Shown here: piece after piece, positions 1 to 64,000 of the stretch
Layout of the letters: each line of letters starts with the position of its first letter
How positions within the stretch are numbered: position 1 is the first letter of the stretch
Assembly (NCBI GenBank): GCA_015345905.1
Contig: JADDTR010000002.1
Span: 1,463,734 to 1,527,733, forward strand
DNA length: 64,000 bases
Origin: Aotearoamyces nothofagi
Lineage: Eukaryota; Ascomycota; Leotiomycetes; Leotiales; Tympanidaceae
Reading direction: 5' to 3'
Notes under the pieces: generated by a model
The model's database searches: none
Told to the model about the DNA's origin: nothing
What the model saw: the letters and a program-made list of their open reading frames with translations, nothing else
Program-made: the position numbers and the translations under genes

Positions 1-597
1 GAGCCTGTTCGCGTCGGGCGCATCTTCATTTCCGCCTTCGTAGCCTTCGCGCAGATGTCTGTGGAAGTCTTGTACAGTATCAAATGGCCCGTGATATGAA
101 CTCCCAGAGAGTCGACCATCAAACAATGGTCCGCCTGCGACGTTCGATATGCCTTGGCCCGAAGGAGGGGGAATGCGCCGCATCTGGTCGACCATGTTCT
201 TAATCTGTGCCAGTATCTTCCCCTTGGATTCTGCACTTCGTTCTAGCCAGTTGTCTCTCAAGATATGTCCTTGCACCCTCTCCATCAATATATACTTGTA
301 TCCTTTCCGTTCAAAGGCGCAGTGCACTTTGGGAACGGGAATCGAGGTGTGCTTGGCGACAAATTGCATCGTTGCTGCTTCGGCAGGTTGTTTCAAAGTC
401 CCAACTTTGATGCAGAGGTTCTTCGAAAGCATGAGAACGGGGCCGTGGCGGGGCAGAATACGATTCAAAAGTCGAAGCGTCGCGAGCACGAAAAACCGTC
501 GAAGGGGAGTGTCGTTGACACTGAGGCTAGGCTTTGATTGGGCGTTTTTGGGCGATGAGACCGGGAGAATAATGGAATCCCTTTCACTTTCACTCAT
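1..597 (-). CDS. APH-family (aminoglycoside phosphotransferase-like) protein, 3' end outside window
   Basis: The frame is open for 199 codons from an ATG at 597 to the window edge, with an in-frame TAA just upstream of that ATG, so the start is well placed and the C-terminus is missing. The protein resembles the large fungal APH/choline-kinase-like group: an N-terminal lobe with a strand pair (LCIKVG, then EAATMQFVAKHTSIPVPKV), followed by the hinge-like ILMERVQGH and a helical segment with HRHLREGYEGG. The catalytic HGD and DFG-like motifs of the C-lobe would lie beyond base 1 and cannot be checked. Fungal members are mostly of unknown substrate and are not evidence of antibiotic resistance. 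No intron is seen in this part. Confidence 0.75.
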   Translation of the reverse strand, partial: MSESERDSIILPVSSPKNAQSKPSLSVNDTPLRRFFVLATLRLLNRILPRHGPVLMLSKNLCIKVGTLKQPAEAATMQFVAKHTSIPVPKVHCAFERKGYKYILMERVQGHILRDNWLERSAESKGKILAQIKNMVDQMRRIPPPSGQGISNVAGGPLFDGRLSGSSYHGPFDTVQDFHRHLREGYEGGNEDAPDANRL

Positions 598-971
598 GAC
601 TTCGTCTTAGGATGATGGATGCACATATCTCGTAGAGTTGGAGAATTCTTCGTATAAACAGGAACGTCGTTTGAGGTCGGCCAGCGGCTGAGACAACGAG
701 GCTGGAGAGGCGCTAACTATATTTGGACCAAGTTGCGACTGATTGGTCGTTGCCGCTGTAGTTGCTGCGTCAACAGTGCTTCGCATTAGGAACATCAAAA
801 TCTAGTAGAAACCTTATTAATTTTTATAGTATGCATTTTTACAATACTAAGCTAGAACTTAAGGCTATAATTATAAATGGCTTATTACTATAATAACTAT
901 AATAGCGTACCTTTTTCAAGTGATTTCCTTGCATCTTAAGAATCGATCGATCCTTTTAGTTTATTTCGAGG
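598..971. other. Intergenic, AT-rich stretch at 800-970
   Basis: No gene is supported. The part from about 800 is rich in TA-type dinucleotides and resembles the RIP-degraded DNA at the right end of the window, but no protein similarity could be recovered from it. Confidence 0.5.
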
Positions 972-976
972 AAAAG

Positions 977-1163
977 TGTAACGGCCGGATCAATGCAAAG
1001 GTCGAGTGCTCAGAGGTCAGAGATCAAAGTGTCTATTAGAATCTTAAGCTACAGGTAGGAGGGTCGTAGGGATTTTGACCCTTTATAGGTTCGGGTCTCA
1101 GGGGTTGCCGTTTGGCCCTACGAGTGGTGGTCTCAGGTTGACCCTGGGGTCTATTCCGTCACA
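977..1163. mobile_element. Solo LTR of a retrotransposon, flanked by a 5-bp target-site duplication
   Basis: The 187-bp segment begins TGTAACGG and ends CCGTCACA, near-perfect inverted termini of the TG..CA class typical of fungal Ty3/gypsy LTRs. It is flanked directly by AAAAG at 972-976 and again at 1164-1168, which fits a 5-bp target-site duplication. No internal retroelement sequence or second LTR is present, so it is best read as a solo LTR left by recombination. The single mismatch between the termini is a G/A transition, as expected from age or RIP. Confidence 0.6.
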
Positions 1164-1301
1164 AAAAGATAAACGAAGAAGAATTATATAACCCTTACAA
1201 AATCACAAAAAAGTCAAGTCTATCTACTACAATATCAATAAATAATTCAAAGCTAAGCCTGCCGTATTCCGCCAGAAACCAGAGAGAAAGTAGCCCATGT
1301 T

Positions 1302-1889
1302 TTACCCAATAGTCTCTCGCCCTGCCAAAAGATCCCAAGTTGGAGCTTTAGACGAGTCGTAGTTTCCTTTCCCATCAAATCGGTGCTCTGCTTTCTTCTT
1401 TTCAACATACCACATTGCTGCGTTCCTAACCGCGTTCCAGTCAACATTGCTGGTACCCAAAGCTTTTCTATCTGCTTGCAGCGCTGTCAAAGTCTCCTTT
1501 ACCCAGATAACACAGTTCCATCCTGGCTCCCCATGCTTAATTGGTGTCTTTCGAATAATATCTACGGCGCGGTCCTTGCGCTCGATTTTCCCGATCATAA
1601 CTCGAACCAGCAACGCATTGGTGGGTTGGAGATTGATTGTTTGCTCGTCGAATACCCAGCCATCAATTCGCTCCTTCGCATGATAGCGTGTTCCTTCTAC
1701 CATTGCCCCGCTCTTATCAATTTCCACCTTCGGCCCAACTATAAGAGCCCAGTGATAACTGAATTGATTGTTAGGAGGAATTGTGGTACATGAATTGGAT
1801 GTAATATACGTATCTTCTTTGCCAGGCATTGTAGCGCTTCCTCCTCGAGCGTAAAGCGCAATGTACAGACGGTCCTTGTTTGAAGGCAT
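1302..1889 (-). CDS. Small conserved fungal protein (DUF6914-like)
   Basis: A single-exon frame of 195 codons starts MPSNKDRLYIALYARGG and ends at TAA 1302-1304. The opening KDRLYIALYARG, the central HWALIVGPK and the later WNCVIWVKE and WYVEKKKAEH blocks match my memory of a fungal family annotated DUF6914, whose function is unknown. The HWAL and CVxWV segments are reminiscent of small papain-like or transglutaminase-like folds, but that is a guess. No signal peptide or membrane segment is seen. It is transcribed divergently from the AhpD-like gene about 1.1 kb away. Confidence 0.65.
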   Translation of the reverse strand: MPSNKDRLYIALYARGGSATMPGKEDTYITSNSCTTIPPNNQFSYHWALIVGPKVEIDKSGAMVEGTRYHAKERIDGWVFDEQTINLQPTNALLVRVMIGKIERKDRAVDIIRKTPIKHGEPGWNCVIWVKETLTALQADRKALGTSNVDWNAVRNAAMWYVEKKKAEHRFDGKGNYDSSKAPTWDLLAGRETIG

Positions 1890-3005
1890 GTTGGAAGATT
1901 TGATATCAAGGGGTTGTTTGCGCTAAGAGAGCGGAGAGGAATTGCACTTTGGGAAAGGCTAGAAGCGGAGATAGAAAGTAGTGAGTCTAAGAATTGTAGT
2001 TCGCTGTAGATAGGATAGCCATGAAGCTTACTTATACAGTTGAGTACTCTTCCCAGAAATAGCCCGTTTTTTGAGAAACCCCGTGGCGGCTACTAGCCGC
2101 TGAAGAGGAGTTTCAAAAGGCTGGAGGCTCCTAGAATATCATAACTTGGTGTAGGGAACTAAAAATAGAACAACCCAACATAACTTTGAAACACCAACAA
2201 GCTTTATCAGCAACCCGATTTTTAACGACTACGTAAGGCGGAAGGACTAGGTCGAGGTCGAGGTCGAAGCCGAGCCACGCAACCGCGCGCCAGATAAAAT
2301 TGTGCCCAGCAGAGGGTCAAGTTTGGGATCCTTGGGAGCCTTTTTGGGCTTCCTAGAGATCATTGCTAAACTGGACAAAAATGAACAGAAAAAGCCCTAG
2401 CCTATATCTAGCCTGGTTGGCTATCAAATGCGTGAGTGAGTAGTGGGTACTATTCAGGTTGCTCAGACTGCTCAGACTGCTCAGGTAAGCTGAGTGAGGA
2501 GAGGGGTGAGGTTGAGGTGAGCCGAGGGTGACGATCAGCTACCTCGATATACCTTTCCTTGGTATTACTTATGTCATCCTTGTTGTCATCGCCGGGCATT
2601 GAGGTATGCACGATGACAGTGTAAAGGCTATACAATGTATATTCTGGAGTATAGGACAGAAGGCGAAGATGGTGATGAGGGCAAAGAGGACGAAGAACGA
2701 GTTGGGCATTATATTGGGACATAGAGGTACTAGCATGCTTACATAAACCCCCTTGAACTGTACGACCCCAGCGGCCAGCATGCGGGGTAGCCCTGAGTCC
2801 TGCACGTGACCTGGAAGCATCGGGGCTTCTTCTGTCGCCGACCTGGACAAAGCGGCGGCAAATCAATTACCGACCTCTCCACTGTCGCTCTCTAACTCGG
2901 GCCTGTGCATGCCGAAAACTACCGAGCGACATTCATAACGCAGCCATTTCGCCCGGCGGCCTGACCTGTCAGTCTCTCAGCCTCGCAGCCTTGTATGCCA
3001 ACACC
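1890..3005. other. Divergent intergenic region with simple repeats
   Basis: No gene is supported. It is the shared upstream region of the DUF6914-like gene and the AhpD-like gene. It contains a GGTCGA-type microrepeat near 2251-2275 and three copies of a GCTCAGACT-like unit near 2460-2483. Open frames here look like chance. Confidence 0.5.
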
Positions 3006-4031
3006 ATGTCGAAGCTCTCACCAGCCCTGAAGGCGTCTATCAGCGCCTCTTTTGCGAGGCCTGGGACGGTACCGGCACCGGCACATATCCGCGCGGTGTA
3101 CGAGAACATCGCCCACGAGGCAGCTGCGAAAGACGTCGGATTGTCGTCATGGCTGACCATATCGGTGCGTAGACTCAGCGTGCGGAATCGAGCCAGCACC
3201 TAATTGAAGCATAGACAGCGGCAACGATAACGATGAATTCGCCGGAGTCGTTGACACACCTGCACCGGTTAGCGACTGGTGCGAAGGACAAGGCGCATGC
3301 TGTGCACGCAGCAGAACTGATGCGTGAAGTCGGGCTGAAGTGCATCAGCTTCAATGGGGTATGTGACCCGGAGACTCCGTTCATCAGACGCCTGCTAAAT
3401 CTGTTATGCTGTGGATGTAGATACCAAGAACTATTAATTGTTTGGGTGCTTTCAAAGCCAGCTTGCCCAGTGACGTTGCCAGTTCATTATCGACGACGCC
3501 AACACGGTACGCGCAGCTAACTCTCGTGACCAACTGCAGAATATACTAATATCCATCCCCTCTAGCCAGCCGTCCGTCTCCAATATCGAGGAGATTATAT
3601 CCCGAGGAAAGGCGCTCTGGGATTCGCTCTATCATCCATTCGAGGTCAAACTGTACTCCAAGCTCGCCGACTCCCACCCCGATCTGCCCGTCCACATCCT
3701 GAACTGCCATTACGGCTCCCTCCTTTCCGATTTCCCCAAGCCAGCTAACAGTGCAAAGGTCGGAAGGGTTCTGACGTCTGTTGTGGCTATTTCCTGCTTG
3801 CGGGCTCAGACGGGTGTTGGACCCCAGGTTACATCGCATGTTTTTGGCCTGCGGAAGGCTTTTGAGGATGGCACCTTTAAGGCTGAAGGCGAGCAGGAAG
3901 TTAAGGGCGGAGAATGGTTGGCGAGTGATGAGGGCAATTTGTGGATTTTGAAGAGCGTGGATAGTATTGTTGAGGCGATTGGCGGTGGGAAAGGAACGAC
4001 GTTTGCGCCGGGCCTTGGGGCAAAGCTTTAA
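3006..4031 (+). CDS. AhpD-like / carboxymuconolactone decarboxylase-fold protein
   Basis: Four exons (3006-3164, 3215-3358, 3421-3506, 3566-4031) join in frame to 284 residues; introns of 50, 62 and 59 nt have GT/AG ends and the third a CTAAT branch site. The assembled protein is all-helical and matches a conserved fungal group placed in the AhpD-like superfamily: [12 protein letters not shown] at the start, [29 protein letters not shown], then [16 protein letters not shown], and the C-terminal [12 protein letters not shown] and [11 protein letters not shown]. Family members are alkyl-hydroperoxidase-like proteins of unclear role. No CxxC redox pair typical of active AhpD is visible, so peroxidase activity should not be assumed. 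An ATG 15 nt upstream (2991) is an alternative start. Confidence 0.82.
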
Positions 4032-4354
4032 TTTTGGATAGGTTTCCTATCAAGCTTTTGGAAATGGCTAAAGGATAGTTCATTATAGATTATATAGATA
4101 TATATGCCATTGAATATCGCCGCAGGTCGCTGCTCGACATGTCTCCATTCCTTCATTGAACGTACTGTACTAAAGAACTCGGCCTCGCATTAATTGACAC
4201 TCACCCTTCCCGAGATAATGATAGGCTAGACGCTCGACACTGCGTTTAAATAACATAATTTTTTGACAATCTAAATAAATCTACTTAATGACATCGGTCC
4301 TGATCCTACTTTACCAGAAACTCCACAGATGCTAAGCAAAGATCTTTTAAAACT
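4032..4354. other. Convergent 3' intergenic region
   Basis: This AT-rich spacer lies between the convergent ends of the AhpD-like gene and the CoA-transferase gene. Nothing further is recognised. Confidence 0.5.
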
Positions 4355-6158
4355 CTATTCCATACTTTTTACCACATCCGCAACTGTAAAACTCGCATCG
4401 GTCTTTTTCTTCACCTCTTCAATATCGACACCTGCGGCCAATTCCGTAAGCGTAAGTCCACCCTGAACTCGATCGACCTCGAAGACACAAAGATCCGTAA
4501 TGATCGTGCTGACGCATCGAGCCCCGGTCAAAGGCAGCGAACATTGCTGGACGATCTTCGAAGTCCCGTCTTTCGCAACATGGTCGGTCGCCACAACGAT
4601 CTTGGTCTCATCTGGGTTTGAGATCAGATCCATGGCGCCGCCCATGCCTTTGAACACCTTTCCTGGGATCATGTAGTTTGCGAGATCGCCGTTCGCGCTG
4701 ACTTGGAGGGCGCCGAGGATGGACACGTCGATGTGGCCGCCGCGGATCATGCCGAAGGACTCGGAGCTGTCGAAGGTCGACGCGCCGGGTAGGAGAGTGA
4801 CGGTTTCTTTTCCGGCGTTTATGATGTCCGCATCGACCTGGTCTTTGGTTGGGTATGGTCCCATGCCGAGAATACCGTTTTCTGAGTGGATCCAGACTTT
4901 CGTCTCGGGCGATAGGAAGGATGGAGCGAGGGTTGGCATTCCGACTCCGAGATTTACATAGAATCCATTTTTGAGTTCTTTTGCGGCCCGCTTGGCAATC
5001 TTTTCTCTTCTAATAATGGCTGCACTCTTGGAACCTGCACTGTCTGCACCCTCAGTTGCTCGGAGTTTCACATTCTCAATCATCTTTTCTTCCGTGGCGG
5101 GTACAATGCGATCGACGTAGATCCCAGGAAGGTGGATGTCGTTTGCATCAATAGCTCCCACTGGGACTATGTTTTCTGCTTCAACTATAGTCAACTTGGC
5201 GGCTTTTGCCATTATTTGTCCAAACGCCTTTGTAGTGTACCTGTTCAAAGTCAAAATCACGTTGAGGATACATCAGTCACTAGATGATCTTACCTGAACT
5301 GGCAATTGCCAGCCTCGTCAACCTTCCATGCTCTTAGAATAGCTACATCTCCATGCAGTGCAGTCTCCATCACGAAAGATTTTCCATTGAATTCTCTTGT
5401 TTCCCTAGGTTTTCCGGATTCGAGAACCTCGGATTTGCCCGTCTTCTCATTTACCGGGCCAAGACGGACTGGAATCTCACCAGTCTGTATTAATGTAGCT
5501 GAATATAAGTGTTAATTAAATTTAAGTTAGGCCGATTACAGTGGGCGATAATTTCTAACTTACAAACTCCGGTTGGGGTAAAGAATGCTGGGATACCTGC
5601 GCCAGCTGCTCGAATTCTTTCTGCAAGAGTCCCTTGCGGACAGAGCTCAATCGCGATCTTTCCAGTAAGGTAGTCATGTTCCAATATCTTGTTATTTCCA
5701 AGGTAAGACAGAATCAGCCTGTTCACCTGACCTGACTGAGTGAGTGGTGAGAGCCCTCCCACGCCGGAGGCCCCGGCATTGTTTGAAACTGCCGTCAATG
5801 AATGCAAAGACTCAATGCCTCTTCGATGAATAGCCGCAATAATGGTCTCACTCGTACCACATAGCCCAAAACCTGCACTTAGAATGGTTGAGCCGCTTTC
5901 AAGATCCGCGACTGCATCATCTGCATTCTTGTATAACTTTGACAAGTTGTGCCGATCTACGGTGACTAGCTCGGGTTTAACCTTTGGGGCCTTTGGCACA
6001 TTCCTACTCAGGGTTTGGAGACAACGGACGCAGCTTAATCTTGAACTGTATTGTATCGTGATGCGTGACACGCTGGGAGCTTTGCAATGGGACTCCCTGA
6101 TGAGGCCATCGCGGGCAGAAATGCTAAGACCCACAAGGGCTCTACGCGCAGTAGCCAT
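4355..6158 (-). CDS. Mitochondrial succinyl-CoA:3-ketoacid CoA-transferase (SCOT)
   Basis: Three exons (6158-5564, 5498-5294, 5240-4355) join in frame to 561 residues, close to other SCOT enzymes plus a presequence. The enzyme moves CoA from succinyl-CoA to acetoacetate in the mitochondrial matrix, feeding ketone bodies and branched-chain products into acetyl-CoA. The alpha part carries SAGFGLCGTSETII and CPQGTLAERIRAAGAG; the beta part carries VNLGVGMPTLAP, the catalytic-glutamate motif SENGILGMGPYP and the glycine-rich MGGAMDLI. The first 55 or so residues are basic and Ser/Arg-rich, consistent with mitochondrial import. Introns are 65 and 53 nt. The beginning and end of both CoA-transferase halves are intact. 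Confidence 0.93.
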
Positions 6159-6499
6159 GACGGTAAAAGTACAATATCAAAACCAAAGAGAAAGAGGGTG
6201 CAGAGTAGCAATTGGTGGTAAAACACTGGTATATGTGTTTAAACTCGGTCGACTCGGTTGTTGAACTAACGTCATATGATATGATGTTGATGCCGCAGAT
6301 CGGGTATTCTTTTATTGCCGAGCTTCTTCTCGCCAATATTCGGTTTGTCGGCAAGACACCTTCACGCCTGCTACGTACCAATAAGCTCTCAATCTTTATA
6401 TTTGTGGCCGACTGGCGACTGTTATGAAATGATATAAGAATCATAGATATAATAATTACCCACTAGGAAAATAATTTCTTCGTAGTTTAGATTCCTGCC
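6159..6499. other. Intergenic promoter side of the SCOT gene
   Basis: The upstream region of the CoA-transferase gene lies between it and the carrier-like relic on the plus strand. No gene or distinctive repeat is seen. Confidence 0.45.
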
Positions 6500-6983
6500 A
6501 TGGCGACAGAAACACAACCGGCGCTACTTGTTGGTCTGGGTGAGTGTCCAGATTTGCTTGATACAGAGAGTTCTAAAGGCTAATTTTGATCTCAGAGGTT
6601 CTGCTGTCTCCATAGAGGCCTGCTGCACCCATCCTCCTGATTAGACAGAATAGTTTGGCAATATTCGTACTGCTGTTTTCTGTGAACTGACCCATGACTT
6701 TAAAGACGCGTGCAAATCCAATCAACCAGACAGCCAATGCTGCGAGCGCTATATAAACTCGCAACTAGACACGGTAAATATTGCAATATATTTTAATCGC
6801 CATATTCTAAATGATATGGTGATTTAGGTCGTTTTAGTGCACATGTACTCCGACGGAGCTAAGGTGCCGTGCCGGCTTAAGATTTGGATATACTAATGCT
6901 TCCAACGGGATCATGAGAGTTGGCCTGATGAAAGGATTTCTGGAAAGGATTAGGTCCGAATGTGGTTCGCAGTGTATACATGA
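6500..6983 (+). pseudogene. Decayed mitochondrial-carrier-like gene
   Basis: An ATG at 6500 starts a short exon (MATETQPALLVGL) with a good GTGAGT donor at about 6540 and a following acceptor. The next frame reads GSAVSIEACCTHPPD and then meets a TAG, resembling the first carrier signature (CxTHPLDxxK). Near 6900-6983 another piece reads ASNGIMRVGLMKGF and, after a one-base shift, GLGPNVVRSVYM, which resembles the third-repeat end of dicarboxylate or uncoupling-type carriers and again stops at a GTGAGT donor with a CTAAC branch site. Stops and shifts prevent a working protein. The similarity was judged by eye and is weak. Confidence 0.38.
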
Positions 6984-7551
6984 GTGAGTCTCGTCTTGGC
7001 ACTATGCTGAATTTTTGCTAACTAAATAGACGATTTATAGATCGCTTTGTAGGCCACGGCTGTCTCTTTTATTTAGGCTGGGTCGTTCAATAGTCTGAGA
7101 TACCTTCTTTCGAGTATACTGCAGCAAAGAGTCAGCTCCTATCACTCAACTTGAAAGATGGGGTGCTGGCCCATGTTATAAGCTTCCCTGGCTGCTAACA
7201 CAGCGGCAAGGACCGTTTCAGCACCAGCAGATGCCCCCTAAAGTAGGGTGCAAGGTGCAATAGCTACCAATGGAAAGAGGTAGGCAATCCCTTAAACCAC
7301 CTTGTTGAAAATTCTATTCCATTGTTTATTCGCGGCTCGCAGAACTCAAATCGCGAAAAACGCAATGTTGTCACGGGTAAATGAAGGGTCCAGAATGCTG
7401 CTACCCGGCTAGGACGATTTGGGCGCTAGCGTGTAATCATGCGAATCTCCATCTAGATCTTCTGCGTCCTGCATTGGGCACGTGTTGGACCGGGCATCTG
7501 CATACATTCTATATTCGCACACGGCGACTTTTAATGGCTTTGTTGTGAGGC
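6984..7551. other. Intergenic, upstream of Zn2Cys6 regulator
   Basis: This may include the last remains of the carrier-like relic. I see no further coding similarity, RNA gene or clear repeat. Confidence 0.4.
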
Positions 7552-10087
7552 ATGGATGAGGGGGATACCCCAGCACCCCCAATAGGGGGCAGCAATGCGC
7601 ATCACTCCAAGCAAGCAGCTTGTCTGACGTGCAGGCGGAGCAAAACAAAATGCCATCGCAACCCCGGCAGCTCTAAATGCAGAAGATGCTTCCAGGCAGA
7701 TATTATATGCGTAGTCCCCGAGTATCACGTTGGGAGACAAAGGGGGACGAAGAAGTAAGCAGTGTTTATCCCCTTTTGACCAACCTGCCAGCTTACATTT
7801 TCCCTTAGCAAACGTTCTACTTTGGATAGAGCAGTACTGCGGATAGAACAGGCCATCGAGCAGTCAAAGTTCAACGATGTAGGAATAGAGGACAGCCAGA
7901 CTGCTCTGCGGTTACAAGAGCTGTTGGGCCGGACTCAAAGCATTGCGCCTCGAGAATCGATATCGAGAGATCTCATCTCAGCTGTACTGGCTATGGCGCC
8001 TTCCACCCATCAAGACTTCGAATTGGGGCATGATCACGTGACTGTCGACACAACAACAAGCACACCGTTTTCCCGCCAACATGATACCAGCGACACTTTT
8101 GCACTAGATGATGCTGAAAATCCTTTACAACTTCTCGCCCATGCTTCAGATCTGTCGTCTTCTTCGTCCCGACGGCGGTCGGCACCAGTCGATATATCTT
8201 CGTCATATATGTCTTCTTATGCAGGTCTTGCTAAAGAAAAAGACGAAAACGCAGATCTTCGAGTATTTTTTGGACCATTCACTCCACTATTAGATGTTGG
8301 TGAAGATATTGACCCATTAGATATGGGATTCGTCACGCGCAGTGAGACTGACGTACTATTCAACTTGTATGGCTTTTCACACTATTTTTGATATTGACTA
8401 CTGATTCACATATAATAGCTTTTACAGGAATCTTTCTCATACCCGGTGGGGGCTAGATCCTACCATCCATACAGCCGATTTCGTCCGCTCACGATCTGCA
8501 TTCCTTTTCACGTCAATTTTGGCTGCCTCGTCACTCTTCATATCATCAACTGCAGCGCTTTCGAAGAGGCTCTCTATGCATACTAAAAATCTAGCACGCC
8601 GTGTAATTGCAAACCGTAATCGTTCTCCAGAGATTGTCCTGGCATTTATGGTTAATATACCCTGGATGTCGCCAGGCAAACACTGGGCAGATGATGAGAC
8701 CTGCTCATACATGGCCATGGCGCTCACTATTGCAATTGATTTATCACTAAATAAGCTTATTGTGCCCTCTCCGAACGCGCCAAATGGCATTCCGGAAAAT
8801 ATAGCCAAGTCTGATTGTATCACACCAGAAAAAGCTTTGTCTTTAGATGGCTTTGAAGATGTTGACCCCTCGTCAGTCTGGGGTCAGCGCTTGCTCCGAA
8901 GTAGAGAGAGAATCTGGCTCTCACTCTTTGTACTTGATAGAGGGTTTGTCCTCTGCTTATTCCTTTTGTTTACCCCGCTAATTTTCCGACACAGTGTTGG
9001 CTTGGCACGAGGGAGGAGCTTTACAGTGCCAATGACCCCGTTGATTGAAATTTGCGATAACTGGCATATTTCTGACCTTGCAGATACTTGGGATGGGTCT
9101 ATTATCTCGTCCGCTGTGATGAGAAGAGATCTCGTAAGTCGAACCTATAATTAACTTTTGCTAAATGTGGTCTACTAACCCTGTTAATTGATAGGCTAGC
9201 TTGATATCAAGTATAAAGACTACTTGTGACGCCGACAGCTCCAATTCCATTGATGGACACATTGTCGTGCAATCGTATGTCAACCCTACAGCGCTACCTA
9301 GACTCACTCTCTTATATTTGCATCAGGATCAAGGATATGATTGAAAATTTCTTCGATCGATGGTATGCAACGTGGACGTTCAATATTGAAGGAAGTAAAC
9401 GTAGGTCGCTTTGCACTTTATATTCAGCGTCCCTAAAGCTAAAGTCGACCCACAGAGCATCATCTTCCACCATATGTCGAAATTTTAGTCACCCATACCA
9501 GGCTCTCTACATATAGTAGCGTAATTAATCATTCGTCAGCTCCGATAGAAGTGAAGCGTTTCTTTCACACGGCAGGGCTATCCGCCGCTTTAAACGTCAT
9601 GCGCGTAGCGGTCCAAGGCGAACGCGAACTTAAATCGATTCCAAATAACACTGCCATTATGATTACGTTTTCAGCTTGCTTTGCTCTCCTACTCAGCATG
9701 ATGGCAACTGACAACACGTCGAGCCTAGCACCAAGCGTCAGGATCCTTATCCAGGAGACTGCAGATGTCCTAGAAAGGATTGGAACGACACCATGCCACC
9801 GCAAGGGCACATCGGCATTATATGGAAGACACTTACGCGCAGTCGTCGGAAATCTTCGGTTGAACCAGTCAAGAGAAGGCCAGCTTAAGACTGAAAATAC
9901 GACACTAAATACTAGACAAGATGTAGAATTCGAGCCGCTGCTTTTTTCGGCGATGTCAGACCGACAAATCGTAGATGCTGTAACAAATGCCGGAGACAAA
10001 CTTGACACCTATCTACCCAATTTTCAGATCGACGACAGTACTGGGTTGAATTGGCTAGACTGGTTTAGTTTAGATGCTACTGCGTAA
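7552..10087 (+). CDS. Zn2Cys6 transcription factor with fungal regulatory domain
   Basis: Seven exons (7552-7754, 7809-8366, 8428-8943, 8995-9133, 9195-9274, 9327-9400, 9456-10087) join in frame to 733 residues. Residues about 24-51 form the binuclear zinc cluster, CLTCRRSKTKCHRNPG then CRRCFQADIIC, with all six cysteines. The rest is the helical fungal-specific regulatory region, with RWGLDPTIHTADFVRSRSAF, MVNIPWMSPGKHWADDETC, WDGSIISSAVMRRDL, FFDRWYATWTFNIEG and EVKRFFHTAGLS matching this family in order. The introns at 9275-9326 and 9401-9455 were placed because only that splicing keeps the conserved blocks joined. It is a nuclear DNA-binding regulator with unknown targets. The neighbouring rhodopsin-like gene is convergent with it, so no divergent target gene is indicated. 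Confidence 0.9.
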
Positions 10088-10222
10088 TATTGTAACCATA
10101 GTCTTAGACTAATGTGATCCCCTCTCCAAGATGATCAGTCACCAACATTGCTTCTTAAGTGTAATTATTAATATTAAAAAATACGTTATGACGGACTCTA
10201 GTCCTCTAACATCATATCCGAA

Positions 10223-11679
10223 CTAAGTTTTCCAACTATTATATAAGTCGTGCATATATTCCGGCTGCTCGTTCTGTTGCTGCTCGATGGCATCTTCTGC
10301 GCCCACACTGACGCCAAACCCAACCGTCTTCGTGATTGAGAAGATGCTTCGATCCGACATGGGACTCGCCGTCATGCTGCTCTGCGCCTCGTGACCCTTT
10401 TCGGAATGCGAGAAACCCCAGCCGGAATTCATCTTCCACTTCTCCCCCTCGACGCTGCTGATGCTCTTCACGGGGCTGTAGAGCGCGAAGGTCTTTCTGC
10501 TGGACGGCGAGTCGGATTGCGTGTGGCTTACGGTAGTTATGGTCAGACCGGACGTGCGGATACCCAGGCCCTCACGCTCTGTGCGCGGTAGGATGGAGTC
10601 CTGGTTTTGACGAATGGGGTTTTCGGCGGAGAGCAAGCGGGGTGCCCAGCTCTGTATGAGGGGCTTGATGGCAGGCGCAGAGGCGCAAAATAGGCCGATG
10701 CAAACTTCGACCGTGGGCCAAATTGCGGTGTCATATGATGTCCCTACAAGCGGTCAGATTCATTACTTCTAGGCATCAAAGCAGCTTGGCAAGGGGGCAG
10801 ATCACGGGACAAGGAATGGAACTTACATGAAACATCACGTTTATATTTGAGAACTTGTGCGATCCTGACGATCCTCACAATGCCGATTGTAATGGCCAGC
10901 CAGCCAGAAGCAACGACAGCTCCCAGCGTGACCTTTTGTCGAATGGGTATTTTCAACGCCCATAACGTGGGCGCAACGAGGATGATCAGCCACAGATCTG
11001 TGGCGAGATTGCATACAGAGTTCGCGTACAGCCCCGGCAGACGACTGATGCACGTGTGTGTGGTATTCAAGTCATAAGAGCCGGCAACGGGGGAGCAGCG
11101 AAAGATGGCTACGAACTCAGTTGCAATAGTAGAAGCTACGATGAAGCTTATTGTGCCGCAAACGAGATACCGGCTCATGCGGCTGGTGAAGAAGCGCAGG
11201 TAGAAGAGACAGATGCTGGTTTTGGTGGTTGCGAGGGCAAACTGATAGACTGTAATTGGGTGGTCAGTAGATGATACGGGTGGACGTGAGACGTCGTGGA
11301 TTATATCTAGGTCACGACTAACCAATATATGCTGCAAAACTCACTATCAGAGCAGGTTTCTCGAGGCTGATGGGTATATAGACTGCATGATATCCAACGC
11401 CGTACTTGGTGCTTAGACACGCAAGAATGGCGAGGCAGATCGCAGCTAGCCAAGATACAGCCACAAATGTATCATCCCAGCCCCAAGTCTTGGTGATGCG
11501 TCCTTGGGCATAAAGCCTCGCTACCACAAAGACAGATGCAAAGACGAGAGGGATGATATTCCCAAGCAGAATCCGAGGTACTCTATTTGCGCCTTGAAGC
11601 TGTGATTGATAACTGGTTAGCGTCGGATCTCGAAAACGCGGGGATTTGAGAGTACCCCACGTCCTATCACAGCCTCCAT
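10223..11679 (-). CDS. Seven-helix fungal rhodopsin-like (PTH11/SAT4-type) integral membrane protein
   Basis: Four exons (11679-11656, 11599-11323, 11249-10827, 10743-10223) join in frame to 414 residues. The first exon encodes only MEAVIGRG. Seven hydrophobic segments are visible, with the family landmarks TKTWGWDDTFV, YQFALATTKTSICLFYLRF, CSPVAGSYD, CISRLPGLYANSVCNLATD and AIWPTVEVCIGLFCASAPAI. The last 150 or so residues are a soluble Ser/Thr-rich tail (EGEKWKMNSGWGF) predicted to be cytosolic. This Pfam family of fungal rhodopsin domain proteins is large and mostly uncharacterised, with some members proposed as GPCR-like surface sensors. No retinal-binding lysine is claimed. Introns are 56, 73 and 83 nt. 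Confidence 0.88.
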
Positions 11680-12344
11680 CGTGATTCAGCCCCGAGGCCC
11701 AGCATGCAGAGCAGCCAGCTCTATTGTTCGCAGATCAGCTGCAAAAGCCAGGTTCGAGTAGTTTCGAGGACGAGTATCATTGTGGCAGCAAGCATAGCGA
11801 TAGCAAGACGGATATATAAGCACCATAGCGACGACAAAAGCTCCATCCTGAAAACAGGTTCTCCCTCAAGAACCCCATCTCGCAAAAGCCCAAGCCTCAA
11901 AAGCCATCAAATCACCCAGTTCTCACCACCCTGGGTCAAACAACATCTTCTGGAAGCTCCACCGCACCACCGAAGCAGATCCGCCCTGCGCCCTCGCCCA
12001 ACCTCTCCCTGCCAGCCAGCCAGCCAGCAGCGCCCAGAAACCGTCAGCCTTCTAGCTCCTCCTTGCCAGAAAAAGCCACATGGCAGCAACCGGCCAGTAC
12101 CGTGGTACGTCGAGCTGGGGGCTGCCGTTTGGAAAGCTGGAAGCATACACGGCGCCTGACTCGCGCGCGAGATTCCCGGAATGTGGCTCGCCCAGACGTG
12201 CGATGCGGCGCGGGGTTACGAGGGAAAGCTTAAATATCCCCGAACCGCGTAGCCCGCTGCGTGCGGAACGCTGGGGCGGGGAGTTGTTGATATTGCCTGT
12301 CGCTGGCCGGGGTTCTCTTTTGGTCGAGTCTTGATCTCGGAGGG
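11680..12344. other. Upstream of rhodopsin-like gene; GC-rich breakpoint side of a relic
   Basis: No gene is supported. The DNA from about 12,000 to 12,330 is clearly more GC-rich than the relic that follows, and family similarity of the SGNH relic stops sharply at about 12,345, suggesting a rearrangement junction. Confidence 0.4.
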
Positions 12345-13047
12345 TGATACTCTGATTGTTCTACTCGGTACTACCTCAAAGATCCTGTCGACTAAGTTGC
12401 CTAGCCTGATATGGGCATTGGCGACGTCAAACCCTTGGAGCATGCCATTGGCTAATAAAGCTAATGAGCAGTATATTTCGAAAGGTGCAGTAGGGTATTA
12501 TACTGCCGACATGTATTAGGACAACATTTGGAAGAGAAGGTAGAGAAAATTCAGCCTTCTCAGCCACCTGATCAATTCGGTAGCCAGGCCAACCTTCGAC
12601 ATCGACATCCGCCATTGTCCCCGATGGTACGCTCTGGACCATGTTCACAATATTTCCTCCTTGAACAAGCTTGGTTCGGAGACCATATCAAAATCCATTC
12701 CCATCCGTAAATATGCAACCGTATGCGATAGATGCGCCCAAGCATAAAATACACAAGTCAACTCCACGTCCAAAAGAACGAGAAGTCAACTGGCGTTTCC
12801 CGTTAACAGATAAAGCGTCACTGCTGGAAGAGAGCACATCGTTAGCAGGGACGGCAGTAGTGGAGTTAGGTAGAACCATTGGAACTGGAGCATCCGGAGT
12901 GACTGCAGTAGTGCGAAAACTTCCAACTCTAACTTGTTCAGCCAAGTTACTACTAGCGGTAGCATCTGTAGAATTTGATGGAGAGTTTGTCAGGTCAACA
13001 ATGACTATATTATTATAAGTTTGAGTCAATGACGCTAGGAACAGCAT
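12345..13047 (-). pseudogene. SGNH/GDSL hydrolase pseudogene, nonsense-mutated and C-terminally truncated
   Basis: The minus strand from an ATG at 13047 gives a Ser/Thr-rich N-terminal region, then the SGNH block I as LCILCLGASIAYG (GAS in place of GDS) and TDGNGF. TGA at 12688-12690 then replaces the arginine expected in GNGFRYGLR. The same frame continues with YGLRTKLVQGGNIVNMV, EGWPGYRIDQVAEKA and NVVLIHVG. A 54-nt intron (12450-12503) joins to TNGMLQGFDVANAHIRLGNL, where family members have GTND, and to FEVVPSRTI. Similarity ends near 12345, so block V with the catalytic Asp/His pair is missing. The gene would have encoded a secreted esterase-like enzyme; this copy should be dead. Confidence 0.72.
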
Positions 13048-13063
13048 TTAAACTTGCCACAAG

Positions 13064-13366
13064 ATACCGCCAACAGAAGAAGGTAGAGCTGTACCAGGCT
13101 TCCCCGGATACTGGGAAGCGGCCGAGACGGGAGTCAGAGAAGCCGTTACGGACCTGGAGTCGAGCAAGATCAAGATCGGACAGCTTGTTCTTATGGGAGA
13201 CAGGATTCTGTCCGAACGCCGCCTGCTGCGAATGGTGGTGGACGTGTTGGGGACGCAGAGCCTGGACCTTGGATCTGAACATCATGAGAAGATGGCCGAT
13301 CCTGTTTTTGCTGCTGCGATTGGAATGGCGGGGTCGTGGCAATACAACGATTTCAGGTCGTCATAG
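13064..13366 (+). pseudogene. Headless C-terminal fragment of an Hsp70-like (ASKHA ATPase) protein
   Basis: The plus strand holds 100 codons, without an ATG at the front, ending at TAG 13364-13366. The text GFPGYWEAAETGVREAV, KIKIGQLVLMGDRILSERRL, VVDVLGTQSLDLGSEHHEKM and DPVFAAAIGMAG resembles the last segment of fungal Hsp70-like proteins, whose DPVFAAALGxA motif is characteristic. Upstream lies TAA, then the oppositely oriented SGNH relic, so the ATP-binding N-terminal two-thirds are absent. An unseen upstream exon is possible but there is no room without overlapping the relic. Family assignment is by eye. Confidence 0.5.
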
Positions 13367-13413
13367 CTACTACACCCTGAGTGCCCTGATCCCTTCGAAC
13401 CTCTCGAACCTCT

Positions 13414-13581
13414 ATGTCTACCACTTCTTGCCAATGCAACTCTGCCTGTGTTCGTGAGCATACTTCTACTGTTTCATCCTGCTTGTCTGAAGGTGCCTCG
13501 GTAGCTATTGAAGACCCCTCTGATGTCCTGACGAACCCGTTCTGCAACGTCGGCGACCTCCTGAAATTGAATCCTATCTGA
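13414..13581 (+). other. Short cysteine-rich open frame, doubtful
   Basis: An ATG at 13414 opens 55 codons (MSTTSCQCNSACVREH at the start) ending at TGA 13579-13581, with five cysteines in the first half and one more near the end. It has no signal peptide and no relative that I recognise, and it follows the Hsp70-like fragment. It could be a chance frame or a piece of a degraded gene. The rest of the stretch to 13,924 shows nothing. Confidence 0.15.
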
Positions 13582-13924
13582 TTTGTACTTATACGACACC
13601 TCCCCCTATTTACAGGTCACATCCAAATCACTTATTTAAATAACAAAGACAAGTAGAGCATAAGCAGACAGACAGTTATATATAATCATAAATCCATTCA
13701 ATTCATTGCCGCTTTTCCTACTCTCATGTTCGTGGAAGCTAACCAATAGATCGTGGTATACCCAAACTCCGGTCCCTGATCATAGCAATGATAATTCATT
13801 TCCCAAACTTAGCTTTCGGTTCCTAACGCCGTCGTGGCTCGTCCACCGGCCCGTCATCCAACAAAGCATTTTAGGCATCAAAACATGAATCTTCCGTAAA
13901 TCCATACTCGTAACATTCATATAA

Positions 13925-15844
13925 TCATCTTCCCCTATACTCGGGTTTTCTTGCCCTGTTAACCACTGGAGGTGGTCCATCATCCATTGGATATGGTGGT
14001 GTAGGCATCTTTCCTCTCCCACCTGCTCTTTGATCTTCCTGGAACGGTGTCTTCGGTGGTACGGGTGGGGGCTCTTGCGGTTGGAGTGGCCTCGATGGTC
14101 CTTGCGGTTCAGGAGGACGCTGAAACTCGTCAAGACTGACGATCGCGATCTTATCGGCACCGCCAGCTGTGCGGTACTGTGAGGGTGTCGGTGCGTTGAC
14201 GACAAACCTATCCTCTTGCATGGAACTTGATGCCACAGATGAAGATGACCCGGTGGCAGGGTGAGAAGATGTAGGGCGTCGACGATGCTCGTCAGACGTT
14301 CGAGGAGAGAGGCGCAGAGGCGGCACAGTGAGCTGATCTTGGTCACTATCATAGCTAGGGCGTGGGGGAGGTGAACGTTGGGGGATGGCTGGGACCTCAG
14401 CAGGTAATTCTACTGCTAGAGTATATGGCTCTGGCACACTAGCAAGATCAGTTCTTGTGTCTTTGCCTTCGATTCTCGCCTTCGCCTTGTATATCCGAGC
14501 CAGTTTAGCCGACGCATCAAGATTCATCTTCTGAACATCGGACTTCCCCAGGTATCGTCTTGTACTAGTGCTAATATCTGCCAAACGACTCCATTCGTTC
14601 ATGCCAAATTCTCCCACCCCAATTTCGACGTTGAGGCGGATATAATTTTCCGGCAGGACACCTCGTTTAGCGAGATATTCCTTCAGCATGAATTGATGTG
14701 TATCTTCGCAGTTCTCGATCTTAGAGATCAGTCGCCTCCTCGCTTCTGCAAAGTCGCCCATGAACTCTTCATACCAGAGGTGCTTGTTGTGGTCACTTCC
14801 GGCAGGCCGTTTGCCGGTACCAATACTAACGAACATTCCGACTTCTCGTCCTGGCCATTCGTTGACGGTTGCCTCGTCGAGGACTACCGGGGCAGGGTTG
14901 AATAGGCCATTTCCTTCATCAATAAACACCGATTGTCCGACTTGGATTGGTTTGAAGGCCAATCCGGTTGCGCATGTTGCTCTTCCCGCCTGCCATATCG
15001 TGCAATTGAATTCCGGGGCTGTTTCTTTTCTCGAGTCGTAAGAACGCAATAGGGCTGGGTTTCCACCCTTCTGTGTCCCTTTGTAAACTGCTGTGATAGC
15101 ACTACGTCATGTTAGCTGCGTAATAATGGATTCCTAATTCAGTGCTTACGTTTTTGTTCTGTTTTCTCTTTTATCATATAGTAAGGCATTCGGGTTGCCC
15201 CAGCGGAGAGGACCAACTGCTCTGTTTGTGTAGCTCATTGAGCTTCTGGCAGAGAAACTCAAGACGCTTGCATTGCTCGAATGCCTTTTTACGCCTGGCG
15301 CCGTTGGAGGAGGCCCCGAAGGAGTCATAGAACTCATAGGGCTCATAATATCATCCACCGGTGGTCCATCATTGCCTTCTTCCTCAAATATCGTATGTTC
15401 CCTGACACACTCCCGTATTGCCTCCTCGAGCCTCGACGCCTTGAACAGTGTCGAGCGATATGGTATGCCGACAATTGTCTTATCTGTTTCAAACACTCTG
15501 CGGGTCATCCGAACATACACCTCCTTGCAGGTCTCCAGGTCCAAGCGCATTCTTCCAAGCATAATCGCGATCAGGCCCCCGGTGCCTGTCCCACAGATAA
15601 GGTCGAAATGGTCGCATGGCTTCGGTATTTGGTCTCTGCGGGGCGCACGCCCTTCGATTTCGACGTAGGTTCTGTGCATCAGCTCCTGGATGATGATGAG
15701 CATTGAATAGCCTCGAACGCCGCCGCCATCTAGGATCAGTCAGTATCAGTCTGTGACATGGCGTGTAGCAGTCTTACCAAGTGACAAAATGCGCAAGGGA
15801 GGGCCTTTCGTTGTGTCTCTCCGCCTTACGCCGTTGCTCTCCAT
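13925..15844 (-). CDS. Patatin-like phospholipase-family protein, probable pseudoenzyme
   Basis: Three exons (15844-15778, 15729-15150, 15101-13925) join in frame to 607 residues with two 48-nt introns. The patatin fold is shown by the oxyanion loop SLDGGGVRGYSML at about residue 20, the nucleophile-elbow region CGTGTGGLIAIMLGRM, the pair ETCKEVYVRMTRRVF and TLFKASRLEEAIRE, and later NPALLRSYDSR and FIDEGNGLFNPAPVVLDEA, where the second catalytic Asp normally lies. In lipolytic patatins the elbow is GxSxG; here it reads GTGTG, so the serine is absent. The last 200 residues are a Pro/Ser/Arg-rich disordered tail. It is likely a cytosolic or membrane-associated regulator rather than an active lipase. 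No nearby gene suggests a partner. Confidence 0.87.
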
Positions 15845-18800
15845 GTTTGCTCTTTGTTGTGGCGATGTGTATGCCTTGTCGAAACCTCGGCGGTTGAGCA
15901 GCAGCACGTCGCGATGTTTGATGGGATTGTCCCTTGGGTATATATGCGGTTGTTGCAGTCCGGGATGTCTATTGAGACGGCGGTGAGTGTGAGCAAGAGA
16001 CTGTGCAAGGTGAATAGGTCAGACTGCGAGACGGTTTGCGTGGTACGTACTTGTATGCTGGTGAAGATTCCTACAGCTTCTAGGACCTCGACTGAGTCCG
16101 CACGAGGCTGTGCTGGAGTCGAGCTAATATGCAGGGTGGTGTGCCTGGAAAGTGCGATTGCTACAGGGCTGTAATCGGCCCAACAGGCACCTAAAGGATG
16201 ACCCCGCATATGCTGACGCGAAATAAAACAGGCCCTCAACAGGCCCTCAACAGGCCCTGAGGAAGCCCCGTGGAGATGCAAACAACGAGGCCATTCTCTT
16301 GCGACGCCGGCCAAGAACACCTGCTGCCTTCCCGTCTCGAAGTCGCAATTGCCGCTGTCACGCATTCTCAGCGCTGCAAAGGAGGCACTACACAATGCCT
16401 CCACCCCATCCGCTCCCTGGAGATGCCAATGCGAAAAATAGCCGTACTCCCGTTCCTAGCGTGGGCTTGATTGGTGGCTTTGTTCCTGGCAGATGGGTGG
16501 GAATGACGTGTGAAAGCACCTTCAGCTGCCTCCAGCTCGCACTTGTGAAACTTTTGGGGCTGTGTAAGCACTCGCATCCATCACGTTACTCCGAACAGTC
16601 GTGACAGTGCAAACAAGCCACACAGGTAAATCCAGGTCCGTAGTCCCCGTTTTATAGAGGCCTACTGCACTGCACTGTACTGTACAGGGCCGGGAACCAT
16701 GCAAGGTCCTGGTTGAAGATCTCCTCAAATTCCGTTGACGGCTTTTATCCCAGGTGCTGGTGACGAGTCGTGGGGATTTCATCAAAGTCACGTGCCATGG
16801 TAGTAAATCAGATCACATATCCCCTCGCAAGCAAAGAAAATGCTCGTTTTACTCTCTATAACTGAGTACAGTATTAATTGCCTTGCTTGCTACTTGCGAG
16901 TTAAATCGACGAGGCTCTGCCACGAAACAGCGCAATGCCGCGCCTACTTGCCCATATCCCTTGAAGAGCAGGACCCTGGTAATTGCAGGTACCTAATGAG
17001 CTCGGAAACCCGTAGAACTTGGTATAACTTGAATCCACACGGGCGGTGCTCGTGGTCTCGGGTCTGCCCGGGCGAGAGGCTGTGCTGAAGTCGGTGCCGG
17101 TAGCCATGACTAACCAACTAAAATCTCCACGAACGAACTGCGGAGTCAAAGCTAGGCTTTGTAGGTAGATAGGAAAACTCCAGTCGATAAATGAGAGATA
17201 GGATAAGCTTCTGCCAAGGATAGTTGAGATATATCCGATTGCATTGATCTTGAAGTAGTCTCTATTCGGATTGCAACGAATTTGATCAGTAGGTACAGGT
17301 TGGCTGTCGGTACATAAGTTAACAGTAATAGACTGCTTGTCGATAGCCGTATTCCATCAGATAATATAGCAAAGAGAAGATAATAACAGAATGGTAAAGG
17401 ATAAGTCCCACTGTACCGTGTACAGCAGAAGATCAAGCAAGGTCAAGGCGGGAGCTTCGTGACCGACCGACATTGTACAGCCTCCCCTTCATAAAATCAG
17501 TTATTTTGAAGAAAATAAACATGACATTGGACCGAACAGCGTCGTCAGCCACGCCTTTTTAACGATTCTAACGTCGAGAGATTTGCATAAAGACTTCAAC
17601 ATTTTTCGAGGTCGTCCTAAACCGGAGGTTAGTATCTAGGAGGGCGTCGGATATAGTAGGGACAGATATAGTATTTGATAGAAATTGCTCGGCGGAACAA
17701 AAATTGTCCTGAATATGCCAATTTAAGAAAGCAACAAGTGACATATTCGAACTGGCATCGGCGTTGTTTCGATATGTTACCTGAGGCTGCTGCAGTGACA
17801 GCTTCAGGGTTGATATACTAGAATTCTGCTGGAAGCATGCAAGAATTAGGCAATGACGCGAGTCGTAGTTTGAGATATCGCAAAGCTATACAATCTTGGA
17901 ATCGTTGTTATATTAGTATTGAACGGTATAGCAGGAAGGTGTAATGCAAAAGCCTCCCAGCGTATTCAATAAGATATGAAGATTTGTATCACGTGGCATA
18001 TGAGCCAAGCACGCTGCAAATTTCATGGACGATCGAGAGATGAATAGATAGTGCTTACAGGTAATTATGACTCCAATAGTCCAAGTGGTTGGAAATCAAA
18101 GGTGTTGCTCAGCTTAAAGACTAGCTGTGTAATACAGTATGTCGGTTCCTATCCTCTATGTGTATCTATTACTTCAGATAAGCACAGAGGTTCATTAGTA
18201 AAGACTAAAGCAGTTCCCCGGCATCCACGTCTCGATAGGTAGATATAGAGGAATCAGGATGAGAGAGTGAGTTTTCAAAGAGTAAGCATCTCGAAGCTTA
18301 TTACAGCACCGTTGCTTATCGTTATGCGTACTTCCCAAGGAGACTCCGGGCCAAGCATAGCAGATACCGTGACATGTCAAACCATAGCCCCAAATAAAGA
18401 TGGCTTGAGGTGATTGGGACGGCAAATATAATATCAACATGTTACTACCAAGGGCTGCTATTAGAATTCACTCGAATATAGGGATGTCAGCGAGATGAGT
18501 TGTTATCTTTCAATATCAGGTGTTCAGACCTCTGTTAATATTATTACATCAGCTTATGGCTTGCGTGATAACGATGGATTGCGATGTGTCTCCCCTTTCG
18601 CCGCTGCTTGCCCATGCGCACTGTGACTCCGTAACTATCTCGACTCTGTTGCCGCGAAGTGTCGCAGCAGATCACAACTGGATATTTGCTCACAATTGAG
18701 TCGAGCGTATGTGCTTCGACGGCCAGTACAGTACTTCAGGGGGTGTTGCTCCGGTATTACAGTGATGTGCAGAGATATGGTATAGGACGATGGATTATCA

Positions 18801-19266
18801 TGCCAGCGCCGTCAATCGCCGACGGGAGCTGGCATGGCGCGCATGGCCGCTGTGGATTCCGCGACGCAGGGATTGCAGGGTTGTTATCGCCCTTATCTGA
18901 CCCCATGTTTAATTTTCTCCTATAGTATCCGCTTGTGGTTATCAGCGACATAAAATTGGCCACGGTAGGGCAGTTTTCCCCCGTCCCCGTCACCTCCTCC
19001 CACAGCACTGCTACCGCGGCTTAGAAGTGCCTGTGCTGCCCTGCCGGGGCTTCTGTCGGACAATGAAGCTCTCCTGCATGCTTCGTGCCTTGGCCTGAGG
19101 TCATCGATGTATGTCTTCGGGCCCAATCTTGCTCTATTTCTTCTCCTGGGCACCCCCAGCCGGGCATTCACTCTGCTGCCACCCCCGACCACTCTCGGTT
19201 TATACGACAATCCAAGCAATCACCTCTGTGCAGAGACGTTCGGAGTGTAGCCCAGCCTCTTTGAAG
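15845..19266. other. 3.4 kb gene-poor intergenic region
   Basis: No protein gene could be supported on either strand; frames up to about 190 codons lack family features and codon bias. From about 17,100 to 18,560 the DNA is AT-rich without recognisable transposon motifs. No convincing tRNA or structured RNA was found by eye. The last 600 bases are presumably the permease promoter. Confidence 0.5.
16229..16259. repeat. 11-bp tandem repeat, nearly three copies
   Basis: The unit CAGGCCCTCAA is repeated head to tail, the third copy breaking after eight bases. It lies upstream of the patatin-like gene in otherwise unique DNA. Confidence 0.85.
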
Positions 19267-21224
19267 ATGGTTTCACAGCCCAGCTATGAGGATGGCAACA
19301 GCAGCGGCAGCGGCGACAATCCTTCGGTCTCGCGCGAGGAGACAGCCAGCAAGGCAAAGACTATACTTGGTTTAGAGGAAGGCGACACTGCCATGGTCGG
19401 CTCTGATGATCAACTCCTCATGAAATTGGGATATCGCCCAGAACTGAAGCGTGAATTCTCCTATCTCACGGTGTTTGGGCAATCGTTTGGGGCCATGGGT
19501 ATTGCGCCTGCCATCGCAGAGTCTATCACTTTCTCACTGGGTAGCGGCGGTGCCGTTGGAATGGTCTGGACATATCTGGTTGGATGTCTTCTATTGATCC
19601 CAGTTGCCTTTTCTTTGGGTGAACTGGGATCGAGTATGCCGACAGCTGGAGGATTATACTACGTGGGTCGCTTCGGTCCAGCAACACAGCATAGCTAACC
19701 TGAACATAGTGGGTTGCCAAATTGACTCCTAAAAAGTATCGGGCTCTTATGTGCTGGCTAGCGTAAGTTCTTCAAGATGCGAGCTATAGGATTATTCTAA
19801 CATTAGACTACAGCGGCTATATGAACGTCCTAGGGTACATTTCTATCTATGCCTCCACGATTTATGCCGCCACTCTGATCCTCGGAGCAGCTTGTTCTAT
19901 CGGATCAGATCAGACATGGTTTGCTACGAAGTATATGAATTATGGGATATTTGCCGCCACCATCTTCTTGACTTTTGGAATGACATGTGTCTCATCTAGA
20001 GTCCTGTCACATCTCAATACTTTCTATATTGCCGTTCAATTTGCCATGTTACTCGTTCTAATTATAGTTTTGGCAGCGGCCACACCCAGCGAGCTGAAGA
20101 ACGATGCAGCCTTTGTATTTTCTGATTTCCAAAACACTAGCTACTGGTCGGACAAGTAAGTTTTCAGTGTTGCAGGATATGCTATCACTGCTAACCTGTT
20201 CCAGCGGCTGGGCATTCATGATGTGCTTCCTCACCCCAGTCTGGGTCGTATCAGGATTCGAGTCATCTGCAACGATCGCCGAAGAAGCATCCAACGCAGC
20301 CAAAGCCGTTCCGTTTGCCATGGTTTCTTCCTTGGTAACAGCAACTGTTACGGGATGGGCTGTAGTGATTGCCATCGCTTTCTGCATGGGTCCAGACCCA
20401 GTTGGACTTGTGGAATCCCCACTTCTCCAGCCTATGGCACAGATCCTGTTCAATAGTACTGGCAAAGGTGGCAGTATTGCTATGCTAGTACTGCTATGGT
20501 TCTCGAGTATTTGCAATTGCTCAATACTTATGGTTGCAGCGTCCCGTGAGAGCTTTGCTCTCGCTAGAGGTACGTCTATTCATCATTTCCTCTCGTAAGA
20601 TTACAATTAACAATCTCAAGATCATGGTCTTCCGTTCTCTAGCTTCCTTCGTGTTCTCGCTAAGAACAAGACTCCTGCACGAGCTGTCGGTTTTGTTGCC
20701 GTCTTCTCCCTTGCCGAGGGTCTCCTCATGCTCGTCAACACCATCGCCATCAACTCAATCTTCAACCTCGCAATTATGGGTCTTTATTTCGTAAGTTCAC
20801 CACTTCCGTACCACCTAGCACACCAACTAACATTTTATAGGCATACTGCATGCCCCTCATTGCTCGTATCTGCTTCAAACACTTCACTCCCGGTGTCTGG
20901 TACATGGGCGACAGGCTCTCCTACATATCAGCAATATATTCTGTCAGTTGGATGACCTTCATCTTCATTCTTCTTCTCTTCCCTACCTACCCAAACCCAA
21001 ATGATGAAGAGATGAACTACGCCGTTGCCGTGCTTGGAGCTGTACTCGTCTTTTGTCTGATCTACTACTATATTCCTGGCTGGGGTGGCAAAACGTTCTT
21101 CACTGGCCCGGTCAGGACAATTGATGATATCATTGGCCAGGACCCAGAGCTGCAACGGGAACTCGAGAAGAAGGTTTTGGAGGACAGACAAGATGCCGAG
21201 CCAGTAACCATAGATGAAAAGTAG
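19267..21224 (+). CDS. Amino-acid/GABA/choline-type permease (APC superfamily)
   Basis: Six exons (19267-19662, 19710-19762, 19814-20155, 20205-20569, 20621-20790, 20841-21224) join in frame to 569 residues; the introns are 47-51 nt. Twelve membrane spans are visible. Family landmarks are FGQSFGAMGIAPAIAESI, LGELGSSMPTAGGLYYWVA, the SGFESSATIAEEASNAAKAV motif of this APC subgroup, and ASRESFALARGDHGLPFS. It should carry an amino acid or related amine across the plasma membrane with protons; the Uga4/Hnm1-like subgroup is indicated but the substrate is not. The N-terminus is hydrophilic and the C-terminus ends in a charged tail (ELEKKVLEDRQDAE). The start is the ATG of MVSQPSYEDG; a longer in-frame extension upstream lacks family similarity. 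Confidence 0.93.
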
Positions 21225-22081
21225 GAATGTAAATGAAAGAGGAACCGAGGCGCATGGAGTGTAATGGATTATGTGTCAGCTTCCAACTGTCTTCTCTCAG
21301 ACACCGGTACTCGTCGACTTGTATATGTAATATAAGAACCTTCAACACCACTACTGTATCACCATCTCCAACCCATCTCAACGCAAGACCAAATGCCATT
21401 TTTTTCCCTTTGAATAAGCCGGCCTGTAAAACAGCGAGTCACAGCAAAGATACCATGATTCCGTAGCCGGAACAAAGAGCATACCAGCGCGCACACACAC
21501 ACATACAAACATCCACTCCCTCCCTGCTGCGAGTCCTCTCTTGATAAGTCGATAGCGTGAAAAAAAAGTTCACCGGTCTCACAGACCGAAAATCGCAGCG
21601 CCAGGACAGACGGCGCGGCAGCGAGGACGTGCATGGCCGACAGCAAGGCCGAGCGGTGGCGAGAGCTCTCGGGGGATCCCACCTCGCCTCTCCTGATATC
21701 CAGAACTCGGCATGTGCAATCTCGATATATCGGTCTATCCGTCTCTGAGATATTCGTCTTGGGAGATCGGCTGGTTGGTTGGTTGGAGAGCAGAGAATTT
21801 GACGAGATGAAAAGGGGGCTTGGTCGGACACGTTCTAGAAGCATCGGGGAAGAGCCTACATCTGAATCTTGATTAATTAGTCTATCTGTCTATCTATCTA
21901 TCTATATTATTTATTATATACGCAGAAAAGAGTCTGGCGCCATAAGCTATCTATCCTATCGTATCTATATAACAATCCAACGTCTCGCAGAAAACCTTCG
22001 CAGAACTCCATCGTAAGCATCAGAGTATGGACTTGTAAAACCCCGACCTCGTTGAAGAAAGCTGTATAGCTCTTCTCCCAT
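21225..22081. other. Convergent intergenic region with TCTA microsatellite
   Basis: This is the spacer between the convergent permease and MFS genes. A TCTA/TCTG tetranucleotide run lies at 21881-21906. The sizeable opposite-strand frames here show no family features. Confidence 0.5.
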
Positions 22082-23864
22082 CTAGGCCTGGCTCACTGTC
22101 GCATTCGCTGTTGATTTCAGGCCCGCATTCGCAATTCCTGTCAGTGCAGTATCGGGATCAACAAGAAGTTGGGTCTCTTCCTCATCCCGTACATCTTTCT
22201 GTTCGGCTGGTAGTCTCACAAACCAGACTCCCAGGCCTGCAATGGCACAGAATGCGCCTAGGGCAAAGAATGGCAATCCGACCCATGCGCCCTTCCGCTC
22301 TAGTCCCACATTGTATAACAGTGCTAGCGCTGGGCCTCCAGCGAATGAACCGCAAGTCTCCACCACTGCAATTGCCGCATACAATCTCGCAACATGTTGC
22401 TCGTCCACCAGCGTAGTGATGATAGAACGACAAGTAGCTATAAAGCCCATTCCAAGAGTGAAAATAACCAGTCCTACAATACAGACAGCGATGGTTGGCG
22501 CGGCAGCGATGAGAATTGCGCCAGCAGAGAGAAATATGATTGAGCATCGTGCAATAATGTGGTCTTTGCTTCGGATCGAAAGGTTGAGAGAAAAGGGCAG
22601 GCGAGATGTATGCGTAGTGCGAGCAGATGTTAAAAGGTACGAGATGCCAGGAAGAATGACGAGAAGGAGGATAATATTGACGCCTGCTCGCAGGGATAGG
22701 AGAAAGCCGGTTTGTGCTAAGGTCCAAGAGAATCGTTTTGATATATAGCGTAGAGCGAGATCCGTAGATTGCATAGTTAATGGCTGAACCAAAAATGACA
22801 CTAGCAGGAATGCGATGGGAAAAGAATGTAGAACTGAGGTTGCAGCGTATAGACGATGTAGCTGGAGCATGAGGAAGGATTTCGACGTCGTTACGATGGT
22901 CGTTAGAAAGGTCGTATTGTCTATCTCAACATCCTCGCCAGAGGTATCAGAGGAACTGTCTGGAGTAACGTGCTGACCAGAATTTTTGAGAATTCGCATA
23001 TGGAGAGTTTCCGGGACAAAGATGATGCATAAGGCCCCGATGACTAAAATCTCTATGCCAATGAAGATTGGAACCCAAGGGCCATATCGCTGCATGATGA
23101 AGGATGTTGCTGAGGGTGCAAGCAGTTCCGCAACCTGGCCAGATACCACGAAGAGGAAAAAGTGGTTCGCCCTGAGGGTTGTGTTAGGAGCTGTTGCTAT
23201 GATAGAAGAACGAGTCTTGCCTGTTTTCCTCAGTTGACACGTCTGCTAGAGCTGCGAACAACGTCGATCCAATAACGCTTGGTCCACCTCCGATGACCTG
23301 GAAAATTGGTGTAGCCCAGATGAGTCGAAGAGGAAACGTCCGCCAGAACCAACAAATAGTGCTCAGAGCAATTTGACTTAATATAATACCAGTCATAGTA
23401 ATGCTAAACACAGCCTTACGACCAAGACGATCAGCCAGTAAGCCGTATGGAAATGCAAATAAAACGCCTGTTTAAGATATCAGCCTATTGCTCTACGTAG
23501 AGAATGGGTTACATGTACCAGGTATAGCAGTTGTCAGAAACACGCCCCCTGTAACGATTGCCAATTCTTCTTGTATAGCATCGGCCTTGCACATTGACTC
23601 GTCAATTTTTCCAGACAATGCGATATGGCCGGCTCCTTCAATGTGATCATAGTAATGGTGGCATATTATGTCTTCGTAAATCCTCGTGCTGGGTACTCTC
23701 ATAGCGAAATCTCCACACGCGACCAGAAAGGCCACAACGGCGATAAGGAGAGCAACGGTGCGCGGAGAATGCAATTGAGGTATATGGAGTTCGTGATGGT
23801 CATAATGACTTGGAGGAAGCAGAGGAGAACGCTCAGAAGCGCTGGTTTCATCGTCGTCAGCCAT
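22082..23864 (-). CDS. Major facilitator superfamily transporter
   Basis: Three exons (23864-23519, 23467-23221, 23171-22082) join in frame to 560 residues. The hydrophilic N-terminus (ADDDETSASERSPLLPP) carries a Leu-Leu acidic-type motif, followed by helix 1, a long first loop (PSTRIYEDIICHHYYDH), the loop 2-3 motif GLLADRLGRKAVF, and about eleven more helices, giving a 12-span MFS. The second intron (23172-23220) uses a GC donor (CAG/GCAAGA) and a normal AG acceptor; splicing it is needed to keep the frame and helix order (STEENR then ANHFFLFVVSGQ). The substrate is unknown. The gene is divergent from the MATE transporter 1.9 kb away. Confidence 0.9.
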
Positions 23865-25774
23865 GTTGGGTGACTTTTGTCGCACCTAAAGGTTCTATCC
23901 CACGACAACGGCTGGTGTCGTCTTGTGGTTATATATATACATACATACACACATGTAATATACAGTGTAAATCTAAGCCAAATGAAAAGACAGAGTCGGA
24001 CAAGGCATAATGCGACAGGTTGATCATTCCTCACTATTGTAGCATGTTGACGGGATAGCATGGATGGGCTGTTTGGAATGGGCCCCTTACGGAAACAGAA
24101 ATAAAGATTGCGGGTATCCCATCCCGTCCCGTCCGCCTGTCGTTAGTTTGATGCGTATATAACTGACGTGTCCCTCGGGCTCCGGTGGGCGAAAAGGAAT
24201 GGATTCGAACGCGTCTTAGATTGCTAGTGAGGGAAGAGGGTGAAGCTTGCAGTACAATATTAAATCTCTGTTGAGAGTGGTTTCTTGCACAAGAGTTGGT
24301 AGTCGGCGGTGGATGACGACCTGTCGGATTCGTCGCCAATCCATCCGTACTGATACGATACAAGTAGCGCATTCCGGCGAAGATTAGAACGTTGATGCAT
24401 AGAGATAACGATAAGAAACGCTGATGCCTCGCGGGTGCCTTGCAAATGCCTCGTGGCCTCCCACTGTAGAAGCACAAGCATGCGTGGCATGGCATTCGTG
24501 GCGAGCATAGAAGCTGCCCTGGACTCTGTCAATACTGCCATACCTCGGATACCGGATGAAGTGGACATACCTATAGCTTCGTAAGAGGCGGCTGGAGAGC
24601 GCTGGGAAGCTCGGTATCATTGCCAGGTAGGAGTGCGAAGTCGAAGGGCGACTAGACTTGCTGTACTTGCTTGCAGGCCTTCATTCCTCATCTCCATAGA
24701 CCCTGGCATACGTGCCTGGGAGGGTTCTGAGGACGTACGGGATGGAAACGGTGCTCGTAAGTACCCGGCTATCTGTGTTTGGACGGTAAAGGATCATAAC
24801 AGACATCCTTGAGGCAAGCAAGTGACAGTGGTGAATATAATTGCTACACCGGCCCTTTGCACTCCGGCCCTTTGCACGTGACCATAATTCCTCAGCTCTT
24901 GTTCCTCTGGCACGTGCTGGGTTGTATACCCAGAGCAGAGAGAGACGGCGACGACCGGCTGACAGGCAGAGTCGGGCTGGTTGGTTCTGATTGGCTGGGG
25001 CTGTTTGGCTGTCGGACTGCCTCGCTGCCTGGTTATTACGCATAGATAAGGATAAGAGAAAGATAAGCGGTGGGCAAGATGAGCCAAGCAAATCCGTATC
25101 TGGCCCAATATCTCCAGCTATCCCCCGTCGTCGGACTTTCGAGCCACATCAGAACAATAATGTCATCATTGTCATCCTGGAGCAGCCAACAATGGACATC
25201 TGCTCGCCCTGCTGAGCTAGCGGTTGCAGCACCGGCGAGCAGCGCCATTGTCCTATGCTATACACAGCGTGCCACAGCGTGCTACAGCGTGCTGCTGTAC
25301 CTAATCCAATTACCCACGCAAACACCACTCCAGCGGCTCTCTGACAGATACTTTCATCACATTGGAGTAATACGGTAGTACTACAGAGATTGCCGGCAGC
25401 GGTCAGTGCCAGTGCTGCAGCGGTGCAGCTCTGCAGCGGCCATGTCCCCTACCAGCTAGGCTGTACTATCGGAAGCATGCTTCTCTTTACTTTAATTTAC
25501 TTTACTTTACTCTACACTATTATCAATGCATCTCTCGTTGCCCGTTCTTACTCATTTTGATTATGCTGTTACGTCTTAACATAGCACGTACACTGTATTA
25601 ACAGCTTACTGTGACATCAGGTTTCCATTCAATTATCTTCCCTTGCTGGCTTCGAGATCCGGTCCTCGAATGTCTTCTTATCGTCTTCCTTCTGCTTGCT
25701 AGCCAGTATACTTACTATCTATCAATTTCCTGGTCGACTTCGACGAGTGGCTGTTGCCCTCCTCGACGGTTACA
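23865..25774. other. 1.9 kb divergent intergenic region with short tandem repeats
   Basis: No gene is supported between the divergent MFS and MATE genes. Two small tandem repeats stand out: a 15-bp unit (CCGGCCCTTTGCACT) twice at 24849-24878, and a 10-bp unit (ACAGCGTGCT/C) three times at 25264-25293. GGCTGG-rich tracts lie near 24,950-25,030. Confidence 0.5.
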
Positions 25775-27431
25775 ATGGAGGACCAGCAGAAGTCCTGGCT
25801 TCCCAAATTATTTCAGCGAAGTAATTCCAAGACCGATAGCACAACTCCAGACGAACACACAAGCCTGTTACCGAAGCCGGCAGATCTATTGAGCTCCAGT
25901 GGAGGCAGCGATGGAGCAGGCGAAACATACGAGTTAGAGGAAGGAGACTCATCAGGATCAAGAGAATGGATATCGGAGTTTATAATCTTGTTGAAGGGCT
26001 CTCTGCCTGTCATCCTCGCATACACACTTCAGAATTCTTTACAGACCATATCAGTGTTAGTTGTCGGACGCTTATCGCCCGAGGCTCTGGCTACTGCTGC
26101 CTTTTCATACATGTTTGCAATGTCAACAGCATGGCTGATTGCTCTGGGAGGGACAACCGCTCTCGATACTCTTGCCTCGTCTAGCTACACCGGTAGCAAA
26201 AATCCACACGATTTAGGAATACTCCTACAGCGAGGCTTCCTCATCTTGACAGTTTTTTATATACCTGTGGCTATTCTATGGCTGTGTTCTGCCCCAGTGT
26301 TCCGTCTGTTAGGACAGGAAGAATATATCTGCGTTAAGTCAGCACAATTTCTCAGTTGCTTAATTCCCGGTGGTCTAGGCTATATTTACTTTGAGGCGAT
26401 GAAGAAGTACCTTCAGGCACAAGGTTCGTTAAACCCCCATCAAGTATACATTCCTCACTGACAATTACACAGAAATCATGCGCCCCGGTACTTATGTCCT
26501 TCTGATTACCTCACCGATCAATGCTGGTCTCAATTACCTCTTTGTCTATACATTGAAACTCGGTCTTCTTGGCGCGCCTCTCGCAACTGGTATTTCCTAC
26601 TGGCTTTCGTTCATATTACTCGTCCTCTATGCTCGTTTTGTCCAGGGCTCACGCTGTTGGGGCGGCTGGTCTCGCGCTTGTCTCCGTAACAGTGGCACTT
26701 TTGCTCGTCTTGCCGTGCTGGGTGTCGTCCATGTAGGCACAGAATGGTGGGCGTTTGAAATAGTTGCTCTCGCTGCAGGTCGCCTCGGCACAATCCCTCT
26801 TGCAGCACAGTCGGTCATCATGACAACTGACCAGGTCATGAACACCATTCCCTTCGGTATCGGCGTTGCTACCTCTGCCCGTATAGGCAATCTTCTCGGC
26901 GCGAAGAACGCCAAGGGAGCAGCACGATCTGCGAATGTCGCAGCGTGGTTGAGTATGATTATGGGTGCAATTGTTTTAGCAGTGTTGATGGGCGTGAAGG
27001 ACTTCTATGCCAAGATCTTCAATGATGACATGGATGTCGTTCGCCTCACGGCAGAAGTGATGCCATACGTCGCACTATTCCAGATCGCCGATGGCCTGAA
27101 TGGAAGCTGCGGCGGCGCCTTGCGAGGCATGGGACGCCAGCATATTGGTGCAGCTGTGAACATTGTCAGCTATTACATGGGCGCACTTCCATTAGGCATC
27201 TGGCTTGCCTTTCATGGGTGGGGACTTGCAGGTCTATGGGTCGGCCAATGCATTGCACTATATCTTGTGGGTGCGATTGAATGGGTCATCGTTGCATGGA
27301 GTGACTGGGAATATCAGGTCAAGAAAGCATTCGAAAGAATGGACGATGATGAGAGACAGGAGATCGGAGAATCTCTACCTGAAGGACAAACGAGTGGCGG
27401 AATTGGCAGCTCTGAAGCGCCAGCTGTATAG
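25775..27431 (+). CDS. MATE-family multidrug/toxin efflux transporter
   Basis: Two exons (25775-26423, 26473-27431) with a 49-nt intron join in frame to 535 residues. The hydrophilic N-terminal 75 residues (MEDQQKSWLPKLFQRS, THTSLLPK-like segment) precede twelve membrane helices in two MatE halves. Landmarks are GSLPVILAYTLQNSLQTISV, LSPEALATAAFSYMFA, GTTALDTLASSSYTGS with the conserved LDTL, and in the second half QSVIMTTDQVMNTIPFGIGV and RIGNLLGAKNAKGA. Fungal relatives (ERC1-like) sit in the vacuolar or plasma membrane and export cationic drugs or metabolites using proton or sodium gradients; the substrate here is unknown. The upstream in-frame extension has no ATG. Confidence 0.95.
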
Positions 27432-28676
27432 GTGTTGATGAGATAATAGTCTTCTTCGTTGAAAAGTGCTACATGGAGTTTCCAGAGGGGAAAGATGTCT
27501 CTTGGCTTGCTTAAAAATGATAGATAGCCGAGAGGATTCCAGAAATAAAATTCAGATCTTATTAGTCTTTTGTAGGTTTGCAGTGCTAGCGTTAGTGTTC
27601 TAGATAAAATATGAACTTTGAAGTAACTACAAACATAGCATAAATATTATTGAATAGTATTTCTCTAAGTATAAAAACTAGCAAACCATGATGGAAATCG
27701 GAACAGACTATTGTTGTCTATCACATCTTCTACCTCGACATGTCCCGTCTGCTAACGTCCAATCTGCCAGCTGCATGAACAAGCCCAGCATTTACGGACT
27801 CTCCTGTCGGCAAACGGCCATTCCGCCGTCGCCGCTTCTTCTTCTTCTTCTCGCGGCCGATGCTGTCTTTTGCCGTCGTCTGGGCTCCTGTCGTTTTCTT
27901 TATATGATACTCTTGGTGATCGTGAATGGGGGGGGTTTTTTTTTGGTAAAATCCTGTTTGATCATTGCTACTTGATGTGTAGGTGTGGTGTAGATGGACG
28001 CCGGCAGCATTCTGCGCACTTGGGATGCCGATCGGGACAATTTCTTCGGCTTGGTCTTCTAGTAGGAAATCTGGAGGTAGGAATAGGGCATGCATATGGA
28101 TATATATATATAAAAGAATTCCTGGTAGTTGATGAATTTAAGGATTTTGTGAAAGTGGGGGTATCGATAGATAGTGCTGTTATCGGATGGTATTGCTCCA
28201 AGTATGGAATAAAAAGTAGCAGAGCGTCGAGGATATCTCAAAAGAGTATGGCAAGATGGAGACATCGAAGAGGAGTTGCAGCGACAGTTGACGCCCACTC
28301 CAACTGCTGCTCTGATCAATTCGAAGTCTGTCGAGGAGCGGATGTTTCGTCGCCGTTTCTCTTCTTGCCGTCGTTCAGTTCGCTGTTGGCTCTGCTTGCT
28401 GGTACACAGCTCTCTAATCATACAGGTCCTATTAGTCATATCCGGTTTGGAAAGTCCAGACACGAGACCAGATGGAGGGAATTTCTTTTGTAAAATCATA
28501 TGCGTAGTTGTAGAAAGCTCTTGGTGCATATCAGAGGGGGGTTTTGCTGAGATGAGTATATAAAGTCGGAATAGAAGAACAGGGGCATTTCTCGGATACT
28601 AAGGAAAATATGGCACTCGATTTTATTGGATTGGCAATAGCAACTAGTTTTGTCTTGTCAAGACCTAGGCCAGAAC
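27432..28676. other. Convergent intergenic region, low complexity
   Basis: No gene is supported. It holds a CTT microsatellite near 27835-27852, a G-run followed by a T-run near 27927-27945 and a TATA-repeat near 28103-28113. It lies between the 3' ends of the MATE and oxidoreductase genes. Confidence 0.5.
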
Positions 28677-29836
28677 TCAGATCTGGAGATTCAGGGTTTC
28701 GGTCTTGCCCTGCGCTTCACCACTCCTCAGCATCTTTTCCAAAAGTTCCAGGTCAGCCAACGCCTCCTCGGGACTCAGCCCAGGGTCTGGTTTGCCGGAG
28801 ATTATGGACTCGGCCCAAGCTTTCACCTCTTGCTTGACCCCGCTGCCTTCCTCGAAGCCGAAATCCCGCACCGTGACCTTCCCGTCCTTCTCCTCGCCCT
28901 CGCGAATAGTGACCTTGCTGCGCTCGGTAGTAACACTGCCATTCTCACATGCGACGGTGAACTCGCTGGCTGAGAGCGTGGTACCAAAGGAAACCGAAAA
29001 CGTTCCGGAGATGCCTGATTTCGTGATCCAGATCGAGTTCAGCGTATCGACGGGTGGTAGGTGTGGCTGGAGAAGCGCCGAGTATGCTGTGAGCGCAACT
29101 GGAACGTCTGTAGGGCCTAACAGAAGGCGCAGGCCAGCGGTAAAATGCACGCCGCCATCAAGCAGGAAGCCACCCTGGTGAGTCGGCGTCTTGCGCCAGT
29201 CCGTCTCTTGAAGAACATATCAGCACGCGATGGCCCATCCACGTGACGGCATGACAGACTCACCGATATATTTCCCTCCAGGCTTGACGAGCGACAGGAC
29301 GTTGACTCTGAATCCCAAGATGCGGCCCATGCGCTCGATCTCGTGCCTAGCATGTCTGAAGGATTGCAAGAAGCGGAAGTTCTCAGCTACCGCCCACGTG
29401 ACCTTGGTCTTGTCAATGCGCGTATTGTAGAAATTAACCAGGTCCTGCGCAAGTTTGAGATTCTCTGCAATCGGCTTCTCAGAGAGTACGTGTTTGCCTG
29501 CAGTCAGCGCAGCCTCAATGTACTCTGGTTGCTTCGTGATGGGCAGCGCAATGATGACTGCATGGATATCACTACGGAGGAGCAGGTCGTGATACGTCTT
29601 GCCAGCTCCGCCATCGTCAGAGTACAACTCTACGTTACTAATAGCTGCTACATCGCTCAGGGATTTGGCCGACTTCAGGGAACGGGAGTAGATGGCCTTG
29701 AGGGCTAGGTGCGAGGTTGCTTGTACGGCTGGCTGCTGGTTGTCAGTTTGCTGGAGACCCCTTGGGAAGCTGGGCTTACGAGATGCTGCTCTCTGGCAAA
29801 GATCCCGCCTCCAATAATGGCGACTCCAACGGACAT
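28677..29836 (-). CDS. Gfo/Idh/MocA-family NAD(P)-dependent oxidoreductase
   Basis: Three exons (29836-29780, 29732-29264, 29206-28677) join in frame to 351 residues. The short first exon gives the Rossmann start MSVGVAIIGGGIFAREQHL with GxGxxxA-like glycines; then come ADHAVIIALPI-like strand IHAVIIALPITKQPEY, the family lysine motif GKHVLSEKPIAENL at about residue 100, and the C-terminal domain with QGGFLLDGGVHFTAGLRLL. Members reduce or oxidise sugars, inositols or related cyclic alcohols; this fungal subgroup has no assigned substrate to my knowledge. The protein appears soluble and complete. The second intron boundary was fixed by joining KYI to ETDWRKTP. Confidence 0.9.
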
Positions 29837-30408
29837 TTTGAAATGCGATGCAAATGTTGGCTTTCGGGGATTAACTAATTGTGGAGAACATTAATCGTCA
29901 GATTATATGTGTTCTTGTACGGCAGACTAGACATGTGTAAAGTTTGGGATGCGGGTTTCCGTCTAGCGCGGTCCGTCGGAACGGTGCTTAGGGGTCGTTT
30001 TGGGGGTTCCTTTCCGCAATCAATATTATTATCCAGGCTTTGTAATAATGACGGTCTATAATCTCCAGGCTTACTGTAAGTATATGAACGGTTACGGTGG
30101 CACTCTCCAGAGTATGCTGTCCCGAATTCCCAAAATCTACGCCGAAGGCTACTGATAATCGGGCACGAGCGCAGCCAACGCCAATTATATTAAAATTGAA
30201 CGCAAGTAGCCCGCCCATAGCAAGCATAGAAGATTTTTTAATTATACTTCTTTTATTTGACTTTTGGATCTTGCTAATAGTACATGCATCTACATCATAT
30301 CTAACCATAAACGAACTCCATCAATGCCACTATCAACAACAGTCTTGACTGCCAGAGCTGCAAGAAATTCGCCTAAAACATCATCCATAATCCGAAAAGA
30401 AAAGGATC
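29837..30408. other. Intergenic between two minus-strand genes
   Basis: This is the promoter side of the oxidoreductase and the 3' side of the methyltransferase gene. Nothing else is recognised. Confidence 0.45.
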
Positions 30409-33400
30409 CTACTCCGAGTCACTGTCCTCCACAGCCTTGGTAGCTACAGTAGAGCCAAACTCGCCCTGCTCTCCATGTACAATAGGGATTAGGTCGAAGG
30501 TCGAAGGGACGAAAGTGGGGAAAGGTATGTATTTCGGAGCAGGAGCGACACCCTCAGCCAGAATCTTTCCGGACCTTGACTCCATCGTGTCAACATCAAT
30601 AGTCTTTAGCGTCAAGAAATGATAGACATGAACAGGCTTAGTCTGGCCGTATCGTCGAGCACGACCAATAGCCTGTGTCATAGCAGCATCATAAGTCTGC
30701 TGGCGATTAGTCAAATACGGCGAGACGAATATAATGTGATTCGCGTTGGTAAGATTACTACAGGTAGGTTAGTACAGCGGGCATAATGAGCGTTGAAAAA
30801 CTTACCTGCCAGCGGCAGAGGCATCGCCAATGTTCAGGATCAGAACCTTCTTCTTCAACTTCGGATCCGTCACTGTCTGAAATTCGGTGAGGTCCTTCGC
30901 CGCGTCACCACTCCTCGCAGACAGAGTCAAGTAGGAAAGGTTTTTGTTGTTGAATGCCTCCATGATTCTGTCGCCCAGATCAGAGAACTGTACGAAGAGA
31001 AGAATTTGCTCTTTGTTGTCAATCTTCCCGACAAGACGAACGACATCCTCAATCTTCTTTCCATAATGAACACCGTCTCGAGTACTATTGTCCTCAACCC
31101 CGAGTTCTGGCGCAGGAATTACTTGATAATTCTTATTGACGGCTTTGCACTCTGAGGTAGGGCATTGGTCATCTCGGACGAGGGTAGTACGGCAGTTACG
31201 GCAGATGATGTGGCCACACTGCGAGAGAACGAAGACTCCATCGGGGCGATGGCCGCTTTGATCGCAACTTGAACAGTGGCAGCCTTTTCCTAAGGGTTCA
31301 GAGTTGCGAAGCTTAGTGGAAAGGTCCTGGATGCTTCGAACGCTGTCAAAGAATCGGAGACCACGTTTACGGCTGACAAACTCGGTGGACAGCTTTCGAA
31401 GATCGTTCGTGACGTTTCGCAGCTCATAAATGAAGCCAGCGTGAGTAGACGGAAGAAGTCTGTGACAGTTTTGGTTCTTCCCGCTGTCAGAATCAGAGGC
31501 CTCATCAGACTCGAATCCATTCTTGCTCTTGTTACCCTTCTTAGCCTTGGCACCCTTTTTCTTGCCAGTTTCATACATCTTCGCTCGCTGGTCCGCAGTG
31601 GCGTAGAATTCAAAACCGTGGCTTGCCTTCCAGCCATCCTGAGCAACCTTGATCATTTTCTTCATCTCCAAAAGGGCGTCGTGGTCCCCGAAGTTATTGG
31701 ATCTAACCTGACTCTTCCAACTGACATAATTTGGACAGCCTGATCTGGATCTCTTGTCCAACCATTCAGCTTGCGTAAGCTTACGCTTAAAGTCTCTCAT
31801 TAAATCCTCAAGTTGCTCATTTCGGATATGAACGATACTATCGCAAGCCTTAGTTGCATTGCGTACTTTCTCCTCATCTAGTGGGTTGAGGGTGAAATGT
31901 GAAGCGGCCTTAAGAAGTGCCTCTTGTCCACTACCACTGTCTCCGAGCAGAGCGGCAATTCGACGAGTCCTATCATTGTCGCCATTATCCAATCCCTTCT
32001 TGATCCGGAACTCAGTGCCTGCAAGAAGCTGCTGTAGCTCCAAATAAATTGCCCTCTCAGCAGCAGGGAGGATGACTGAGATGAGATGTGTAGAGCCCGG
32101 GATGGCCTCAATGTCAGCGATGTTCTATTCATGTTAGTAAGGCTTCACCTAAAATTTCGGAAAATACATACCTGTCTAACAAATTGATTCAGAAATCGTT
32201 GTGCAAGTGCATGCCGATTCTCGTGCCATGCCGCAGACTGGCTGATCTTGAAAGATCTGAATTCTTCACTACCTACCAACTTTTTAGTAAATACTCGTGT
32301 CTAGGTGGGTGGAGAACTCACTAGTCATCTCCTTTGTCAAGGCCTTGAGGTTCTGAGCCTTGATGACTCCGGTTGTAAGATCAGTGACTCCAAGATTAAT
32401 TCCAAGGAATCCGGCGATAGTCTTAACATCGACAAAATCTTGTAAAGGAGGTGTAGCAGACAAGATCCACTTGAAATGAGACTTCAAGTTTGGGATTGTC
32501 AGAGCCTCCTTACCAGTTACATAGGTGTATTCATCTATGACGATTCGCTGGAACTTGAAGAGTTCGAGAAGCGGACAAGCCATTCTCGTCCAATGGAAGT
32601 TCTTATCCTTAGCCATCTTACCATAACCAAATTTGTCGAGACGTGGCTGTCGCTTCTCTACAGTCTTTATCTTCGCCTTAGCTCCCTTGGCGTTTCCGAC
32701 AGTTTCCTTTGACTTTTGGTATGCCTCACCACGAAGACGCTTCGAGGGTACATAGCTCTCGGCATCGGCTGCTTGCTTCTCACTCTCCGCAAGCCGAGCA
32801 TTTATCATGGCTTCAAGACCTCTCCCGCCACTCTTAAGCTCGTCGACGTGCTGAGAAAGATGAGTGAGAGTATCTAAGTACCATGCGCTATCTCCTCGAG
32901 GGCTACTCTTATCCGGTCGCTCAACTACACCTGCAAAGGTTGCTAGTCTGAGAAGATAATTGTCGTGTTCGCAAACTTTCCAAGAGGCGATGATTACATC
33001 GGCAGCTTGAATTCTGGCAATAGTCATCTTCTCCAAATCTGCAAAGGACTTGATGATTTCGACTCGGTAAGCTCGTGAAGAAGATAGGAACTTGCCAACC
33101 TCTCGAGCCCACTGAAGCGGAAGCTGGGAAGGGACTAATATGAGAGTAGCCTTGACATGAATATATCCAGGGACGTCAACCTGAGCAAGGGCACGATCTT
33201 GCTCACGTTTAGTGTCAATCAATGCTAACGTGGTGATAGTCTTTCCGTAACCGACTTGATCCGCCAGTACGCCGCCACGAATGGTGATAGGCTTTGTAGC
33301 TTGTCCCTCCGCCCGCCATCCAATTTGAGGAATGACAGCTTCTTCGATCTCCTGTTCGATGAATGGTTCAACAATATCAGCCTCTTGCTCGATCATCCAG

Positions 33401-36400
33401 CCTAGCGATCGCGACTGCTCCGGACGGAGGTTAAACAGGAACCCAGGAGGCTTGCCAGCAGGTGCGTCCTCGTTGTTGTTCTTGAGGGTGAATTCAGGCA
33501 GTGAGATTTTTGGTGGTACGAGATAATCAGTCACAAGACGCCATGAACAGGTGTAGTCGTGAATTTCAGATGTTCCATGCAACTTCGCAACTGCTCTATG
33601 AATGAGAGTTTGAGGATTCATCGCAATCTTCAGTTGGGTAAAGCCTTCGTCATCAATGCAAATCTGAGTCACTAAAGGTGGTGGTCTGTTCTTTATCGCA
33701 AGCTCGTAGGGGGCTGCGTCCTGAGCATCCTCGAATGGGACTTGCTTTCCATTATCGTCGAGCTTCCATTTGATCTTAGGAAGTGGAGGCGAACATGTCT
33801 CACAAGAACCGTCAGATGTAGCCGCCACGACGCGCCATTTGTCAAGGCCAGGTACTACATGAACTTTCTCGGTGAGCCACGCGAAGGCTTCGAAGAACTC
33901 CTTTTGATTGACCTGATCAATCTCAATCCAATGACCCTGTTGCCAACGAGAACGTTCGCCTTGAGGGAATTTTGCCTCGCAGCTGAGGATGAGATGAGTC
34001 TCGTTGCACGATGTATTAGAAGACGAAATCGTAAGATCAGGCAGTGCACGACTGAAGGTGCCACTCTCTGCAGCTCCGTGGGAATCGAAATGAGCACCAT
34101 CAAGATCAATCCATTGGCCGTCAACGTAGATGTCTACAGGTGGAAGGATTTTTGCCTCTTCTAACGTGACAAGCTTCTTCGAGCCATTAACAAAATATCC
34201 AGAGCATGTAGAACCCGCATAGCATGGCTCAATTCTCGGTGGTCGCCATGACGGATCGACGCGAGCAATTCTTGGTCGTAACTCTCCATAGTTGAGGCGT
34301 CGCTTGTCATAGGAAAAGATGAAGAAATCATGCTTGGGATCAGCAACACGATCAGGATCGAGGAACAAGAACAATGGAAGTTGAGATCCAGCAGTCTCTT
34401 TTTGAACATGAAGTGACCCAGATGCAGTGCCACAATTTTGCAACAAGTCATATGTGCCGCCGATGTCAACGCCGATGTGGTGGACCATTTCATCAGGGAC
34501 TGTTATAGAGTATTGCTTCCATACTTCCACATTTGTAAACTTTTCGATTCCTTGCAGATTCTCGAAGGAGCGAGTAAGAGCACCAACGCCGTTAATGGAA
34601 GCTTGGAACTTCTCAACCTTATGCAGCCAAAGTTGCCAAGGTCCGTCGGTAAGGTCAACTCCATTGGGCAGCATGCGGGCAACAGGATGCTGAAGAAGTT
34701 CACGGATGGGGCTGTTAACGGGCTCCTCGGGTGGGGGCTTCGCAAACAAACGCCACTCAGCTTGCTCAGAGTCTAGAACGAGCTCCATCCAGGCATGCTC
34801 AGAGTGATAGTACACGGTCCAGATTTCGGAACGCTTGACAGAGTGGAACCGAAGCTCAGAGGCAAGGGCCTTACGGATGGCCTCAACGGACACATCCCAA
34901 GCCTTCTGGTCCTTGTTATTGAAACTAAGACCACTCGCACGTCGAATTTGGGTGATGTCAGTGTCAACACCAGCGAGGATAACCTTCATGGGGAGGGCCT
35001 TCTTGATCAGCTCTTCGAATTGAGTCGGCGGGATGCGCTGGGCAACGACATCCACAGCAAGCGGGGTATACTTGTGTATTGGGAAGCCCCCACATTTGAT
35101 GCAAGTGGTATGGTTACAGAGCACACATTTTTGTAGTGGGTTTGCCGTAACAGCAACTCGGCCCTCACAAAAGCACAAGCGAGAGCTCTTTGATGCTGCG
35201 TCGAGAGCGGCAGCAACAGACATGCTCCCATGCCGGGCAAGATTCAAGGGGTTCGATTCAAGGCTATCCTCACCGGAAATATTAGTAACAGCAGGGGTGT
35301 TGTCTGTGTCCATTACACCATCGCTACCGGGACTGAGGGCCTTAAAGCCAGCAATCAATGCTGAAATAATCGCGGCACCGACAACTGTTGAAGTCATTGC
35401 ATTGCCTGCCAGATCCTGCAACTTCGCATTTGGCTCTCGAGTGAGCTGCAGCTTGTCGATAGGAAGGCCCTGTAAAGCAAGTACCTCGAGAGCAATCAAA
35501 GGGCCACCACGGGTTGTGCTAAAAGGAATGCCAGTTGGGGTCAGACAACCCGTGATACCGGTTTTGGCCACGTCTGTGACTCTATCAACATTTTGAGAGA
35601 GCTCCAAGATACGCCTAGTATACATGTTAGTCACATTACCTGATATCGGAGAAATTGAGCCTTACATCTTATATTGATGGTCAAAACCTCGTCGCAAATT
35701 CCGCAACCAAGCAATATCGATGGTGTCCCAAACACGCTCAACCTGGCCAATGGCCCAGTCACGCCACATGTAGTCTTGAGGCTTGCATGATCCACTGTTC
35801 TCCCAGTTCGTAATAGGTCGTTTCTGGCCAAAGCCAAGATCAGCACGGTAGTCTTGATGACGACCATGACAGCGGACCCAATCAACCTCACGCTCAGTAC
35901 GAGCTGACTTAGCAAGTTCTTCGCGACCTCGAATGATACGAGAATCATCCTCATCGAGCAGGAAAGCTTCGACGGAGCAGCTAGCAGGGCGCTCAAACTT
36001 CTTCATCTTCTCCATCCAAGTAGCCACGACAGCAGATGGGTTTTTGTGGGCGCTATTATCGACACAGATCATGTAGCCACGCATACGGGTGTGGGGAATG
36101 TAGTAATTTTTAGTGTCGACTCGAAGCATCTTTGCTGAATAGCCAATTTGGGGCATGTAGATTTTCTCAATGTCCACCCAAGGTGCACCACAGACGTTCT
36201 CCAGAATAATAAGCTTAGGACGATGGATCTTGGCGTACTCCCGCATAGCGAAGAAAGTGTCTCCAGATTCTCCGCCAGCTTCGAGTTTCTTCTTTTGGGT
36301 GTTCAAGCCAGAAAAGTCGACACAAGAGAACCCTGTGATTAGTATATCAGCTTCACCGGGGATCTTGGCTTTGGCACCATATGCAGTTGTTCTGTGTCCT

Positions 36401-37534
36401 ATTAGTAGCTGATATTGAAATAAATGTTTGTGTAATGAGAACATACGCATGCGTAGCACCTGGAATGTTGAGTTCCTTGATGTCACGAAAGATGATCGGT
36501 GGGGCAAAATTTCGCTCAATGTAGGCCTGCTTGAATGGAACAATCTCGGCACTGAATAAGTGTTCGATCTCAAGAGTCTTGTCATATTTTTTCAGAGCTA
36601 TGCAGATGTTAGTCGCGTGGCTCATAGATGGACTCTCCAGATGGCCTACCTTCACTAACAAGCTGCAAGGCGAGAATAGGACTCTCGGTACCTGAGCACA
36701 TAGTAGCTACCTTCAACTTGCGGCCGTTGAGTTGGTTCAAGAGGCGATCAAATCCGAGATCAAGTGCCTTAGCGGTCACATCCGCGAAAATCTCAGAGTT
36801 CTTTGAGATTGGCGGAAGGTCCTGAGCAATACCGATGCGGTAGTTGAAGTTATCAACGTATGTAGTAGCGATTGCTGGACCGGAAGTACGGACGGTTTCT
36901 TCTGCAATATCATCATCTTCAGCCTCAATGTCAGACTCAATGTCAGTCACTGTTTCAAGATTAGCAAAAACTTTTCTAAGATACTACTAGATAGATGAGA
37001 CTTGCCACCATTGTTCTGGCTAGCCGACGCCTTGACGCGCTTTGCAGGACGTACGGCGATATCAGAGTCGTCCGAAGGAGTCTCGGAGCTGTCACCAGAA
37101 GCCTCCTCCATCTCTGTATCGGTTGACTCAGCCGCCGACGAAGATGCATATGCAGACTCGGCAGTGTCCGAGCTATCAGACTTGAAGTCATCCTCATCGG
37201 TAGACTTGTGAACGTCCTTGAACTTTTTCTTTGCAGTTTTAGCTGCAGCTCTTGAGGTTTTACGCAAAGCAGGTTCAGCACTCGTAGCAACAGGAGTCTC
37301 GGGACTAGACTTTGAGGGCTGTGGAGTAGCTTTGGTTGGCATCTCAACGTTGCTGTTGCCATCTCCAAATTGATCAGATAGATCAGACAGATCAGACAGA
37401 TCAGAGCTAGTGGACTTGGTATGTAACGGGCGACGTGTGGGAAGAGGTGCATACTTCCTAGGTTTGGTAACTACGGCGTCACCTACCAGAGTAGGCAAAG
37501 ACTTCGCTTCTGAACTAGGTCTTTGTCTCTTCAT
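30409..37534 (-). CDS. DNMT5-type (Rad8-type) DNA methyltransferase-SNF2 ATPase fusion
   Basis: Eight exons (37534-37006, 36949-36650, 36597-36447, 36391-35666, 35614-32322, 32272-32172, 32124-30806, 30757-30409) close in frame to 2,255 residues. Residues 1-230 are acidic and disordered. The C5-cytosine methyltransferase (about 255-655) has ATMCSGTESP, the catalytic-cysteine loop ITGFSCVDFSGLN, ILENVCGAPW and QDLAGNAMTSTVVG. A zinc-finger-like segment (CFCEG, CVLCNHTTCIKCGG) lies near 695-725. The SNF2 ATPase carries Walker A ADQVGYGKTITT near 1360, a DEYT box near 1595 and ATPP. Between its lobes is a RING (CHCSSC to QCGHIICRNC and CP) near 1985-2035. The C lobe has IGRARRYGQTKPVHVYH. In Cryptococcus, Dnmt5 is an ATP-dependent maintenance CG methyltransferase; the same nuclear role is inferred. 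Intron 1 uses a GC donor at 37005, or a weaker GT three bases upstream. Confidence 0.94.
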
Positions 37535-38736
37535 GATTGACTTATCCGCAAAGAAGTCGGTAATGGAAGTTTGTTGCCTCTTTATTGGTATTAACGGAAC
37601 TGTTCAGTGTCGTTAGCCTAGTTTGAAAGTGGACAAAGTGAGCCAAGTGGCTACAAATTCGTGACATGAAGAGCCAGGTGAAACAATGAGGAATAATGCG
37701 TTAAAAGAGCTGATGTTTGTATGTGTGTATATGTGTGAAGGTGAAGTGAGGGAGACCTGAGCAGACAGCAGAAAATGGATTTTTAACTGGGCTGAGATGA
37801 TGAGATGTCTGAAACTGTTGCTAGACAGATACTATTGCGTAGTAAGTGCACTTTGCTACGTGATAATACTCAAGACTAATAACTTTAAAGTAGCCACTTG
37901 GCTAGGCTTTGCAGCATTCTCATGTCTCGAACACGTCAATATAGCTATTAAAGCTTCATAGACAACTTATCAAGAGCATGCACAGGGCCAATGATAGGAA
38001 GCTTAGTCTGGCAAAGGATTTTGGTGAAGGTAGATACACTTGTACCTATGTTGACAAAGAATCCAGCCCCACGACGCCGCTTTATGCTCCACTGATGAAG
38101 TGCTGATGGCATCACAAGTCTCGAGTGGAACTTGACAGAAATATAACACGTCATCATAGACTTACTTGAGGGAAATGAGCTATGTCTGCAAAAGCAGGAA
38201 AAGGGTGTAGGTGGTGACTTGTGGATCAGTGGCAGCTGTTTACCACAGTAGAGCGGCTTGGGTGTCAAACACCCAAGCGTTTCTTACAATGATTAACAAC
38301 AGTGTAAAAGATGCACAAACAGCTGTAAAGTGGTCATGCAATAAGAAGTGGTTGGTTGTTGGATGTGCAAAACTTTATGGGTAATGCAAAGGAAGGTGGT
38401 ACGTGTTGTTGTTTTGGGTGAAGGTATGTATGGGTGGGATGGGTTTTTATAGACAACAGCAGAGCCGGGAACTTTCCAGGCGCACGTTTAATCACCACCA
38501 GTTATCAGAACTTCCTAGGCAACAACACTGCCGGGAAAACGTGTGCGCTACACGTTTGGATCACCACCAGTGATTCAGTTTCAAAGATGCAACTAGCTCC
38601 TGCCACTTGATCTTCAAAAATGAATATCCCCTTCCAGTTCAAAAGCAGACTGCCTCCAGCCAACACTCGAAGACTTGAAAGACTTGAAAAGGGGCAAAAG
38701 CATCGTCAGGGAATTCCATATTCCTCCATTATCCAT
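37535..38736. other. Upstream region of the DNMT5-type gene
   Basis: No gene is supported. It is the promoter side of the methyltransferase gene and holds the direct repeat listed separately. TGTGTATATGTGTG-like low-complexity sequence lies near 37710-37735. Confidence 0.45.
38464..38577. repeat. Imperfect direct repeat, about 45 bp, two copies
   Basis: Copies at about 38464-38508 and 38530-38577 share GCCGGGAA at the start and CACGTTT..ATCACCACCAGT..CAG at the end, with variation between. They stand about 66 bases apart, roughly 0.9 kb upstream of the DNMT5-type start. Confidence 0.7.
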
Positions 38737-39321
38737 TTAAGAAGATGAGCAAAATACGAGATGCTTCTTTGTCAAAGCATTAAAGGGATTTGGTAGCCTA
38801 CCTTCAACCTTCTGCAGCCACATCCTTCCCTTTGGCATCCCTGGGACTGTATCTTCATCTTCCACTGATTGGTTTGTCTTCGCATTCGAGTTTAAAACAG
38901 TGCCTGAATCAACGTCTCTGGTTGTTTTTCTATTTAAGCTCCTGGCAACAGACTTGCCATTGGCGGGTTCCTTGCCTTTCTGCGCGGAGGACTTAGTATT
39001 TTGCTTGGCCGTTTTATTTTTCAGGGCCATGGTCCGTCGACCACCCAGTCTCAAGGGGTTCACAGATACCTGTACCAGAGGCCCCTCATCCAGCTCATCA
39101 TCTGCCTCGCTATGGGAGTCTCCTTCAGCTGGATGTTCCACAACAATGGCGTCCAGATCACTCGATTTCGCAGACCTTGCTGACTTAGCTAAAGATATGG
39201 CAGCTGCCTTAGCTGAATTGGATGTACTGCGAGCACTTCGCTGAGTGGTTCCAATGTCTCCGCCATCTCCTTCCGAGTCCGACGATACGAGGTCATTGAG
39301 CCTGGAGTTCGATGGGCCCAT
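38737..39321 (-). CDS. Hypothetical Ser/Lys/Asp-rich protein
   Basis: A single open frame of 194 codons runs from an ATG at 39321. The protein is almost entirely low-complexity: an acidic N-terminus (SSDSEGDGGDIG), a Ser/Ala/Lys tract (SLAKSARSAKSSD), an acidic patch (SEADDELDEG), a basic tract (LKNKTAKQNTKSSAQKGKE) and the only ordered-looking piece, GMPKGRMWLQKVEG. A GTAGGC donor follows that piece, so the last dozen codons may be intron and a further exon may exist. The composition suggests a nuclear chromatin-associated protein, but I recognise no family. It is on the same strand as, and next upstream of, the DNMT5-type gene. Confidence 0.45.
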   Translation of the reverse strand: MGPSNSRLNDLVSSDSEGDGGDIGTTQRSARSTSNSAKAAAISLAKSARSAKSSDLDAIVVEHPAEGDSHSEADDELDEGPLVQVSVNPLRLGGRRTMALKNKTAKQNTKSSAQKGKEPANGKSVARSLNRKTTRDVDSGTVLNSNAKTNQSVEDEDTVPGMPKGRMWLQKVEGRLPNPFNALTKKHLVFCSSS

Positions 39322-40261
39322 AGTAGCAGTGGTAGCTCAACACCTGAGCAACGGGCAACAGTAGTCTTCGATATATAGGAGTTGAGAGGCCGGTAATGAG
39401 CGAAACATAAAGGCAGCAATGGAGAGGATCAATGGGATGCAATAGGTATCATATCAAATGAGCGACTATGAAGCGAGTTAGCAATTGCTATACAGTAAGT
39501 ACTACACGTCTCCAATCCCCCGTGAGACTCTCAGTCAAAGTGAGAGCAGTTTGAGTAAGTTCCAATTCATACTTACATCCTTTCGATTACAGATATATAT
39601 CGAGCCCCGCGAAAAACAACAACACACAACGTTAAGCAAGGCAAAAGCCTAATGATGGTACACAACACCAGAGTCGACTACGTAGATTTACTATACACCA
39701 GCCCAGCACGCGTGCTTGATCCCAGTGAAGCGCGTCCCGCACGGGCCATATACGCGTAAACGTAAATTGGTTCCATCCGTTAGCTTTCAATTACTACCAG
39801 GCGAATTATCGCCTGAGGCGACAAGGCATCAATCCATGTGCAATTGAGGGGTCACGTGGGGGTGGGGAGGTTTCAAGGAATGCTGAAGGTTAGGGCGCCA
39901 AGTGTCGAGGAGCTGTAGCAGAGCTGGCTACCTAGTCCAGCTTCAGCGGCAGGAGAGGGAGTGGAATGGTTTCGGCGCTGATATTTGTGATGCTCTACCA
40001 TAATTGCTGTCTTAGCTAGCAGCATGGATGCATTCAGTCCTAATTATGACATGTCTGCCGGTTCAAAGACCGAAGTCCAAATATTTACAGCTTAGGGTAA
40101 TCACTGCCTCGATATCCAGAAATCTTGGCGAGCCGCGAGTGTACTCGTTCTCCCAATACGCGAGAGCATCGCGAACCTCGTGAGCCTCGTTTTGAACACA
40201 AGACCTCCTTGGCCAATGGTGAATCCTTTTTACTATATATTCCACGATCATTCAAGCAGCT
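39322..40261. other. Divergent intergenic region
   Basis: This is the shared upstream region of the Ser/Lys-rich hypothetical gene and the 2H phosphodiesterase gene. No other gene or notable repeat is seen. Confidence 0.45.
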
Positions 40262-41475
40262 ATGCCTCCGGTACTTTCAGACTCGGCGGATGCAAAGAAT
40301 AGCTTCGTGGACTTCTCGGGAGTTGACAGCACCTCCTTTCCAAACGTCTACCAGGCCTTAATTGAAGACTCACACGACGACCCAGTATGTCTTCGCCCTT
40401 CTTAAAGCTTTATTAAAGACGTACCAAATCTTCTACGTTATAATCTCGTTAAACGACAGATGATCACCAGTTTGCTTGAAGAAACAATATACTAACACCA
40501 CCAGGCTCAACTTCAATTGAGATATGCCACCCATTGTACAACTCGTAATGCCCAACAGAAGGTCAAGCTTCTGTCTCCGGACTACGAAGGTGTAATTGTG
40601 GATTCTATTTTGGCCAGAATAGAAGATCAGACTATTGAGCCAGGCTATGTTGATCCACGGCACGGCATCGTCTTCTGGGCTCGTCCGCCGCAGCACATTC
40701 GGAGACTCGTTGCAGAGATACAGGACAGGCTCCTTACTCTCGCGCCGCGTAGGTCACTTTCCCTATCTCCCCATCTCTCAATATCTTCATGTCTTTCACT
40801 GTCATTTCATCAGCACCTTCGTTAGTTTCTACAGTAGCCTCTAAGTCACGTGCCTAACAAGTTATAACAGGTGTGTGGATGATGCCCAACGACAACTTGC
40901 ACATGACCGCTTTTGAAGTGACGCACTCTATAACTGCCCCAGAAGTTGCTTCGATTCTTTCCAAGCTTCAGCCAGCCGTGCCGGCCATGACGGACTACAC
41001 GTTCACGCACCGCTGTCGAGTCATCAAACCGCTTCTCTCATTTGACGGAGCCGCTGTTGCGCTTTCGTTTCTTCCTGCCGCTGGGGAAGGTCTTTCTGCG
41101 AATCGCCCCAGATATGACGGAAGAGTTCTTTCCGATGATACTTTCACATACCATCACCTCCGCCGCGACCTCTTTGCTCTAGCCGTCAGCACAGGCATAT
41201 CCATCGAGCCACGCTACGTTGTCCCTTCTTCACACATTACTATAACACGATTCGTCACGCAAGCTGATCATGATTCCAAAGAGAATATGAAAAAGTGGGT
41301 CGAGCTAATCGAGGAGATGAATGTGTGGTTAAAGAGAGAGTACTGGCCAAATGATGAAGGAGAAATCAAAGAAGGTGGAGAGTGGGTTGTAGGACAGGAA
41401 AAGGGTCTAGATCTTAGAGCGGGGGCATTATGGTATGGTGCAGGTCGGACAATTAGACTTGGAAAGGGGTTTTAG
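40262..41475 (+). CDS. 2H-phosphoesterase superfamily protein (RNA ligase/cyclic phosphodiesterase-like)
   Basis: Three exons (40262-40384, 40505-40748, 40871-41475) join in frame to 323 residues; the introns are 120 and 122 nt, longer than the window norm. The two catalytic histidine motifs of the 2H fold are present: NLHMTAFEV near residue 135 and SSHITITRFV near residue 245. Conserved surroundings include YEGVIVDSILARIED, PRHGIVFWARPP and the C-terminal LRAGALWYGAGRTIRLG. Such enzymes hydrolyse 2',3'-cyclic or linear phosphodiesters in RNA or nucleotides; the fungal branch has no assigned substrate known to me. It is likely cytosolic, with no signal peptide. Confidence 0.88.
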
Positions 41476-42025
41476 ATGCTTGCTGCTTGCATTTGAGCGT
41501 AGATTGGAATTCTTAGATCTATACTTATAGTCACAAATAGCCCCAAAGATGTTGTCCGTCAATAGCTCAACAGCTTCTACAGCACTGTAGATTGTCCTGC
41601 AAAGGCCAATTCAAGTTATTCAAAGCATCGTGATCAGTAATGGCGATATCATGAGGAAGAATCCAGTGGAAATGGCTAAAGGGAGGCTCCTGCAGCCGTT
41701 CCGCGATAAATCGCTTACTTCTTGAAAGATCAAAATGGAAAATTGCGTGCTGTGGAGTTTGAGACTCTCATCTTTGACGCAGTTCAGGAGTATCACTTCA
41801 TATCACAGGTGTCCTGAGCGCATAGTGCAGCCGATTCGGAATTCATAAGAGTATCAGCGGGTTTTGCTATGCTTCACAGGCGATGTAGGACAAGATACAG
41901 GAGCACAATCCTTGCCCTGTCTGCCAAATCCACTTCATTTCCATCCCAACGTTGCCATGCAAATACACCAACAAGCATCCCGAACCCGTGTTGACGTAGA
42001 AAGGAAGAGTCGTAACGTAGTGCAT
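41476..42025. other. Convergent intergenic region
   Basis: This is the spacer between the 3' ends of the 2H phosphoesterase and eL42 genes. Nothing is recognised. Confidence 0.45.
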
Positions 42026-42762
42026 CTAAAACACGAGTGCCGCACCCTTGGTCTTCTTGTCACCGCTGCAAAATTATCAGTATACACATAGCAAAATTGG
42101 CCACGGAGCTACTCCGTGGAAATAAAACGTACCCCAACTCGAAGTGCTTGCATCGCTTCAATGCCAGTTGTGCCTTCGTCTTGCACGCTGTGCACTCCAA
42201 TCTCAACACAACCTTCTTCGTTGTCTTAGCCTTCTTGTGGAAAACAGGCTTTGTTTGACCACCATAACCGGATTGCTTTCGGTCATAACGACGCTTTCCT
42301 TGTGCGAAGAGCGATGCCTTCATATTGTTAGTTGAAGTCCCGCATACCAAATGATAAGTCGTACCTTTCCAGCCTTGTATTGAGTCACTTTATGTTGCGT
42401 GTGCTTGCGGCAATCCTTGCCCTTGCAATAAGTGCGTCTGGTCTTTGGAACGTTGACCTGAAAATATTCGCGTTAGCCTCTGCTGTCTTGCGTTGTCTAT
42501 CCAGGTATTCATCTTCCGCCACAGGCCTCGATGTATCGTCGCTCGGCGTTGACGTATTCTAGCGGCTCTGTAGTAATATATGGACATAGGCCAGCATAGT
42601 CGCCCTCTGGCGACATCGCTATGCTTATGTTCTCCGGATTGAGCTCGTGGTCATTTTTCGTAGATGCGTTGTTTCCTCCTCTCGGCGTCGCATAGGGCTT
42701 CTAATCGGCATCGGCTTGTTCGTAGGATCCAATGAATAGATGAAAAGAAAAATACATACCAT
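42026..42762 (-). CDS. 60S ribosomal protein eL42 (L44/L36a family)
   Basis: Four exons join to exactly 106 residues, the family length: 42762-42760 (the ATG alone), 42457-42365, 42317-42133 and 42065-42026. The first intron is 302 nt, the others 47 and 67 nt. The protein reads [20 protein letters not shown] at the start, then [36 protein letters not shown] and the end [12 protein letters not shown]. The two CxxC-type pairs (CKGKDC, CTAC) bind zinc. It sits near the E site of the large subunit. The ATG-only first exon with a long intron is a usual fungal ribosomal-protein arrangement and may hold regulatory sequence. Confidence 0.96.
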
Positions 42763-44115
42763 CTTGACGGATTCGAGGTGATCGTAAAGGTTGAGGTTAT
42801 CGTGTCGTCGCTGTTCAGTTTTCGTGGTTGAATATGCGAATTTTGGATTTGTGCGCGATTAGCTAATGCTGCGCCAAAATCTGTCGGCTATCTGACGAAT
42901 CAGAATCGTATTATCATGTGACCGGCTCCAAATTATCATCCAGAAACTCGACCACTTCGACTGTGCAAGTAGTGCAATTGAAATTAACCTTTGTTAAGGG
43001 ACTCAATAATAACAAAGTTTTTACTAATTTGTGAGTAAAGAAGGAAGACTATTACATTGTTATGATAGCCGCTTATGAGGATTGATAGGCATTTGATCAC
43101 GTGAGCATTGTTGATTGATACTGTTGTACCTACGTTAATCTAAAGTTATAAAAACTAGTCGCCAGTATCCTTTAAAATGTTATATAAGTTATAAGTTATA
43201 GCTTCTCATAGACTTATAGTGACGCTTCTTATAAAAACTTCATTTTGTAATTTATATATCATTGGGACTTAATTTAATACAAAAAAATGGAAATAATAAT
43301 GATAAATAGATAATCATTTACAACATTATCTACTTCATAAATAGCCTGACAATCACTCATAGAATATGTATCTGCTGAGCCTGAATACAAAGTCATAGAT
43401 GTCAACATCATACCTATAAAGCACCGATAGATAGCAACATCATGACTCCGAGGCTAAAGTACAGCTGGATAACGACTGCGACCTGCACCGTGATGTAGGT
43501 CTGCGACTGTGAAAATTGTGCGATCACGCATTAGAGGACCTATTGAGAAAAATAAGCTTCTATAACCCGCAAAATCGCGACTTATGCAACATTCCATCTA
43601 TATTCTTGTTATCTTTTGATACTTTGAGGTTACAGTTACTTGTACATCGTTAACCCTGGCACGCCTAGGAAGCGAAGCGCCAAGCTGTCCGGAAGCAAAG
43701 TGTCCGGCGCGCAAATAGAGGCCGGTTACAACCATCACAGAACTGTGATACGGTGGCAATTGCTACATTGTATGTTTCAAAGCCACAGACTGTATTAGGC
43801 GCAGCCCCAAAGAGGGTGCCAGACAGGCCGCGGCAGTCATTGTGCTAGCCCTTGACTCGTAAGTACTTACAATATGTGCCGCAATTGATGACTTGGCTGT
43901 TCCCGTAAGTTAAACAAGCTGTATAGTGTCATTGCAGCTTTCCCTACTTATGAGTATACTTTTCCTGCATTGCAATTGTCGTATGAATACACATTATCGC
44001 TCTGAAATGCGCTGCTCTCCAAACTTACTTAGAATCTCCTCGGACACCGACACTTCGGCGAAAGCAAACAATAAACACACCCTAGGTTAGGATCTTCTAG
44101 GGCCCTAATATCAAA
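42763..44115. other. Divergent, AT-rich intergenic region
   Basis: No gene is supported between eL42 and the P450. The part 43,000-43,400 is very AT-rich with TTATAAGTTATA-like repeats and may be old mobile-element debris. Two copies of a TGTCCGG(A/C) motif lie near 43687 and 43701. Confidence 0.45.
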
Positions 44116-46257
44116 ATGGTGTCTGCGATTGCACTTGTAGCTATCGCAGTGCCGTTGTATATTGCATATGGCATTAATTCTGGCTTTAAGAAACACATTG
44201 GAGCAGCTAAGCAGTCTGGACTTCCATATGTGGTCACACGTCAGTATCTACGTCCTTGAGAAGAAACTGCGGATTTGCTGACTATATATCGCAGCCATCA
44301 GTCTATATAATCCCTTCTGGCTCATTACACATAAATTTTGGCTTCCATTATTACGAAAGTTACCAAAGGCATGGACGGAGAACTGGATAGAGTGCGTTAT
44401 CAACCCTTCAAGAACCTGGCATCCTGCTTCTACGATAGCCTGCCGATTCTGACTAGAGTCTGTAGCAGTTGCTAATCTGATCGTAGTTTTATGACGCCCG
44501 ACTGGACTTACGAATTACTTTACGAACCATTTCAGAAGCTTGGAGATACTTTCATGACGGTATCCTATAACCAAACAATAGTTTGGGTTACGTCGGCAGA
44601 GGCTATCCACCAAATAATCCAGCGACGCGATGCTTTCCCAAAACCCCTCGCATCATATAAAGTTCTTGAAATATACGGCCGAAGCATATTAAGTACAGAG
44701 GGGACGGATTGGAAACAGCATCGCAAGGTCACGGCTCCCGCTTTCAACGAACAGAACAACGTTTTGGTGTTCAGGGAATCAATTGCACAAGCTCAGGGAA
44801 TGCTAAGAAAATGGACAGCAGCAAGAAATACCACCATTAAAGAGGTCCCTAGGGATTCTATGCGTGTGACACTACATATAATTAGTAGGATAGGATTTGG
44901 TGTACGGTTATTGTGGCCTGGAGAGGAACAAAGCGGGAAAGATAAACTCTCCGGCGCCAATATAAGCAGCAACGAACCAACCGAAGGCCACTCGATGAGT
45001 TTCGAGCATGCTCTTACTGCCCTTCTGGATAATCTGATTTGGGTCCTCATATTCCCCGGCTGGCTTCTGAGTAAGTTTACGTCTTCAAAACTTGAAGCCA
45101 CATTCTGACAGTCCATAGAGTGTCTACCTCTTAACAGTGCAAAAGTAGCCTATGATGCTTTCATAAACTGGGGTCAATATATGAACGAGTTGTTTGCGGA
45201 AAAAGCCATTCAAGCAAGTACAGGCGAGAAAGGCGAAGGAATGGATATTATGGGCACTCTCGTTAGGAGTGCCTATGGAGGTGTAAATTCTGGACGAAAG
45301 ATGGGATCTTCTGGTGAAGGTGACAAAGACAAAGCTGGTAAGAATTGCATGTCAGATTCTGACATACTAGGCAATGCTTTTGTGATCATCGTCGCAGGCC
45401 ATGAAACAACAGCGAACTCAGTTCACTTTGCCCTAATGGAACTTGCCATGAATGCTGGCTCTCAGCGACGACTGCAAGATGACATCATTTCCATATTTGG
45501 AGATACTGAGCCCGAGACTTGGGACTATGAGACGAGTATAAACACTTTGCTCAGTAGTATGGTCGGAGCTGTGCTAAATGAAGAGCTGCGTATACTGCCA
45601 CCCGTGATCAACATTCCAAAGTCTGTACGGAGGGATCAGGACGAATCAATAGTCATTAACGGCAAGAATATTGTCTTGCCAAAGGGATCACATATCAATC
45701 TAAATGTCATTGGTATCCAACGAAGCCCCAAATATTGGCCTAGTCAGGGCCCGTCTAAGGTTGATAAGCAAGCAGACGATCTCAATGACTTTATTCCAGA
45801 GAGGTGGCTGGTCAAAAATCGTGCAAGCAGGCCCGATGCCAATCAAACAGATACCCTTAACGATTCTGAAGAAGAGGATTTTGGTAGTTACTCAGGCAAA
45901 GACACCGCAGCCCAATTCTTTCGTCCAACTAAAGGAGCATACCTCCCCTTCTCAGAAGGCGCTCGCTCTTGTCTCGGCCGGAGATTGGCGCAGGTGGAAA
46001 TCATGGCAGTGCTTTCGGTCATCTTTCAAAAATACTCTATCGAGCTGGCTGTTGATGAATGGGCTAGTGATGATGAGGTTGCAAATATGTCTGCACAACA
46101 GAAGAAGGTTTTGTATAAGAAAGCTACAATGGCAGCTAAGCTGACTCTGCGTGGAGCATCTTCACTGCTTACTTTGAAATTACATGGTAGTCCGGGCTTT
46201 ATCCCTGTTAGGATCGTCGAAAAAGGCAATGAGAGGTTTATGAACCTATTGGATTAG
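44116..46257 (+). CDS. Cytochrome P450 monooxygenase
   Basis: Four exons (44116-44239, 44295-44391, 44487-45070, 45119-46257) join in frame to 647 residues, longer than the usual 500-530. An N-terminal anchor (AIALVAIAVPLYIAYG) places it in the ER membrane. P450 landmarks are all present: WKQHRKVTAPAFNEQN in helix C, the I-helix AGHETTANSVHFAL, the ExxR motif as EELR, and the haem-binding FSEGARSCLGRRLAQVE with its axial cysteine. The additional length comes from hydrophilic segments after helix F/G (GGVNSGRKMGSSGEGDKDK) and before the haem loop (RPDANQTDTLNDSEEEDFG). The substrate is unknown. No backbone enzyme for secondary metabolism adjoins it. Confidence 0.92.
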
Positions 46258-47088
46258 CATTGCATCTAAATGGAGTCGCTTATTGGGGTCCTTGATTGTT
46301 AACAATATCTTGCTGTATCTTGTGCATAAAAAGGTTTGTTGGATTTGGCGGGCAGGAGTTCAAACTGATTGATTTGGGTAGCCAAGGATGTCTATAGGAG
46401 ATCCTGTGTGTAGCAATATGATAATAGGGACATAGGATAAGTGGACTATACTCAATGGACTTTTAAGCTACCGTACTACCCTACCTACACTTGTGGCGTA
46501 GTCATGATGGCTAATAGCTTTCTGCAGTCTAGACCAACTAATAAGGTAGGCCCCAGGCAACGCAATATAGAATAGAGAAAATAGAGATAGGATGGGTACT
46601 CGGGCAATGGCTATAAATTAAATATGAAGGCTCTGGCTAGATTTTATAATTTTCTATTATCCAACTCTCTATAGCTTGGTGTCCCTGACATCCGCTCCCA
46701 ACAATAGCTTTGTTTACTTTAGAGACCTTGACTTCTGAGAATAACCAACAAACTGGCAATATCGCTGTAATTGTAGGGAAAAGGTCCACTTCTAATGACT
46801 AGAGATTATGTCTAATTCAAACTAGCATTCCTGTGATCGTCACAGGTAACCGTTTGCATTATCATCACGTGGTTGCTGGAACGCGTTGTTCGACTAGCGC
46901 CCGGTGATTGTTGACATGGCAGCCGCCTTCAAAACATCTCGACATCCCAGCCCCCCCACATTATCAACAATCATTTCTCATCCACAACTTCTGTCTTCAT
47001 CGACGTTGATACCCTTATATAAGCTTAAATTGTAACCATTGCAATCGCAGAGCTTACGCGATTATAAAAATTAACTATCTCGACTGCA
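46258..47088. other. Intergenic region
   Basis: The 3' side of the P450 and the upstream region of the membrane protein gene. No gene or notable repeat is seen. Confidence 0.45.
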
Positions 47089-48286
47089 ATGTCCTCATCA
47101 TCGTGGCTGCAAAAGCAGCGTAAAGGCGATCTTGTCGAGCTCGCTGGAGGCTTCGGTATCAAGGAGTAAGACATTTTCCCATTCCTTTGCCGAAACTCCT
47201 CAACTACAATGCTGCGCTTTGCTGACGGATTGCTCGGATAGTGTGGAAAACTTAAAGAAGAGTGATCTCGAAATCACGCTCGACGAGTACTTGACCAAAC
47301 ACCCTCAGCTATCCAGCAACACGCGCTATGCACCTTTCTACAAGAGACGCTCAGCGGCCGACGGCCCTGGATCGCCAGTGAAGAAGGAAGCTTCATCTTT
47401 TGCTTCGGACGCAGAGAAGACTGTCAAGTCAGTAAAGCGCCGAGTCACAAAGGCTGCGGAAGATCTTAGCCATGCTGTCAACAACGCCCTTACGTGAGTA
47501 GACAATACCGACTGATCTTATATGCGACGCGTGTATACCTGGAAACTTACTGACAAACTATATAGCGATGATTCGGAAGTTGAGCCAGCTACCACGCGTG
47601 CCCGCTCAGCCATTGCGCGGACACCTCGCGCGCGCGCTTTGTCCTTTGCTAGCCACGTGCCTCTTCCACCGTCTCCAAGTGTGGTCGCGGATGCCATTGA
47701 TCGCCGCGCGGCAGTGATTAGAAGGAAGGTTTCAAATGCATATGATCAGTCTGGTGTTGTTGAGACTGCGCAAGTTGTGCGTGAGAGCCTAAGCACGGTC
47801 GTTAGTGTTGAGGCGCTCATCATTGCGTTTGAGACGTTCTTCCTCCGCAAGGAGCTCCTGGCTGACCGCTATGCTTTCACAATCCCAGCGGTCAAGCTCT
47901 TACATAGCTCGGCCCATCAAGTCAAGGTCCCTGACCTTTTCCTGCTCTTGACCACCTCGTTCTGGTGTCCAGCAACGCTATGGGCCATCACAAGCTTCAT
48001 CATCCCCTTATTCGCTGCTTACTTCTTCAACCTTACAAGCAAGCCAAGAGCTGGAAGAAGTCACGCCACGCACTTCCAATATTCGTTTGACCCATTGACA
48101 TTCAACATTGCCAAGGCACTATTGACATATGTCATCTACGTCCAAGATTACACCTTCGGGGGTCTCGTCGATCTTGGAAATGTCGCAAGGATCAACTCAG
48201 CCTTGTATGGAGGACCACAGAGTGTCCTTGTTGGCACTGCCATCGGCATCATCGTAACATTCTACGAAGCCATCATCAAGAAATGA
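47089..48286 (+). CDS. Conserved fungal membrane protein with N-terminal SAP/HeH-like motif
   Basis: Three exons (47089-47165, 47242-47493, 47566-48286) join in frame to 349 residues. The N-terminus WLQKQRKGDLVELAGGFGIK followed by LKKSDLEITLDEYLTKHPQL has the helix-turn-helix spacing of SAP/HeH-type motifs found in nucleic-acid-binding and inner-nuclear-membrane proteins; this is a resemblance, not a proven match. A basic Ser/Arg linker follows. The C-terminal half has several hydrophobic segments (ATLWAITSFIIPLFAAYFF; SVLVGTAIGIIVTFYEAII). I recall uncharacterised fungal homologues but no assigned function. A nuclear-envelope location would fit the layout and is inference. Confidence 0.78.
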
Positions 48287-49847
48287 GAAGTTATGTTGAG
48301 CCATGCTTGATACAAACCGGAAGAGGAAGAAGACATCGTGGGGTTTATAGTTATTTTACCATCTCCTAATATTGCACCTTTGTAGTTCTCTCCTTTTCTT
48401 TCGCTTGGATTGTCGGTGACGAATGGATGAATAGCCAATCAGCGGCAGCTTGGACCGACCGGACTGAGAAGGGCCCCATACATCTTCCACCCTGTATCTG
48501 GGCGTCCATCTCCCGGCCAGATGGTCTTCTCTATCATGGTCAAGGCGTTGAGGCGTGCTCTACAATCAATACGATACCTTTGGTTTAACGTGTATATGGC
48601 CAAGGCTACGTTTTCTTTGGGCAGAGAGGCTGGTGATGGGCGGGATTTTGTGTATATGATTAGTGGTTTTGCAAATGCTTTTGTTGTGGGTTTAGGAAAT
48701 AAAATTTGATTGACTTTTTAATCTTTGCTATACTGCGAATCTCCTTTATTGGCGGCGTGAGACCGGGCGAAGATAATGAATCATATTTGCGTATAACTGT
48801 CAGTTCCGGGATGAAAGCAGCGATATCCCCTCAGTTACCGGTAACGCTGGGTGAGCAGTAGGAACCTCAAGCACTTACTTAAGTGGCGAATGCAGGAGTC
48901 TTTAACAACTTCCATGTATTTTATTGTGCTTGTACATATATTTAACACTAGTCTTGCCCTATTCATTACAGCATTCGCCGCAACAGACTGTGAGCTTATA
49001 AAAAGAGAGACCTTTGTAAGAGACAATGGATGAACGAGGATGCAATAGGGGGTGTTAAGACCAGAGCATTTGCTTGCTAGAGTATCTTTCGGTGTTCGCT
49101 GCTGTCTTGTAGGGCTGACTGCGTCGAATTGCGAGAAGGACGATTGTAAGCTCGGCCCATGATCCCAAGTCAATACACTAACATATCTGGACGTATTGCA
49201 TATCTCAGTCACGTAGGCAAGTCATAGTCGTCATGGAACATTCGTCGTGATGAGTAATTGGCCTCATGGGATGGCATAGAACTGAAAGTACCGAAGCTTC
49301 TTAGCCATTGGATTTGATACTCGATAAAGGAGTTATCGCGCTGTGCAGTACTGTACCCCGCCCGCACTCCGCATACTGGGGCAATTTAGGCTAATATTCG
49401 AGAACTCTGGGGTGCGTACGCCTGGATAGTGACCGAGGCATCTCGAACGGCGAGGGTAGGCCGGGAAATCTGACGGGGGTGGATTGGGAATATAATTATG
49501 TCGACAGGTGGCACCGGGATTTCCGAATACCTCCTCTTCAAACAATGCGTGAACAATACCGCGGCGAGAAGTTGCGGTGCAGGGCTGTTAAAACAGTGCG
49601 GGTGGATGGCAATGATGAGGATATCCGGAGGGAGCACACTGCAGTACCGTACGACATTGTACGACACTTATGATAATGTTTAGGTCTCGTCCAGCCTCTG
49701 TACTCTGTAGCCATGCTCACCTCCAGCACCTCCACGTGACTGCATACGCAATCAACCAGTTGACACTGGCAACAACTGCCGCATAGCGCCAATAATAATA
49801 TACGGAATTGTGCTCTGAAGTCTGAAAAGGAAAGAAGCGATACAGCA
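48287..49847. other. 1.6 kb intergenic region
   Basis: No gene is supported. Frames near 48,520-48,710 and 48,850-49,210 lack family features. The last part is the monooxygenase promoter. Confidence 0.45.
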
Positions 49848-51616
49848 ATGGCCCATTTAGAAATCATCATCGTCGGAGCTGGTTTAAGTGGCATTGCCAC
49901 ATCGATCGCATGCACCCTTTCAGGCCATTCAGTGACGGTCCTCGAAGCCGCAAGAGAACTGGCCGAGGTATGTTGAACCCCCAACCAGTCACTCCATCTC
50001 GAATCTCCAAATAACTGACATGCAAAAACATTCAGGTCGGTGCTGGACTCCAAATCACACCAAACTCTTCGCGCCTCCTTCAATCATGGGGACTTCCCGA
50101 CACTCTATGGAGTGCGGCCGCGGAGCCAACGTACTTGGCGGTGCACCGATATTCGGACGGGAAGATACTCGCTATGGAGAAGGACTTCGACAAGAAAATG
50201 CGAGCCAGGTACGGGGCGCCGTTCCTCGATTTGCACCGTGTGGATCTGCAGCGCGCTCTCTATGACCGCGCTGTTGCTTTGGGCGTGGCTTTCAAGCTGG
50301 GCGAAAAGGCCCAATCGGTTGAGTTTGACATGCCAGAAGTCATCACTGCGTCTGGGTCGAGGTATCGGGCTGAGCTTGTCGTAGCTGCAGATGGCCTGTG
50401 GTCTCGGTGCCGCGACTGCTTTTTGGCGACAAAGGACCAGCCGCTCCCGACTGGCGATCTTGCATACAGGGTCGTTCTCACGCTGGATGAGATAAAAGAC
50501 CCCGAGCTGCGCGAATGGGTCAGCAAGCCGTCGGTGCACTTTTGGATCGGGCCCGGGGCCCACGCTGTTGGCTACTCCCTAAGGGCGGGTAAGATGTACA
50601 ACCTCGTTCTGCTTGTTCCCGACGATCTCCCCCCTGGTGTCAGCCGTCAGCCTGGGTCTGTAGAGGAAATGAAGGCTCTTTTCAAGGGCTGGGATCCCAT
50701 GTACGTCGAGCTTCTCTCTCCATCCCTTCACCTGCTCCAACACCAATTGACAGTTTCCGGAAGCCTGGAAAAGTTTCTGAATATAGTAACGCAAGTCGAT
50801 AAATGGAAATTAATGCACCGTGAGAGTTCTCTAGACTACTTGTAACCACAGACCCTGACACATATACAGGTCCCGAATTGGCATCATGGATCAACGAAAA
50901 ATCCACCTTTGCGTTTGTGTACGGAGTCCCCTCCTGCACCAAGTGGACGAGTCTAGTTGGCTAACGTTCGGGAAGCGGAGACGCGTGCCATCCCATGCTG
51001 CCCTATCTCGCACAGGGTGCTAACTCGGCCATCGAGGACGGCGCCGTTCTCGGATATCTCCTGGGCAAGATGCAGACCAGAGAACAGCTTCCGCAGGCGC
51101 TTAAGCTGTATCAGCGGCTGCGGAAAGCCCGCGGCGAGGCCGTGGTGAGAGAAACATTCGAGCAGGTAAGGAGCCAGATATTCGATCATCGTATACATCT
51201 CATCAGAGGCCGTGCTGATTAGATGCCCGCGCTCCAGCGAAGGTCTTTCCATATGCCAAACGGTCCTGAGCAGGAAGCCAGGGACGATCTGTTCCTGTCA
51301 CAACTCCAAAGCGGTCCCACGCTACACGCCTTCCCGAGTCGATGGTACGGCTACCCCCAGATTCTGGTTCAGCTCTGAGCTGCCCTCGGCTGCTCTTCAT
51401 CTGCGACTGTACTAACAATCTTAACTTAGGACATGCCCGCAGGTCCAGCCGTGGCTGTACGGCTACAATGTGCAAAACGAAGTCGAGGCGGCTCTTAAGG
51501 AGACACCGTTTACGGAAGTCCATATGCCGAATGGAGTGCGTGTAAAGGAAGACTACCAGGAAGAGGCGACAGGAGAGAAAGCACCTATGGAGTTCACTCT
51601 GCAGCAGAAACTATAG
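49848..51616 (+). CDS. FAD-dependent aromatic monooxygenase (salicylate-hydroxylase-like)
   Basis: Seven exons (49848-49967, 50036-50700, 50764-50819, 50870-50918, 50976-51165, 51238-51344, 51430-51616) join in frame to 457 residues. The group A flavin monooxygenase motifs are in place: EIIIVGAGLSGIATSIA for ADP binding at the start, VVAADGLWSRCRD (DG motif) near residue 170, and GDACHPMLPYLAQGANSAIE (GD motif) near residue 298. The end VQPWLYGYNVQNEVEAAL is typical of fungal salicylate-hydroxylase-like proteins. It should hydroxylate an aromatic acid or polyketide using NAD(P)H and oxygen. The acceptors at 50763 and 51237 were chosen because they restore GWDPILEKF and RRSFHMPNGPEQEA. It is convergent with the Zn2Cys6 gene. 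Confidence 0.88.
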
Positions 51617-51981
51617 CAGTTTGTATATACTGCTGTGGTAGAAGTATTTCCCTCAATGCCAATTCAGTTCTTTGGAGGGTAGCATATATGCTTGCCATAT
51701 TACTCTTGGACTGAGATCTATATTTCTAGATAAATAACAATCAATACTTCGCAGAACAGAGAGCCTATGTCTATAGCAAGGCGTGGAAGTTCCCCACGAG
51801 ACCCCACCGACCAGCATAGTGAGTGAGAGTCTAACATACAACTTCAAGGCCTTATTGGCAATTCAAATGGCAATGTCCCACTACATCTGTAAAATATAAG
51901 CCTCAAGATATTTAGATCAGCGTCACTTAGGTAGCACCCTCCACTCCTTGGGGACACATTTCGAAACAAGCTTATATGCAT
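51617..51981. other. Convergent intergenic region
   Basis: This is the short spacer between the 3' ends of the monooxygenase and the Zn2Cys6 regulator. Nothing is recognised. Confidence 0.45.
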
Positions 51982-54660
51982 TCAAAGACCCTCACCACCG
52001 AACAAATCCGCCGACGCGCCAAAATCAGCAAACGACGGATGGCTCTCGTCCAAATCGCCGAAGTCAAAGGGAAAGTTGATATCGAAGCCCCCATCCATCA
52101 GGTTGAGCGGGCCCCAGTTATGGTTGAAAGGGCGCGGCGCATCACGCTCCGTGGCATCCCGGGATCGCTGCTGAGCCTCGTTGGAGCTATTCCGCGCGTG
52201 CGCCAGCGCGCGCTGCATCATCTTGGCCGTCTTCTTCGCCACGACGCACTCGTCCATGGTCTCGAGGATGTCGACGGCCATCTCGACCAGCGCAAAGAGG
52301 GGCGGTTTTTCTGCCGCGCAGGCTTCTTGCGTAATGTAGACTAGGATGATCGACACTGCGAATAGTGTATATGTTGTGTTGTAGAACCTAGAGGTTCCGT
52401 TAACGCATGCGTTCACCTGAGGGTGCTAGATAGCGCGAAAGGTGGGCGTACCAGGTGCGAAAAAAATCTTGATAGCGGTAGGTCTCGTAAATGATCTCGA
52501 TCGTCTGCTTGGCAGAGTCAAGGCATTTCTGGATCCCGTTGTTTAACATCGTTATCGGGAGACGTTCCTTCGCGGCCGATGATGTGAGAAATGAGGCGAA
52601 TAGAAGCATCCTGATGTTATGGTATCCTTAAGGTTTCAGCATAGCTACTCAGAATAAACTACATGCCAGGACTTACTTATGGACAAAACTAATCGCTGCT
52701 TCTTCATATACTGGACGTCTCTCACATTCTTCAAGGATCGAAAGCTTGCAAATGTCCGCGAGGGCTGGATACTGGGCGGGAGATTGTCCGCCCACCTATC
52801 TAAACTCTGCTCGATCTCATTTGCCAACTCCAGGCTTCTCTGGACGGATGAAGCGGACAGATAGATCCCAAGACAGATCTTGCGTGTGATTCTAGACAAG
52901 TCAATCATTTGCTTGATTATCGCACAGAAAGGGGGCTCCAGCATCACAGGATTTGTTTCCGGATTTGTTTCCTCGTCCTGGATTTGTGGCATTCTACGGT
53001 TGTGGTAGAGATCTGATCCGAGTGTATCAGGTCGTCCCATTGCAAAGCTCATTTCTCTGTGATGTATCAGCATTTGCAAGCTGGGGCATGTGCTATCGAA
53101 GGGCACCGTACGTTTCTAAAGAGTATAGGCCCCTAAGAAAGATAATATTAGCTCCACCTTTGAAATAATCGTCCTTCGTCAAAGGTATTATAAGAGACGC
53201 ACCACCAAGTTCTAGATTCTGCTTTCAACAAGGAAATTCCTTTCCCATTTTCTGTGGGAGGCTCTCGATTGATACCCATAGCCAAAGCAGTACGTACAGC
53301 AAGCCCAACATACATATAAGACCCTAAAGGTATAAGTTTCCGAAGGAATGCCTGAGAGCTACAGAGTTCACGTACCATGTGGGTTGAGTTCGTTTTGGCA
53401 TACTTTTGCCTACTAAATCAGCTACATGAAGCCCTGCAGATGGACGTTCCTTACCAGAAAGATGAAGCATTGTACCATCTCGAGGTCTGTAGTCGTGCTT
53501 AATTCTCTGCTGAGATCACGCGCTTTGTTGAAGAATCTCCTGCTCCATTCCATATTTCCAATACTATCTGCTGACTCTTTGTCTCGTATACCTACCAAAG
53601 CACCAAGAGACAGAATACTATAGTACAGAGCCACGAAGCTCCGGCTCTGTGTACCGGAATCACTAAATTTGAGGTCGGCACAACTTGCCATGAATTCAGC
53701 CTTGTCGAGGATAGGATGGATATAATGCAGAGTGGAAAAGAACGAGTCAATATATCCTTGGCACTGATGATAATTGGCTCTGGGGTTGCTGTTAGATGCA
53801 TCCAGACCGGATGTGGATGATGCTGGCCCTGGGGAGAATATTGGATTGTGGAGAATAGACACAAGGGATCCGCTATCCTCATTTGACTCTTGGAGCACCA
53901 CAGTGCTATCGGTGGTCATCTGTACTTGACAGAGAAGTGCCATAGAAGATGAACTGCCATAAAACTCTACATTCTTGGTGTGCCGATTGAACCCAGTTAC
54001 CTCTTTTGAAGTGCTTGCGGCCGAGCGAGACCCAGAATCAATATCCAGTGGGTCAAACTCGGCGATATGATTAATAGGGAGATTTTGGGAGTGCTGTAAA
54101 ATTGGAGATGCTCGCATACCCATCTGATGTTGCATGTGAGTATCTATTTGAGGCTCCTCGTGGGCTGTGGCCGTTGCGTTGGGTGCCGGCACATCGTCAT
54201 TTGAACTCAGGCGCGATGGCGTAGATAGCTCTTGGACCTGCCTCTCCAGTTGTTTTACATATCTAGAAGTACCATATCAGCTTCTGTCGACAAACATACG
54301 CATTAGAAAGGGTCATGCTAACTCGGCTGAGTAGAACATTCTTTTCGACCTGTCCGAATGCCTGTAGACGCATTCTACACTCCGATCTGAGCGACGAAAA
54401 AGACAAGATTAGCACGCCTGACCAAGGGGATTTTTGTACGTGGACTTTACACTTGGCGACTGACTTTTGCAATAGGTGCATGGATACAACTCGTCGCATT
54501 TGTTCTTCTTCATCCGACATAGCTCGCACGCTCGAGCGGCACGTGGCCGACGAGGCGCTTTCGTATTTTGATTCTTTACTTGTTGTTCCATGGCTGCCTC
54601 ACTGGGGGAACTCACAGTAGATTTCGGTTTAATTATGAGGGATGAGGAGCGAGGAAGCAT
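51982..54660 (-). CDS. Zn2Cys6 transcription factor with fungal_trans domain
   Basis: Nine exons (54660-54465, 54386-54323, 54262-53455, 53409-53376, 53323-53203, 53132-53112, 53056-52677, 52626-52452, 52387-51982) join in frame to 734 residues. The zinc cluster, split by intron 1, reads CELCRMKKNKCDELYPCTYC then NRSVECVYR, with all six cysteines; a short coiled coil (YVKQLERQVQEL) follows. The regulatory domain shows YIDSFFSTLHYIHPILDKAE, YMYVGLAVRTALAMGINREP, WWGLYSLE, FAMGRPDTLGSDLYHNR, RMLLFASFLTSS and IYETYRYQDFFRTW. The C-terminus is acidic and Phe-rich (FDINFPFDFGDLDE), a plausible activation domain. ATG 54591 is an alternative start. It is a candidate regulator of the surrounding 50-59 kb cluster. 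Confidence 0.9.
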
Positions 54661-55193
54661 TCAAGGTCGTGCTCTGTGGCGACGAAGTTCCCGGGCCTGT
54701 GGAGTATCCAAGCAGCGGGTGAGAAATGCGGGGTTGCGGAGTTGTTGGGGTTTGTGTGTTTAGTTGGCCATAGGCATATTGTCGACGTCAATGGGTGCGC
54801 AGAGGTATGCACTGATTTTTAAAATATCTTGAGTCTTGCGATGAATGTCTTGGGGTGAGTGTCTTGGGGTGAGTGTCTTGGAATGAGTGCCATTAATTCA
54901 TATCCATCTAGAAAGAAAGAAATACACCATAAGTCATTTCCAACAGCACATCGCTACCAGCTCGTTATCATCTACCATGTCATCTACCATGTCATCCCAA
55001 ATGCAAGTGTAATTGCAGCGTTGGCTTAGAGACTTGCATAAAAAGGTCTTCTTAACAAAGAGAGAATATTATCTTTGAGTATTCAGGCACTCCACTGACT
55101 CCAGCACTCGTGGCTTCTTTTCGTTGAATTTGACATATCTAGTACCCCGATAAATAAGATCAATAGCCTGCAACTTCTCAATCATCAATATAT
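54661..55193. other. Upstream region of the Zn2Cys6 gene with short tandem repeats
   Basis: A 14-bp unit TGTCTTGGGGTGAG occurs three times in tandem at 54846-54887, the last copy with two changes. A 12-bp unit TCATCTACCATG occurs twice at 54968-54991. These could be regulator binding sites or simple slippage. No gene is supported. Confidence 0.55.
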
Positions 55194-55427
55194 CTAGGAC
55201 ACCTCTTCTCGTGTAGTCTTTGAGGTCTCAAGTGCAGATTCCACATGATTCTTCACCATATTTCCCATTGATAGATTAGTTCTCCAGCCAAGCTGATATG
55301 GAATTTGAGGCTCGTCTTCATTTTCGGCCGGTGCAGCTATGCCGTGTGCGTGATAAGGAGGGGGGCTTGTGACAGGATATGTCTCGTAGTGTGAGATGCT
55401 TGCTTTAGACTCATCTGTGATCTCCAT
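55194..55427 (-). pseudogene. 5' fragment resembling an MFS transporter N-terminus
   Basis: A 77-codon frame begins MEITDESKASISHYETYP, then PPPYHAHG, DEPQIPYQLGWRTNLSMGNM, and ends without any hydrophobic segment. The acidic leader followed by PYxLGWRT is how several fungal MFS efflux transporters begin just before helix 1, but here the helices are missing and nothing downstream on this strand continues the similarity. It could be a relic cut after its first exon or an independent small protein. Confidence in the family is low. Confidence 0.35.
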
Positions 55428-56214
55428 GATGATTAGTACTAGGTGTTTGCATTCAACTTCTGTTGAGGCTCTGTTAAAGATATTAAAACTATGACTTCCT
55501 ATCGGGGATAGGAGAGCGTCAGAAGGGCCTCTTGGCAGGCTCTATATAGATAACTAATTGCTTTCATCTCCGCAATATTCCCTCTGGGCGCTGAACTCTA
55601 CCCCCGCGTTTTAACCCAGCCACCAAGGCTCAGATGCCTCTAATCTGGGGTTGTCAAGCCATCTGGAATATCCAAAAATCCCTGTAATCCATCCTCGTCA
55701 AATCACCACAAGATCTACGACCTATCACCGGACCTCTCAATATACAGCTCCAAAAGCTAATAGGGCTGTTCCATCCAATAGTAATTATTCTTATTGTCAC
55801 CAACATCGACTCCTAACCTCTAGCCTCGAGAATTATACACCACTACAAGCATTCGTAATTCGTGGCCTTGGCGTTGACAGCACAGCTCTGTCCACCTCTT
55901 CTATATCACGAATGCAATCAATAAAACGGCCTTCCAACCCTTTCCCTTCTCCAGTAGCCAGATAAACACAGGTCCATGCCGACAACCCAATTTATCGCTG
56001 GCTGAGCAATACTTCAACAAGCAAGTGAGGGCGGTAAGAAGGCGATGGACCAAATTTGCGGAGCAATAACATCGCGCTGTACTGTACTTGTACATCCGGG
56101 ACTTCATTCGGCATATCCGATTCTCCAGATAGATTTAAAATCGGTCCGCTACAGCAATGTGCTTTAATTGCATATTAATTATCCTATAATCAGTGTCCAA
56201 AATAGACTTTAAAA
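55428..56214. other. Intergenic region
   Basis: Upstream of the scytalone-dehydratase-like gene. A frame near 55,650-55,965 has no family features. No repeat of note. Confidence 0.4.
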
Positions 56215-56805
56215 ATGACATTTGAAATATATGCTCCAGCAAATCTCTCTTTCCAGGACTTTATCAGCATCAGCCAGTGTGCAAGGACTCTCGCTGATGG
56301 CTACGACAGAAAGGAAAGAATCTACCCATGTTTCCTACAAGAGCCATATTTCTAACATGGCAATTTGTAGGATAAAGCTCGACTCCGCGCTTCCATCGCG
56401 CCAGATGTCATAGTGGACTATACTGGTGTAGTTCCAGCATGGGGTAAAATGAGCTTCACAGCAGGTGCCTTTGTGGAAGAGTGGCTAGGGCCGAAGCACC
56501 TTGGAAAGAAGATACTGGCTACACAGCATCTGCTCGGGGCGCCGTACTTCAAATCTGTATCCGAGGAGGAGATTGTGGTCGAGTGGCAGCAGCTTGCAAG
56601 CCACGGACGAAGAGCTCCCGGCGAGGACTATGCGCATCCGATGTGCAAGATCGACGAGATCTCGGATGGGAGGAGCTGGATGCAACAGACGTTCATCCGG
56701 GTTGAAGGGAAGTGGCGGATTGCGGTCATTAAGCCCGAGGTGATCTATCATACAGGTGATTTCAAGCAAGTCGCAAGGCCTGAGGATGTCCCCGCAGAAG
56801 CTTGA
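56215..56805 (+). CDS. Scytalone-dehydratase/SnoaL-like (NTF2-fold) protein with an apparent GA-AG intron
   Basis: Two blocks, 56215-56313 and 56371-56805, together give 177 residues if the 57 nt between them are removed. Block 1 reads NLSFQDFISISQCARTLADG; block 2 starts DKARLRASIAPDVIVDYTG and continues GAFVEEWLGPKHLGKKI, ATQHLLGAPYFKSV, WQQLASHGR, QTFIRVEGKWRIAVIKPEV. This is the order seen in scytalone-dehydratase-like cone-shaped NTF2-fold enzymes, which dehydrate or cyclise small polyketides. The gap has a CTAAC branch site and a TAG acceptor, but its 5' end is GA (AAG/GAAAGA) where GTAAGA would be expected. Either a very rare donor is used, or a T-to-A change has disabled the gene. Confidence 0.68.
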
Positions 56806-57688
56806 TGGCGAGGGGAGGGGAGAGGCGGAAGACTGTTTCCATCTACTTGGCAAATGAAGCTCACCTTATAAGTCTTGGAATCTAGTCTTTAGCCTTTCCT
56901 GCCCATGATAGAATCACGTCGAGCTCCCGGCATCTGACTGACTCAAGATACTGTAGACTACATCACGTTCGGACAGGGATAGACGGATCCTAGGGAAGTC
57001 GCATGCATGATGCGGAATTTCAGAGTATGTTTGGCAGAGCGGAGAGTCTACCAGGCTTCAAAGCGACAGCAGCATCTTCCCTTTCCAAAGCAGGGAGAGT
57101 TATCAGTTCCTTCCTGGCATGCTCGCCAGCATAGAGTTAGACAACAATAGCATCAGTGCTCAGGAGTCATGCAGACCACATGTATCACATGTATGATAGA
57201 GATATCACACGCAATATATCTAAAGACCGAAGGGCCAAGTTCCATCTCAACCTTAGATTTACGGATTTATGGATGCACCGTGCCTCCAAAGCAAGGCGGA
57301 TCCAGCTCTGGTATATTCGTCCTCTTTACCCTATACCGGAAAGCTGATTGATGGTGCTAGATCTGATAACCCGGGCAGTGATGTGCCGAACAGGTGTGCG
57401 TGTCAAATGCGCACCGGAAACTCCCCCGCTGGCAAATTCGGAAAAGCCGACGTGGATTTGGCCTGGATTCCGACCCCACATCGCAAATGCAAATGGCCTC
57501 AACACCCAGACATACGTCGGATAATGCCCCGCCGTCCGCACCCCTTGGCCTCTGCCCCCTCGGCCCTTGCTCTATAAGCAACTGCGGGCGCCCTTTTTCT
57601 TGGTTTGGCCAGTCGAGATATCCAGCAGATATTTGCCTATGCAGCTCGCGCGGCTACCAGAAATCGACGAGAAAGCTGCGCCGGCATC
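56806..57688. other. Intergenic region
   Basis: Between two plus-strand genes of the cluster. Frames here lack family features. The last 150 bases are presumably the bicupin promoter and leader. Confidence 0.4.
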
Positions 57689-58795
57689 ATGTCAGTTCCA
57701 CGGTTACAGAGGCCCCCGCAGGATGGCGGGAGCTATATCATACCTCAGCTCGAGGGCGAATTGATCAGCATTCCCGGCAGCAGAGGCGTCTTTCGCATAC
57801 TGACATCTGCTGTCCAGACAGATGGAGCCATGTCGGTCTTCTCTAGCGGTTCGGTGCTGGCGGACGCACCAGGATTTCATCATCATAACGAGGCGCATGA
57901 CATCTTCCTTGTGACCAAGGGATTCATGAAGCTCTGGAGTGGTGATACATGCAAGATACTGGGCCCAGGCGACTTTGCCTCCGTCCCGCCCGTAGGGGAT
58001 CCCCTCTTCTCCCCGCCCCCTATGCTCAGCGTAACGGCCCACTGACCCGCGCAGGGAGTCATCCACAACCCCCGCTGGCTGGGGCCGCACACGGAAACGT
58101 TTGGGCTCGTCACTCCAGGAGAGTGGATAGATTTCTTCCGCTATATCTCGGAGGCGAGCAGCAGCATCGTTCTGCCCGAGTTCGACGAGCGGCGCCTGGC
58201 CGAGATCCTCGTCCCAAAGGTCATGGCCGCCGAGGGGAGGTACGACGTGGTCTTCCACCCCGGACACCATGGCTGCGGGGTCAGCGAGTTCGCCAGCGCC
58301 GACGAGGTCTTGCCGAGCGGTGCGGACCCGTACTTCCTCCGCGCCAACACCGGCCCCCGCTGGATCCTGGGCGGCGTCATGTCCCGGCCCTTCATCACCA
58401 CCCTGCAGAGCCGCGGCAAGTTTGCCATCTCGAGCATCGAGTCCTCATCCGCGTACCGCCCCCCCGCGTTCCTGCAGGGGCTGAGCTTCCCGAAGGTCCA
58501 CCACTGCTTCTGCGTGCTCGAGGGGGCGCTGGAGGTGACGATCGCAGACGGCCGGCCATCTCGGGCCACAGAGGGCGAGACCGTCTTCGTCGCCGCGGGC
58601 ACGCCCTTCTCCCTTTCCTTCTCGAGCAAGCTGGTCAGGCTGTGGAGTTTTGCTAGCGGCGACGGCATCGAGGCCCTGGTGCACGAGGCTGGAGAGCCCT
58701 TTGAGGGATTCGTGCTGCCGGACCAGGAAGCGGCGTGGGAGCAGTCAAGCGCCGCGGCAGCCTTTGAGAAGCTTGGCATCTCACAAAGAGGATGA
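57689..58795 (+). CDS. Quercetin 2,3-dioxygenase-like bicupin
   Basis: Two exons (57689-57991, 58055-58795) with a 63-nt intron join in frame to 347 residues, the length of fungal quercetinases. The N-terminal cupin carries the metal site FHHHNEAHDIFLVTKG, with His-x-His and Glu, followed by GDFASVPPGVIHNP; the second cupin has KVHHCFCVLEGALEV and GETVFVAAGTPFSL. The reaction in the family opens the flavonol ring with release of carbon monoxide, but many relatives act on other substrates. No signal peptide is evident, unlike secreted Aspergillus quercetinase, so an intracellular role is inferred. The second exon is notably GC-rich compared with neighbours. Confidence 0.87.
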
Positions 58796-59578
58796 GGGTC
58801 CAGGATTGCTCGCGGAGCCGGGCTAAGCTGGGAGGACGGGCTGTATGTAGCGGATGGGACACAGAAATCAGGATTTCGTCACCCAGGTTATTGCATCTGG
58901 TGTCACGTCTAGATTACTGTCACGCCTCGATGATCTTTTCAAAGTTGCCAAATTCCGCTATATGATTCTGGATCAGGCCTGCTGGCTTGCCCATGACTGC
59001 TTTTCTCCTCGGGCTGTGCCGCAGCAGCGCAGGGAGAGCTATCGAGTGAAGCATTTCCCCACGCAGACTATCCGTCGCCCCTCTCAGCTTGACCTCAATC
59101 CGTCAAAACCGCTCTCCCTAATCCCTCTCCCCCAATTCCCTCCATCCGAGAACCACGCGCGAAGAACCTACCGGCAAGATGCCAACAATAAAAAAAACCA
59201 AAGCCTTATAAGAGGTTCTCCCCCTCCGCCCCCAATCGCGTCCATCAACTTTATCCCCCCCCCTCTCTCTAAACCGCAGGACAGAGGTGTTCACAGACCA
59301 CAATAATAGATCCAGCATCCAATTCAAGAATTGAACCGTCTGAAGTATCTCCTTTAATTTCTCTTCTTGGCAGACTTCTCTAAGCCGCGCTCTTCGAATG
59401 CGTTGCTATCAAGACATCGCAGCTGCACACGAAAAGCAGCAGACATGAAGCCCCTTCCGTCATGCATACACTCAGCAGTCCGAAACCAATCAATATGCAA
59501 AGATACTTCTTCGAGGAAAAAAAAATCTTCTACGGCAATCCCATCTCCCACCAACACCCCCTACCAACCACCCCCAGC
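58796..59578. other. Convergent intergenic region
   Basis: Spacer between the bicupin and the HODM-like gene. It contains C-rich low-complexity sequence near 59220-59275. No gene is supported. Confidence 0.45.
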
Positions 59579-61121
59579 CTAACCCCTCAGGTACGCCACC
59601 ACAGCATCCCCCCACACGACCGCCCTCTTATAAAAGTACATCTCCGGCGCACTGCCCAGCTTCAGCCCCTCGATGGCGCGCGCCAGATCGTCGCCCGAGC
59701 CCTCGGCCTTGATCTGCTCGAGCGGGTAGAGGAGCGTCTTGACGGAAAGGATTATGGCGCGCGAGACGGGGAGGCGGTGGAGCGACTGGCGCTCGACGCG
59801 GAGGAAGGTCTGGTCGGGGGTCAGGGGGTCGTGGGTGGGAAGGGGGGGGATGGAAGGGAGGAAGATGAGACTTACGTTCGACGGATCGATAGATGCGAGG
59901 GGCGGAGTCGGGCTTTCGTTCTCGTACAGGTGATGCCCGGCGGGCGTGTAGAGATCACTAGTCATGACGATCGACCACTATCGACGAGCGAGCGAGCCGC
60001 GTCAGCCAGCCAGTTCCTCCAGTCTCTGCTCTGCGCCAGACAACGAAGACGGCGCGTGATGCCGGTAAGGGGAAAGGGAGAGGGAGGGGAAGAAAGCACG
60101 AGCACCAAACTCACATTCGCGCGCTTGACGTAGGTCCCCGGCTCCAGCCTCGCGAAGTAGCGGTCCATGCTGGACTCCAGCTTGTCCGCATAGTGCGGCA
60201 CGGGGGTATGGATGCGGCGCATGCTCTGGCCGAAGATGTCAGCCGGGCTGAAGCCGTTGGGGAAGCAGGCGGCGAAGGCGTGCAGGGCGTAGCCGGCGTC
60301 GGACGGCAGCAGGACCAGCAGGTCGTCCTCGACCGTCTCGGCGAGGATGCGGAGGGCCGCGGCGGGGTCGGCGGGCGGGCAGACGGGGAACGAGGCGCCG
60401 GTGACGGTGTTGTGGAAGGTGGAGGCGCTGGGCAGGCGGAAGAGCGCGGGGAAGCGCGCGGGCAGCTGGGCCCCGAGCAGCCGGCTGTACAGCTCGTCGA
60501 CGGCGCCGCGGCTGGCGGGCGAGGCGCGGATGACGGCTGGGCCGTGGGCGGCGACGAGGCGCCGGCGCAGCGTGACGCGCGAGAGGTAGTTCTTGTCCAG
60601 CAGGAAGAGTTCCGAGGCGGAGGACTTCTCGAGCGCTGTGGCGGGGGGTTAGATGTCCGTCTTGGATAGGGGTAAGGGGCGGAGCGACGAGACGGGCGGG
60701 ACAGACTGACCCATTGTCAGGTGGTATCTCGGCTTGAAGGGCCGCAGCTGGACCGGTTCTGTCGTCTCCCAATCGAACGGCGACAGCGCTTCTATGGTTG
60801 GGAAAGCGGCCTGGAGTATCTCTGCTTGGGGAACCTGTTGTGTGTAAGCTATCCATCTACCTATCCGTCCATCCACCTATTCATCTATCCATCCGTCCAT
60901 CCATCCATGCATAAACAAAACAAGAAAAGAAAAGACAAGATCAAAAAACAAAACAAACCCCATACCTTCTCATCCTTCTCATCCTTCTCATCCTTCTCAA
61001 CCTTCAAATCTCTCCCTCTCCCTCTCCCCCTCCCCCGCGCCGCAAGCCCACCGTAGCGACAAGCGGCATAGACGAGAGAGGATATACAGAAGGCCAAGAG
61101 GAGAGCGACGGAGGCGGACAT
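59579..61121 (-). CDS. DUF3445 / HODM-like haem-dependent oxidative demethylase-family protein
   Basis: Five exons (61121-60966, 60834-60711, 60635-60115, 59977-59876, 59809-59579) join in frame to 377 residues. The start has a membrane anchor (VALLLAFCISSLVYAA) followed by an RGRG tract and four copies of a Glu-Lys-Asp unit. The body matches the DUF3445 family now linked to haem-dependent oxidative N-demethylase alpha subunits: PFKPRYHLTMALEK, LFLLDKNYLSRVTLRRR, VEDDLLVLLPSD, AACFPNGFSPADIFGQSM, RYFARLEPGTYVKRANWSIV, then TFLRVERQSLHRLPVSRAII. Bacterial relatives demethylate small amines; fungal substrates are unknown. The first intron contains a CCAT-type tetranucleotide run (about 60849-60908). 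Confidence 0.85.
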
Positions 61122-61490
61122 TTTTTTTGCGTACGGGTGTTATGGGGATGGGAGTCTCTTTCGGGGGATTGAAATCTGTGGATGTAAGTCTATAGATATC
61201 TTTCTCCGTCAATATCCTTATCGGTAGATCTCTTCCTCTATAGACATAAAAACTCCGACGTCAAAAACTCCGACATCCGACACCAAAACGAAGGACCATC
61301 TCCCGTTTATATACCCCCCATCGCCCATCCCATCTCCGGCAGACGGGCAATACCGATAAGAACCGCGATAAGAAGAAACCGCGATAAGGCGATCACCGCG
61401 TCGCGCATAGGACTGCTCAGAGGGGATTAGATCAGTGGGGTCGGCTATCTGCCGCTACATACAGAAAAAGGAGAGGGATTCCGTGCTGCT
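61122..61490. other. Upstream region of the HODM-like gene
   Basis: Short GA- and AAACTCCGAC-type repeats occur near 61246-61280 and GCGATAAG repeats near 61359-61390. No gene is supported. Confidence 0.4.
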
Positions 61491-61560
61491 TCGCATTGCC
61501 TCGCATTGTTTCGTATTGCTTTGTATTGCCTTGCATTGCTCTATATTGCTTCTATTGGCA
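61491..61560. repeat. 10-bp minisatellite, seven degenerate units
   Basis: The unit TCGCATTGCC and variants (TCGCATTGTT, TCGTATTGCT, TTGTATTGCC, TTGCATTGCT, CTATATTGCT, TCTATTGGCA) follow one another with exact 10-base phase. Differences between units are mostly C-to-T, as expected at the edge of RIP-mutated DNA. Confidence 0.85.
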
Positions 61561-62289
61561 ACTATAACTTTTCGATAGTCTAAGTACAGACTACTACTAT
61601 CAGTACCTCTATACTCTATAACCTTTCCAAGAATCCAAGCAACTATTTCCAATAGGTTATAAGTCTAGATTCTACTATCAATCAACTATTGGATCTTTGA
61701 TTCAAGATCTAATACTGTCTTTAATCCTATCTTTTATTTCTAGAATCTAAGATTCTTTAGAAGAAAATTATATATATATCTTTAATCTTATCTCTAATAT
61801 ATCAAACTCAGTTATTTTATAAATTCTCTATCTTACTAGAGATAACTTCAGTTTTTAGTTAATTGATATATAAATAGTTCTAAGATAGAAGAAGTTATAG
61901 AGAGATATATAGAAGCTACTTGTAGAAGATATAATTAAGAGTACTACTTCAAAGTATAAAGAAACTATAGATATTACAATAATATCAATCTCTACTTCAG
62001 TCAAGATAAAGCTTATAAACAATAAATTTAATAATAGCTATTTAATACTATCAAAATTTTAGAAGTTATTTATTTCAATTATTGAAACAGTATTTATATA
62101 ATATATTCAAGAACTTTCTACTATAATATTTTACAACTTTGAAAAAAATATCAAAAACCATTTTACTCAAGTCAAAATCCTCAATAAAAGAATCAATACA
62201 ACTAAAATCAAATTCAACTCTAATAAATATATACTTCTAATAGATATATCTAGATATAATAAATTTATCAAATCCAAGTCTAGAAAACA
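61561..62289. other. Extremely AT-rich DNA, probable RIP-degraded repeat
   Basis: The base composition changes sharply here and stays AT-rich to the window end. TpA steps dominate. No recognisable protein could be traced, though plus-strand stretches near 62,080-62,290 are open for tens of codons. It is most likely old transposon sequence. Confidence 0.55.
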
Positions 62290-62560
62290 AACTTCTAGTA
62301 TAGAATAAACAATCTCAATTAGACTGGCTAGACTAGACTGTAAATAAATAGTCCAGACTAGATCGGCCTATAAAAAGTAGTCTAGTCTAGTCTTTAAATA
62401 CCTCGATTTTTAAATAGTCTATATTATAGTCCTTGAGACCAGACTAGTATTTATAGTCCAGTTCAGTCTAGACCACTTTGAAAAACAGTCTATATTATAT
62501 AGCTTGAGATTGAACTGTAAATAATGGTCTAGTCTAGTTTAGTTCAGTCTAGACCATTTA
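62290..62560. repeat. Cluster of CTAGTCTAG-type inverted repeats
   Basis: The segment repeats TAGTCTAGTCTAG, CAGACTAG and AGTCTAGACCA in both orientations. One clear hairpin is AATGGTCTAG near 62522 pairing with CTAGACCATT near 62550. The copies are all flanked by TTTAAATA or TATATAG-like spacers. This could be nested terminal repeats of small DNA elements. Confidence 0.65.
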
Positions 62561-62564
62561 TTGG

Positions 62565-62653
62565 TTATATAGACAGTAATACTTTATAGTAATACTAGAA
62601 GCTTCAATTATATCACTTGAGTTATATAGACAGTAATACTCAATAGTAATACT
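62565..62653. repeat. Direct repeat of about 31 bp, two copies
   Basis: TTATATAGACAGTAATACT followed by an ATAGTAATACT tail occurs at about 62565-62596 and again at 62622-62653, 57 bases apart. It lies just beyond the 3' side of the hAT transposase relic, so one copy could mark the element end. Confidence 0.65.
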
Positions 62654-63002
62654 GTTCGATTTCAATTATATTTAAAATTGCAATTCTATATCTTAGACTT
62701 CTAAACCATTAGACTTCTAAACTCTTCTTTACTAAGTTGTCTAGCTCTTTGTAGGACTTAATTTATCTGTACTTTGATTATCATCTAATGCCCTCTTTTA
62801 TCTTGGCCTTAGTATTGATATTTCTATTCTCTATATTTGTTGTAATACTTACTATATAAGAGGTAGATCTAATATATCTACCTTGTCCTCTAATATCTCT
62901 ACTTCTACTACAATATCCCTCTCTCTCTTCTCAATTGACTTATTAATATCCTCTATACTATATCAATAATCGACATTGCTCTATTCTCTAGATATCTCCT
63001 AT

Positions 63003-64000
63003 TTAAACCTGTTGAAGTGCTTAACTATTATAGATTTAGTAACTATATTAGGGTTTATCTGAGCTCTATAATATTTATATAGGTTTTGTACAATATTGAA
63101 TGTTCTTTCAACTCTAGAGCTAACAGCTTTTATAAATAATTATTAGCCCTTTATATTACTGTTTAGTATTACTGTTTATATACCTAGAATAGCAAGAATA
63201 TTATAAGCTATCTATACAACAGAAGGATAAGAACTCTTTAGTCCCTCTTATATAGCTAAGACTGAAGTTTCAGTATCTATAAGATAAAGAGGTAAAAGCA
63301 GATATTGTTCTACTTTATTCTTTAGTATAGAGTTTGATATTAAAGACCTTATACTAGACGTTTGTTATTGATGTCTAAAAATTGAGTTGAAGGTTCTTAT
63401 TGTACTTGGAACTGCAAAACCTATATTAGTAATAAGGTCGTCAAATATAGTATCTTTATAATTGTCCTCTCAATACTTTAGAAACACCTGTTTATATTTT
63501 ACTCTAAATATAGGACTCTATTAAAACTGAGCAAAGACATCTAGCTTTTATAAGGGATCTAGAATTATAGCAAGAGTGTACTAGTCCTCAGCTTTACTAC
63601 TAGTATTTGAATAATATACTAAAAGTTTCTAGAGTTCTATCTCTATTGTAGTAATAAACTCAATAATCTAGGGGTCTTGAGATAAATCCTTGATCTCTAG
63701 CTTGGTCTAAAGCTGCTTGAGATAGGTAAATAGCTCGTTGTAGACATTCTAGATATAGTTGACAGTAGTATCCTTTGTAGTTCTAAGAAGTATTATAAAT
63801 TCAGCAAAAGGTCGAAGGAGAACAATGAGATATTGTAGCTTCTTCTAGTCTGTATTTATCAGATTGAGACAGTCAAGTACTGGCTCCTTTTCTATCTAAG
63901 TCTCCAACCAGCTTTTTAATAGAATCCAAAGATATATTGTATAAAGAATTATATTGTATATAGAGTTCTATTATATATCAATATCAATCTTTATATATAA
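63003..64000 (-). pseudogene. hAT-family transposase relic, RIP-type nonsense mutations, continues beyond window
   Basis: One minus-strand frame runs from the window edge to about 63003 with no frameshift, interrupted by roughly fifteen TAG/TAA/TGA codons. Between them it reads as a hAT transposase: KKLQYLIVLLRPFAEFIILL in the middle, YTLAIILDPL, SPIFRVKYKQVFLKY, VEQYLLLPLYLIDTETSVLA, EGLKSSYPSVV, and the C-terminal dimerisation signature RVERTFNIVQNLYKYYRAQI followed by KHFNR. Most stops fall where the family has Trp or Gln, meaning TGG or CAG changed to TAG/TGA, the outcome of C-to-T change in CpA on either strand. No intact transposase can be made. The N-terminal zinc-finger part and one element end lie outside the window. 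Confidence 0.82.

Follow-up and report, generated by a model that had tools for sequence, protein, structure and literature searches.

A conserved PIP box in the predicted N-terminal tail of Aotearoamyces nothofagi DNMT5 suggests docking of a fungal maintenance methylase on PCNA

The DNMT5 gene of Aotearoamyces nothofagi lies at 30409-39321 on the minus strand of the window (the whole 64,000-nt stretch of contig JADDTR010000002.1 that was analysed) and comprises nine exons that form one open frame of 2449 aa, with all introns GT-AG. Residues 183-190 of its predicted product, QTSITDFF (37550..37573, minus strand), match the canonical PCNA-interacting (PIP) pattern Q-x-x-[ILM]-x-x-[FY][FY], and Q-x-x-h-x-x-F-F supplies the residues through which known PIP boxes contact PCNA. 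We think it likely, judging from sequence, that this enzyme, whose catalytic motifs are intact, is a CG-maintenance methylase that docks on PCNA by its N-terminal PIP box and works coupled to replication. Its membership of the DNMT5 family is known; what is new is a putative PCNA tag that is widespread in the family and was not observed in the model enzyme.

A PIP box kept in divergent N-terminal tails

Three homolog searches (best 120 of 638, 776 and 609 hits, respectively) gave 199 sequences, a sample that is biased to near relatives because only the best 120 per search were taken and in whose named rows no Sordariomycete, Tremellomycete or alga was recognised. Among the 200 rows with A. nothofagi included, a strict PIP box stood ahead of the methyltransferase in 132 and was missing from 44, the remaining rows being N-termini shorter than 90 aa without the motif (n = 21) or sequences that were not anchored (n = 3). 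When N-termini of at least 90 aa were considered, the strict box was present in 130 of 174 (A. nothofagi included) against 0.105 expected from composition shuffles, and the rest of the protein yielded a single match in 245,628 aa (best 120 of 638 homologs plus A. nothofagi, with P0006, which was not anchored, left out of the count). A genome sample of 228 open frames (60,783 aa) held two matches, one of them the DNMT5 QTSITDFF itself. The box is kept within tails that otherwise differ, and 130/174 against 0.1 expected across distant lineages implies selection on the residues that bind PCNA. The sequence signal behind this reading is very strong, and from it we infer that QTSITDFF binds PCNA and may, through this contact, couple methylation to replication.

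Taxonomic groups, labelled by hand from source names, differed in how often they carried the strict box: 104 of the 140 remaining rows, which are mostly Basidiomycota, 5 of 9 chytrids, 1 of 2 for Saitoella and Limtongia, 0 of 8 Eurotiomycetes, and 22 of 41 other Pezizomycotina (16 without, 3 unreadable). Among the rows recognised by name, the Pezizales had it in 6 of 8, those without (Tuber P0029 and Pyronema P0107) having a short or late start, and the Onygenales in 0 of 3. Several basidiomycete and chytrid negatives carry a degenerate form (QSTLNSFI, QSSMDMFV), and in some negatives the annotated start appears to lie too far downstream, as in Tuber P0029, whose sequence opens with MDNYF. The motif of Ascobolus immersus RN42 (P0097) reads QASITSFF. 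On the 70-row methyltransferase tree the motif required 13 changes, with the Eurotiomycetes as one group, which indicates that losses (or missed starts) are frequent.

Pseudogymnoascus DNMT5s (P0001-P0003), the closest named relatives among the matches listed (50-52% identity, N-terminus colinear), carry the boxes QSVISDFF, QFAISDFF and QSAISDFF, with SD at positions 5-6 where A. nothofagi has TD. The box of p21 (CDKN1A), QTSMTDFY, nearly equals QTSITDFF, although the two proteins are unrelated. A PIP degron of the CRL4-Cdt2 type needs TD together with Lys or Arg at +4; this was considered and rejected for A. nothofagi, whose box has the TD but is followed by Ser at +4. Across the 132 PIP sequences, 2 have TD, 63 have a basic +4 residue and none has both.

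The enzyme with a solved mechanism, Cryptococcus neoformans DNMT5, reportedly carries out ATP-dependent maintenance of CG methylation and appears to be without a PIP box, since none was found in its residues 43-290 as read from alignments; it has a chromodomain-like stretch at about residues 43-75, whereas the A. nothofagi protein has a PIP box and no chromodomain. An ordinary Cryptococcus-like DNMT5 could also be considered, one brought to its sites by an SRA protein resembling UHRF1 and by readers of chromatin, with no functional tie to PCNA, in which the PIP-like stretch is passive or serves another purpose. Maintenance of CG methylation by C. neoformans with no PIP in residues 43-290 and the presence of two SRA genes in the A. 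nothofagi genome both accord with this, but a box found in 130/174 N-termini of distant lineages against 0.1 expected implies selection, and we judge a passive or other-purpose stretch unlikely.

Domains and family membership

The DNMT5 architecture proposed in the earlier note was borne out by several lines of evidence. In a 2280-aa draft of the protein, Pfam recognised SNF2 (6.8e-16, in two stretches), C5 methylase (PF00145, 1.8e-15) and Helicase_C (9.8e-06), all above cut-offs; a RING narrowly missed its threshold (3.5e-06; 27.3 vs 27.9 bits). The best PDB sequence match was C. neoformans DNMT5 (7r76, whose deposited name is DNA repair protein Rad8; E = 0, 1258 bits, two stretches), which has the same chain of methyltransferase, zinc finger, SNF2 and embedded RING and shares a long alignment and the catalytic motifs with A. 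nothofagi. Cys544, ENV, TRxR, GNAM, GYGKT, DE, the RING Cys/His and the zinc-finger ligands are intact in the alignment, and the residues of the catalytic Cys, ENV, TRxR, Walker A/B, RING and zinc finger are nearly invariant in 197 aligned sequences (A. nothofagi included). SNF2 motif III reads SAT in A. nothofagi and SGT in the other aligned rows (100% after rounding).

On the minus strand, the C5-methyltransferase domain, delimited by Pfam and alignment from motif I to motif X, spans 35389..36701: motif I (MCSGTESP) is in exon 3 (36650..36949), followed by exon 4 (36447..36597), exon 5 (35666..36391) with the catalytic Cys544 and the ENV and TRxR motifs, and exon 6 (32322..35614) with motif X, the zinc finger and the SNF2 N-lobe. 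The zinc finger (residues 910-937; 35092..35175) has six Cys columns of 99-100% identity, and the SNF2 Walker A, LADQVGYGKTIT, was placed by alignment at 33232..33267. Exon 7 (32172..32272) leads to exon 8 (30806..32124), which holds the embedded RING finger (31147..31275, by Pfam and alignment), and exon 9 (30409..30757) encodes the end of the helicase C lobe, including QAIGRARRYGQ.

In a 70-row methyltransferase tree, A. nothofagi fell within fungal DNMT5, and the Pseudogymnoascus group was its sister (SH-aLRT 100). The SNF2 ATPase and embedded RING share one chain with the methylase, as in DNMT5; SNF2-RING proteins of the Rad8/Rad5 kind without a methyltransferase do not fit, the methylase domain being present here. 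DNMT1 is without the SNF2/RING half, Pfam found no BAH or RFD domain (a DNMT1 trait) in the A. nothofagi DNMT5, and the protein is not a DNMT1 member. Assignment to the DNMT5 family is secure.

At E ≤ 1 Pfam had no match to any family, the chromodomain included, within residues 1-461, and we conclude on this basis that the chromodomain is missing; the absence noted earlier for a shorter N-terminus holds for the full one, with 0 families in these 461 aa. The empty result is compatible with a disordered, accessible tail. The chromodomain is a trait of some DNMT5 members only and does not define the family: precomputed PF00385 matches occurred only in five chytrid proteins among the matches listed in the three homolog searches, and three chytrid proteins (P0047, P0135 and P0142) combine a strict PIP box with a chromodomain from the precomputed matches. 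By its published description, Verticillium dahliae Dnmt5 is likewise an ascomycete DNMT5 without the N-terminal chromo domain of Cryptococcus (relevant passages of PMC8091789).

Methylation genes and CpG depletion in the genome

The 25.5-Mb assembly encodes further methylases. One is DIM-2-like: it scores 703 bits against 9bap, a fungal methylase of solved structure whose entry reads DNA cytosine methyltransferase and which is presumably Neurospora DIM-2 (the companion entries 9baq and 9baz also hold HP1). Another we take to be RID-like from its motif, and a third is a DNMT1-like BAH methylase. Two SRA genes are candidate hemimethyl-CG readers: in the single frame scanned per gene, SRA was the sole Pfam match, and a RING elsewhere in these genes is possible. 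One gene has a zf-4CXXC_R1 match, and PCNA is also encoded.

CpG content was assessed in 264 kb, consisting of the window and 20 chosen stretches (10 interior, 5 from contig ends and 5 from small contigs). In 500-bp blocks of 44-54% GC (156 kb) the CpG observed/expected ratio was 0.85, compared with 0.35 in blocks below 36% GC (31 kb), where ACG stood at 0.14, CpA at 0.70 and TpA at 1.30. Of the CpN dinucleotides in these AT-rich blocks, CpG showed the strongest depletion, a pattern that fits the decay of methyl-CG or a CG-preferring RIP.

These data bear on two broader claims of the earlier note. The patchy occurrence of DNMT5 in ascomycetes stands insofar as some, such as Neurospora, have none. 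It does not stand for the group as a whole, most ascomycetes encoding both Dim2 and Dnmt5 according to the pertinent passages of Kramer et al. (PMC8091789). The presumption that this genome has CG methylation to maintain gained indirect support from the CpG depletion, the two SRA genes, the zf-4CXXC_R1 gene and the CG-methylated Pseudogymnoascus destructans (passages of PMC7862722), a congener of the closest named relatives, and A. nothofagi may methylate CG. Its automatic derivation from the presence of DNMT5 is opposed by V. dahliae, where deletion of Dnmt5 barely changed the methylome and the enzyme contributes little (passages of PMC8091789).

The same passages, in which the V. dahliae authors suggest Dnmt5 roles beyond methylation, also favour a Rad8/Rad5-like protein, that is, a PCNA-linked translocase or ubiquitin ligase for which methylation is minor and DIM-2 writes most 5mC, as does the presence of the additional DIM-2-like, RID-like and DNMT1-like genes. 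However, the methyltransferase catalytic motifs are intact and the depletion in sampled AT-rich DNA is strong and specific to CpG, so we regard a mainly Rad8/Rad5-like role as distinctly improbable.

Possible role of PCNA docking

In the mechanism that we favour, a PCNA-docked maintenance methylase, the long N-terminal tail would present the PIP box, through which DNMT5 would be held behind the replication fork by PCNA. The SNF2 motor would then engage DNA with hemimethylated CG sites at the expense of ATP, and the methyltransferase would copy the mark to the new strand, such that in this lineage PCNA docking would replace, or add to, the chromodomain targeting used in Cryptococcus. The occurrence of the box in Ascomycota, Basidiomycota and chytrids and of PCNA and two SRA genes in the genome speaks for this mechanism; against it stand C. 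neoformans, which maintains CG methylation with no PIP in residues 43-290, the 44 of 200 rows whose readable N-termini are without the strict motif, and the barely altered methylome after Dnmt5 deletion in V. dahliae (passages of PMC8091789). Chances seem about even for a wider proposal, in which the majority of DNMT5s in fungi would be maintenance methylases tethered to PCNA and coupled to replication, the PIP box would date far back in fungal history, Cryptococcus, the basis of the replication-independent model, would be the exception, and loss of the box, as in the Eurotiomycetes, cost efficient CG maintenance.

Animal DNMT1, a maintenance methylase, has an N-terminal PIP box, and the A. 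nothofagi enzyme would be alike in this respect if the PCNA reading holds. A truly conserved box would place DNMT1 and DNMT5, two different maintenance methylases, on the same clamp, and it offers a residue-level test of DNMT5 targeting. The relevant passages of a 2026 review (PMC13297926) describe DNMT5 as acting independently of the replication apparatus, and how it locates hemimethylated CG sites as only partly resolved. A literature search combining DNMT5 with PIP box or PCNA-interacting returned no report, though the main DNMT5 papers may mention one, and a PIP box in DNMT5 is absent from the relevant passages of PMC13297926, PMC10538959 and PMC11343034.

The box is also a possible reason for differing CG methylation among fungi with the same methyltransferase set. 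Passages of Nai et al. (PMC7862722) list Tuber melanosporum and P. destructans as CG-methylated (CG-preferring) ascomycetes, and give about 32% CG methylation for T. melanosporum and 0.4% for Uncinocarpus reesii, species with an identical methyltransferase count row, in which the counted enzymes would be RID, DIM-2 and DNMT5. Set against the PIP box, this is a two-species contrast in which Tuber's own motif is ambiguous, and it is not a test.

Gene model and start site

The earlier note had described a complete gene of eight exons and close to 2,255 codons. Translated from ATG 37534, the frame runs for 2254 codons to its stop at 30409 across seven short GT-AG introns of 47-59 nt, in agreement with the exon structure given there, but the start was placed too late, which hid the PIP box, the most interesting part. 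On the upstream side of ATG 37534 no stop interrupts the frame as far as 37603, and the residues read KRQQTSITDFF; a splice acceptor with a CTAAC branch-like site lies at 37600, which makes exon 2 an open frame of 37009..37599 (minus strand). Further upstream, an ORF at 39336-38740 is similar to the N-terminal part of Pseudogymnoascus DNMT5. When 39321-38802 is spliced to 37599 the phase is preserved, and the resulting product, VPGMPKGRMWLQKVEVPLIPIKRQQTSITDFFADK, lines up with VPGFPEGRRWLHSVRVPMRTPNKQSVISDFFKPH. The first 203 residues aligned with Pseudogymnoascus P0001-P0003 at 12-14 SD above shuffles, the next best N-terminal alignment reaching 5 SD (among 120 homologs, best 120 of 638), and the exon 1/exon 2 junction is colinear with the single-chain Pseudogymnoascus proteins. 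The model of nine exons and 2449 aa was adopted because exon 39321-38802 joins in phase and aligns with relatives; the start codon and intron 1 are predictions from homology and splice signals.

Intron 1 (37600..38801, minus strand; 1202 nt) is about 20 times longer than the others. It is single copy in the genome, and Rfam gave no match in it when 30000-40000 was scanned up to E = 0.1; a repeat or known RNA gene was ruled out on these grounds. The intron holds a TATA-like stretch and an ATG at 37667, an unproven alternative start. An alternative first exon of 13 nt (37667-37655, MSRIF...) was rejected, as its GTAGCC donor is weak and relatives are colinear with the longer model. The length of the interval and its TATA-like stretch could suggest that exon 1 is a separate upstream gene and that the enzyme starts at ATG 37667 or 37534 from a promoter inside these 1.2 kb, but this is very improbable, since single-chain Pseudogymnoascus proteins align with the joined N-terminus over its whole length, junction included, and the phases match. 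Even with a start at 37667 the PIP box would be retained.

Two ACGCGT (MCB-like) sites (39708..39757) precede the start codon by about 0.4 kb and are suggestive only: at least two such sites occurred in 28 of 2451 overlapping 1-kb windows of the genome sample, and the PCNA locus has one ACGCGT, located beyond the PCNA reading frames rather than in front of them, so the case for cell-cycle promoter elements at DNMT5 is weak.

Exon 1 (38802..39321, minus strand), missed in the first reading and recognised by its Pseudogymnoascus alignment, starts MGPSNSRLNDLVSSDSEGD and ends GRMWLQKV-E. Near its beginning is LVSSDSE (39271..39291, minus strand), a putative, weak SUMO-interaction-like motif; a stronger form, such as LLVLSSDSE, occurs in several lichen-fungus relatives, and in A. 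nothofagi the motif is a lead only. The exon further encodes an acidic EADDE motif (39094..39108, minus strand), common to Pseudogymnoascus and some lichen-fungus DNMT5s, and, at its end, GRMWLQKV (38806..38829, minus strand), which represents a conserved GRxW(L/F)xxV motif.

Methylase and SRA-domain genes of the genome

The 25.5-Mb genome carries four C5-methylase genes, namely DNMT1-like, DIM-2-like, RID-like and DNMT5, of which the DNMT1-like gene lies on contig C12 at 678-680 kb (fetched stretches L001/L006) and includes two BAH stretches. Two separate SRA-domain genes were located on contigs C11 (stretch L007) and C19 (stretch L008), and SRA was the sole domain detected in their scanned frames; both are candidate readers of hemimethylated CG. 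Among nine scanned frames neighbouring the DNMT5 gene, none matched a methylation-related family, and the matches included a MATE transporter (26433-27428), a Gfo/Idh/MocA oxidoreductase (29223-29870) and a cytochrome P450 (45109-46254).

In base composition, four AT-rich stretches, L028, L030 and L031 (small contigs C48, C53 and C55, respectively) together with L025, exhibited CpG observed/expected ratios of 0.39-0.70 and an excess of TpA, and constitute a decayed compartment. CpG loss exceeded CpA loss in this compartment, whereas classical RIP is CpA-biased.

N-terminus and residue peculiarities of DNMT5

A weak SUMO-interaction-like motif was found at the DNMT5 N-terminus (39271-39291, minus strand), and a motif of this kind, a hydrophobic run followed by SSDSE or a near form, opens several Pezizomycotina homologs (P0010, P0012, P0013, P0017 and P0019). 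Srs2 recognizes SUMO-PCNA, and by analogy it is conceivable that DNMT5s with this motif do so as well. Within the putative PCNA-binding PIP box (residues 183-190 of the 2449-aa model), TD at positions 5-6 occurs in only one other (P0181) of the 132 DNMT5 sequences with a strict PIP box, and SNF2 motif III (residue 1816) reads SAT instead of the SGT of the other aligned DNMT5s.

Intron 1 (37600-38801, minus strand) spans 1202 nt, compared to 47-59 nt for the other introns of the gene. It contains a promoter-like stretch, with TATAAAA near 38450, and a candidate alternative start at 37667 with a weak donor; initiation there would retain the PIP box and lose the remaining N-terminus.
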